A stretch of 37,321 nucleotides of DNA from a virus: positions 1-37,321 of the IMG/VR virus record IMGVR_UViG_3300036398_001090; one strand, given 5' to 3'. The notes beneath the pieces were generated by a model that ran no database searches, was not told where the DNA came from, and saw nothing but the letters and a program-made list of their open reading frames with translations. Made by a program: the position numbers and the translations under genes. This document shows positions 1-37,321 of the stretch, in pieces (within the stretch, counting starts at the first letter, position 1; each line of letters begins with the position of its first letter).

Positions 1-13
1 GGTCGTCCAAACG
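1..13. repeat. Left copy of 13-bp terminal direct repeat
   Basis: GGTCGTCCAAACG is identical to the last 13 bases of the window. A 13-mer match exactly at both termini is not expected by chance. It fits either a filled-in cohesive end of a lambda-type (cos) phage or an assembly overlap of a circular genome. The nearby terminase genes favour a packaging site here. Confidence 0.75.
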
Positions 14-76
14 CGCAGGCTTTGCCTAGCGTTAGATTCCTAGAACTGGTTTAATGAGACGCATTCGCAATAAGCC

Positions 77-1642
77 ATGACTGACGAACCAAAGCTGTCA
101 ATTCAGATGGCGCAGAGGATCGAATTGTGGCCATTAGATCGACTTAAGCCTTACGAACGAAATGCAAGGACGCATAGCGCGGAACAGGTTGCGCAGATCG
201 CTGCGTCGATCGTGGAGTTTGGTTTCACCAACCCGATCCTGGTTGATTCAGGCGATGGGATCATTGCTGGTCATGGCCGACTGCAGGCCGCGCGTGAGCT
301 TGGCCTGAGCACCGTGCCGGTGGTGGTGCTGGATCACCTGAGTGATCGGCAACGCCGCGCGTATGTGCTGGCTGACAACCAGTTAGCGCTGAACGCTGGA
401 TGGGATCTCGAGTTGCTGCGCACTGAGCTGCAGGATTTGGTGGCGGATGACTTCGATCTGAGCGTGATCGGCTTCAGCGATGAGGAGCTTGAGGATCTGC
501 TGCCTGAGGTGGAGGAGCTGCCGCCTGAGGAGTTGAGCGACGCTGACGCAGTGCCCGAGTTGCCGGCCGATCCTGTCAGCAAACCGGGTGACGTATGGCT
601 GCTGGGAAAGCATCGGGTGATGTGCGGTGACTCGACCGCCATCACTGACGTGGAACGGTTGATGGACGGCAAGAAAGCGCAGCTCATGCACGCCGATCCG
701 CCCTACGGGATGGGCAAGGCATCGGATGGCGTAGCCAATGACAACCTCTACAACGACGACCTCGATAACTTCCAAATGGAATGGTGGGCAACCTTCCGTT
801 CATTCTTGGTCGACAACGCCAGCGCCTACATCTGGGGCAATGCGCCAGAACTATGGCGCCTTTGGTACAAGGCAGGGCTTGGCAGCAGCGAAAAAATGGA
901 GTTGCGAAACCAAATCGTATGGGATAAAAAGGCAATTCCTGGCATGGCTTCGCCTGATTTAACGCAGTATCCGATCGCCAGCGAACATTGCCTGTTCTTT
1001 GCGCTTGGTCAGCAGTTTCGCGGAAACGTCAACCAAGACGGTTACCCACAAGAATGGGACTCTGTTCGCCTTTACCTTGCTGATGAAGCATCCGCCGCCA
1101 AGATCACGCCGCAAGAAATCAAGGATGTTTGTGGCGTGCAAATGTTCAGCCACTGGTTCACGACTTCGCAGTTCACGCTGATACCTGAGAAGCATTACGC
1201 CACTTTGCAGGCAACCTATTCAGGCCGTTTCCTTCGACCTTGGCGCCAGCTCAAGGCAGCGTGGGACAAGGTGAAAAGCATCCCAACGCAAAAGATCCAA
1301 GAAGCCCGCAGCTACTTCGACAACGCGCACGACGTGATGCGCGACGTGTGGGAGTTCGGGCGGGTGACAGGCGAGGAGCGACACGGCCACGCGACACCCA
1401 AGCCGGTGGCGATGATGGAGCGCGTGATGAAGTCGAGCCTGCCAAGCGGTGGCCTGTGCGTCGAGCCGTTTGGTGGCAGCGGCAGCACGCTGATCGGGGC
1501 TGAAGCTGCTGGCCGTGTCTGCTACGCGATGGAGCTGAACCCGGTCTATGTGGACGTCATTGTGAAGCGGTGGCAGGCGTTCACGGGCAAGCGCGCCACG
1601 CTTGAGGCGACAGGTGAGATGTTTCCTGAGGATGCCGCATGA
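77..1642 (+). CDS. ParB-like nuclease domain fused to N6/N4 DNA methyltransferase
   Basis: This 521-residue protein has a ParB/Spo0J-type N-terminal domain at about residues 15-110, with the GIIAGHGRLQAA box near 61-72. An acidic linker (about 140-165) leads to an amino-methyltransferase. The catalytic DPPYG motif is at 207-211 and the AdoMet-binding FGGSGS motif at about 465-470. Motif IV preceding motif I is the beta-class order, which includes adenine-N6 and cytosine-N4 enzymes. About 200 residues between the motifs probably hold the target-recognition part. Such fusions are common in phages and usually modify phage DNA against host restriction; the target site cannot be read from sequence. 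It is the first gene after the putative genome end and overlaps the small terminase by 4 nt (ATGA), so methylation and packaging genes are probably co-expressed. Confidence 0.92.
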   Translation: MTDEPKLSIQMAQRIELWPLDRLKPYERNARTHSAEQVAQIAASIVEFGFTNPILVDSGDGIIAGHGRLQAARELGLSTVPVVVLDHLSDRQRRAYVLADNQLALNAGWDLELLRTELQDLVADDFDLSVIGFSDEELEDLLPEVEELPPEELSDADAVPELPADPVSKPGDVWLLGKHRVMCGDSTAITDVERLMDGKKAQLMHADPPYGMGKASDGVANDNLYNDDLDNFQMEWWATFRSFLVDNASAYIWGNAPELWRLWYKAGLGSSEKMELRNQIVWDKKAIPGMASPDLTQYPIASEHCLFFALGQQFRGNVNQDGYPQEWDSVRLYLADEASAAKITPQEIKDVCGVQMFSHWFTTSQFTLIPEKHYATLQATYSGRFLRPWRQLKAAWDKVKSIPTQKIQEARSYFDNAHDVMRDVWEFGRVTGEERHGHATPKPVAMMERVMKSSLPSGGLCVEPFGGSGSTLIGAEAAGRVCYAMELNPVYVDVIVKRWQAFTGKRATLEATGEMFPEDAA

Positions 1643-2148
1643 ACCTGAAGGAGTATGCGGAGAGCCGGGGCAAGAGCTATCAGACGCTGGCGCGCTGGGC
1701 ACAGGCCGGGAGGCTGACGCAGATCAAGCGTGATGGGAAGGCGTATGTGATCCCGGATCCGCAGGCATTGGATCGAGAGATTGCATCGGTAAAGGCACCT
1801 GACCGTGGTGGTGCATCACCTGGTACGCAGGTGGATGAGAGTCTCCGGAGGCAGCAGGCGGATGAGCGTGCGGTGCCGAGCTTCGCTAGGAGCCGTGCGA
1901 TCCGCGAAGCGTTTGCGGCAAAGCTGAGCGAGCTGGAGTTTAAGCAGCGCAGCGGAAGGCTGGTCGACAAGGCGGAGCTGAAGATGCGGCTGGCGAAGGT
2001 GCATATGGGCGTGCGTGATGCGCTGCGCACGATCCCGGATCGCGTGGCGCCGATCTTGGCCGCTGAGACTGATCAAGCTGCGATCCATGCTTTGCTGCTG
2101 AAGGAAATCGGTCAGGCGCTGGAGGGGCTAAGTGGCAGCACCGATTGA
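1639..2148 (+). CDS. Terminase small subunit (Nu1-like)
   Basis: This 169-residue protein would recognise phage DNA ends for packaging together with the large subunit encoded next. The N-terminal 50 residues form an excisionase/MerR-type winged helix-turn-helix with conserved spacing (YAESRGKSYQTLARWAQAGR, then KAYVIP). A charged helical region at about 95-135 resembles the oligomerisation part of lambda Nu1-type subunits. The start codon overlaps the upstream stop by 4 nt, and the 3' end overlaps the large terminase by 17 nt. The call rests on position and architecture; sequence similarity in this family is low. Confidence 0.8.
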   Translation: MNLKEYAESRGKSYQTLARWAQAGRLTQIKRDGKAYVIPDPQALDREIASVKAPDRGGASPGTQVDESLRRQQADERAVPSFARSRAIREAFAAKLSELEFKQRSGRLVDKAELKMRLAKVHMGVRDALRTIPDRVAPILAAETDQAAIHALLLKEIGQALEGLSGSTD

Positions 2149-4003
2149 CGATCTGATTCATGGCTGCCTCGAGGCATTGCGGTTCGAGCCTGAGCTGACG
2201 GTGAGCCAGTGGGCGGATGCGCATCGGATGCTGAGCGGCAAGGCATCAGCGGAGCCTGGACCGTGGCGAACTGACAGGACGCCTTACCTGAAGGAGATCA
2301 TGGATGAACTGAGCACCACCAGCGCAGTGCAGCGCGTGGTGCTCATGGCTGGCGCACAGCTAGGCAAGACGGAAGCGGGCAGCAACTGGCTCGGCTATGT
2401 GATCGCGCACGCCGGTGGACCGATGCTGATGGTGCAGCCGACTGTCGACATGGCGAAGCGCTTGAGCAAGCAGCGCTTGGAGAGCTTGATCAGCGAAACG
2501 CCGTGCCTGTCAGAGAAGATCGCACCGGCCAGGAGTCGGGACTCGGGCAACACGATGTTCGCCAAGGAGTGGGCGGGCGGGATGATGATTTTGACGGGCG
2601 CCAATAGCGCGACCGGATTGCGGTCTGCGCCTTGTCGTCACATCTTCCTTGACGAGGTGGATGCGTTCCCTACTGATGTGGACGGCGAGGGCGATCCTGT
2701 GACGCTGGCCGAGAGGCGTAGTACGACATTCAGCCGGCGCAAGATCTTCATGACCAGCACGCCGACGGTGAAGGAGTTTAGCCGGATCGAATCGGAGTTT
2801 CTGCTGAGTGATCAGCGGCGGTACTTCTGCCCATGCCCGAGTTGTGGGGCGATGCAGTGGTTGAAATGGCCGCAGTTGAAATGGGATGACAACGAACCGA
2901 GCACGGTGCTGTATGAGTGCGAGCACTGCAAGGATCGTTTTAATGAGTCTCATAAGACTCAAATGTTGACGGCTGGGCGATGGATGTCTACTGCGCCAGG
3001 CGACGGCAAAACCGCCGGCTTCCATCTGTCGTCGCTCTATAGCCCATTGGGATGGAAAAGCTGGGAGGAGATCGTCGAGGACTTTCTGCGCAGCAAGGGT
3101 GACGCGCCGCGGCTGAAGACCTGGGTCAACACCGTGCTTGGTGAGACATGGGAGGAGGACTATGCAAGCAAGGTGAGCGCCGATGGATTGATGGGGCGAT
3201 GCGAGCACTACGAGGCTGGCATTATCCCCGAGGGTGGTTTGGCTCTGACGGTTGGCGTCGACGTACAAGACAACCGCCTCGCGATCAGTGTCTGGGCGTG
3301 GGGGCGTGAGGAGGAGGGATGGCTGATTGACCATCAGGAGATCTACGGCGATCCGAGTCGCGCTGAGCTGTGGAAGCAGCTCGATGAGCTGGCGCTGAAG
3401 GAATGGGAGCACAGCAGCGGGGGCAAGCTGCGGCCTGATGTGGTGGCAGTCGATAGCGGCGGCCATTTCTCGGCGGAGGTGTATCAGTACGCGCGCGAGC
3501 GTGGGCGGCAGGGTGTGATTGCCATCAAGGGCGCCAGCCAGCGGGCAAAGCCACCGATCAGCAAGCCGAGCAAGGTGGACGTGAACTACAAGGGCAAGAC
3601 GCTGAAGCGTGGGGCATTGTTGTATTCGGTCGGTACCGACACGATCAAGACCACGCTGTTCGGTCGTCTGAAGCACAACGAAGTTGGAGCTGGCTACCTG
3701 CACTTCCACATGCAGGCCACCTCCGAGTATTTCGAGCAGCTGACTGCTGAAAAGCAGGTGCTGCGCTACAACCGTTCAGGCTTCCCGACGCGCGAGTGGG
3801 TGAAGAAGGCAAGCGCACGAAACGAGGCGCTCGATACGTTGGTCTATTCGTATGCAGGATTGAACCTGATGTATCAGCGCTACGACAGAAGAACCATTTG
3901 GGATCAGCTTGAAAAACGACTAGAACTGGCGCGCCACCCGGAGCTAAGATCGAGGAAGCAGCCTGCGCCTGCGGCTGGTCCCGGATTCGTGAGCAACTGG
4001 TAG
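2132..4003 (+). CDS. Terminase large subunit, lambda gpA family
   Basis: This is the packaging ATPase and nuclease that cuts concatemeric DNA and pumps it into the prohead. At 623 residues it has the usual size for the GpA family. The nucleotide-binding loop GAQLGKT is at about 74-80, and the Walker B-like strand LDEVDAFP begins at about 173. A Cys-rich segment near 230-270 (CPCPSCG, then CEHC) matches the zinc-ribbon-like insertion of this family. The C-terminal nuclease part has acidic strands VGVDVQDN and VAVDSGG. The start is GTG, chosen because a strong GGAGGGG ribosome site lies 4 bases upstream and the frame has no better start. Lambda-type gpA enzymes make short 5' cohesive ends, which fits the 13-bp terminal repeat. 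Confidence 0.96.
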   Translation: MAAPIDDLIHGCLEALRFEPELTVSQWADAHRMLSGKASAEPGPWRTDRTPYLKEIMDELSTTSAVQRVVLMAGAQLGKTEAGSNWLGYVIAHAGGPMLMVQPTVDMAKRLSKQRLESLISETPCLSEKIAPARSRDSGNTMFAKEWAGGMMILTGANSATGLRSAPCRHIFLDEVDAFPTDVDGEGDPVTLAERRSTTFSRRKIFMTSTPTVKEFSRIESEFLLSDQRRYFCPCPSCGAMQWLKWPQLKWDDNEPSTVLYECEHCKDRFNESHKTQMLTAGRWMSTAPGDGKTAGFHLSSLYSPLGWKSWEEIVEDFLRSKGDAPRLKTWVNTVLGETWEEDYASKVSADGLMGRCEHYEAGIIPEGGLALTVGVDVQDNRLAISVWAWGREEEGWLIDHQEIYGDPSRAELWKQLDELALKEWEHSSGGKLRPDVVAVDSGGHFSAEVYQYARERGRQGVIAIKGASQRAKPPISKPSKVDVNYKGKTLKRGALLYSVGTDTIKTTLFGRLKHNEVGAGYLHFHMQATSEYFEQLTAEKQVLRYNRSGFPTREWVKKASARNEALDTLVYSYAGLNLMYQRYDRRTIWDQLEKRLELARHPELRSRKQPAPAAGPGFVSNW

Positions 4004-4006
4004 GCC

Positions 4007-4576
4007 GTGAACATCCCGAGCGAGATCAGAGCAGGCGACACGATCCAGTGGCGGGACGTTGAGGGCGTGGACAACCTTGGCAACACTGTGAGCAGTGCTG
4101 CCTATACGTTGACCTACTACCTGCGGTTCAACGCCGCTAGCGAAGGCGCGACGGTGGTCGGCACTGCGTATGGCACCGGCTGGGAGTTCAGCATCGCCGC
4201 GGCCACCAGCGCTGGGTTCGATGCTGGCACTTGGTACTGGCAGGCGGTTGCGACCAAGACTGGCAGCACGATCACACTGGGCAGTGGCCAGCTCACGGTG
4301 CTGGCAGCACTGAGCTACTCGGGCACACCGGCAGCGCTGGATGGACGGTCGCAGGCGCAGAAGGATCTCGACGCGGTGCAGGCAGCGATACGCGCGATCG
4401 TCTCCGGCGGGGTGGTCAAGGAATACACGATCGGGAATCGGAGCCTGAAGAAGTACGACATGAAGGACTTGTTGGAATTAGAGAGCAAACTGAAGGCTGA
4501 GGTGAAGCGCGAGCAGATGGCGGACTTGATCGCCAACGGCCTGGGCAACCCCCACAATCTGTTCGTGAGGTTCTGA
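4007..4576 (+). CDS. Head-tail joining protein gpW-like with N-terminal beta domain
   Basis: This 189-residue protein lies between the large terminase and the portal, exactly where lambda keeps W. Residues from about 120 to the end resemble gpW: a helix with DLDAVQAAIRAIVSGG, a beta hairpin (KEYTIGNRSLKKYD), a second helix and a short hydrophobic tail (HNLFVRF). gpW plugs the portal after packaging and is normally about 68 residues. The extra first ~105 residues read as an immunoglobulin-like beta sandwich (AGDTIQWRD, then GTWYWQAVATKTG and a final strand). I infer a fusion in which the beta domain is exposed at the neck or on the capsid. The start is GTG, 3 bases after the upstream stop. Confidence 0.75.
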   Translation: MNIPSEIRAGDTIQWRDVEGVDNLGNTVSSAAYTLTYYLRFNAASEGATVVGTAYGTGWEFSIAAATSAGFDAGTWYWQAVATKTGSTITLGSGQLTVLAALSYSGTPAALDGRSQAQKDLDAVQAAIRAIVSGGVVKEYTIGNRSLKKYDMKDLLELESKLKAEVKREQMADLIANGLGNPHNLFVRF

Positions 4577-4577
4577 G

Positions 4578-6158
4578 ATGGGACTGAGGACTCGACTGTT
4601 TAAGGCGATGGGGTTCGAGCCGGTACGGCCGCGGCAGCGTGCGTATCAGGGCGCGCGCGTTAGCCGGTTGACGGCTGACTGGGTGACCAGTGGCACCAGC
4701 GCCGATAGCGAGATCAAGTCGAGCTTTAAGAGTTTGCGCAACCGTGCGCGGCAGTTGTGCCGCGATAACGACTATGCGCGGCAGGCGGTCCGATCAATCC
4801 AGAACAACGTGATCGGGCATGGTATCCGCCATCAGGGGCAGGTGCGGATGCAGCGCGGCGGGCGACTGGATGAGACGGTGAACGGCCGCATCCATGAGGA
4901 ATGGGAGCGGTGGATGCATAAGAGTCGCTGTGATGTGAGCGGCCTGCTCGGCTTCCACGATATGGAGCGCCTGCTGGTGCGCAGCTTGGCGGAATCGGGC
5001 GAGGTGTTCATCCGCATGATTAAGCGGCCATTCGGCGATAGCCGGGTGCCGTTCGCGCTGCAGGTGCTCGAGGCGGATTACCTGATTGATGACGACGTGC
5101 CGCAGGCCAAGGATGGCAACACGGTGCGGATGGGCATCGAGGTGGATCAGTACCTGCGGCCGCAGGCGTATCACTTCTATGCCAACCATCCTGGCGATAC
5201 CTATGCGGGCAATGCGCGCACGAATGGCCGCCGGATCCGGGTGCCTGCTGATGAGGTGATCCATCTGTTCATCCCGGAGCGGCCTGGCCAGACCAGGGGC
5301 GTGACATGGTTCGCCTCGGCGCTGATGCGGCTGCACATGCTGCAGGGTTATGAGGAGGCGGAGGTGGTCCGCGCACGGGCGAGCAGCGCACTGATGGGAT
5401 TCATCAGCAGTCCCGAGGGCGAGCTGGTGGGCGATGAGGTTTATGAAGGGGAGCGCGTTAGTGAGTTTCAGCCGGGCGTCTTCAAGTATCTGCAGCCCGG
5501 CGAGAGCGTGACGGTGCCGGACCTGAACGCTCCTGATGGGCAGCTTGAGCCGTTCACGCGCTCGATGCTGCGTGCGGTGGCTGCTGGTGTCGGCGTTTCG
5601 TTTGAGAGCATCAGCAAGAACTTCTCAGAGAGCAACTACAGCAGTAGCCGGCTGAGCCTGCTGGATGAGCGCGATACGTTCCGCGTGCTGCAGCGCTACA
5701 TGATCGAGAACTTCCATCAGCCGGTGTTCGAGGCTTGGCTTGAGATGGCCGTGCTGAGTGGTGCGCTGAGCCTCCCTGGATACGAGAGCAACCCTGATCG
5801 ATATCGTGCTAGCCGCTGGGTGCCCCGGAGCTGGGACTGGGTGGATCCGCAGAAGGAGGTGGATGCTTACAAGACGGCGGTGCGGTGTGGCTTTAAGACA
5901 CTCGGCCAAGTGATTGCTGAGCAGGGCGGTGATCTTGAGGATGTGCTGGTGGCGCGTCAGGCGGAGCTGGCAATGCTCGATGAGCTGGACATTGTGACTG
6001 ACACCGACCCGAGCGAGGTGACCGAGGGTGGTGCGGTGCAGGCTGCTATGCCGATGGGTGCGACGCCAGCGTTTGAGGACACCGAGGCACCAGTTGAGGA
6101 GGAGGAATATGAGGAGCTGTCTGTGCTCGAGGATCCGACCGAGGCGCCTGAGGATTGA
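4578..6158 (+). CDS. Portal protein, lambda gpB family
   Basis: The portal forms the dodecameric DNA channel at one capsid vertex and docks the terminase. Its 526 residues match the lambda-type portal family in length and features: an N-terminal R/Q-rich segment, RQLCRDNDYARQAVRSIQNNVIG near 55-80, the conserved VLEADYLIDDD region, VIHLFIPERPGQTRGVTWFASAL around 220-245, and SFESISKNFSESNYSSSR near 335-355, where lambda-type portals are strongly conserved. The C-terminal 40 residues are very acidic and probably disordered. The stop overlaps the next gene by one base (TGATG). Confidence 0.96.
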   Translation: MGLRTRLFKAMGFEPVRPRQRAYQGARVSRLTADWVTSGTSADSEIKSSFKSLRNRARQLCRDNDYARQAVRSIQNNVIGHGIRHQGQVRMQRGGRLDETVNGRIHEEWERWMHKSRCDVSGLLGFHDMERLLVRSLAESGEVFIRMIKRPFGDSRVPFALQVLEADYLIDDDVPQAKDGNTVRMGIEVDQYLRPQAYHFYANHPGDTYAGNARTNGRRIRVPADEVIHLFIPERPGQTRGVTWFASALMRLHMLQGYEEAEVVRARASSALMGFISSPEGELVGDEVYEGERVSEFQPGVFKYLQPGESVTVPDLNAPDGQLEPFTRSMLRAVAAGVGVSFESISKNFSESNYSSSRLSLLDERDTFRVLQRYMIENFHQPVFEAWLEMAVLSGALSLPGYESNPDRYRASRWVPRSWDWVDPQKEVDAYKTAVRCGFKTLGQVIAEQGGDLEDVLVARQAELAMLDELDIVTDTDPSEVTEGGAVQAAMPMGATPAFEDTEAPVEEEEYEELSVLEDPTEAPED

Positions 6159-8785
6159 TGGCAACGATCGAGGGACAGGAGATCGACCTGATGCCCACGG
6201 AAGGCATGAAGGAGGAGGCGCAGCGCTACCGGGACTGGAAGGCTGAGGGGCGCGATGGCGGCACTGAGGTGGCGGCCGCGCGAGCTGGGCAGATCCTCGG
6301 CGGTGATGAGTTGAGCGCCGACACGGTGATCACGATGGCGGCATGGTTCGCCCGGCATGAGGTGGATAAGCAGGGCGAAGGATTCAGCCCTGGCGAGGAT
6401 GGCTATCCATCGCCTGGACGTGTGGCATGGGCGGCATGGGGCGGAGATGCTGGCCAGGAATGGGCTACATCCAAGGCCGATAGAATCAAGGCATTACAAG
6501 AAAGAAGCGCCGTGGACTTAGAGCGCCCCTATCCGAATGAACATGCTGCTCGGCTGACCGATCCCGAGCAATATGATTCGTTACGTCGAGAGAACGATGC
6601 GGGCGGCTCAGGCATTGACTTCATCTACGGGATCAAGGAAGGAACGTCTGAGATTCAGGCGATCCGGTTCCGTAGCTCGCAATTCACGCCCGCTGAGGCG
6701 CGTGAATGGCTGGCCGAGCATGACTTCGATCCGATCGAGTTTGAGGAAGCCACCGGCGATGGTGAAGTCGATCGTGCTGCAGCGGGCGAATTGAGTGAGG
6801 GCGACTTCGTGCAATGGGATTCGAGCGGCGGCACTGCCCGCGGCCGGATCGAGCATGTGATGCGTGAAGGCACGCTGGGCGTACCCGACACCGAGTTCAG
6901 CATTGAGGCCAGCGCCGAGGATCCTGCTGCTCTGATCCGCATCTACCGCGAAGGCGATGAAGGCTGGGAGGCGACCGAGACACTGGTCGGCCATAAGTTC
7001 TCGACGCTCACCAAGATCGCGGCACTGCGCAGCCTGACCGGCAAGTATCAGCGTGCTGAGCTGACCAGCTTCGATGAGGTGGAGGATCGGACCTACGAGT
7101 TCCCCTTCAGCTCCGAGTATCCGGTCGCTCGATACTTCGGCAATGAGATCCTGAGCCATGAAGGCAAGGCTGCTGATCTGAGCCGCTTGAACGATGGTGC
7201 GCCGCTGCTGTTCAACCACAACCCTGACAAAGTGATCGGTGTGGTTGAGCGGGCATACATCGACGGGTCAAAGCGTCGTGGCTATGCCCGTGTGCGGTTT
7301 AGCCGCAACCCATTCGCTCAGGAGATCTTGAGCGATGTGAAGGATGGCGTTCTTCGGAATGTCTCCTTCGGCTACTCCATCGACAAAATGGAGGAGCGTG
7401 GCAGTGGCGATTATGTCGCTACTGCTTGGTCTCCTTACGAGATCAGCGTTGTCTCGGTGCCGGCTGACCCCGGTGTCGGGATTGGCCGATCGCTTGAGGA
7501 TGACACTGCTGCTTCGGCAGCACCAACACCCGATCCCATTCCTTCAATGGAAAACACCACCCCCGATCTGGCCGTGGTGCGTGCTGAAGCCGCCGAGGCT
7601 GAGCGCGCCCGCATCTCAGATATCACCTCCCTGTGCTCTAAGCACGGCATGGAGGATCTTGGCCGGCAAATGGTCGAGTCTGGTCGTTCAATCGATGAGG
7701 CTCGTGCTGCTGTCCTCGACAAGCTCAACATTCCCCAGGAGACCGTGACCATGCAGGCCGCCGACATTGGCCTCAGCGAGAAGGAGAGCCGCAGCTTCTC
7801 CTTCCTGCGTGCCATCAACTATCTGTCCAACCCGACCGACCGTGCTGCCCGCGAGGCCGCTGCGTTCGAGATCGAGGCTTCCGAAGCTGCTGCTGCCAAG
7901 CTCGGCCGTCAGTCCCGTGGCATCACCATCCCCCAGGATGTGCTGCGTCGTGACCTGAACGTCGGCACCGCTTCCGCCGGCGGCAACCTGGTTGCTACCG
8001 ATCTGGACGCCGGTTCGTTCATCGACCTGCTCCGTAACGCTTCCGCCCTGGATCAAGCTGGCGCCACCGTGCTGACCGGCCTGACCGGCAACGTGGCTAT
8101 CCCCCGCCAGTCCGGCGCTGCTACCGCTTACTGGGTGGCTGAGTCCGGCTCCCCCACCGAGTCCCAGCAGACCGTCGACCAGGTGAGTCTGGTACCCCGC
8201 ACCGTGGCGGCCTACACAGACTTCAGCAGGCGCCTGATGATCCAGTCCTCCATCGACGTGGAGAACATGGTGCGCAGCGATTTGGCCAGCGTGATCGCTC
8301 TGAAGATCGACGCCGCCGGCCTGTATGGCACCGGCTCCAACAGCGAGCCTCTGGGTCTGAAGAACACCACCGGCATTGGCACCGAGGACTTCGCCGCTGA
8401 TGCTCCTACCTTCACCGAAGTGGTGAACCTCGAGAGCGACGTGGCTACCGCCAATGCTCTGCTGGGTACCCCTGTGTACCTGATGAACGCCACCATGCGT
8501 GGCTACCTCAAGACCACGAAGAAGGACGCCGGCTCTGGCATCTTCATCATGGAGAACGGTGAGGTGAACGGCTACCGCGGTGTGCTGTCCAACCAAGTTG
8601 CTGCTGGCGATCTGTGGTTCGGCAACTTCGCCGACCTGATCATCGGCTACTTCTCTGGCCTCGACCTGATGGTGGACCCCTACACCCACAGCACCAGCGG
8701 CACCGTCCGCGTTGTGGCGATGCAGGACTGCGATATCGCAATCCGCCATCCTGAGTCCTTCAGCCGCGGCAACAACACCCTCTGA
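6158..8785 (+). CDS. Five-module prohead protease and major capsid polyprotein
   Basis: This 875-residue protein carries, in order: a small helical domain (about 1-115; GGTEVAAARA and SPGRVAWAAWGGDAG) often seen beside phage head proteases; a domain of about 80 residues with NDAGGSGIDFIYGIK; a Hva1/Tudor-like SH3 barrel (about 208-285; GDFVQWDSSGG to VGHKFSTL); an HK97-type prohead protease (about 310-445) with likely His in LLFNHN and Ser in NVSFGY; a helical delta/scaffold-like region (about 465-590); and an HK97-fold major capsid protein (about 597-875; TASAGGNLVATDL). The protease should mature the shell by cutting near the delta-capsid junction. ATG at 6158 is preferred over TTG at 6155 because GAGG lies 4 bases upstream. 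Codon use changes near 7547 (a Met-Glu-Asn start-like site), so internal initiation of the capsid part is possible. Confidence 0.93.
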   Translation: MATIEGQEIDLMPTEGMKEEAQRYRDWKAEGRDGGTEVAAARAGQILGGDELSADTVITMAAWFARHEVDKQGEGFSPGEDGYPSPGRVAWAAWGGDAGQEWATSKADRIKALQERSAVDLERPYPNEHAARLTDPEQYDSLRRENDAGGSGIDFIYGIKEGTSEIQAIRFRSSQFTPAEAREWLAEHDFDPIEFEEATGDGEVDRAAAGELSEGDFVQWDSSGGTARGRIEHVMREGTLGVPDTEFSIEASAEDPAALIRIYREGDEGWEATETLVGHKFSTLTKIAALRSLTGKYQRAELTSFDEVEDRTYEFPFSSEYPVARYFGNEILSHEGKAADLSRLNDGAPLLFNHNPDKVIGVVERAYIDGSKRRGYARVRFSRNPFAQEILSDVKDGVLRNVSFGYSIDKMEERGSGDYVATAWSPYEISVVSVPADPGVGIGRSLEDDTAASAAPTPDPIPSMENTTPDLAVVRAEAAEAERARISDITSLCSKHGMEDLGRQMVESGRSIDEARAAVLDKLNIPQETVTMQAADIGLSEKESRSFSFLRAINYLSNPTDRAAREAAAFEIEASEAAAAKLGRQSRGITIPQDVLRRDLNVGTASAGGNLVATDLDAGSFIDLLRNASALDQAGATVLTGLTGNVAIPRQSGAATAYWVAESGSPTESQQTVDQVSLVPRTVAAYTDFSRRLMIQSSIDVENMVRSDLASVIALKIDAAGLYGTGSNSEPLGLKNTTGIGTEDFAADAPTFTEVVNLESDVATANALLGTPVYLMNATMRGYLKTTKKDAGSGIFIMENGEVNGYRGVLSNQVAAGDLWFGNFADLIIGYFSGLDLMVDPYTHSTSGTVRVVAMQDCDIAIRHPESFSRGNNTL

Positions 8786-8787
8786 TC

Positions 8788-8994
8788 ATGTTGATCAAGG
8801 TCCTACGGCAAACGATGCTGGCAGGCCAGGTGATCCGTCTCGGGGAAGTCCATGAGGCTTCCCCCTCGGACGCCAAGCTCCTGATCGGTATTGGTAAAGC
8901 TGTTGCGGTCGCCGACAAGGTGGCCGACTTGGTTGAGGAAATTGCTCAGCCAGCACCTAAACCATCTACCCCTCGACGGAGGGCTAAATCATGA
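8788..8994 (+). CDS. Small head-region protein of unknown function
   Basis: A 68-residue protein begins 2 bases after the capsid stop. It has a hydrophobic beta-rich first half (VLRQTMLAGQVIRLGEVHEA), a short helix (DAKLLIGIGKAVAV) and a basic Pro-rich tail. Short proteins with this pattern often follow capsid genes in siphoviruses, where a head-completion or decoration role is suspected. No catalytic motif is visible. It overlaps the next gene by 4 nt (ATGA). Confidence 0.8.
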   Translation: MLIKVLRQTMLAGQVIRLGEVHEASPSDAKLLIGIGKAVAVADKVADLVEEIAQPAPKPSTPRRRAKS

Positions 8995-9371
8995 CCATCC
9001 ACAACCTTGGCTCGAAGACCACGGTCCTGGGTCTGCTGCGCAACGACGTTGTGACCGCTACCACGACCGGCTCTGCCATCGATCTGCAGGGCTACGAAGG
9101 CGACATGGCTGTCCTCCTGGACGCCGAAGCTGGCAGCGCTGGCGTGACCTACGCCGTGAAGCTGACCGAATCCGACACCTCCGGCGGTTCCTACACCGAC
9201 GTGAGCGGCGGCGCCTTCACCACCACCTCCGCCAACACTGCTTCGCTGCAGAAGATCTTCGTCAACGTCACCTCGCTGAAGCGCTACGTCAAGGTCTCTG
9301 TGACCGTGGCTGGTGGCACCGGCGCTGGTGCTGTTGCGGTGATCGGTCTTGCTTCCGCGAAGTACAGCTGA
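8991..9371 (+). CDS. Probable capsid decoration protein
   Basis: This 126-residue, Thr/Ser/Ala/Gly-rich, almost charge-free protein is predicted by eye to be mostly beta strands (YEGDMAVLLDAEAG, TYAVKLTESDTSGG, RYVKVSVTVAGG). It uses the same C-ending, probably highly expressed codon set as the capsid half of the preceding gene. Position between capsid and FII, composition and codon use suggest an abundant virion protein such as a decoration or cementing protein. It has no recognisable similarity to lambda gpD. It could also be a small neck protein. Confidence 0.7.
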   Translation: MTIHNLGSKTTVLGLLRNDVVTATTTGSAIDLQGYEGDMAVLLDAEAGSAGVTYAVKLTESDTSGGSYTDVSGGAFTTTSANTASLQKIFVNVTSLKRYVKVSVTVAGGTGAGAVAVIGLASAKYS

Positions 9372-9373
9372 CC

Positions 9374-9652
9374 ATGGCGCTGACGGAGGATCTGGATATC
9401 TTTTTGGCGGATTTTGGCGTTAGCTGTACGGCTGGCGCCACTACCGCCAACGGGATCTTGGATATGCCCAGCCAGGTGATCAGCGATGGGATGGTGCTCA
9501 CCACCGATTACACGCTGACCGCCAGAACCTCCGCATTTGGCAGTCTCATCCGCGGCGACTCGATCACTGTGGATGGGACTGCTTACACCGTCCGCGAGAC
9601 GATGTTGATTGACGACGGCAAGTTCGTTCAGCTCGGGATTCAGAAGACATGA
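9374..9652 (+). CDS. Head-tail joining protein, lambda FII-like
   Basis: This 92-residue protein follows the decoration-like gene. Its C-terminal half (RGDSITVDGTAYTVRETMLID and FVQLGI) has the beta pattern of lambda gpFII, which fastens the tail to the head neck. The order capsid, FII, U also matches lambda. The reading frame is open upstream to 8891, but ATG 9374 is chosen because it follows the previous stop by 2 bases and gives the normal family length. The 3' end overlaps the next start by 4 nt. Confidence 0.75.
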   Translation: MALTEDLDIFLADFGVSCTAGATTANGILDMPSQVISDGMVLTTDYTLTARTSAFGSLIRGDSITVDGTAYTVRETMLIDDGKFVQLGIQKT

Positions 9653-10287
9653 GCGGTCCCTTCAAAGTCAATACACGGAGCCAGTGGGCAGCGCAGAATC
9701 CTGTGCTGATGGCAGGGGAACCTGGCCTTGAAAGTCAGACCGGCAACCTGAAGATCGGTGACGGCAGGACAGCGTGGAATACGCTGCCGTATTTCAGCAG
9801 TCCAGCGAACTGGGCATCGTTCTGGGATACAACGTCGCAGACGGCTACGGCTAATACGCCAACGTCGATCCTGCTGCGAAAGAACGACCTAGACAACCGT
9901 GGCATCAAAGTGATCTCGGATAGCCGGATCACGGTTGACCATCCCGGGATCTACAGCTTCACGTTCTCGATTCAGTTCAGCAATTCCGACGCGCAGATTC
10001 ACGACATCAACGTGTGGCTCCGCAAGAACGACAGCGGCGCTAGCGGTGATGTGGCCGACAGCGATAGTAAGTTCAGCATCATCTCCAGCCATGGCGGCGT
10101 TGAGGGCAACGTGATCGGAACGGTGAACTTCATCCTCAAACTGGCAGCGGCGGACTACATCGAGTTGATCTGGGCGACTAGCAACGCTGCTGCATACATC
10201 CACGCCGAGGCCGCGGCGACCAGTCCGTTCGCGCATCCGGGGATTCCGGGCATCATTTGCACAGTGGTGCAGGTGGCATCGGCATGA
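9649..10287 (+). CDS. Fibre-like virion protein with C1q/TNF-like C-terminal domain
   Basis: This 212-residue protein starts with a short trimeric-fibre repeat motif (TRSQWAAQNPVLMAGEPG, then LKIGDGRTAWNTLPY) that is typical of phage fibre N-termini. Residues from about 70 to 210 look like a C1q/TNF-type jelly roll: alternating strands with RITVDHPGIYSFTFSIQFSN and INVWLRKNDSG. Such domains trimerise and bind receptors or glycans. The position is odd: it sits between FII and U, where lambda has Z, not in the tail-fibre region. I infer a neck or head fibre that may help adsorption. It overlaps both neighbours by 4 nt and so is embedded in the operon. Confidence 0.8.
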   Translation: MSGPFKVNTRSQWAAQNPVLMAGEPGLESQTGNLKIGDGRTAWNTLPYFSSPANWASFWDTTSQTATANTPTSILLRKNDLDNRGIKVISDSRITVDHPGIYSFTFSIQFSNSDAQIHDINVWLRKNDSGASGDVADSDSKFSIISSHGGVEGNVIGTVNFILKLAAADYIELIWATSNAAAYIHAEAAATSPFAHPGIPGIICTVVQVASA

Positions 10288-10715
10288 CAACGAAGCGCGA
10301 GTCGATCCTGGCTGGTATCCGCACGGCGCTCACGAACACCACTGGTGTGAGCACCAGGATCTATCGCAGCCGAGTGGAACCGCTGGCTAGGGGCGAGCTG
10401 CCGGCCATCGTGGTCGAGCCGATCAACGATGTGTGCGTGCAGTTGACCAGCACACCGACGCTGGACTGGACGCTCACCGTGCGCATTGCCGTGATCGTGC
10501 GTGGCAACATCCCTGATCAGGTGGCTGATCCGATCGTGGAGAGTTTGCACGCAAAAGTGATGGCAGATCTGACGGTCGGAGGCCATGCCTACGACGTGCA
10601 ACCGACTGGAGTTAGCTTTGATATGCAGGAGGCAGACCAGCCATCTGGTGTGATCTCCTGCGACTACGTGGTGAAGTATCGGACTCGAGTCGCTAATTTG
10701 GCGCAGAGTCCGTAG
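10284..10715 (+). CDS. Minor tail protein U-like tail terminator
   Basis: This 143-residue protein resembles gpU, the hexameric cap that stops tail-tube growth and joins tail to head. It has the expected order of an N-terminal helix (ESILAGIRTALTN), strands (TRIYRSRVEPLARGELPAIVVEPIND and LDWTLTVRIAVIVRG) and a second long helix (VADPIVESLHAKVMADL). ATG 10284 overlaps the previous stop (ATGA). An upstream TTG at 10257 would extend the protein into the neighbour and is less likely. Confidence 0.85.
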   Translation: MTTKRESILAGIRTALTNTTGVSTRIYRSRVEPLARGELPAIVVEPINDVCVQLTSTPTLDWTLTVRIAVIVRGNIPDQVADPIVESLHAKVMADLTVGGHAYDVQPTGVSFDMQEADQPSGVISCDYVVKYRTRVANLAQSP

Positions 10716-10723
10716 TAGCTACG

Positions 10724-10888
10724 ATGATGGACGAATACAAAGGCCAGGGCGGCAGCTATCTGGTCGACAAGAAAACCGGCAAGCGAAAGCTCGTCGAGCG
10801 GACCCAGCCGGCTCCCCACCCCCAACCCGAGGTAGCCACCAATGGCCTCAGTTCTGACACGCCGGCGTCTGATCCTGGCGAAGATTGA
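10724..10888 (+). CDS. Small tail-region protein (54 aa), unknown function
   Basis: A 54-residue reading frame begins with ATG-ATG at 10724. It has a polar first half (GQGGSYLVDKKTGKRKLVER) and a Pro/Ala/Asp-rich disordered tail. Short proteins opening with YxGxGGSYxxDxxTGKR occur beside major tail protein genes in other siphoviruses as I remember them, which supports a real gene. Its last 47 nt overlap the tail tube gene in another frame. Its function is unknown; a tail-assembly accessory role is a guess. Confidence 0.6.
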   Translation: MMDEYKGQGGSYLVDKKTGKRKLVERTQPAPHPQPEVATNGLSSDTPASDPGED

Positions 10889-11780
10889 AACCACCTACGC
10901 CACTGACTCCAGCCCGACCGGCTCGAGCAATGCCATCTTGGTGCGCAACCTCGAGATCCAGCCGCTGGTCGCTGAGACCGTGAACCGCGACCTGGTGCGC
11001 CCTTACATGGGACAAGCCGATCAACTGCTGGCTCAGACCAGGGTTGAGGTGAGCTTCGAGGTGGAGCTGGCTGGCTCTGGCACCGCTGGCACCGCTCCGG
11101 CCTATGGTCCGGTGCTGCGTAGCTGCGGCCTGTCTGAGACGCTGGTGACCAGCACCAGTGCCACCTACGCGCCCGAGAGTAGCGGCTTCGAGAGCTGCAC
11201 CATCCACTATCACGAGGATGGCATCCGCCACAAGCTGACCGGCTGCCGCGGAAGTTTTGAGATTTCCGGGGAGGTTGGCCAAGTGCCCGTGATCAGCTTC
11301 ACCATGACGGGCATCTACAACGCCCCGACCGATGAGACGCTGCCCACCCCGACCTACGCCAACCAAGCCACCCCGCTGATTTTCAAACAGGGCAACACCA
11401 CCAACTTCAGCGCCTTCTCCTACAGCGGCTGCCTGCAGAGCTACAACTTCAGCATGGCCAACGACGTGATCTATCGCGAGCTGGTCGGCTGTGCGAAGGA
11501 GATCATGATCACCAACCGGGCGCCCAGCGGCACCATCGTGATCGAAGCTCCGACCATCACGGCCAAGGACTTCTTCACGATCGCCACCGGCAGCAGCACT
11601 GGCAGCATCACCTTCCAGCACGGCACGACCGGCGGCAACATCGCCACGGTGACCACTGCTCAGTCCGACCTGGGCAACCTGACCTATTCGGATCAGGATG
11701 GCGTGCAGATGCTGAATATGCCGTTTATTGCGGTTCCGACCAGTTCGGGCAATGATGAGTTCAGTCTCGCCTTCACCTGA
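10842..11780 (+). CDS. Major tail tube protein
   Basis: This 312-residue protein forms the stacked rings of the tail tube. It shows the tube-protein pattern of an N-terminal segment with RRLILAKIETTYATDSSPT, then beta strands (VEVSFEVELAGSG), the GCRGSFEISGEVGQVPVISFTMTGIY region at about 132-160, and a C-terminal beta domain ending in MPFIAVPTSSGNDEF. It lies between U and the G/GT chaperones, as lambda V does, and uses the same highly expressed codon set as the capsid. GAGG lies about 9 bases before ATG 10842. Confidence 0.92.
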   Translation: MASVLTRRRLILAKIETTYATDSSPTGSSNAILVRNLEIQPLVAETVNRDLVRPYMGQADQLLAQTRVEVSFEVELAGSGTAGTAPAYGPVLRSCGLSETLVTSTSATYAPESSGFESCTIHYHEDGIRHKLTGCRGSFEISGEVGQVPVISFTMTGIYNAPTDETLPTPTYANQATPLIFKQGNTTNFSAFSYSGCLQSYNFSMANDVIYRELVGCAKEIMITNRAPSGTIVIEAPTITAKDFFTIATGSSTGSITFQHGTTGGNIATVTTAQSDLGNLTYSDQDGVQMLNMPFIAVPTSSGNDEFSLAFT

Positions 11781-11782
11781 CC

Positions 11783-12127
11783 TTGGCATTTGTTCTTAAG
11801 CAGTCGGACACCTATTCGTGGCCGATCGCATTTGATATCCCCGTTGATGGTGGCCGTATGCAACGGCAGACCTTCGACGGGGAGTTTCGTCGGTTGAGTC
11901 AATCCCGCATCACGGAGATCGGCGCCCAGATCAAGACCGAAGAGATCACCGACGCTGATCTCGCAGCCGAGGTACTGGTCGGCTGGTCTGGTGTGACCGA
12001 TGGCGATGGAAAGGATGTGCCCTTCAGCCAGAAGGCGCTGGAGCAGTTGCTCGATGTGCCGATGCTTGCGAGCGCCATCACGGTGGCCTATTTCGAGAGC
12101 CTGCAGGGAGCTAAGCGAAAAAACTGA
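11783..12127 (+). CDS. Tail assembly chaperone G-like (zero-frame product)
   Basis: This 114-residue protein occupies the slot between tail tube and tape measure where lambda encodes gpG. It has the family pattern of FVLKQSDTYSWPIAFDIPVDGG, QTFDGEFRRLSQSRI and a helical second half. The chaperone is thought to coat the tape measure during tail assembly. The start is TTG, 2 bases after the tube stop; no ATG in the correct region keeps the conserved N-terminus. The zero-frame stop TGA at 12125 follows directly after a slippery heptamer, so a minority of ribosomes should continue into GT. Confidence 0.85.
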   Translation: MAFVLKQSDTYSWPIAFDIPVDGGRMQRQTFDGEFRRLSQSRITEIGAQIKTEEITDADLAAEVLVGWSGVTDGDGKDVPFSQKALEQLLDVPMLASAITVAYFESLQGAKRKN

Positions 12128-12453
12128 TTGAGGCCGCTGAGCATTGGGCAGGCGGTGGCGTTGTGGACGAAACCGCCGACGATGCCGCGGCCTTCGGCTT
12201 CGAGCTGCCGGATCTACCACCGCCACCGGATGAAGACTTCGGGATCCTGCCGGAGAACTGGCCAGTGGTTGAGATGTTCTTGCGAGTTCAGACGCAGTGG
12301 CGCACCACGATGAGTGGCGTGATCGGATTGGACTATGCAGCGGTGCGTTGGCTGTTTAAGCTGTACGACGTAGAGGAACCGCGTGCGCTGCTGGAGGATC
12401 TTCAGGTGATGGAGGCCGCAGCGATGACGGTGATCAATAAGCAGGGGGCATAG
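11783..12453 (+). CDS. G-GT tail assembly chaperone fusion made by -1 frameshift
   Basis: Shifting back one base at 12118-12124 joins the 114 residues of G to 109 more, giving a predicted protein of 223 residues. The added part begins LIEAAEHWAGGG, continues through an acidic Pro-rich stretch (LPDLPPPPDEDFGI) and ends in a helical domain (WPVVEMFLRVQTQWRTTMSG, then LEDLQVMEAAAMTVINKQ) that resembles the T part of GT proteins. The -1 frame is open from 12124 to the stop at 12451-12453, 2 bases before the tape measure. Independent start at GTG 12163 is possible, but the conserved position of a slippery site makes frameshifting more likely. Confidence 0.82.
12118..12124 (+). promoter_or_regulatory. 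Programmed -1 ribosomal frameshift site A AAA AAC
   Basis: The zero frame reads CGA AAA AAC TGA, so A-AAA-AAC fits the X-XXY-YYZ rule in the correct phase. The -1 frame immediately downstream is open for 109 codons. A stop directly 3' of the heptamer matches the usual arrangement of G/GT frameshifts in long-tailed phages. Only a weak downstream hairpin (CCGC with GCGG) is visible. Confidence 0.85.
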
Positions 12454-12455
12454 CC

Positions 12456-14729
12456 ATGGCGATGAACATGGAGGCCATGCTGAAGATCACCGCCAACGTG
12501 GCAGGTGAGAACAATATCCGGCGCCTTGGCAACTCGATGCAAGGTCTCGAGGGGCGCATCAAGAACGCCAGCATGGCGACCAACCTGCTCTATACCGGCC
12601 TCAAGAGTCTGGCCGCTGTGGCAGTTACGGGTGGTGTGGTTGCGATGGCGAAGTCCGCGATCGACTTGGCCGACAACATGCGCGACCTGTCGCAGCGCAC
12701 TGGCGTCGGCATCGAGACGCTGGGGCAGTTCAAGGTGGCAGCGGAGTTGTCTGGCACCAGCCTCGAGGGTGTGGCGAAGGGACTGACATTCCTGAACAAG
12801 AACATGGTGGCTGCGGCCACTGGCGCAGAGGGTGCCGCTGCTGCGTTTAAGACCGTTGGCGTTGCCACCACCGAGGCCGATGGTACGTTGCGTAGCGCCG
12901 ACAAGGTGTTCCTCGATGTAGCTGATCGCTTTGCTCAGTTGCGTGATGGACCGGAGAAGGCAGCACTGGCGATCAAGATCTTCGGCAAAGCTGGCGCCGA
13001 ACTGATCCCAATCCTGAACCTTGGCAGCAAGGAGATCCAGCGCTTCGGCCTTGGCATCGGTCCCGATTTTGCCGACAAGGCTGATGCGTTCAATGATCAG
13101 CTCGGGATCATGAAGGCACAGATCACTGTGCTCACCGTGCAGATCGGTTCGGCGCTGCTGCCGGTGATGAGTGGGTTGGTGAGTGTGGTCACGCAGGCAA
13201 TCACCTTCGTCGGCAATCTTGCAGGCGAGTTTTATAAAGCGATCGGCGGCGCAGCAGGACTCCAACAGGTGGCTGCTGGATTGATCAAGACGATGGTGGT
13301 GCTCGGCGGTGTGACTGCTGGCGTCTTTATCGCAACCAACATCACAACCTTCGCGACTGCGCTGCGAGGTGTGCTCGGCGTAATGCGCGGCATGTTGGTG
13401 CTTGAGCGGGCAATGCTTGCGGTGCAAACGGCACGCGCCGCGGTGCTTAGCTTGATCGCTGGCCTGCAGACTCCTGGACCTGCACAGGCAAAGGCCGTCG
13501 GCTTGGTCACTGGTGGCGCTGTTGGTGTGGGATTAGCTGTTGGCCTCAGCAAGCTGATCGATGATCTGATGAAGAAGATCGGCACCGGCATCTCGGGGGC
13601 GCTCACGATGCCCAACATTCCGACACCCCCACCCGGCACAACGCCAGATCTGAGCGGCTTGCGCACAGGCGCTGGCGCGAAGCCGAAGAAAGCAGAGGAG
13701 ATGAGCCAGAAGCTGTATCAGCTTGAGCTAGACCTGCTTGAGGCGCAGCGGAAGGAGAACGAAACGCAGGTCGCTTCGATTAAGTACGAGATTGCTCAAC
13801 AGAAGTTTGCGGAGAGCAAGCTGAAAAACCGCAATGATCTGCTCGAGCTAGCCAAGGCCGAGCGGCAATACATGGAGGACATTGCCGACATAGCGACGAA
13901 GACGGGCGCCGCTGTTGCGCAGGACTTTATCAAGCGCAACCAACTGCAGGAGGATTACAAGCGCACCGTGGAGGAGCTGCAGATCAAAGCTGGCCTAATC
14001 ACCGGCGACAAGCTTAAGCAGGTCGAGATCGATCGCGAATTGCAAACGATCCTCGAGCGCCTGCCTGGTCTGACTCAGGCGCAGATCGACAAGCTGAAGG
14101 AGTTGGTGGCTGCCAGTAAGCAGGTGAAGGATGGCTTCGGAGATACCTTCGGCGAAAGTCTTAGGCAGTATTACGACAGCCTCAAGAACTTCGGCGGACA
14201 GGTCGCCGATTCAGTCAAGGGCGCCTTCCAAGGCTTGGAGGATCAACTGACCAGCTTCGTCACCACTGGCAAGGCGAACTTTACCGATCTGGCCAACAGC
14301 ATCATCGCTGACATTGCTCGCATTGCGATCCGGCAGGCCATCATCAGGCCGTTGGTGGGTGGCATCTTCGATATCTTCAATATCAAGCCGAGCGCCATGG
14401 GCAACGTCTTCGCTCAGAACGGCATCCAGAAGTTCGCCCGTGGCGGCATCGTCGACAAGCCGACGATGTTCCCCTTCGCCAACGGCATCGGCCTGATGGG
14501 CGAGGCCGGACCTGAGGCGATCATGCCGCTGCGCCGCGGCCGTGATGGCCGCCTCGGCGTGCAGGCCGCTAATGGCGGTGGCGCGGTAAGCGTGGTGGTG
14601 AATGTTGACGCCAGCGGCACCAGCGTTCAAGGTGATAACGCCAAGGGTGCCGAGTTCGGCCGGGCAATTAGCGAAGCCGTCAAGAATGAGATCGTGATCC
14701 AGAAGCGCCCAGGAGGCTTGCTCAACTAA
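12456..14729 (+). CDS. Tail tape measure protein
   Basis: This 757-residue protein sets tail length and is thought to be ejected with the DNA. It has an Ala/Gly-rich, largely helical N-terminal part, with hydrophobic segments near 53-70, 280-305 and 345-365 that could cross a membrane. A Pro-rich hinge follows near 385-405, then a long charged coiled-coil region (about 410-490 and beyond). The C-terminal module (about 660-757; FARGGIVDKPTMFPFANG and GEAGPEAIMPLRRG) is typical of lambda-type tape measures. The length predicts a tail of roughly lambda size or a little shorter. Confidence 0.95.
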   Translation: MAMNMEAMLKITANVAGENNIRRLGNSMQGLEGRIKNASMATNLLYTGLKSLAAVAVTGGVVAMAKSAIDLADNMRDLSQRTGVGIETLGQFKVAAELSGTSLEGVAKGLTFLNKNMVAAATGAEGAAAAFKTVGVATTEADGTLRSADKVFLDVADRFAQLRDGPEKAALAIKIFGKAGAELIPILNLGSKEIQRFGLGIGPDFADKADAFNDQLGIMKAQITVLTVQIGSALLPVMSGLVSVVTQAITFVGNLAGEFYKAIGGAAGLQQVAAGLIKTMVVLGGVTAGVFIATNITTFATALRGVLGVMRGMLVLERAMLAVQTARAAVLSLIAGLQTPGPAQAKAVGLVTGGAVGVGLAVGLSKLIDDLMKKIGTGISGALTMPNIPTPPPGTTPDLSGLRTGAGAKPKKAEEMSQKLYQLELDLLEAQRKENETQVASIKYEIAQQKFAESKLKNRNDLLELAKAERQYMEDIADIATKTGAAVAQDFIKRNQLQEDYKRTVEELQIKAGLITGDKLKQVEIDRELQTILERLPGLTQAQIDKLKELVAASKQVKDGFGDTFGESLRQYYDSLKNFGGQVADSVKGAFQGLEDQLTSFVTTGKANFTDLANSIIADIARIAIRQAIIRPLVGGIFDIFNIKPSAMGNVFAQNGIQKFARGGIVDKPTMFPFANGIGLMGEAGPEAIMPLRRGRDGRLGVQAANGGGAVSVVVNVDASGTSVQGDNAKGAEFGRAISEAVKNEIVIQKRPGGLLN

Positions 14730-15064
14730 TGGCCACCTTCACCTACACGCCCAGCTTCGAGGCCACTGAGATCAGCAAGCCGCGGGTGGTCACCTTCGAG
14801 GCAGGTGATGGCTACCAGCATCGCGTCGGCTTCGGCCTGCACCGCAATGGCAAGGAGTGGCAGCTTAATTTTCTGAACCGCACCGACACCGAGCGCGACA
14901 ACATCACGGCCTTCTTAGATGCCCGAGCTGGCGTCGAGAGCTTTGACTGGACACCGCCCCGCGGCAGTGCGGGCAAATACATCTGCAGGGAGTGGCAGAC
15001 CACGCTGCGCTCCTGCAACTTCAATAACATCACCGCCACCTTTATCGAGGTATTCGAGCCGTAG
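14729..15064 (+). CDS. Minor tail protein M-like
   Basis: This 111-residue protein starts one base inside the tape-measure stop (TAATG). It matches the lambda gpM family: strands around KPRVVTFEAGDGYQHRVGFGLHRNGKEW, an acidic helix (TERDNITAFLDARAG), the signature ESFDWTPP and a final YICREWQTTLRSCN region. gpM forms the distal tail ring between tape measure and tip proteins. Confidence 0.92.
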   Translation: MATFTYTPSFEATEISKPRVVTFEAGDGYQHRVGFGLHRNGKEWQLNFLNRTDTERDNITAFLDARAGVESFDWTPPRGSAGKYICREWQTTLRSCNFNNITATFIEVFEP

Positions 15065-15066
15065 CC

Positions 15067-15804
15067 ATGGCGATACCCGTCTCAGAGCTACAGAAGATCG
15101 CGCCGAGCAGCATCATCGAGCTATTCGAGCTGCAGCTTTTCACTGCTCTGCATGGCAGCAACACGATCTACCGCTTCCACGCTGGCAGCAACATGAACGC
15201 CAACGGTGAGCTGGTCTGGAATAGCAACAGCTATCAGCGGTTCCCGGTCGAGGCCGAGGGATTTGAGTACACAGGCACCGGCAGCCTGCCGCGGCCGAAG
15301 ATCAAGGTGAGCAACATTCTCGGCAGCATTACGACGATTCTCGCGACAGTCAATGCGACCACTGCCGGCAACGATCTGACAGGGGCAACGCTGACCAGGA
15401 TCCGCACGATGGCGCGCTACATCGATGGCGCTAACTTCACCGGCGGCACTAACCCCTACGGCACGCCGGACCCGACCGCCGAGTTCCCGCGGGAGGTCTA
15501 CAAGATCGCGCGCAAGTCATCCGAGAGCCGGCAGGTGGTGGAGTTCGAGCTGGCCGCGGCGTTCGACTTGGTTGGTGTGCGGGCGCCGAAGCGGCAGTGC
15601 ATCGCCAATATTTGCCAATGGGTCTACCGCTCGACCGAGTGCGGCTACACCGGCAGCAACTACTGGGATGCGAATGACAACGTGGTCGGCACACTAGCCG
15701 CTGATGTATGCGGCAAGCGCCTCAGCAGTTGTAAGTTGCGCTTCGGAGCGACCTCTGAACTGCCCTATGGCAGCTTCCCTGGCATTGGCGCCTACACCGT
15801 ATGA
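15067..15804 (+). CDS. Minor tail protein L-like, probable iron-sulfur protein
   Basis: This 245-residue protein corresponds to lambda gpL, part of the tail tip. The N-terminal domain contains [19 protein letters not shown] and the central domain has the family's PRPKIKVSN strand. The C-terminal region holds five cysteines at about 178, 183, 192, 215 and 222 ([29 protein letters not shown]). In lambda gpL the equivalent cluster binds a [4Fe-4S] centre; binding here is inferred from the conserved spacing. It lies 2 bases after M and overlaps K by 4 nt. Confidence 0.93.
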
Positions 15805-16520
15805 GCTGGAAAGATGAAGCCGCGCTTCATGCGGCCGAGGAAGATCCGCGTGAGGCTTGCGGCTTGGTGGTGGTCATCAAAGGCCGTCGCCGCTATTGGC
15901 CTTGCTGCAATCTGGATCAAGATGGCACACAGTTCGTCCTCTCTCCTGAAGACTATGCGGCTGCTGAGGAGGCAGGGGAAGTCGTAGCTGTCTTTCATAG
16001 CCATCCAGTGACGCCGCCGGAACCGAGCCAAGCTGATCTGATCAGCATCGAGGCGACTGGCCTGCCTTGGTTCATCTACAACCCCAAGACCGAAGCCTGG
16101 TCTGAAACGCATCCCACTGGCTACAAGGCACCGCTCATCGGCCGGAGCTGGGTGTGGGATGTAAGTGACTGCTGGACGCTCGTGCGTGACTGGTATGGCG
16201 AGCACGGCATCGATCTGCCGGATTGGGATCGACCGGCCACCCATGCGGATTTTGAGTCGCAACCGCTATTCGATGGCTTCTGGAAGGATGCTGGCTTCTA
16301 TCAACTGCCGGAGGAGGAGCCGCTGCAGTTTGGCGATGGCCTGCTGATGAACATCGAAGGCAGTGGCCTCAACCACTGCGGTGTGTATATCGGTGATCAG
16401 TTGGTGCTGCACCATCTCCGTGGCCGCCTCTCGAGTCGTGATCTGTACGGCGGTTGGCTGCAAAATTGCACCGGCCGTAGACTCCGCCATCGCGACGCCG
16501 ATAAACTGACCGAAGACTGA
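15801..16520 (+). CDS. Tail assembly protein K-like (JAMM plus NlpC/P60 peptidase)
   Basis: This 239-residue protein combines two hydrolase domains. The N-terminal JAB/MPN domain keeps the JAMM metal set E18, H66, H68, S76 and D79 (EACG, then [14 protein letters not shown]). The C-terminal NlpC/P60 domain has the likely catalytic Cys124 (SDCWTL) and His192 (LNHCGVYIG). In lambda gpK these domains are linked to tail-tip assembly and possibly local cell-wall cleavage during entry. Both active sites look intact. ATG 15801 overlaps the L stop by 4 nt. Confidence 0.93.
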
Positions 16521-16528
16521 GAACTGCC

Positions 16529-17143
16529 ATGCTGCGCGAGATCCGAGTGTATGGGCAGCTAGCCAAGTTCCTCGGACGGCGCAAGTTCATGGCGGCCGTT
16601 GATAGTGCAGCAGAGGCGATCCGATTCCTGCTGGCCAACTATCCGCAGGTCGAGCGGCACATGTGCCAAGAGGCGCGCCACTACCGCGTGATGGTCGGTG
16701 ATCATGCCGTGGGAATGGAGGAGCTGCATGGTCCGGCTGGCAGCAATGCGATCAAGATCGTGCCCGTGATCGGCGGCGCAGGTGGCGGCGTTGGGCAGAT
16801 CCTTGCTGGTGTTGCCTTGGTCGCTGCTGCGATCTTCATTCCCGGCCTTGGTCTTGGCCTTGCTGGCGCCACCGTCACCAAGATCGGTCTGCTCGGCGGC
16901 GCACTGATCCTCGGCGGCATCTCGCAAGCGCTGACACCAACGCCAACGCTGGCAGCATCCAGCACCTACAGCGGACCACAGGGCACCACCAACACCGAGA
17001 TGGATCCGCAGAAGTCATACAGCTTCAGCGGGATTCAGAACACCAGTCGGGCAGGTGTGCCGCTGCCCCTAGCGTTCGGTGAGGTCATCTGCGGCTCCGT
17101 GGTGATCTCGGCCGGCATTGACACCGTACAAATAGAAGCATGA
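16529..17143 (+). CDS. Tail assembly protein I-like
   Basis: This 204-residue protein follows K and precedes J, as gpI does in lambda. Residues 1-85 form a ubiquitin-like fold typical of gpI (REIRVYGQLAKFLGRRKF, then a helix and IKIVPVIGGAGGG). A long hydrophobic Gly/Ala-rich segment follows at about 88-130, resembling two membrane helices. The C-terminal region (SYSFSGIQNTSRAGVPLPLAFGEV) is similar to the portion of gpI that contacts J. It helps tip assembly and is probably absent from mature virions, as reported for lambda. Confidence 0.9.
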   Translation: MLREIRVYGQLAKFLGRRKFMAAVDSAAEAIRFLLANYPQVERHMCQEARHYRVMVGDHAVGMEELHGPAGSNAIKIVPVIGGAGGGVGQILAGVALVAAAIFIPGLGLGLAGATVTKIGLLGGALILGGISQALTPTPTLAASSTYSGPQGTTNTEMDPQKSYSFSGIQNTSRAGVPLPLAFGEVICGSVVISAGIDTVQIEA

Positions 17144-20100
17144 GCGAACTGATCCGTGGCGCAGGTGGTGGCGGTGGAGGCGGCGGTGGCACAACCGTTG
17201 TCCAGCAGACCGTTGTCGCGCCAACTCGGACGCCAGTTCGCGATCCAGACACGCTGGCCTCGAAGCAATATGCGACGTTCGTCGATCTGCTGAGTGAAGG
17301 CGAGATCGAAGGCTTCCCGTCGGCCGCGGCCTACACGCGGGGCACTGATGACTACAACCGGGCACTCCTTAAGGATGTATTCCTGAACGGCACGCAGATC
17401 CTGCGCCAAGGCGCTGATGCGACTAACCCGCAATCTGCCGACTACAACTTCCAGAACGTCACCCTGCAGGCTCGCTACGGCACGCAGGCGCAGACCTACA
17501 TTCCCGGCTTCTCCGATATTGAGCGAGAAACCAGCGTGCAGGTGAAGGTCGAGCAGGCCACGCCAATCACGCGCACGATCACCGACACCACCGTCGATGC
17601 TGTGCGAGTCACCATCACGGTGCCGCGCCTTGAGCAATACACCGACGAGGGTGATGTGCGTGGCACCAGCGTCAACCTGCAGATCCGAGTGCAATACAAC
17701 GGCGGCGGTTACACCACCGTCATTGATGACACGATCGCAGGCCGCACCGCTGATCAATATCAGAAGGACTACAAGATCAGCTTCACCGGCTCCTTCCCGG
17801 TTGATGTGCGCGTGGTGCGCATCACGGCCGACAGCCTCGACACCAACCTGCTCAACGACTTCTACTGGTCGAGCTATACCGAGATCACTGAACAGAAACT
17901 GAAATATCCCAACAGCGCCCTGGTCGCGATGCGCTTGGATGCTGAGCAGTTCAGCAGCATCCCCAGCCGCACCTATCGCGTCCGCGGGATGAAGGTGCAG
18001 ATCCCGAGCAATGGGACTGTAAATCAGACCACTGGCGCCATCAGCTATGCCGGCGTATGGGATGGCACCTTCGGCGCTGCGGTCTGGACCTCAGATCCAG
18101 CTTGGATCCTCTACGCACTGCTCACGAATACCCGCTGGGGACTAGGCGATCACATCACCGCCAGCCAGCTCGACAAGTTCGCCTTCTATTCCGCCAGTCA
18201 ATACGCATCGGCCAGTGTCGACGATGGTTTCGGAGGCACCGAGCCGCGCTTCTCCTGCAATGCCCTGATCCAGAACCAAGAGGAGGCTTACAAGCTGATC
18301 AACGATCTGTGTTCCGTGATGCGGGTGATGCCGTACTGGAGCACTGGCAGCCTGACCATCAGCCAAGACAAGCCGACCGATGCCAGCTACCTATTCACGC
18401 TGGCCAATGTCAGTGCTGATGGCTTCACCTACACCGGCTCGGATCTAAAGACCAGGCACACGGTCGCGATCATCAGCTACCTCGATCTCGAGACGCAGGA
18501 CATTGCCTACGAGGTGGTGGAGGACAAGGAAGCCATCGCGAAGTATGGCGTGATCACCACCAACATCAAAGCCTTCGCCTGCACCAGCCGCGGCCAAGCT
18601 GCGCGCCTCGGTGAGTGGCTGCTCTATACCGAGCAGTACGAAACCGAGGTGGTCTCCTTCAAGACCTCCGTGGACGCTGGCGTTCTTGTCAGACCAGGAC
18701 AGGTAATCGAGATCGCCGATCCGGTGAAGGCTGGCGTGCGCCGTGGAGGCCGGATAGCAGCAGCAACCACCACGGTGATCACAGTCGACGACACCGCCGA
18801 GACCGATCTGGTGACCACCGGCAGCGCGACCCTATCGGTGATCTTGCCTGATGGCACCGTCGAGACCAAGGCGATCAGCAGCATCGCTGGCGCGAACATC
18901 ACCGTCGCCTCGGCGTTCAGCACTGCACCGAACGCAAACAGCATCTGGGTATTGAGCAACAGCAACGTCGAGACCAGCACTTGGCGCGTGTTGACGATCA
19001 GCGAGATCGATCGCGTTCAGTACGAAGTCACAGCGATCGCGTACAACGCCAGCAAATACAACTATGTCGAACGTGGCTTCAAGCTGCAGACGCGCGACAT
19101 CACGCAGCTCAACGAACCACGGCCGGCGCCGATCAACCTATCGGCCAGCGAGACGATCTACGAAAGCAATGGCCAGGTGCGCGTGAAGCTCATCGTGAGC
19201 TGGAGCGCAGTGGTCGGCGTGTCTGAGTATCAGGTGCAATGGCGCGCCGTGAATGGCAACTGGACGACGGTCAGCGTGCCGCGCACTGATTACGAGATCC
19301 TCGACACCACTGCGCAGACCTATGAGATCCGGGTCTATAGCCTCAACGGTGCGCGCACACCCAGCACCTCACCGGCATCACTGAGCTTTGCTGCAGTCGG
19401 CAAGACGGCAGTGCCGGGCAACGTGCAGAACCTCACCTTCGAGGCGATCAGCGCCAACTCCGGCCGCCTGCGGTGGAATCCGACCGTTGATCTCGACGTG
19501 AAGATCGGTGGTCGGGTTCACATCCGCCACAGCAACCTGACCGATGGCACTGCCACCTGGGCGAACAGCGTCGACCTGGTGGAGGCCAAGGCCGGTAGCG
19601 CTACCGAGGCGATCATCCCGCTGGTGGAAGGCGAGGTGCTGGTCAAATTCGAGGACGATGGCGGCCGCCAGTCAGCAACCGAGACCAGCGTGATCGTGGA
19701 TCTGCCCGACACCCTGGGCAACCTGCTGGTGCAGTCCCGCCGCGAAGATGCCGACACGCCACCCTTCCAAGGCAGCAAGACCGATGTGTTCTACAGCGAG
19801 GAGTATGACGCGCTGACGCTGGATGGCACCGGCGAGATCGATAGCATCACCGACTTCGATGCGATCACATCGTTCGACATCCTCGGCGATGTATCCAGCA
19901 GCGGCACCTATCAGTTCAACAGCACGCTGGATCTGGGTTCTGCCTACAGCCTCGACCTAAAGCGCTTCTTCGTCACGCGCGCCTACTTCCCATCTGATCT
20001 GATCGATAGCCGCACCGGAGAGGTGGATAGCTGGGACGACTGGGATGGCACCGCAGCGGCTGGCGTCAATGCCAAGCTGTACCTGCGCAGCACCAGCGAT

Positions 20101-20532
20101 AACCCCAGCGGGTCGCCCACATGGTCAAGCTGGCAGGAGTTCGTGAACGGCACCTTCAAGGGGCGCGGCTTCCAGTTCAAGGCCGAGCTGACCAGCGAGG
20201 ACATTGCGCAGAACATCCTGATCGATGAGCTGGGCTATGAGGCTACCTTCCAGCGGCGGCAGGAGCAGAGCGTTGGCAGCATCGCTAGCGGAGCTGGCGC
20301 CAAGGCGCTCACGTTCGACAAGCCGTTCTTCACTGGCACCGCTGCCCTGGGTGGCGTCAACAGCAGCCTGCCGAGCGTAGGTATAACTGCTCAGAACCTA
20401 GCCACCGGCGACTACTTCGTGGTGACTGGCGTCAGTGGCACCGGCTTCACGGTCACATTCAGGAACAGTGCTGGCACCGCCGTCGACCGGAACTTCGCAT
20501 GGTCCGCTGTCGGATATGGCAAGGCGGCCTAA
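17140..20532 (+). CDS. Tail tip / host specificity protein J-like
   Basis: The largest tail protein here (1130 residues) forms the tip. It opens with a glycine run (about 7-16), followed by conserved J-type tip domains: KQYATFVDLLSEGEIEGFP near 43-62, the TNTRWGLGD box near 328 and the Tyr-rich VISYLDLETQDIAYEVVED segment near 445. Two fibronectin-III-like domains lie at about 660-752 and 752-855. After an acidic region, the last ~75 residues (KALTFDKPFFTG to FAWSAVGYGK) look like an H-type-lectin-like receptor-binding domain common at phage fibre ends. It overlaps I by 4 nt. Which host molecule it binds is unknown. Confidence 0.93.
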   Translation: MSELIRGAGGGGGGGGGTTVVQQTVVAPTRTPVRDPDTLASKQYATFVDLLSEGEIEGFPSAAAYTRGTDDYNRALLKDVFLNGTQILRQGADATNPQSADYNFQNVTLQARYGTQAQTYIPGFSDIERETSVQVKVEQATPITRTITDTTVDAVRVTITVPRLEQYTDEGDVRGTSVNLQIRVQYNGGGYTTVIDDTIAGRTADQYQKDYKISFTGSFPVDVRVVRITADSLDTNLLNDFYWSSYTEITEQKLKYPNSALVAMRLDAEQFSSIPSRTYRVRGMKVQIPSNGTVNQTTGAISYAGVWDGTFGAAVWTSDPAWILYALLTNTRWGLGDHITASQLDKFAFYSASQYASASVDDGFGGTEPRFSCNALIQNQEEAYKLINDLCSVMRVMPYWSTGSLTISQDKPTDASYLFTLANVSADGFTYTGSDLKTRHTVAIISYLDLETQDIAYEVVEDKEAIAKYGVITTNIKAFACTSRGQAARLGEWLLYTEQYETEVVSFKTSVDAGVLVRPGQVIEIADPVKAGVRRGGRIAAATTTVITVDDTAETDLVTTGSATLSVILPDGTVETKAISSIAGANITVASAFSTAPNANSIWVLSNSNVETSTWRVLTISEIDRVQYEVTAIAYNASKYNYVERGFKLQTRDITQLNEPRPAPINLSASETIYESNGQVRVKLIVSWSAVVGVSEYQVQWRAVNGNWTTVSVPRTDYEILDTTAQTYEIRVYSLNGARTPSTSPASLSFAAVGKTAVPGNVQNLTFEAISANSGRLRWNPTVDLDVKIGGRVHIRHSNLTDGTATWANSVDLVEAKAGSATEAIIPLVEGEVLVKFEDDGGRQSATETSVIVDLPDTLGNLLVQSRREDADTPPFQGSKTDVFYSEEYDALTLDGTGEIDSITDFDAITSFDILGDVSSSGTYQFNSTLDLGSAYSLDLKRFFVTRAYFPSDLIDSRTGEVDSWDDWDGTAAAGVNAKLYLRSTSDNPSGSPTWSSWQEFVNGTFKGRGFQFKAELTSEDIAQNILIDELGYEATFQRRQEQSVGSIASGAGAKALTFDKPFFTGTAALGGVNSSLPSVGITAQNLATGDYFVVTGVSGTGFTVTFRNSAGTAVDRNFAWSAVGYGKAA

Positions 20533-20574
20533 ATCCTGCAAGAATCTAGGCATTGTCAGTAGCAGGACCACCTC

Positions 20575-22257
20575 GTGAGCCAAAGTGATTATGTCGTCAG
20601 CAATGGCACCGGAGCGGCTGTAAGAAGCGACATTAACGGTCAGCTCGCAGCAATCGTCACCCAGAACAGCGGTGCGACCGAGCCGACTACCACCTATGCG
20701 TACATGCGCTGGGCGGATACGACCGCTGGCGTGATGAAGATGCGCAATGGTGCAAACAGCGCATGGATCACTCTCTACCAGCTCGATGGTGAATGGTCGA
20801 CCATCGCCTTCGAGAATGGCACGGCTGCTGCCCCGTCGATCTACTTCAAGGACAGCGGTACTGATACAGGCTTCTATTCGCCTGGCGCCAATCAGGTCGG
20901 AATTTCAACGGGCGGCACTGCCGCGCTGGTGATCGACTCCTCGCAGCGGGTAGGTCTGGGGACTTCTACGCCTAGCGAGTTGTTTCACGTTTCTGGTACA
21001 TCAAACCCGTCTATTCAATTAACTGCCACCAACGACACAACTCCTGCAATCAGTGTTGCTACTGACGGAACCAACAGGCTGCAAATTACTTCTAGCAGCG
21101 TTGTCGGCGGCAACATTAACGTACGTTCCAATCAGGACCTGCGCTTTGGTACTAACAACACCGAGCGAGTTCGCATCACTTCGGGAGGACTTGTAGGGAT
21201 TGGCACTACTTCGCCTGGCTACAAGTTAGACGTAAATGCGGAATCAAACTTAAACGGAATCCGCATCGGCCTTAATGGCGACACCATCAATTCCACAACA
21301 GGCGGAGCTTCTGCGCTCCTCACTTTTCAAACTAACAGCACCGAACGCGCCCGCATCGACAGCTCGGGACGCCTGTTAATTGGCACGTCTTCTGCCATTG
21401 GCGCAACTCCACTTCAAATCAGACCTTCATCTAGCTATTACGGCATCCGAGTAGATGGTGCTGCTGAGGCCGGAGAGTTTTATCGTTATACAGCCGACCA
21501 GTACAGCACCGGCCTTATTTTCCATAAATCCAGAAACGCAACAATCGGCAGCAACACGATTGTTCAAAACAACGATTCGCTCGGTGCTTTGTATTATTAC
21601 GGGGCAAATGGAACAGGTTACGATTTAGCCGCAAAAATTGAAGCCTTAGTTGACGGAACCCCTGGTGCGTCTAACGACATGCCGGGCAGGTTAGTGTTCT
21701 CCACTACCGCCGATGGAGCGAGCAGCCCGACGGAGCGGATGAGGATTTTGGCCGATGGCAATACACGTTTTGCTAACTGTACCGATGTGTACCCGAATAC
21801 AGATAATGCAGTAAGGCTCGGTGCTAGCGGCGTTAGATGGTCTGCCGTCTGGGCGGCAAATGGAACGATTCAGACTTCTGATGAACGCGCTAAAAAAGAC
21901 ATTGCTGACGCTCAGCTTGGCTCTGAGTTTATTAAATCTCTGCGGCCTGTTTCCTATAAATGGATTGAAGGCGGTAAGCGCGATACAGGAGAACGGGACG
22001 AAAAGGGTAACTACACCTACGAATCCGTCCCTGGTACACGCACCCACTGGGGCTTTATTGCGCAAGAAGTAAAAGAATCAGTTGATGCTGCTGGCGTTGA
22101 CTTTGGCGGCTGGGTTCTGACCGACAAAGATGACCCTGATAGCCAGCAGGCTCTGCGCTACGACCAATTCATCGCTCCATTGACCAAGGCGCTGCAAGAG
22201 GCGCTCGCCAAGATTGAAACTCTTGAGGCCAAAGTTGCAGCTCTTGAGGCGTCGTAG
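20575..22257 (+). CDS. Tail fibre with S74 self-cleaving chaperone domain
   Basis: This 560-residue receptor-binding fibre has an N-terminal attachment region, a beta-rich shaft with repeated elements of the form ER-x-RI-x-S-x-G-x-VGIGT (around residues 120-270), and a C-terminal S74 intramolecular chaperone from about 433. The catalytic pair Ser435 and Lys440 is intact (TSDERAKKD), and the last 25 residues form a trimeric coiled coil (ALAKIETLEAKVAALEAS). These domains fold the trimer and then cleave themselves off. The start is GTG at 20575. From about 20980 to 22080 the DNA is visibly less GC-rich and uses more A/T-ending codons than its neighbours, which suggests recent exchange of the shaft and chaperone. 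Confidence 0.92.
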   Translation: MSQSDYVVSNGTGAAVRSDINGQLAAIVTQNSGATEPTTTYAYMRWADTTAGVMKMRNGANSAWITLYQLDGEWSTIAFENGTAAAPSIYFKDSGTDTGFYSPGANQVGISTGGTAALVIDSSQRVGLGTSTPSELFHVSGTSNPSIQLTATNDTTPAISVATDGTNRLQITSSSVVGGNINVRSNQDLRFGTNNTERVRITSGGLVGIGTTSPGYKLDVNAESNLNGIRIGLNGDTINSTTGGASALLTFQTNSTERARIDSSGRLLIGTSSAIGATPLQIRPSSSYYGIRVDGAAEAGEFYRYTADQYSTGLIFHKSRNATIGSNTIVQNNDSLGALYYYGANGTGYDLAAKIEALVDGTPGASNDMPGRLVFSTTADGASSPTERMRILADGNTRFANCTDVYPNTDNAVRLGASGVRWSAVWAANGTIQTSDERAKKDIADAQLGSEFIKSLRPVSYKWIEGGKRDTGERDEKGNYTYESVPGTRTHWGFIAQEVKESVDAAGVDFGGWVLTDKDDPDSQQALRYDQFIAPLTKALQEALAKIETLEAKVAALEAS

Positions 22258-22265
22258 TCCTACTC

Positions 22266-22287
22266 ACATCTCACCCTGGCGAGATGA
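22266..22287 (+). other. Hairpin at start of post-fibre region
   Basis: CATCTC and GAGATG form a 6-bp inverted repeat with an 8-10 base loop, just after the fibre stop. The right arm contains the ATG at 22284. It has no T run for a classical terminator. It may affect translation of the short frame that begins in its arm, or it may simply mark the module boundary. Confidence 0.35.
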
Positions 22288-22526
22288 CGCGCTCCTTTTC
22301 GGAACTCACCAAGGACTTCGGTCCTGAACGTAGGGAGCGCATTGAACAACGCAAGGCGGAGATCCGGCAGTGCCTTGACTTGCCACCCCACCTAAACTTC
22401 ACTCACGGTCCTATTCACCATGCCCACCGCAACGCCCAGCACCACCTTCACCTGGCGGATCGCGAACCTCGAAAGAGAAACCGCCGATGGATTCGTTCTG
22501 ACGGCGCACTGGACGCTCTCGGCTGA
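22284..22526 (+). pseudogene. Truncated antitoxin-like N-terminus (doubtful gene)
   Basis: The first ~28 residues (MTRSFSELTKDFGPERRERI and onward) resemble the leading segment of HigA/XRE-family antitoxins, where this stretch precedes the DNA-binding helix-turn-helix. Here the helix-turn-helix is missing. The frame runs on through low-complexity His/Arg-rich sequence and overlaps the next, better-supported gene by 107 nt. It may be a remnant of an antitoxin, a short leader peptide, or chance. No toxin gene is adjacent. Confidence 0.35.
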
Positions 22527-22740
22527 GGATGGCACTTACGCCAGCTCGGCCTATGGGTCTATCGGCTTCGAGCGCCCCGACAAGCTGATCCCCTATGCGG
22601 ATCTCACCGAGGAGATGGTGATCGGCTGGGTGAAGGACAACTTCGGCGCTGAGAAGGTAACCGAGATCGAGGGCGCCCTGCAGCATCAGCTCGATGAACA
22701 GCGGCATCCGACGCAGGCCGCCGGCGTGCCATGGCAGTGA
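22420..22740 (+). CDS. Conserved cyanophage-type protein, unknown function
   Basis: This 106-residue protein carries the pattern TTFTWRIANLERETADGFVLTAHW, SAEDGTYASSAYGSIGFERPD, LIPYADLTEEMVIGWVKDNFG, which I recognise as a family common in cyanophage genomes. It is predicted to be a beta-rich N-terminus followed by two helices. The Trp-rich strands suggest a virion-associated or small binding protein, but no function is known to me. It is encoded directly after the tail fibre and its stop lies inside the next gene's start region (10-nt overlap). Confidence 0.8.
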   Translation: MPTATPSTTFTWRIANLERETADGFVLTAHWTLSAEDGTYASSAYGSIGFERPDKLIPYADLTEEMVIGWVKDNFGAEKVTEIEGALQHQLDEQRHPTQAAGVPWQ

Positions 22741-22868
22741 AGTCGAAGACCGGCACCGCTCGCATCGAGCATCAGCCGGGACCGCCGAAGACCACGCGCC
22801 AAGGGTATGGACAGCAGTCCCGCCCACGGCGCCGCGGGCGTAAGCCACTGAGGGGGCAAGGCCGCTAA
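22731..22868 (+). CDS. Very small basic cyanophage-type protein (45 aa)
   Basis: This 45-residue protein is strongly basic: it opens MAVKSKTGTARIEH, has PGPPKTTRQGYGQ in the middle and ends KPLRGQGR. The opening and the RGQG ending match a tiny basic protein I remember from many cyanophages. It overlaps the gene before by 10 nt and the gene after by one base (TAATG), which supports translation. Abundant Arg/Lys and lack of hydrophobic core suggest a nucleic-acid- or ribosome-binding peptide. Function is unknown. Confidence 0.75.
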   Translation: MAVKSKTGTARIEHQPGPPKTTRQGYGQQSRPRRRGRKPLRGQGR

Positions 22869-23032
22869 TGGATCGCGACACTCTCGAGAATTGGCGCAAG
22901 ATTCGCGATCACCTCGAGCGTGTCGGGAAGACGGATAACCACTACTACCGCCGTGCGGTGATCATCCTGCAGGGGAGGCCGGACCCATTCGATCGCTACG
23001 ATGGATGGGATGGAAGCCGTAGCAATGGCTGA
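22868..23032 (+). CDS. Small conserved protein (54 aa), unknown function
   Basis: This 54-residue protein has the sequence pattern LENWRKIRDHLERVGKTDNHYYRRAV followed by GRPDPFD. Small proteins of the form W-x-x-I-x-x-x-L-E-x-x-G-x-T-D-x-x-(F/Y)-Y-x-R-A occur in cyanophages beside lysis genes, as I recall. It is predicted as two short helices. Its start overlaps the previous stop by one base, and its 3' end overlaps the next gene. Confidence 0.75.
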   Translation: MDRDTLENWRKIRDHLERVGKTDNHYYRRAVIILQGRPDPFDRYDGWDGSRSNG

Positions 23033-23258
23033 AGAACCACAGAGCGTAGGTGGCGTCTTCTCCGCCTCGCTGCCTACCGTCTTGGCTACTGGCATGGTCG
23101 CGATCGGTGGCCTGCTGATCTCGATGCAGATCCAGTCGGCACGGATCGAAGCCACGGTGGTGCAGATGGCCAAATCGATCGAAGAACTAAAGATCGACGC
23201 ACGCACCGAGCTGGCTGATTTAGATAAGCGCGTGCGCGCACTGGAGCTTCAGCAGTAA
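23001..23258 (+). CDS. Membrane-anchored coiled-coil protein, possible holin-like
   Basis: The protein is 85 residues from ATG 23001 or 77 from ATG 23025. One hydrophobic membrane helix (about TVLATGMVAIGGLLI) is followed by a heptad-patterned charged coiled coil (RIEATVVQMAKSIEELKI to RALELQQ). Its position shortly before the endolysin suggests a role in lysis, such as holin, antiholin or spanin-like factor. Single-helix proteins with a cytoplasmic coiled coil of this type are frequent in phage lysis cassettes, but sequence alone cannot decide which. Confidence 0.7.
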   Translation: MDGMEAVAMAEEPQSVGGVFSASLPTVLATGMVAIGGLLISMQIQSARIEATVVQMAKSIEELKIDARTELADLDKRVRALELQQ

Positions 23259-23282
23259 CTTGGGGATTCAGGCACTACTGCT

Positions 23283-23423
23283 ATGTCCCCTGAAACTCTT
23301 GCGATCATCGCGATCATCGTGGCCGCTGGCTCCGAGATCATCGCCGTCTCCCCGCTGAAGTCCAATAGCTGGCTCCAGCTCCTCCTTCAAGCATTGCGCC
23401 TGATGTTCCCTAAGCACCGCTGA
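23283..23423 (+). CDS. Tiny membrane protein, candidate holin (46 aa)
   Basis: This 46-residue protein starts at ATG 23283. It has a strongly hydrophobic first half (ETLAIIAIIVAAGSEIIAV), the motif SPLKSNSWLQLLLQAL and a basic end (MFPKHR). Small proteins with a membrane helix followed by a (P/L)-K-S/E-N-S-W/V motif recur in cyanophages in my memory. It stops 2 bases before the endolysin start, the classical location for a holin. Too short for a two-helix holin, but a class III-like or pinholin-type protein is conceivable. Confidence 0.75.
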   Translation: MSPETLAIIAIIVAAGSEIIAVSPLKSNSWLQLLLQALRLMFPKHR

Positions 23424-23425
23424 TC

Positions 23426-24508
23426 ATGGCCAACTCGGCGCCGATCACACTGCAGGCTCTGTTTCGGTACTACAAGGGACTCCCCCATCAGGCCGCGGCG
23501 ATCAGCCTGCTCGAGCAGGATCTCGCCGCCAATGGGTACAAGCAGGCGATGCGGCGTGATCGGCCGTGGTTCGAGGCTTGGTCGCAGGACGGCAAGCAGA
23601 TCGACCTATCGGCTGCGATCAACCTGATCAAGCAGTTCGAGGGTGTGCATCTCTCCGCCTACCCCGATCCGCTCAGCGGTGGCGATCCATGGACGATCGG
23701 CTATGGCACCACCCGCTATAGCGGTGGCGTGCCGGTCAAGCGCGGCGACAAGATCAACGTGATCGAGGCCGACATGATGCTCCGCCTTGAGGTGGATCGC
23801 ATCGCCGACAAGTTGGCCAGCACCATCCCGCACTGGAAGGTGATGGACGACAATCAGCGATCTGCGCTGGTGAGCTTCGCCTACAACCTCGGCGCTGGCT
23901 TTTTCGATTCGCCCGGATTCGAGACGATCACCAAGGTGTTGCGTGAGCAGGCATGGGACAAGGTGCCTGCCGCTATGGAGCTGTATCGCAACCCTGGCAC
24001 CAACGTGGAGGCTGGCCTGCTGCGGCGCCGCAGAGCAGAGGGGGAGTTGTGGGGCGATCATTGGCCGAAGGTGCAGCAGGAACCCGCCAGGCTGACGCCA
24101 GACTCATCGTTCAGCGCGCGGATCACACCGCACATTCGGCTGGGCGAGTTCGCGCTCGATCAGGAGGCGCGGCGCTTTGTCCATCAATATCAAGTGAACA
24201 CTGCAGCAGAGTTGGCGGCGTTCCTCGAGCGGGTGCGGCAACGGTTTGGCGGCAAGAGCATCATCATCACCAGCGGCTTCAGGCCGGCAGCGATCAACGC
24301 GTCGGTGGGCGGTGCCACCAACAGTGAGCACCTCTACTCAGCGCCTGGCGTCGGTGCGGTCGACTTTGTGGTCGATGGCGCCGACATGAAAGCTGTCGAG
24401 AAGTGGTGCGATGAGAACTGGTCATTCAGCCTCGGCTACGCTGCACCGGCCTTCATCCATCTCGGCCGCCGCGCTGATGGCAAACGCCGGCGCTGGGACT
24501 ACACCTGA
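23426..24508 (+). CDS. Two-domain endolysin: GH24 lysozyme plus M15 peptidase
   Basis: This 360-residue enzyme should cut both glycan and peptide bonds of peptidoglycan. After an N-terminal segment of ~60 residues (LFRYYKGLPHQAAAISLLEQ), the lysozyme domain carries Glu72 and Asp81, spaced as in T4 lysozyme (FEGVHLSAYPDPLSGGDPWTIGYGTT), plus the helix SFAYNLGAGFF. From about 230 a D-Ala-D-Ala carboxypeptidase-like M15 domain follows, with SGFRPAAINASVGGATNSEH, likely zinc ligands His302, Asp313 and His345, and FIHLGRRADGKRR at the end. There is no signal peptide, so it needs a holin. Confidence 0.95.
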   Translation: MANSAPITLQALFRYYKGLPHQAAAISLLEQDLAANGYKQAMRRDRPWFEAWSQDGKQIDLSAAINLIKQFEGVHLSAYPDPLSGGDPWTIGYGTTRYSGGVPVKRGDKINVIEADMMLRLEVDRIADKLASTIPHWKVMDDNQRSALVSFAYNLGAGFFDSPGFETITKVLREQAWDKVPAAMELYRNPGTNVEAGLLRRRRAEGELWGDHWPKVQQEPARLTPDSSFSARITPHIRLGEFALDQEARRFVHQYQVNTAAELAAFLERVRQRFGGKSIIITSGFRPAAINASVGGATNSEHLYSAPGVGAVDFVVDGADMKAVEKWCDENWSFSLGYAAPAFIHLGRRADGKRRRWDYT

Positions 24509-25023
24509 TGCTCCTACCTGATCATGAGATCTGCCGCCTGTGCAAGCAGGAGGCGATGGTCACTCCATATGTCGAGGATCACCTGAACCCAGCCAGCCTG
24601 GACGTGACGCTGGGCGATCGGATCATGATCGAGGTGGCAGGCCACCCTGAGCTGCAGATCGTCGGCATCACCGGCCACACGCAGCAGGATCCGTTCTGGA
24701 TTCAGCCGGGTGAGTGGTTCCTAGCGGAGACCAGGGAGATCTTCAACCTGCCCGATCACGTCGGTGCGCAGTTCGTTCTCAAGTCGAGTCGCGCACGCGA
24801 AGGCTGGGATCATGCTGAGGCTGGTTGGTGTGATCCAGGTTGGTATGGCAGCAGGCTGACCATGGAGCTAAAGAATGGCCGCCGGATGCATCCACTGCCG
24901 ATCTGGCCTGGCCTACGGATCGGGCAGATGAAGTTCCTGCTGGTGAGCGGTCGCCCAGACCGGAGCTATGCCGCCACAGGCCGCTACAACGCCGATCTCG
25001 GCGTCACGGGCAGCAAGGGCTAG
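24508..25023 (+). CDS. dCTP deaminase / dUTPase-family protein
   Basis: This 171-residue protein belongs to the trimeric dCTP deaminase-dUTPase fold. Recognisable elements are NPASLDVTLGD near 27-37, KSSRAREG (92-99), the acidic-Gly loop AGWCDPGWYG, MELKN with Glu120 in the position of the catalytic Glu of dCTP deaminases, and GLRIGQMKF. It would turn dCTP into dUTP for thymidylate supply, or help keep dUTP low. Which reaction it performs cannot be decided by eye. It overlaps the endolysin stop by one base (TGATG) and so is expressed late, an unusual time for nucleotide metabolism. Confidence 0.85.
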   Translation: MLLPDHEICRLCKQEAMVTPYVEDHLNPASLDVTLGDRIMIEVAGHPELQIVGITGHTQQDPFWIQPGEWFLAETREIFNLPDHVGAQFVLKSSRAREGWDHAEAGWCDPGWYGSRLTMELKNGRRMHPLPIWPGLRIGQMKFLLVSGRPDRSYAATGRYNADLGVTGSKG

Positions 25024-25208
25024 CGCGCCATCGGATGCTGCAGCGGCGCCATCCGTAGCCGGTGGATGTTGCCGGGTGCTTCAGCCGGATCATCCAGCGG
25101 GATCATCGTGTAATCGTCGCAGCCGTGCTGCTCCGCGAAGGTGGTGGCAGCGATGTGGGTGGTGAACGGTCCGATATGCCACGGACCGATGCGGAGGATG
25201 TAAGTCAT
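25020..25208 (-). CDS. Small protein (62 aa), unknown function
   Basis: A leftward 62-residue protein opens MTYILRIGPWHIGPFTTHIAATTFAEQHG and continues with DDYTMIPLDDP. Its start overlaps the stop of the upstream leftward gene by 4 nt (ATGA), which supports it as a real operon member. It is convergent with the dCTP deaminase-like gene, the two stops overlapping. Function is unknown; the fold looks like alpha/beta with no recognisable motif. Confidence 0.7.
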   Translation of the reverse strand: MTYILRIGPWHIGPFTTHIAATTFAEQHGCDDYTMIPLDDPAEAPGNIHRLRMAPLQHPMAR

Positions 25209-25369
25209 GAATGGGATTCAAGTTCAGCAGCGATTTGCAGGATGCGCTGGCGAATAGCGTGATGAGCAGCAAACACGCCTGCATCTGCGTCGGTGTCGCC
25301 TAGCGGCGATTCCATGTGCAGCTCGGCAGCTATGGCGCGCAGGATCGCGGCAGTTGATGGTTCGGTCAT
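25205..25369 (-). CDS. Small helical protein (54 aa), unknown function
   Basis: A leftward 54-residue frame reads MTEPSTAAILRAIAAELHME, an acidic middle (DTDADAG) and an amphipathic helix (AIRQRILQIAAELESHS). The ATGA overlap with the next leftward gene and near-absence of Cys support it as coding. Function is unknown. Confidence 0.65.
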   Translation of the reverse strand: MTEPSTAAILRAIAAELHMESPLGDTDADAGVFAAHHAIRQRILQIAAELESHS

Positions 25370-25408
25370 GGTGGCGAGAGTAGGGCCGCCGAAGCGGCCC
25401 GGTGAAGA

Positions 25409-25633
25409 TCAGGCAACCTTGTGATAGCCCTTAGCGGTGAGCTGCTGATAACGCTGACGAATGCGGCCAGTCCAATCAAAGCCACCACCTTGAGGCTCCC
25501 ACTGGCCATCCTCGACAGCAAAGCGGGTCATCATCATCTGGTGGCCGCCGGCCTCGCAGAAGCGGACCAGCTCGGTGCCATCGACGGAGATCAGGAAGTG
25601 GTTGGCGCGATCGGTGAGGGTGGGGAGGATCAT
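25409..25633 (-). CDS. Small conserved protein (74 aa), unknown function
   Basis: This leftward 74-residue protein opens MILPTLTDRANHFLISVDG and ends with WTGRIRQRYQQLTAKGYHKV. The first half is beta-hairpin-like with ELVRFCEAGGHQMMMTRFAVEDG; the last third is a basic helix. The even mix of hydrophobic and charged residues supports a real gene. I associate similar small proteins with cyanophages. It is first in a short leftward operon reading away from the palindrome at 25674-25686. Confidence 0.7.
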   Translation of the reverse strand: MILPTLTDRANHFLISVDGTELVRFCEAGGHQMMMTRFAVEDGQWEPQGGGFDWTGRIRQRYQQLTAKGYHKVA

Positions 25634-25670
25634 CGGTCCGGTGCGTTGATGTGTGAACTATACCCCGCCG

Positions 25671-25717
25671 GCAGGGCACAGTGCCCCGGATGCAGGGCAC
25701 GTTAACAAACTGTCACA
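25671..25717. promoter_or_regulatory. Putative operator between divergent small-gene operons
   Basis: The 136-bp gap between leftward gene 25409-25633 and rightward gene 25770-25955 contains a perfect palindrome GGGCAC-A-GTGCCC (25674-25686). GCAGGGCAC occurs twice 21 bp apart (25671-25679 and 25692-25700), which is two helical turns. AACTGTCACA follows at 25708-25717. On the minus strand a TATAGT box lies near 25648-25653 but no good -35 is seen. A regulator-binding site is inferred. Confidence 0.4.
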
Positions 25718-25769
25718 TCTGCCGATCCCGTCTCACCCGCTACCGTTTAACCAGCCGGGGCTGCCGCCC

Positions 25770-25955
25770 ATGCGGGCGTACATCGTGGAGATCACCGCCA
25801 AGGTGCTGGTGCGCTCCGAAACCGATCCCGAGGAGCTGCCGGCCGACATTTACTCCCAGATCGCAGAGTTCATCCATAACGACGACGATCTCCTCGACCT
25901 GGAGATCAATGCCGTTCCCCTGCCGGGCGATCTCAGTGGATCAGCACCACATTGA
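25770..25955 (+). CDS. Small protein (61 aa), unknown function
   Basis: A rightward 61-residue protein starts at ATG 25770: MRAYIVEITAKVLVRSETDP, then helix ADIYSQIAEFIHNDDDLLDL and a C-terminal INAVPLPGDLSG. The pattern of strand, long helix and strand suggests a compact alpha/beta fold. The frame is open further upstream, but that part covers the putative operator, so ATG 25770 is preferred. It overlaps the HNH gene by about 20 nt. Confidence 0.7.
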   Translation: MRAYIVEITAKVLVRSETDPEELPADIYSQIAEFIHNDDDLLDLEINAVPLPGDLSGSAPH

Positions 25956-26283
25956 CGAAACCCGTCTGGTCACACGCCGCTCGGCTCGTGATCAGATCCA
26001 TCTCCGCTGGGGGTATAGGTGCGCCTACTGCAACGATCCCCTCGGCCGTAGCCCCACTCTCGATCACGTCATCCCTAAGGTCCACGGTGGCCTAACCGTG
26101 CGCGAGAACCTGGTCAGTTGCTGCCTCATGTGCAATAGCCAGAAAGGCCACAAGCCATGGGTCGACTGGTATCGCGCCCAACCGTTCTGGTCGGCGCTCG
26201 GTGAATGGGCAATCGTGCAGTGGATCACCGCCGGCTCAGCGGATCGCGGTGAGCCAGATGGTGGCGAGCAACATGCCGCCTAG
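25936..26283 (+). CDS. HNH endonuclease
   Basis: This 115-residue protein has the HNH fold signature: zinc-binding CAYC (29-32), Asp43-His44 in PTLDHVIPK, Asn58 in ENLV, and CCLMCNSQKG at 62-71 supplying the second Cys pair and the final Asn. HNH proteins nick or cut DNA, as homing enzymes, packaging helpers or restriction-like nucleases. It stands alone rather than inside another gene, and it is not next to the terminase. Its start is taken as GTG 25936, overlapping the preceding gene by 20 nt; an ATG further in would cut into the domain. Very similar stand-alone HNH proteins occur in cyanophages as I remember them. Confidence 0.85.
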   Translation: MDQHHIDETRLVTRRSARDQIHLRWGYRCAYCNDPLGRSPTLDHVIPKVHGGLTVRENLVSCCLMCNSQKGHKPWVDWYRAQPFWSALGEWAIVQWITAGSADRGEPDGGEQHAA

Positions 26284-26322
26284 CCAAGTCATCCCGAACA
26301 CGACCACCGGCGGAACCTTCAT
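26236..26322 (-). CDS. Possible 28-residue membrane peptide
   Basis: A leftward frame of 28 codons reads MKVPPVVVFGMTWLGGMLLATIW and ends in Arg, i.e. one membrane helix. Its ATG overlaps the upstream stop by 4 nt (TCATG on the plus strand), the same coupling seen throughout this operon. It overlaps the convergent HNH gene by 48 nt. Short size leaves doubt. Confidence 0.45.
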   Translation of the reverse strand: MKVPPVVVFGMTWLGGMLLATIWLTAIR

Positions 26323-26492
26323 GGCCGGAGCATCTGATTGAGGTAGATCTCCGCCTGGAAGAAGTCCGAGCTATACCGGCACACGCCGCCGACGCAGCTC
26401 CGGTAGTACACCTCGCCCTTCTCCGCTGGCAGCAGCGTCTCGATATAACCGCCGTCGCGATCATCTCGGCTGATCACTTCAGGTCCGAACAT
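26319..26492 (-). CDS. Small protein (57 aa), unknown function
   Basis: A leftward 57-residue protein opens MFGPEVISRDDRDGGYIETL and continues GEVYYRSCVGGVCRYSSDFF, with two Cys five residues apart. The ATG at 26492 is preferred to the one at 26519 because a strong GAGAGGAGG ribosome site lies 7 bases upstream of it. Function is unknown. Confidence 0.7.
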   Translation of the reverse strand: MFGPEVISRDDRDGGYIETLLPAEKGEVYYRSCVGGVCRYSSDFFQAEIYLNQMLRP

Positions 26493-26686
26493 TGCCGTGC
26501 CTCCTCTCGGTGAATCCATGTTTTAAGGTCCGCCACATAATTCCGCAGCACCTGCGCCTGCTCGAGATGCCATCCATCGCCCGATGCAAACCACAGGCGG
26601 TTATGCCGGTCGATTGCTTGCAGTGATTGATGGATGAGCACATTCCACGGCTCACGGATTGGCGTGTTGAACTCACGCTTAGACAC
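26474..26686 (-). CDS. Small helical protein (70 aa), unknown function
   Basis: Taken from GTG 26686, the leftward protein reads VSKREFNTPIREPWNVLIHQ, then SLQAIDRHNRLWFASGDGWH and helix EQAQVLRNYVADLKTWIHRE. GTG 26686 lies 20 bases after the upstream stop; a longer ATG frame (26767) would overlap the upstream gene by 62 nt and begins with low-quality sequence. It overlaps the next leftward gene by 19 nt. Mostly helical; function is unknown. Confidence 0.65.
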   Translation of the reverse strand: MSKREFNTPIREPWNVLIHQSLQAIDRHNRLWFASGDGWHLEQAQVLRNYVADLKTWIHREEARQCSDLK

Positions 26687-26705
26687 GGCGACCTGGCGGC
26701 CTCTA

Positions 26706-27044
26706 TCAGTCTGCCGCCGGTAATGCCCGCAGGAAGAAGTCACAGCTTGCCGCGTAGCGCCCGCCACTTCGCTTGCTCTCAGGCAGCAGCAGATCGCAGC
26801 GCTGCGTGCTCATCTCCCATTGGATGCAGTCCCAGCACATCACGCTGGCGGTCTCCGGCCTGATGCTGGCCACCGCCGCTTGGAAGACAGCCTCAGCACG
26901 CAGCAGCGCATCCGGCAGGTGGACGGTGCCGGTATCCACCTCGACCTGATGCTCAGCCTTAGGACCAAGCATCACGCGCGCGTGCCAGCTCCGATCAGTG
27001 CGGTCGCACACCAGCAATAATCGGCCGGCGTGCAACCTGATCAT
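26706..27044 (-). CDS. Protein of unknown function with four clustered cysteines
   Basis: This leftward 112-residue protein has a beta-rich first half (RLHAGRLLLVCDRTDRSWHARVML) and a Cys-bearing second half: CWDC near 70-73, then single Cys at about 83 and 101. The CxxC plus two later Cys could bind zinc or form disulfides. VCDRTDRSW and TVHLPDALL suggest a compact alpha/beta domain. It overlaps the upstream gene by 4 nt. Confidence 0.7.
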   Translation of the reverse strand: MIRLHAGRLLLVCDRTDRSWHARVMLGPKAEHQVEVDTGTVHLPDALLRAEAVFQAAVASIRPETASVMCWDCIQWEMSTQRCDLLLPESKRSGGRYAASCDFFLRALPAAD

Positions 27045-27262
27045 TCATCCTCTCCGTAGCTCGGCTGGTGATACAGCCGCTCGAGCTGCATCGACAGCGG
27101 CTCATCAGCCTGCGTAATGTCAATGGGATCAGTCTGATCCCGGACGATGAAGACCATCCGGGAGCTATGTCGTTTGATCACCAGCAGGCCGATGCGCTCG
27201 CTGCGGCAGAGGATCTGCAGCGCTTGCCGCTCTAGCCAGTTCAGGCGGAGATGTTCGAGCAT
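27041..27262 (-). CDS. Small protein (73 aa), unknown function
   Basis: Leftward 73-residue protein from ATG 27262: MLEHLRLNWLERQALQILCR, a helix, followed by strands GLLVIKRHSSRMVFIVRD and an acidic tail ending YGEDE. Helix-then-hairpin organisation resembles small winged-helix-like domains, but no family is recognised. The frame extends to 27340; ATG 27262 is preferred because it overlaps the preceding gene only slightly and has GGAG just upstream. Confidence 0.65.
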   Translation of the reverse strand: MLEHLRLNWLERQALQILCRSERIGLLVIKRHSSRMVFIVRDQTDPIDITQADEPLSMQLERLYHQPSYGEDE

Positions 27263-27483
27263 GACTCCATCTTGGCAATGAGTCGATTCAGATACCACTC
27301 CGCCTTGTGGGCATCCTCGAGCGCGTTGCCCTTGAGCCACATGCGGATCATGTACTTGAGCGCCTGCCCCTGCAGGTATGCCAGGACCATGTGCGGCGCA
27401 TCGGCGATAACCGACTCGATGAAGTCGATGGCCTCGACGGTGCCGGCTTGGTAATGCGGGGGATGATTGACCAAATCAGCCAC
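27241..27483 (-). CDS. DUF3310-family protein
   Basis: This leftward 80-residue protein has the DUF3310 signature: VNHPPHYQAGTVEAIDFIES, then AYLQGQALKYMIRMW and KAEWYLNRLIAKM. The family is widespread in phages; its members have been described as nucleotide-kinase-associated or of unknown function, so no activity is assigned. GTG 27483 is chosen because GAGAGGAG lies 9 bases upstream and the domain begins right after. The longer frame to 27624 would overlap the upstream gene extensively. Confidence 0.85.
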   Translation of the reverse strand: MADLVNHPPHYQAGTVEAIDFIESVIADAPHMVLAYLQGQALKYMIRMWLKGNALEDAHKAEWYLNRLIAKMESCSNISA

Positions 27484-27715
27484 GGGATGGTGCTCCTCTC
27501 TTAGGTGTGCGTTCAAGGTCGGCCGCCATCTCAGCGGCTGCCCGCAGCATGGTGCTGAGCGGGATGCCACTGATCGAGCGGTCGGCCATCCAACGAATAG
27601 CGAGCCGGTAGCCGTGGCTGGCATTGCCGTTGCCGATCTGCCGCGCCATTGCTACTTCTTCGTCCGTCACCCGGATGTTCAGGGTGCGGTTGCGGATCCG
27701 AGCGGCTATCGCCAT
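27476..27715 (-). CDS. Possible ribbon-helix-helix-like small protein
   Basis: Leftward 79-residue protein from ATG 27715: MAIAARIRNRTLNIRVTDEE, then VAMARQIGNGNASHGYRLAI and a C-terminal helix with MLRAAAEMAADLERTPK. The strand RTLNIRVTDEE followed by two helices resembles Arc/MetJ-type ribbon-helix-helix DNA-binding proteins, which often regulate phage operons. That reading is a pattern call. GGGGGA lies 5 bases upstream of the chosen ATG. Confidence 0.65.
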   Translation of the reverse strand: MAIAARIRNRTLNIRVTDEEVAMARQIGNGNASHGYRLAIRWMADRSISGIPLSTMLRAAAEMAADLERTPKRGAPSRG

Positions 27716-27996
27716 TTGTCCCCCAGGATCTGCTGGCGGCACACCTCGATGGCCTGCTGCGCCTGCTTCTCGGTCATCACCGATTCGGTGGCATCCATCG
27801 CCTTGACCACCTTGGCAAACAGCTCGGGGTAGCTGGTGTCACGGAAGTTAGCCGCAAGATCACGGGCGAACTCCTCCCACAGGCCGGTGTAGGTGCTGCG
27901 CAGTGGATGGCCGTATGGCAGTTGGTCGCGGTCGCTGCGTTGGTAGAGCGCCTCCATCATGTCGGCGCGGCGCTGGTCGAGTTGTTGCGGCTTCAT
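27706..27996 (-). CDS. Helical protein (96 aa), unknown function
   Basis: Leftward 96-residue protein, highly charged and largely helical: MKPQQLDQRRADMMEALYQR, then HPLRSTYTGLWEEFARDLAA and MDATESVMTEKQAQQAIEVC. It overlaps both neighbours by 4-10 nt. Function is unknown. Confidence 0.75.
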   Translation of the reverse strand: MKPQQLDQRRADMMEALYQRSDRDQLPYGHPLRSTYTGLWEEFARDLAANFRDTSYPELFAKVVKAMDATESVMTEKQAQQAIEVCRQQILGDKWR

Positions 27997-28193
27997 TCGT
28001 TGAGGTACTGACGGAGGTTCAACAATTCAGCGCAGAGCTGTTCCCGGTTCTTAATGCCGGTGGTGCCCCGTAGCTGATCGATGCGAATGTCGATCAGCAA
28101 GCGGAGGCGATCACGCTCTGATGCTTGGCCAGCCTTGAAGGTGTTGCTGCCCTCGAGCAGGCTATAGAGGCGGGCGCGGGATGCGTCGTTCAT
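27993..28193 (-). CDS. Helical protein (66 aa), unknown function
   Basis: Leftward 66-residue protein, predicted as three helices: MNDASRARLYSLLEGSNTFK, RDRLRLLIDIRIDQLRG and NREQLCAELLNLRQYLNE. It overlaps the upstream and downstream genes by 4 nt each. Function is unknown. Confidence 0.7.
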   Translation of the reverse strand: MNDASRARLYSLLEGSNTFKAGQASERDRLRLLIDIRIDQLRGTTGIKNREQLCAELLNLRQYLNE

Positions 28194-28450
28194 CGGCCCT
28201 GAAGGGCGATCTGAATAGCAGCTTGGAAGTAGCCGGCCATTTTCATGCGGCGATACTCGCCACTGGCCTCCTCCGATTGCTTGTCTTCGATAAGGTCGTA
28301 GTTGTGCCTGGCTTCCTGCAATGCAGCCAGCGTCTCGATGTTCAGCAGGTCCAACTCGGATCGACTGAGATCATTCACCTTGTCGAGGTAGATAACTTTC
28401 GCAAGGATGAATGAACGATGGAAGGGAACGATGGATTGATCTGGGGTCAT
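28190..28450 (-). CDS. Helical protein (86 aa), unknown function
   Basis: Leftward 86-residue protein opening MTPDQSIVPFHRSFILAKVI, then LDKVNDLSRSELDLLNIETL and a long helix (LQEARHNYDLIEDKQSEEA), ending QIALQGR. It is charged and has no membrane segment. It overlaps neighbours by 4 nt. Function is unknown. Confidence 0.72.
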   Translation of the reverse strand: MTPDQSIVPFHRSFILAKVIYLDKVNDLSRSELDLLNIETLAALQEARHNYDLIEDKQSEEASGEYRRMKMAGYFQAAIQIALQGR

Positions 28451-28686
28451 GATGCAAGTTCGATTTCAGCGGATGGCCAGCGATTCTGTGCGTACAGGAT
28501 CGCGTGTTTTTGTGATTCGGCGCGCGTGATCCATGTCAGTGGTTGCGCGCCACGGGGATAAACGATCAGGCGATACTCGCGCGTACGAGCACCATGGCGT
28601 GGCCTGCTGATGCCTTCGCCGTAGACACCCTGATCCTCAGGATCGGTGCGCCACTGGAAGGCGATCGGAGAGTTAGATGTAGACAT
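28447..28686 (-). CDS. Small protein (79 aa), unknown function
   Basis: Leftward 79-residue protein: MSTSNSPIAFQWRTDPEDQG, then REYRLIVYPRGAQPLTWITR and helix AESQKHAILYAQNRWPSAEI. The strand-helix end resembles the end of the next downstream protein (EANVVECVQAHSLTEAKLIAADTWL); the two may be distant paralogues. Function is unknown. Confidence 0.7.
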   Translation of the reverse strand: MSTSNSPIAFQWRTDPEDQGVYGEGISRPRHGARTREYRLIVYPRGAQPLTWITRAESQKHAILYAQNRWPSAEIELAS

Positions 28687-28846
28687 TGGGATCGGTGACA
28701 GATTCAGGATTGAGCCATTCGATCTGATTCCACCAAGGGAGCCATGTATCGGCGGCGATCAGTTTGGCCTCCGTCAGGCTGTGCGCCTGCACGCACTCGA
28801 CGACGTTGGCTTCCTTGATCGTGAAGTAGAAGCGGCGTGGGGTCAC
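28673..28846 (-). CDS. Small protein (57 aa), unknown function
   Basis: Leftward 57-residue protein from GTG 28846: VTPRRFYFTIKEANVVECVQ, then AHSLTEAKLIAADTWLPWWN and QIEWLNPESVTD. GTG overlaps the upstream stop (GTGA). The larger open frame to 29074 is discarded because its extra part shadows the membrane-protein gene upstream. It resembles the C-terminal half of the 28447-28686 protein. Function is unknown. Confidence 0.65.
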   Translation of the reverse strand: MTPRRFYFTIKEANVVECVQAHSLTEAKLIAADTWLPWWNQIEWLNPESVTDPNVYI

Positions 28847-28977
28847 TTGCGCACCTCGATGTAGGACTGCGTGCCGGAGTGCGTGGCGCCTGCTTGATTG
28901 CCGGCCTCGATGCCGATCATCGCGAAGACGGCGGCGACGACAAGGAGGCAGATGGCATTGTTGATGCGGTTGATCAT
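28843..28977 (-). CDS. Small single-pass membrane protein (44 aa)
   Basis: Leftward 44-residue protein from ATG 28977: MINRINNAICLLVVAAVFAM forms one membrane helix, followed by a polar tail (NQAGATHSGTQSYIEVRK). An upstream ATG at 29052 adds a poor N-terminal extension without a clear ribosome site. Possible membrane-altering early protein; function is unknown. Confidence 0.6.
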   Translation of the reverse strand: MINRINNAICLLVVAAVFAMIGIEAGNQAGATHSGTQSYIEVRK

Positions 28978-29015
28978 TGGATTGAAGTAATAGGTGGATG
29001 GGAGCCAAGGATGGC

Positions 29016-29192
29016 TCAGGCAGGCAAATGCTGCTGCAGTTGATGGATCCACATCTTGCGCTCATCGAACGCACGGATGCTTTGCAGATACCACTCGCGG
29101 TCGTTCTCGACCTTGGCCTGCCTGACTTGAGCAGCGAACTCGACAGCCTCGGTTTCGTACCGAGCGATCAGAGCGGTGAGCTGATCCAGCAT
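29016..29192 (-). CDS. Small coiled-coil protein (58 aa), unknown function
   Basis: From ATG 29192 the leftward protein reads MLDQLTALIARYETEAVEFA, then QVRQAKVENDREWYLQSIRA and KMWIHQLQQHLPA. It is almost fully helical with heptad repeats. A GTG start at 29270 (84 residues) is possible, but it would place coding sequence on the hairpin region at 29255-29302. Function is unknown. Confidence 0.6.
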   Translation of the reverse strand: MLDQLTALIARYETEAVEFAAQVRQAKVENDREWYLQSIRAFDERKMWIHQLQQHLPA

Positions 29193-29254
29193 CTGAAGCG
29201 CAGCCTCTGGGCTGCCGAGTGGAGGACCGATCGCCTCCGGTCCCCTAATGATGC

Positions 29255-29302
29255 CCCATCGGCGGGGCACATGCCAACCCCGTGTGACAGTTCTTCACAC
29301 GG
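29255..29302. promoter_or_regulatory. Two adjacent inverted repeats, operator or terminator
   Basis: TGCCCC-ATCGGC-GGGGCA lies at about 29252-29269, and CCGTGTGA-(7 nt)-TCACACGG at about 29279-29301. The second repeat contains the stop codon of the leftward zinc-ribbon gene. TGTGACAGTT here matches AACTGTCACA at 25708-25717 on the other strand. No T run follows either hairpin, so an operator or processing site is as likely as a terminator. Confidence 0.4.
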
Positions 29303-29528
29303 CCTCGGTGCCGACCGCGATCTCCACCGGCACACGCAGCACCGGCTTGCTCTGTCCCTTCGCATCGATCCGCCCCCAGCCGACCACCGCCGGGCTAACG
29401 GGCAGCTCGACCGTGAACCACACGAAACTGCAGTCGGCGCACTGCCGCTTCCGCACGGTCACGCCCGGCTCCTTGTTGTTCGTGGCTACTGCTCTGACCA
29501 TCGAGCTGGAGCAGCGCTGGCATTGCAT
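29295..29528 (-). CDS. Zinc-ribbon protein, unknown function
   Basis: Leftward protein of 77 residues from ATG 29528 (85 from 29552). Two CxxC pairs (MQCQRC and RQCADC, about 25 residues apart) form a zinc-ribbon like those of NrdR-type or small regulatory Zn proteins. The rest is beta-rich (FVWFTVELPVSPAVVGWG). The start is ambiguous among ATGs at 29552, 29537 and 29528. It faces the rightward gene 29565-29762 across a short shared promoter region. Confidence 0.7.
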   Translation of the reverse strand: MQCQRCSSSMVRAVATNNKEPGVTVRKRQCADCSFVWFTVELPVSPAVVGWGRIDAKGQSKPVLRVPVEIAVGTEAV

Positions 29529-29564
29529 CGGTATCATGCAGGTGTGCCCCACTGGTCTAGCACA

Positions 29565-29762
29565 ATGCGCTTCGGTGAGTGGATGCTGGTGGAGCTTTCG
29601 CCAGAACAGCAGTTCGAGATCGAAAAACAGGCCCGCACCCTGCTCTCAAGTCCGGATGCGGGCGTTATGGCGGCAGCACTCCTGAAGCAGGCTTGCTACC
29701 AGCAGCAGCTTCTGCAGCAGGCGGTCAATGAGATCGCCCGCCTCGAGCTAGAGCTGATGTAG
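29565..29762 (+). CDS. Small helical cyanophage-type protein (65 aa)
   Basis: Rightward 65-residue protein from ATG 29565: MRFGEWMLVELSPEQQFEIE, then LLSSPDAGVMAAALLKQACY and QQQLLQQAVNEIARLELELM. Two or three amphipathic helices with a Q-rich heptad region. The pattern PEEQ-x-x-IE-x-x-AR...LLKQ-x-x-YQQ-x-LL-x-xA recalls a small cyanophage protein family. The frame upstream to 28998 is a shadow of leftward genes. It is the only rightward gene between 26.3 and 31.8 kb. Confidence 0.75.
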   Translation: MRFGEWMLVELSPEQQFEIEKQARTLLSSPDAGVMAAALLKQACYQQQLLQQAVNEIARLELELM

Positions 29763-29763
29763 C

Positions 29764-30078
29764 TCAGAACATGTCGTCGCTCACGTCGACGACCACTCCA
29801 TCAGTGGCCGCAGCCAGCTTCTGCGCAGCATCACCGGGATCCACCCAGTCCCGCGGCGGTTGCGCCACGGCACTCACATAGGCCAGTCCCTTCTGGCTGG
29901 TCTTCTTCCAGCCGCTGATCGGCACCTGGACGCTGCCGTACTGGTCGGGCGTCTGGCTCATCACAAAGCGGCAAAGCGCATCCAGCTCCTCCACTTTGAT
30001 GTTCATCATCCCGCTGAAGTCCACCTTGCTCTCAGGCTTGGTCGACTTGAAGATGCTCAGGTTCAGCTTGAAACTCAT
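29764..30078 (-). CDS. Possible single-stranded DNA-binding-like protein
   Basis: Leftward 104-residue protein: MSFKLNLSIFKSTKPESKVD, FSGMMNIKVEELDALCRFVM, VQVPISGWKKTSQKGLAYVS, and an acidic end DVSDDMF. The acidic tail finishing in a bulky residue resembles the DDDIPF tip of bacterial SSB, used to dock repair proteins. Basic and aromatic strands could bind DNA. It lies downstream of the RecT-like and exonuclease genes, where many phages encode SSB. No SSB family match can be asserted by eye. Confidence 0.6.
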   Translation of the reverse strand: MSFKLNLSIFKSTKPESKVDFSGMMNIKVEELDALCRFVMSQTPDQYGSVQVPISGWKKTSQKGLAYVSAVAQPPRDWVDPGDAAQKLAAATDGVVVDVSDDMF

Positions 30079-30266
30079 GGTTGCTCGTTGGTAGTGGTGT
30101 TGGCCTGTTCGTATTGCTCCACCCCGGCCAACGGGTAGAGCACGAAGCCTGGTGTGCGGAAATACGCCGGACCCTTGCCTGCCTTGCGCCAGCGCATAAG
30201 CGTGTCAGGGTGCAACCCCCATCGCTGCGCAAGCTGGGCGGCGGTTAGGTACTCAGAACAGTTCAT
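30075..30266 (-). CDS. Helix-turn-helix protein, AlpA/excisionase type
   Basis: Leftward 63-residue protein: EYLTAAQLAQRWGLHPDTLM, RWRKAGKGPAYFRTPGFVLY, PLAGVEQYEQA. This is the MerR/excisionase-like winged helix-turn-helix seen in AlpA, Xis and small phage regulators. It could be a transcription regulator or, less likely without an integrase, a recombination directionality factor. It overlaps RecT-like by 14 nt and the SSB-like gene by 4 nt. Confidence 0.85.
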   Translation of the reverse strand: MNCSEYLTAAQLAQRWGLHPDTLMRWRKAGKGPAYFRTPGFVLYPLAGVEQYEQANTTTNEQP

Positions 30267-30912
30267 CGCTCTCAGGTTCGGGTGCAGGTGCAGGTGCAGG
30301 TGTCGGCTCGGGGATGGCGGCGTTCAGATCAGCGACCTGATCGCTCACGGTCACCGGCTCAATGTCGACCACCTCCTCTTGGCTCTGCATCCCCAGCAGC
30401 AGATCACTGGCATACAGCCTCCCCCAGAACGCTGCTGCCCGATAGCGGATCATCAGCTCGGGCATCGTCTGCCACTTACTGCCCGCTTTGGTTGCCCATT
30501 GCTCCTTTTTCGCCATCGCCATCGTGATGGTCGGTCCCTTCAACTCCTGCCCGCTGGCAAGATCCTTGGCGACCGCATAGCAGGCCAGGCTGTCTCCGCT
30601 GCCGCTCAGCTCAAACCGTAACGGACTGAACCGACCGCAGCCGTTGACCATCGCAATGATGAAGCTGCTGCTCCACGATGGACGGCCATGAATCACATGC
30701 AGGTGCTGCATAGCCAAGAAGGGCGAGATGCCCATCCGGTTGGCGATCTCAAGCGCGACCAAGCAGTTGGCGAACCCTTGCTGGCCTTGAAACTGCGGCG
30801 GGATCAGCGTGCTGCTGGCAAGCGCCTTCGCAATACGCTGGGCATCCTCGAAGGCTTGGATGCCGCTGAATACCGAGCCGGAGCTGGTGGTGGTGAGTGC
30901 TGTGGATTCCAT
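30253..30912 (-). CDS. RecT-family single-strand annealing protein
   Basis: Leftward 219-residue protein from ATG 30912. It fits RecT-type annealing proteins: FEDAQRIAKALASSTLIPPQ, ANCLVALEIANRMGISPFLA, MQHLHVIHGRPSWSSSFIIA, GRFSPLRFELSG, a PTITMAMAKKEQW block and the MPELMIRYRAAAFWGRLYAS helix. It would pair single-stranded DNA made by the exonuclease encoded just upstream. The tail is a Pro/Ala/Glu repeat followed by PESDELF, an acidic tip like that of SSB proteins; at DNA level it contains tandem GGTGCA copies (about 30281-30298). ATG 30912 overlaps the nuclease stop (TGATG). Confidence 0.9.
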   Translation of the reverse strand: MESTALTTTSSGSVFSGIQAFEDAQRIAKALASSTLIPPQFQGQQGFANCLVALEIANRMGISPFLAMQHLHVIHGRPSWSSSFIIAMVNGCGRFSPLRFELSGSGDSLACYAVAKDLASGQELKGPTITMAMAKKEQWATKAGSKWQTMPELMIRYRAAAFWGRLYASDLLLGMQSQEEVVDIEPVTVSDQVADLNAAIPEPTPAPAPAPEPESDELF

Positions 30913-31745
30913 CAATACATCTCGATCTCGGTGGTCTGTGTGGTGGCCTCGCCAGTCATCCATGCCGGCAGGCTGATCGGTTCAATCCGATCGCTGTAGG
31001 CAGGCCAACGGCCATTGGATTTGCACTCGGCCAGTGTCTGCAGATCGCGCATGGCGGTTTCGTAGCCGCGCTCGATCATCTGCTCATCAGCGGCATAGAC
31101 GCCAACAGCGAACGGTGGCTTCTTCTCCACTGCGATGAAGATGAATCCGCTTGGCCGCTTGCCGTAGGCAGCCTCGATGCCCGCCATATACCAGCCGGCT
31201 TGGACGTGATAGCGCCATTTAGCGATGCTGCGGCGGAACTCCCGCGGACTGGCGTCTTCCGTGGTCTTGAGATCCACCACAATGCCGCCATCCTCGGTGA
31301 TCCAGTCCGGCCGGCACTTGCACTGCAAGCCGGTGGTCGGTTCCGTCCACATGTGCGTGGTCTCGGCCTCGCCCGCCATGCCCAACAGCAATGCAGCTGC
31401 CGGATGGCCAAGCACTGCTCTGCCCATGTGCATCACCAGATCGGCATCCTCTCGGCTCAGCACGGTGCGGCCGTTGGCTTCAGCTTCAAACGCTGCCCAT
31501 GCTTCCTTGCCAGCCTTGGTGCGGCGATCAAGGCCATCAGGTGCCACGGTGTATTCGGCATCCCATTTGTGCAGTTCAAGCACATGGGTGTGAACAGCGC
31601 TGCCGATGCGCATTGCTGGCGTCGGTTCGGGGATGACGCGCTTCGGGTCGATGTAGCGCGCCCAGTAATGCAAGGGCGATCGCGCAATGAGATCCAGATG
31701 CGACTTTGAGATCGCAGGGTGCGCGTGATAGTCGGCGTTCTCCAT
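30912..31745 (-). CDS. RecE/RecB-like PD-(D/E)XK exonuclease
   Basis: Leftward 277-residue protein of the phage exonuclease type related to RecE C-terminus and DUF3799. The nuclease core shows RIGSAVHTHVLE near 46-57, Asp147 in CKCRPDWI, Asp158 and Lys160 in VVDLKTTED, and the WRYHVQAGWY helix near 177-186 with the QxxxY motif. It would resect double-stranded ends to yield a 3' strand for the RecT-like partner, so together they form a two-component recombination system. It is the first gene of the long leftward operon. Confidence 0.9.
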   Translation of the reverse strand: MENADYHAHPAISKSHLDLIARSPLHYWARYIDPKRVIPEPTPAMRIGSAVHTHVLELHKWDAEYTVAPDGLDRRTKAGKEAWAAFEAEANGRTVLSREDADLVMHMGRAVLGHPAAALLLGMAGEAETTHMWTEPTTGLQCKCRPDWITEDGGIVVDLKTTEDASPREFRRSIAKWRYHVQAGWYMAGIEAAYGKRPSGFIFIAVEKKPPFAVGVYAADEQMIERGYETAMRDLQTLAECKSNGRWPAYSDRIEPISLPAWMTGEATTQTTEIEMY

Positions 31746-31798
31746 AGGCTGTGGCGACTTGCGCGATCCTATAGCCTGATGCCGTCAAGTGCAACCTC
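31746..31798. promoter_or_regulatory. Divergent promoter region of recombination and replication genes
   Basis: The 53-bp gap between the leftward exonuclease and rightward helicase contains the symmetrical box CCTATAGCC (about 31770-31778), usable as a -10 on either strand. TTGCAC and TTGACG precede it on the minus strand at short spacing, and CTTGCGC on the plus strand. ACTTG and CAAGT half sites flank it. Promoter placement is inferred. Confidence 0.4.
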
Positions 31799-33160
31799 AT
31801 GCAGCTCCGCAGCTACCAGCAGCGCGCCATCGACGATCTCCGCAATGCATATCGCTTCGGCTACCGGGCGCCGCTGCTATGCCTACCGACCGGCGGCGGG
31901 AAGACCTGTGTGTTCGCCGCTATCGCAAAGCAAGCTGCCGATCGAGGTAGACGTGTTCTGATCCTGGTTCATCGTCGGGAGCTGATCAAGCAAGCCTCAA
32001 GCAAACTCGAGTGGATCGGTGTCCATCACGGCCTGATCGCTGCAGGCATCGAGCCATCGCCTGCCGCCGTGCAGGTGGCCTCAGTCCAGACGATCGCGCG
32101 CCGCCTATCCCACATCGACTGGCAGCCGGACCTGATCATCATCGACGAAGCGCATCACGCCACCGCAGGCCAGTGGGAGCGCACCCTGCAGCATTGGCCG
32201 ACCGCGTATCGCCTCGGTGTCACTGCCACACCATGCCGACTCGATGGCTGCGGCCTGCGCAGTGCGTTCGATCACCTGGTGCTCGGTCCCTCGGTCGCTG
32301 AGCTGATCGACGCTGGCTTCCTCAGCCATTCCCGCATGTACGCGCCCCCAGTGGTGGCCGATCTATCCGGTATCCGCACTCGAGCTGGCGATTACGCCAA
32401 CGATCAGGCCGCGGCAGCCATGGATCGCCCCACCGTCACAGGTGACGCCATCGCGCACTACCAGCGGCTCTCTGCAGGGCAGCAGGCGATCGCGTTCTGC
32501 TGCAATGTCGCCCACGCTGAATCAGTCTGCGCGGCCTTCCAAACTGCAGGTATCGCCGCCCAACTACTCCTCGGAAACACCGCTGACCGCGATCAGGTCG
32601 TTGCAGACTTTGGTGCCGGCTTGGTGCAGATATTGGTCACCGTCGATGTGGTCTCAGAAGGCTTCGACGTGCCCGCTGCCAGCGTTGCCATCCTCCTGCG
32701 CCCCACCAAGTCCCTCGGCCTCTACCTCCAGCAGGTCGGTCGCGTGCTCCGCCCAGCGCCTGGCAAGCAGGCCGCGCTGATCCTCGATCACGTTGGCAAT
32801 GTCTCCCGCCATGGCTTCCCGGATGATCATCGGGACTGGACGCTCGACGATGGCATCAAGCGCACCGCAAGCACACCAGCGCCCAGCGTCCGCACATGCC
32901 CCGAGTGCTACGCCGCCTTCAAGCCGCAACCGCAGTGCCCAGTCTGTGGCGCACAATGCGCACCAATCACTAACCGCAAGATCCGTCAGCTAGCAGGTGA
33001 ACTGCAGGAGCTGAAGCGCGAAGCCGTCCAGCAGCGCATCGCTGAACGCCGCAAGCAGGGCACCGCTCGCACCCTGGAGCAGCTCCTCGCCCTGGCCAAT
33101 GAGCGCGGCTACAGTCCCGGCTGGGCGTACCGGATCTATCACGCGCGTGCCAAACGCTGA
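31799..33160 (+). CDS. SF2 DEAD/DEAH-box helicase
   Basis: This 453-residue helicase shows the SF2 motifs in order: Q-like LRSYQQRAIDDLRN at the start, Walker A PTGGGKT (30-36), RVLILVHRREL, DEAH (116-119), GVTATPCR, a linker, then FCCNVAHAESV, LVTVDVVSEGFDVPAASVAI and QQVGRVLRPAPGK. A zinc ribbon follows (CPECYAAF and CPVCGAQC near 365-390), then a helical end rich in Arg/Gln. Overall layout resembles RadD/UvsW-like phage helicases that remodel replication forks. The VRR-NUC gene overlaps its 3' end. Confidence 0.94.
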   Translation: MQLRSYQQRAIDDLRNAYRFGYRAPLLCLPTGGGKTCVFAAIAKQAADRGRRVLILVHRRELIKQASSKLEWIGVHHGLIAAGIEPSPAAVQVASVQTIARRLSHIDWQPDLIIIDEAHHATAGQWERTLQHWPTAYRLGVTATPCRLDGCGLRSAFDHLVLGPSVAELIDAGFLSHSRMYAPPVVADLSGIRTRAGDYANDQAAAAMDRPTVTGDAIAHYQRLSAGQQAIAFCCNVAHAESVCAAFQTAGIAAQLLLGNTADRDQVVADFGAGLVQILVTVDVVSEGFDVPAASVAILLRPTKSLGLYLQQVGRVLRPAPGKQAALILDHVGNVSRHGFPDDHRDWTLDDGIKRTASTPAPSVRTCPECYAAFKPQPQCPVCGAQCAPITNRKIRQLAGELQELKREAVQQRIAERRKQGTARTLEQLLALANERGYSPGWAYRIYHARAKR

Positions 33161-33506
33161 GACCGATATTCAGCAGCGCATCCGCCTCGCAGTTGGTACA
33201 CGATCCGATCTCCGCCTGTTCCGCAACAACACCGGCACGCTGCCCGATCCACGCACCGGCAGGCCGGTCCAGTTCGGCCTCGCGCGCGGCTCTGCAGATC
33301 TGATCGGCTGGCGCACCATCACCATCACACCCGAGATGGTCGGGCAGCGCGTCGCCATCTTCACCAGCATCGAGGTGAAGACCGAATCCGGTCGCCTCTC
33401 ACCAGCTCAACGCAACTGGCTAGAAGCAGTCCGAGTCGCAGGTGGGATAACGGGAATCGCCCGTAATGTGTCAGATGCGCTCGCCATCGTCGACGGCAAG
33501 CCATAA
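33147..33506 (+). CDS. VRR-NUC domain nuclease
   Basis: This 119-residue nuclease (from GTG 33147, overlapping the helicase by 14 nt) has the VRR-NUC/PD-(D/E)XK core: ETDIQQRIRLAVG, RLFRNNTGTLPDP, GLARGSADLIGW, FTSIEVKTESGRLSPAQRNW and VAGGITGIARNVSDAL. The family cuts branched DNA, including Holliday junctions. Phages with a SF2 helicase and VirE-type primase often encode it between the two, as here. An ATG at 33099 is possible but adds only sequence that overlaps the helicase. Confidence 0.92.
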   Translation: MPNAETDIQQRIRLAVGTRSDLRLFRNNTGTLPDPRTGRPVQFGLARGSADLIGWRTITITPEMVGQRVAIFTSIEVKTESGRLSPAQRNWLEAVRVAGGITGIARNVSDALAIVDGKP

Positions 33507-33524
33507 TCTCACCGCCAAGTAAAA

Positions 33525-33552
33525 GGCCGGCGGTGCTGGACACACCCCGGCC
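33525..33552. terminator. Strong intergenic hairpin before primase gene
   Basis: GGCCGG-C-GGTG, a 7-base loop, and CACC-CCGGCC form a stem of 10 pairs with one bulged C. On the minus strand the stem is followed by TTTTAC, like a weak intrinsic terminator; on the plus strand no T run follows. It may block antisense transcription or tune primase expression. Confidence 0.5.
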
Positions 33553-33578
33553 ACGGCTCACAGCTCTCACCTGCAAGC

Positions 33579-35702
33579 ATGACGACTTTACAAAAGCCTG
33601 TTGACTTCGATGCCGCACGTCTGTTCTTCAAGATCCTAAAAAAGTCCAAGGATGCGATTAGGCTCCGCGCTTTCTATCCCTCAGGTCATCCCTTCAAGGC
33701 AGGCGACTCCGGTCGCAAAGCCGCACCAACTCGCGCCATCGTCGAAGAATGGCAAGCTGAAGGCCGTGGCGTCTATGTCGTCATCAACGATGGCGGCGAC
33801 ACCGACTCCGAGATCACAGCCTGCCGCGCACTGTTCTGCGAATGGGATGATCGCCCGAAGGACTGGCAAGTCACGGCCTGGCAGGAGCTGAACCTCCCAG
33901 AACCCACCATGCAGGTGGACACCGGCGGCAAGTCGATCCACTCCTACTGGATCTTCGACACCGCCATCCCACCTGAGCAGTGGCGATCCCTTCAGAAGCG
34001 CCTCCTCGAGCACGCCGACGCTGATCGAACCCTCAAGAACCCATCCCGTGTGATGCGCCTGCCTGGTACGCATCACATCGGTCCTGATGGCACCGTTGGT
34101 GATCAGGTCTGCATCATCCATCAATCTGATGCTTACTACACCCCGCAGCAGCTTGATGCCTGCCTGCCTGATGAAACGACTCACACCAAACTGATTGAGG
34201 CGCGTCAGTTCACTGATTACAAGCCACACACCCTCATCGACATTCAAGACGCTCTCAACTGCATCCCCGCAGCAGTTCCGAAGCAAGGCCAATATCCCCT
34301 GTTCCGCAATCTCATGTGGGGTCTGATCGAGGCCGTCACCGAAGCCGGTGGATCAATCGATCAGGCCATCACCATGATGCGCCACCATAGTCCAGACTTC
34401 GTTGAAGTCGAGCAGGTCGCGCGCAGCTCCTACAACTCAGTTACTGCTGGCACCTTCTGGTACATCGCCCGTGATAACGGCTGGCGGCCAGCACGAATCG
34501 TGCCGAATGTTGTCGCTGATAATCCATCAACAGCCATCCAAACTTCAGGCCGCAGACTCACCAAAATGGAGGCCGATGAGCTTCTTGTGCAGCTCCGCCA
34601 AGCCAATAACCTTCGCTACAACATCTTCACTCAGCAGATCGAACGCAACGGCAAACTCCTCGAAGGCGCTGAGCATTACTACCTAGAGATCGCAGAAGCC
34701 GGCTGCAAGATCTCAAAGGAGATCGCCCTTGACTGTCTGGTCAAGATCGCCAAGGCCAATCCCTACGACCCTATTCAGGTCTACCTCGATCACGTCGCTG
34801 CTCACATCCAGCCCACTTACATCGATCGCCTCGCATCGACCTACCTGCGGCCTGCTGATGCCAGCAGCCCCGAACCCACCCTCTACGACCACATGCTCCG
34901 CTGCACCCTCATCGCAGCGGTCCGCAGAATCTACGAACCTGGCTCGAAGCACGACAACGCCACCGTGCTCATGGGTGAGCAGGGCGCCCGCAAGTCATCT
35001 TTCTGGGCAGCCATCGGCGGAGAGTTCTTCTCCGATGCCCTTCGGGACATCAGCTCCAAGGACGACATCATGGTCCTGCACCGCTCCTGGATCATGGAGT
35101 GGGCAGAGCTGGATCACATCACAAGCAAGAAGCACGCCGGTCAGGTGAAGGCATTCCTGAGCCAATCCACCGACATGTTCCGCGTGCCTTACGGCAAGGC
35201 CACAGAAGCCTTCCCCAGGCGCTGCATCATCGTTGGCTCCACCAACCGTGACAGCGGCTTCCTGGTTGATGAAACAGGCAACCGACGGTTCTGGGTGATC
35301 CCAGTCACCTGCACCCTGCAGAAGCCCATCGACGTATCCGCCCTCCTCAAGGAGCGGGATGCGATCTGGTCGGCAGCGGTAGCGGCCTACCGCAACGGTG
35401 AATCCAGCGTGCTCACCGCCGAGCAGGAGGCGCAGGTGGCGCAGGAGAACGAGGACTACCTGGTCGAGTCCCCATGGCGGGCACCGATCGAGGCGTGGCT
35501 GGTGGCGCCCCACAACCGATCGAAGAACATCACGACCGACGTGCTGCTGGCCGAGGCCATCGCCAAGCCGATCGAGCGGCAGACACGCTCGGATCAGATG
35601 CAGGTGGCCAGCATCCTGCGGGACCTGAAGTACGACAGGAGGCGCCAACGGATCGATGGCGTTCTCAAATGGGTCTATTTTCGAGACAACAGTGTCGCGT
35701 GA
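33579..35702 (+). CDS. Primase-helicase with VirE/D5-like ATPase domain
   Basis: This 707-residue replication protein joins an N-terminal AEP-type primase-like domain and a C-terminal SF3/VirE helicase. The primase part includes GVYVVINDGGDTDSEITACR, ALFCEWDDRP near 86-95 with acidic residues expected in the active site, GKSIHSYW, and NPSRVMRLPGTHH. Residues around 465-473 (MGEQGARKSS) are the Walker A loop and WIMEWAELD near 504-512 the Walker B region, followed by VPYGKATEAFPRRCIIVGSTN and GNRRFWVIPV. It should unwind and prime the origin; repeats that may be its target lie directly downstream. Confidence 0.93.
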   Translation: MTTLQKPVDFDAARLFFKILKKSKDAIRLRAFYPSGHPFKAGDSGRKAAPTRAIVEEWQAEGRGVYVVINDGGDTDSEITACRALFCEWDDRPKDWQVTAWQELNLPEPTMQVDTGGKSIHSYWIFDTAIPPEQWRSLQKRLLEHADADRTLKNPSRVMRLPGTHHIGPDGTVGDQVCIIHQSDAYYTPQQLDACLPDETTHTKLIEARQFTDYKPHTLIDIQDALNCIPAAVPKQGQYPLFRNLMWGLIEAVTEAGGSIDQAITMMRHHSPDFVEVEQVARSSYNSVTAGTFWYIARDNGWRPARIVPNVVADNPSTAIQTSGRRLTKMEADELLVQLRQANNLRYNIFTQQIERNGKLLEGAEHYYLEIAEAGCKISKEIALDCLVKIAKANPYDPIQVYLDHVAAHIQPTYIDRLASTYLRPADASSPEPTLYDHMLRCTLIAAVRRIYEPGSKHDNATVLMGEQGARKSSFWAAIGGEFFSDALRDISSKDDIMVLHRSWIMEWAELDHITSKKHAGQVKAFLSQSTDMFRVPYGKATEAFPRRCIIVGSTNRDSGFLVDETGNRRFWVIPVTCTLQKPIDVSALLKERDAIWSAAVAAYRNGESSVLTAEQEAQVAQENEDYLVESPWRAPIEAWLVAPHNRSKNITTDVLLAEAIAKPIERQTRSDQMQVASILRDLKYDRRRQRIDGVLKWVYFRDNSVA

Positions 35703-35724
35703 GTCTTGAAATGAGATTAACCAG

Positions 35725-35902
35725 TGTTCCTACCTCATCGGACTAGGTAGGAACATCGAGATCCCGCTTGTTCACACCGTTGTTCCTATGTTCCTACTGT
35801 TCCTACCTTTTTAATAGAGGTATATGAAATAGAGAGTGGGGGGGGTACAGGGACAAAAAGGAAACTCTCTAAGGAAGGTAGGCACGGTAGGAACTAGGAA
35901 CA
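35725..35902. repeat. Iteron-like array of TGTTCCTA repeats, putative replication origin
   Basis: The 267-bp gap after the primase-helicase holds at least seven copies of TGTTCCTA(C). Plus-strand copies start at 35725, 35781, 35789 and 35798; reversed copies lie at 35746-35755, 35886-35894 and 35895-35902. The first and second make a perfect 11-bp inverted repeat (TGTTCCTACCT) with a 9-base centre. Three plus copies are spaced 8-9 bases apart. Between the groups are an A/T-rich stretch (35808-35831) that could melt, an AGAGAGT/ACTCTCT stem (35831-35837 with 35864-35870), and eight G. This looks like an origin or a multi-site operator; no protein-coding sense is apparent. Confidence 0.75.
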
Positions 35903-35969
35903 GCTCCAGTCTCATCCGGCTGCCGCCCCCAACCAGTACGCTGGTGGCTCCACTCCGCTCTCACCGGAC

Positions 35970-36584
35970 GTGTCATCCCAACCCGACGGCGGCCTGCCCG
36001 ATCAGGTCCTGCCGCGCCTCGAGCCGCACTTCCACATCCACCGTGAGGTGACTGGCTTGCATCCCGCAGGCAAGCGCCTGCGCATCGATGCCATCGCCGT
36101 GCCCCGTGACCCCAGCCAATGGGCTAGGCCGGACATTGCCCTCGGCATTGAGTTCAAGCGCTCAGCAGCCTCGGCGCGCGGTGATAGCAGCCGTGTGATC
36201 CGGCAATGCCTCGACTACACCCTCGTGGACTGGAAAGGCTTCGGCTCCGGCCTGCCGATCTTCTACTGCCCAGGCTTCGAGCAGATCGAGGCTTACCGGC
36301 TTTATCGGGAATGGACGCCATCCCAACGGGTGGATGATGACTGGATCGGCCACACCTACAAGCCGAATGATCCCCTCACCTATCAGCAGGTCTTCAATGC
36401 CGGCATGGGCTACGCCATTAGCGGCATCCTTGGCCAGCACAACGTTGGCGAGCTGATCAACCATGACCGTGATGGCTGGTCGTTCATTAAGCACGGCGGT
36501 GGCTTCCACGTTCAGTGGTGTGAGCGGCGTGGAGTTTGCGAGGCCAAGATCAATCAGCTCAAGCGCAAGATCGGCTCTGGCTAA
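35970..36584 (+). CDS. PD-(D/E)XK-like nuclease, unknown role
   Basis: This 204-residue protein from GTG 35970 contains a nuclease-like pattern: HFHIHREVTG, RLRIDAIAVPRDP with Asp40, PDIALGIEFKRS with Glu61 and Lys63, and a following SRVIRQCLDYTLVDW helix. This matches the D...ExK arrangement of PD-(D/E)XK enzymes. The second half (GYAISGILGQHNVGEL, SFIKHGGGFHVQW) is unusual. It sits beside the repeat array, so an origin-nicking or resolving role is conceivable. Family not recognised; the nuclease call rests on those residues. Confidence 0.7.
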   Translation: MSSQPDGGLPDQVLPRLEPHFHIHREVTGLHPAGKRLRIDAIAVPRDPSQWARPDIALGIEFKRSAASARGDSSRVIRQCLDYTLVDWKGFGSGLPIFYCPGFEQIEAYRLYREWTPSQRVDDDWIGHTYKPNDPLTYQQVFNAGMGYAISGILGQHNVGELINHDRDGWSFIKHGGGFHVQWCERRGVCEAKINQLKRKIGSG

Positions 36585-36593
36585 CGTCGATGC

Positions 36594-37262
36594 ATGACCA
36601 CCATCCGCCTGGATATCAAGTCGGAGCTGCCCACCGCTATCCGGTGGACCGACACCATGACCAAGCAGCTGCCGTTCGCCATCAGCCAAGCGCTCAACCG
36701 CACGGCGTTCGACATGCGGGAGGCGATGAACGGCGCCACTCGCCAATACTTCAAGAACCCCGTCGCCTTCACCCAGCGCGCCTTCTTGGTCAACAGGTCG
36801 ACCAAGCGCAACCTCGAAGCCGAGGTGTACGCCGAGCGCCGCCGTGCCCGATACCTGCGCACGCTGATCAGCGGTGGTGATCGTGGGCAGAAGCCGGTGG
36901 AGCTGCGATACCTCGCCAAGGCTGAGGCGACCATGCCGAAGGGTTCGGTGCTGGTGCCCGCAGCCATCAACCTCACGGCCGCTGGGAACGTCTCCTTGGC
37001 CACTCTGAGGCGCATCGAGGGGCGGATAGCCAGCAAGGGGAAGAACAGCGTCTTCCTGGGGCGTCCAGACGGCGCTGGGAGGCCGCCTGGTGTGTACCAG
37101 CGGACCGCCAAGGGGAAACTCCGCCCGCTGTTCATCGCCGTGCCCCGTGCGCGCTACGGCAAGATCTTCCCCATGGCCGAGATCGGGCAGAAGGTGATCG
37201 ACCGTCGCTTCGGCGATTACCTGCGCAGCAGCCTGGAGAAGGCGGTGGCCTCGGCAAGGTGA
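36594..37262 (+). CDS. Minor tail protein Z-like tail completion protein
   Basis: This 222-residue protein resembles lambda gpZ-type proteins: an N-terminal helix region (PFAISQALNRTAFDMREAMN), FKNPVAFTQRAFLVNRSTKR, a beta part (LEAEVYAERRRARYLRTLIS), VLVPAAINLTAAGN, and KLRPLFIAVPRARYGKIFPM, with helix end DRRFGDYLRSSLEKAV. gpZ completes the tail so that it can join the head. In lambda Z lies between FII and U; here it is last on the map, beside replication genes and just before the terminal repeat, so it is far from the rest of the tail genes unless the map is circular. Confidence 0.75.
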   Translation: MTTIRLDIKSELPTAIRWTDTMTKQLPFAISQALNRTAFDMREAMNGATRQYFKNPVAFTQRAFLVNRSTKRNLEAEVYAERRRARYLRTLISGGDRGQKPVELRYLAKAEATMPKGSVLVPAAINLTAAGNVSLATLRRIEGRIASKGKNSVFLGRPDGAGRPPGVYQRTAKGKLRPLFIAVPRARYGKIFPMAEIGQKVIDRRFGDYLRSSLEKAVASAR

Positions 37263-37270
37263 TTCCCCCT

Positions 37271-37303
37271 CCCCCATCGTGCGGGTCCTTGCGGGGGGGT
37301 TTA
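37271..37303 (+). terminator. Terminator-like hairpin before genome end
   Basis: CCCCC (37271-37275) can pair with five of the seven G at 37293-37299, and TTTAT follows. The loop is 17 bases, with no clear inner stem. It would end transcription of the Z-like gene just before the terminal repeat. The G-rich run could also be part of the packaging site. Confidence 0.45.
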
Positions 37304-37308
37304 TCACG

Positions 37309-37321
37309 GGTCGTCCAAACG
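37309..37321. repeat. Right copy of 13-bp terminal direct repeat
   Basis: GGTCGTCCAAACG ends the window and is identical to bases 1-13. See left copy. If it is a cohesive end, terminase would make a staggered cut of about this length here. Confidence 0.75.

Follow-up and report, generated by a model that had tools for sequence, protein, structure and literature searches.

Primase-helicase gene and downstream gap

The window, that is the whole stretch of 37,321 bp (IMG/VR record IMGVR_UViG_3300036398_001090) analysed here, encodes the small and large subunits of a terminase, a portal, a major head protein and tail proteins. Therefore, it represents a phage and not a satellite, which would depend on a helper phage for its particle. 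The record is classed as linear, but since its first 13 bases (1-13) are exactly repeated as its last 13 (37309-37321), it is probably a closed circle. Just ahead of the terminase genes, a ParB-like nuclease domain fused to a DNA methyltransferase is encoded (77-1642).

The features of interest here are a gene encoding a primase-helicase and the gap downstream of it (Table 1). The protein matches the Pfam domain VapE-like_dom (PF05272; 1.7e-66), which meets the criterion for a VapE helicase, and its N terminus (residues 6-196) matches the AEP PrimPol of PDB 6zp9 (E 3.6e-35), which meets the criterion for a fused primase. Homology of the helicase to vapE/PriRep1 of a staphylococcal island (PDB 7pds) is shown by sequence (E 2.5e-25) as well as by fold: an AlphaFold2 (AF2) model of residues 300-707 had 7pds ("PriRep1 with dsDNA") as its best match in the PDB, with a Z score of 27.8 over 371 residues. 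In the AF2 models, the C terminus is a winged helix composed of three helices followed by a two-stranded wing (residues 685-692 and 695-702), with a pLDDT of about 90-98. Taken alone, this domain gave no significant Foldseek match in the PDB; in VIA-align, 7pds tied for the best match with a Z score of 5.9, a value that generic winged helices reach as well. Because the isolated domain gives only such generic matches, its assignment is based on the larger model, together with the covariation described below.

The primase domain ahead of the VapE helicase varies. It is an AEP domain like 6zp9, a Prim-Pol domain (PF09250) with PriCT_2, or Toprim (window 33579-34476, L046, L407); therefore, primases have been swapped on a common helicase.

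Table 1 Features of the primase-helicase gene and of the proposed origin downstream of it
Feature	Position	Strand	Remarks
Primase-helicase, 707 aa	33579..35702	+	AEP primase about 1-196; VapE/SF3-type helicase about 431-627; winged helix about 634-702
Codons of C-terminal winged helix (residues 634-702)	35478..35684	+	From AF2 models
Codon of wing residue R687	35637..35639	+	Covaries with iteron base 6 (K: A/G; R: T/C)
Codon of wing residue R691	35649..35651	+	Covaries with iteron base 1 (R: G)
Codon of wing residue L696	35664..35666	+	Covaries with iteron bases 2-3 (L: TT; Q: TG; R: G at base 2)
Replication origin region (very likely)	35703..35902		3' of initiator stop codon; iteron clustering, conserved layout, skew change
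Iteron 1, left arm of outer palindromic pair	35725..35732	+	Exact TGTTCCTA
Iteron 2, right arm of outer palindromic pair	35748..35755	-	Exact; pair offset of 23-24 bp kept in most close relatives
Iteron 3, left core set	35781..35788	+	Exact; spacing conserved
Iteron 4, left core set	35789..35796	+	Exact
Iteron 5, left core set	35798..35805	+	Exact
Core between iteron sets	35806..35877		A/T-rich part, 8-G run, AAACTCTCTAAGG element; proposed melting/loading site
Degenerate eighth iteron, right core set	35878..35885	-	GTGCCTAC
Iteron 6, right core set	35888..35895	-	AGTTCCTA, 1 mismatch
Iteron 7, right core set	35895..35902	-	Exact TGTTCCTA

It had been predicted from the sequence alone that the gap holds near-identical octamers in two orientations. 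This was confirmed: the octamer TGTTCCTA is present within 35725-35902 in six exact copies and one copy with a single mismatch, and no exact copy is found outside the gap in the window. The commonest 8-mer of the gap occurs six times, compared to a maximum of four in 5000 dinucleotide shuffles. The first iteron starts 22 bp past the stop codon of the primase-helicase gene, as required for a position of the PICI/SaPI type. Other parts of the original prediction held as well, namely a perfect inverted repeat of 11 bp with a centre of 9 bp (35725-35735 and 35745-35755), three tandem copies at successive offsets of 8 and 9 bp, and eight consecutive G (35838-35845). The predicted A/T-rich stretch is present but modest (77% over 30 bp). 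An AGAGAGT/ACTCTCT stem occurs in the window, whereas all 24 close relatives examined lack it; found in only 1 of 25, the stem-loop was dropped as a part of the origin. No match to a known RNA family was found in the gap. De novo motif search by EM was dominated by A/T-rich sequence, so that simpler counts were used instead; a genome-wide DNA search with paired TGTTCCTA returned mostly chance matches.

Conservation of the layout in relatives

Relatives were drawn from IMG/VR, from one cyanobacterial genome bin and from Synechococcus phage S-LBS1. In about 130 of them a repeat array is found at the matching place 3' of the primase-helicase gene, as predicted, and its layout is constant: two opposed sets of repeats surround an A/T- and G-rich core of 70-90 bp. 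Scored blind for this layout, 98 of the 130 relatives obtained 5 or 6, as against none of 130 shuffled gaps. With left (+++) and right (---) sets around a core of 72-82 bp, the requirement of two flanking sets is fulfilled. Close relatives have, in this order, a palindromic pair 23-24 bp apart, two to three rightward copies, the core and two to three leftward copies; the length of the core, its A/T part and the G-run are alike among them, and the A/T maximum is 67-93% over 30 bp; in the lineage of the window itself, the core is only modestly rich in A/T. The prediction that the repeat unit is common to related phages held only in part, since the exact unit is restricted to close relatives. The repeat word differs by lineage, with GTT, TGT, CGT, TTG, CTG, CTT, TTT or TGC followed by C-Y-n-A-C-C; lineages other than that of the window use TGTTCCAACC, TGTCCAACC, CGTCCAACC, TTGCYAACC or TGCYTAACC. 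S-LBS1 has the layout with a different repeat word; the paper describing its genome mentions neither repeats nor an origin.

Of nine further VapE phages or satellites that were inspected, six likewise carry a cluster of repeats immediately 3' of the VapE gene, namely Staphylococcus 3A, Paenibacillus Dante, Corynebacterium Dina, Streptococcus Javan414, satellite Javan257 and Pseudomonas U5. Downstream iterons were not evident in the VapE-type phages Bacteroides BU183P2, Xanthomonas M29 and Burkholderia Mica.

Some additional observations were made on these gaps. In two relatives (L066 and L070), the G-rich/CTCCTATAGG core seems inverted between the iteron sets while the orientation of the flanking iterons is unchanged, as if the core might be able to flip between fixed iterons. 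In the origin-like gap of Staphylococcus phage 3A (L406 4329-4690), AGGGGTATAGGGGTAACCCTCTAAC resembles the G-run and the CTCTCTAAGG element of the cyanophage core, despite the distant hosts. GTCTCA/TGAGAC elements flank the origins in 44 of 130 relatives compared to 17 in shuffles (the copy of the window is at 35909-35914); the element is enriched yet not general, and was rejected as a general origin element. Its function is unknown. The end of the S-LBS1 record (L002 34254-34641) repeats about 130 bp of the origin region, and a mis-assembly of the deposited origin is conceivable.

GC skew

A change in GC skew at the site, which had been suggested as a check of the origin, was indeed found in the window and in relatives. 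The skew rises across the site in all eight long records (the window and seven relatives); in six of them, it is negative before the site and positive after it. With arms of 1.5-4 kb, a rise was seen in 80 of 89 loci and was absent in nine; these loci are related, so that the value of a sign test is not a true probability. The genes on both sides of the site are mostly on one strand and, therefore, gene direction alone fails to explain the skew change of the window. A skew change can also be produced by transcription or gene content.

Covariation of wing residues and iteron bases

The differences in repeat words made it possible to compare them with the protein. Words were called by the pattern NNNCYNACC, which had been learned on the first set of loci; 34 of the 130 loci, in which no word was clear, were excluded. 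Three residues of the wing covary with individual bases of the iteron (Table 1). The rule for residue 687 fits 92 of 93 loci, that for 691 fits 89 of 92 and that for 696 fits 86 of 94. Among 412 alignment columns, 696 ranks first for the word with a normalised mutual information (MI) of 0.64, the next column having 0.34. In a base-by-base scan, 696 was the top column for bases 2-3, 691 for base 1 and 687 for base 6.

The rule for 696 was written down after the first 80 loci, before further relatives were fetched with other queries. They added 51 loci in which the word was clear; the rule was applicable to 49 of these and correct in 44, whereas copying the word from the nearest training relative was correct in only 30 of 51. 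In the 18 cases in which rule and neighbour disagreed, the rule was correct in 14 and the neighbour in none. The five misses are four loci with R and TC words and one with L and TTA; they might reflect a shift of the word by one base. The rules for 691 and 687 were derived from all data, without a held-out set.

Residue and base also change together. In a tree of 189 branches, built from the helicase columns only, changes of residue and base share branches in 16 of 18 cases for 696, 7 of 7 for 691 and 14 of 18 for 687. The covariation of residue and base is independent of ancestry. Judged from the strand register of the model, residues 687, 691 and 696 would share one face of the wing hairpin; coordinates were not inspected. 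In Pseudomonas U5, the word is TGTCCCACC and Arg is present at the places corresponding to 696 and 687; this fits the code by eye, but it is a single, hand-aligned case.

It could be argued that the correlation of residues and words merely reflects linkage, with the gap being exchanged as one block with the adjoining 3' end of the gene. Indeed, the covarying codons are only about 60-90 bp away from the first iteron, and geminiviruses swap such blocks (PMC2974675). However, hitch-hiking should spread the signal over nearby variable residues, but it is confined to three: the signal of 687 for base 6 is 0.73 and that of its neighbours 0.20 or less, the signal of 696 for bases 2-3 is 0.62 and that of its neighbours 0.33 or less, and the signal of 691 for base 1 is likewise restricted to that residue. 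Moreover, each residue pairs with a different base. Since neighbouring residues do not share the signal, we consider mere linkage very unlikely.

Non-coding repeats are also found at packaging (cos/pac) and integration sites. A packaging site is disfavoured by the position of the terminase small subunit (1639-2145), several genes away across the ends of the record, and both roles are disfavoured by the covariation of the repeats with the helicase (covariation with terminase or integrase was outside the comparison). We consider this explanation very unlikely.

Discussion

The gap downstream of the primase-helicase gene is very likely the replication origin of the phage, with the upstream primase-helicase as initiator acting via a winged helix that is proposed to read the iterons. 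Origin activity is inferred. The original prediction of an origin is thus supported by the skew, the layout in relatives and the covariation of residues and bases. Its assumption that the neighbouring VirE/D5-like protein is the initiator is supported as well: the protein is VapE/D5-like and, given that single bases of the repeats covary with residues in the wing of its C-terminal winged helix, it is the likely initiator. Binding data are lacking.

Operators built of repeats occur in phages, and the region divides early replication genes from a tail gene. The repeats could then be operators by which the primase-helicase or a repressor controls its own gene or the downstream late genes, with the origin being elsewhere. 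Against this, no sigma-70-like promoter or terminator was found in the gap (host promoters may differ), the covarying residues are in a winged helix fused to a helicase and not in a dedicated repressor, the GC skew changes at the site, and the layout is that of the proven PICI origins (PMC6092414). Operators in place of an origin are therefore very unlikely; autoregulation alongside origin function remains possible.

How could such an origin work? In our model of an iteron origin, the winged helix of each subunit would bind one iteron of 9 bases. The conserved recognition helix would read the common part C-Y-n-A-C-C, and residues 687, 691 and 696 of the wing hairpin would select the variable bases 6, 1 and 2-3, respectively. 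The predicted target of the C-terminal domain (residues about 625-707) is TGTTCCTACC. The two opposed sets of iterons would load two helicase rings that flank the A/T- and G-rich core; this core would then melt and forks would depart in both directions. Physical binding, loading of two rings, melting of the core and bidirectional replication are all inferred, as there are no binding or replication data for this family.

It is tempting to go one step further. The wing of VapE/PriRep initiators is likely linked to the iterons by a base-by-base code, in which residues 687, 691 and 696 largely set the word and words switch repeatedly by matched changes; phages with the same code letters could then recognise each other's origins. 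If this is true, such phages would be open to cross-replication or replicon interference. Origin specificity would become predictable from the protein sequence and origins could be located in phage genomes without experiment. Natural variation is apparently rich enough to read which initiator residue sees which base, and it becomes directly testable how an initiator and its origin keep matching as each of them changes. In the open-access literature searched (subscription journals were outside the scope), no such code was found for the VapE/PriRep helicase family.

Several known systems can be compared. The second-best fold match, the C-terminal region of the NrS-1 phage primase-polymerase (Z 14.7), is far more distant than 7pds. 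The alpha protein of phage P4 (with its ori/crr repeats) is, as is proposed here, a fused primase and SF3-type helicase with a C-terminal winged helix as origin binder. The geminivirus Rep is a precedent for the comparative reading of initiator-iteron pairs: comparison of its iteron-related domain (IRD) tied particular Rep residues to iteron bases (PMC2974675). However, it is a rolling-circle Rep of plant ssDNA viruses, unrelated in protein and mechanism. Closer is Cch2 of SCCmec, whose isolated C-terminal domain binds the direct repeats of its origin; these repeats lie in the gap that follows the helicase gene on its downstream side (PMC7581432). Unlike the system described here, Cch2 has three AAGTG iterons and no fused AEP primase.

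Most similar are the origins of PICI/SaPI (SaPI1, SaPIbov1, SaPI5, EcCICFT073). They lie directly 3' of the primase-helicase gene (pri-rep), with two iteron sets flanking an A/T-rich region, an arrangement stated to be absent from other known bacterial replicons (PMC6092414). The iteron words vary between elements (PMC6092414), SaPI Rep recognises the iterons directly downstream of its own gene via its C-terminal domain (PMC7581432), and helicase and C-terminal domain are homologous (7pds). In contrast to these islands, the window is a phage of full size that has terminase, portal and head genes of its own, and it shows in addition an outer palindromic iteron pair, a core with a G-run and a code that is readable from natural variation. 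Very likely, the site is an iteron origin of the PICI/SaPI type in a full-size cyanobacterial phage; binding of the iterons by the C-terminal domain and autonomous replication are inferred by us. As far as the papers found describe, this type of origin is new for this phage family. Apparently, this layout, which was called unique to phage-inducible islands, occurs generally across a family of cyanobacterial phages.
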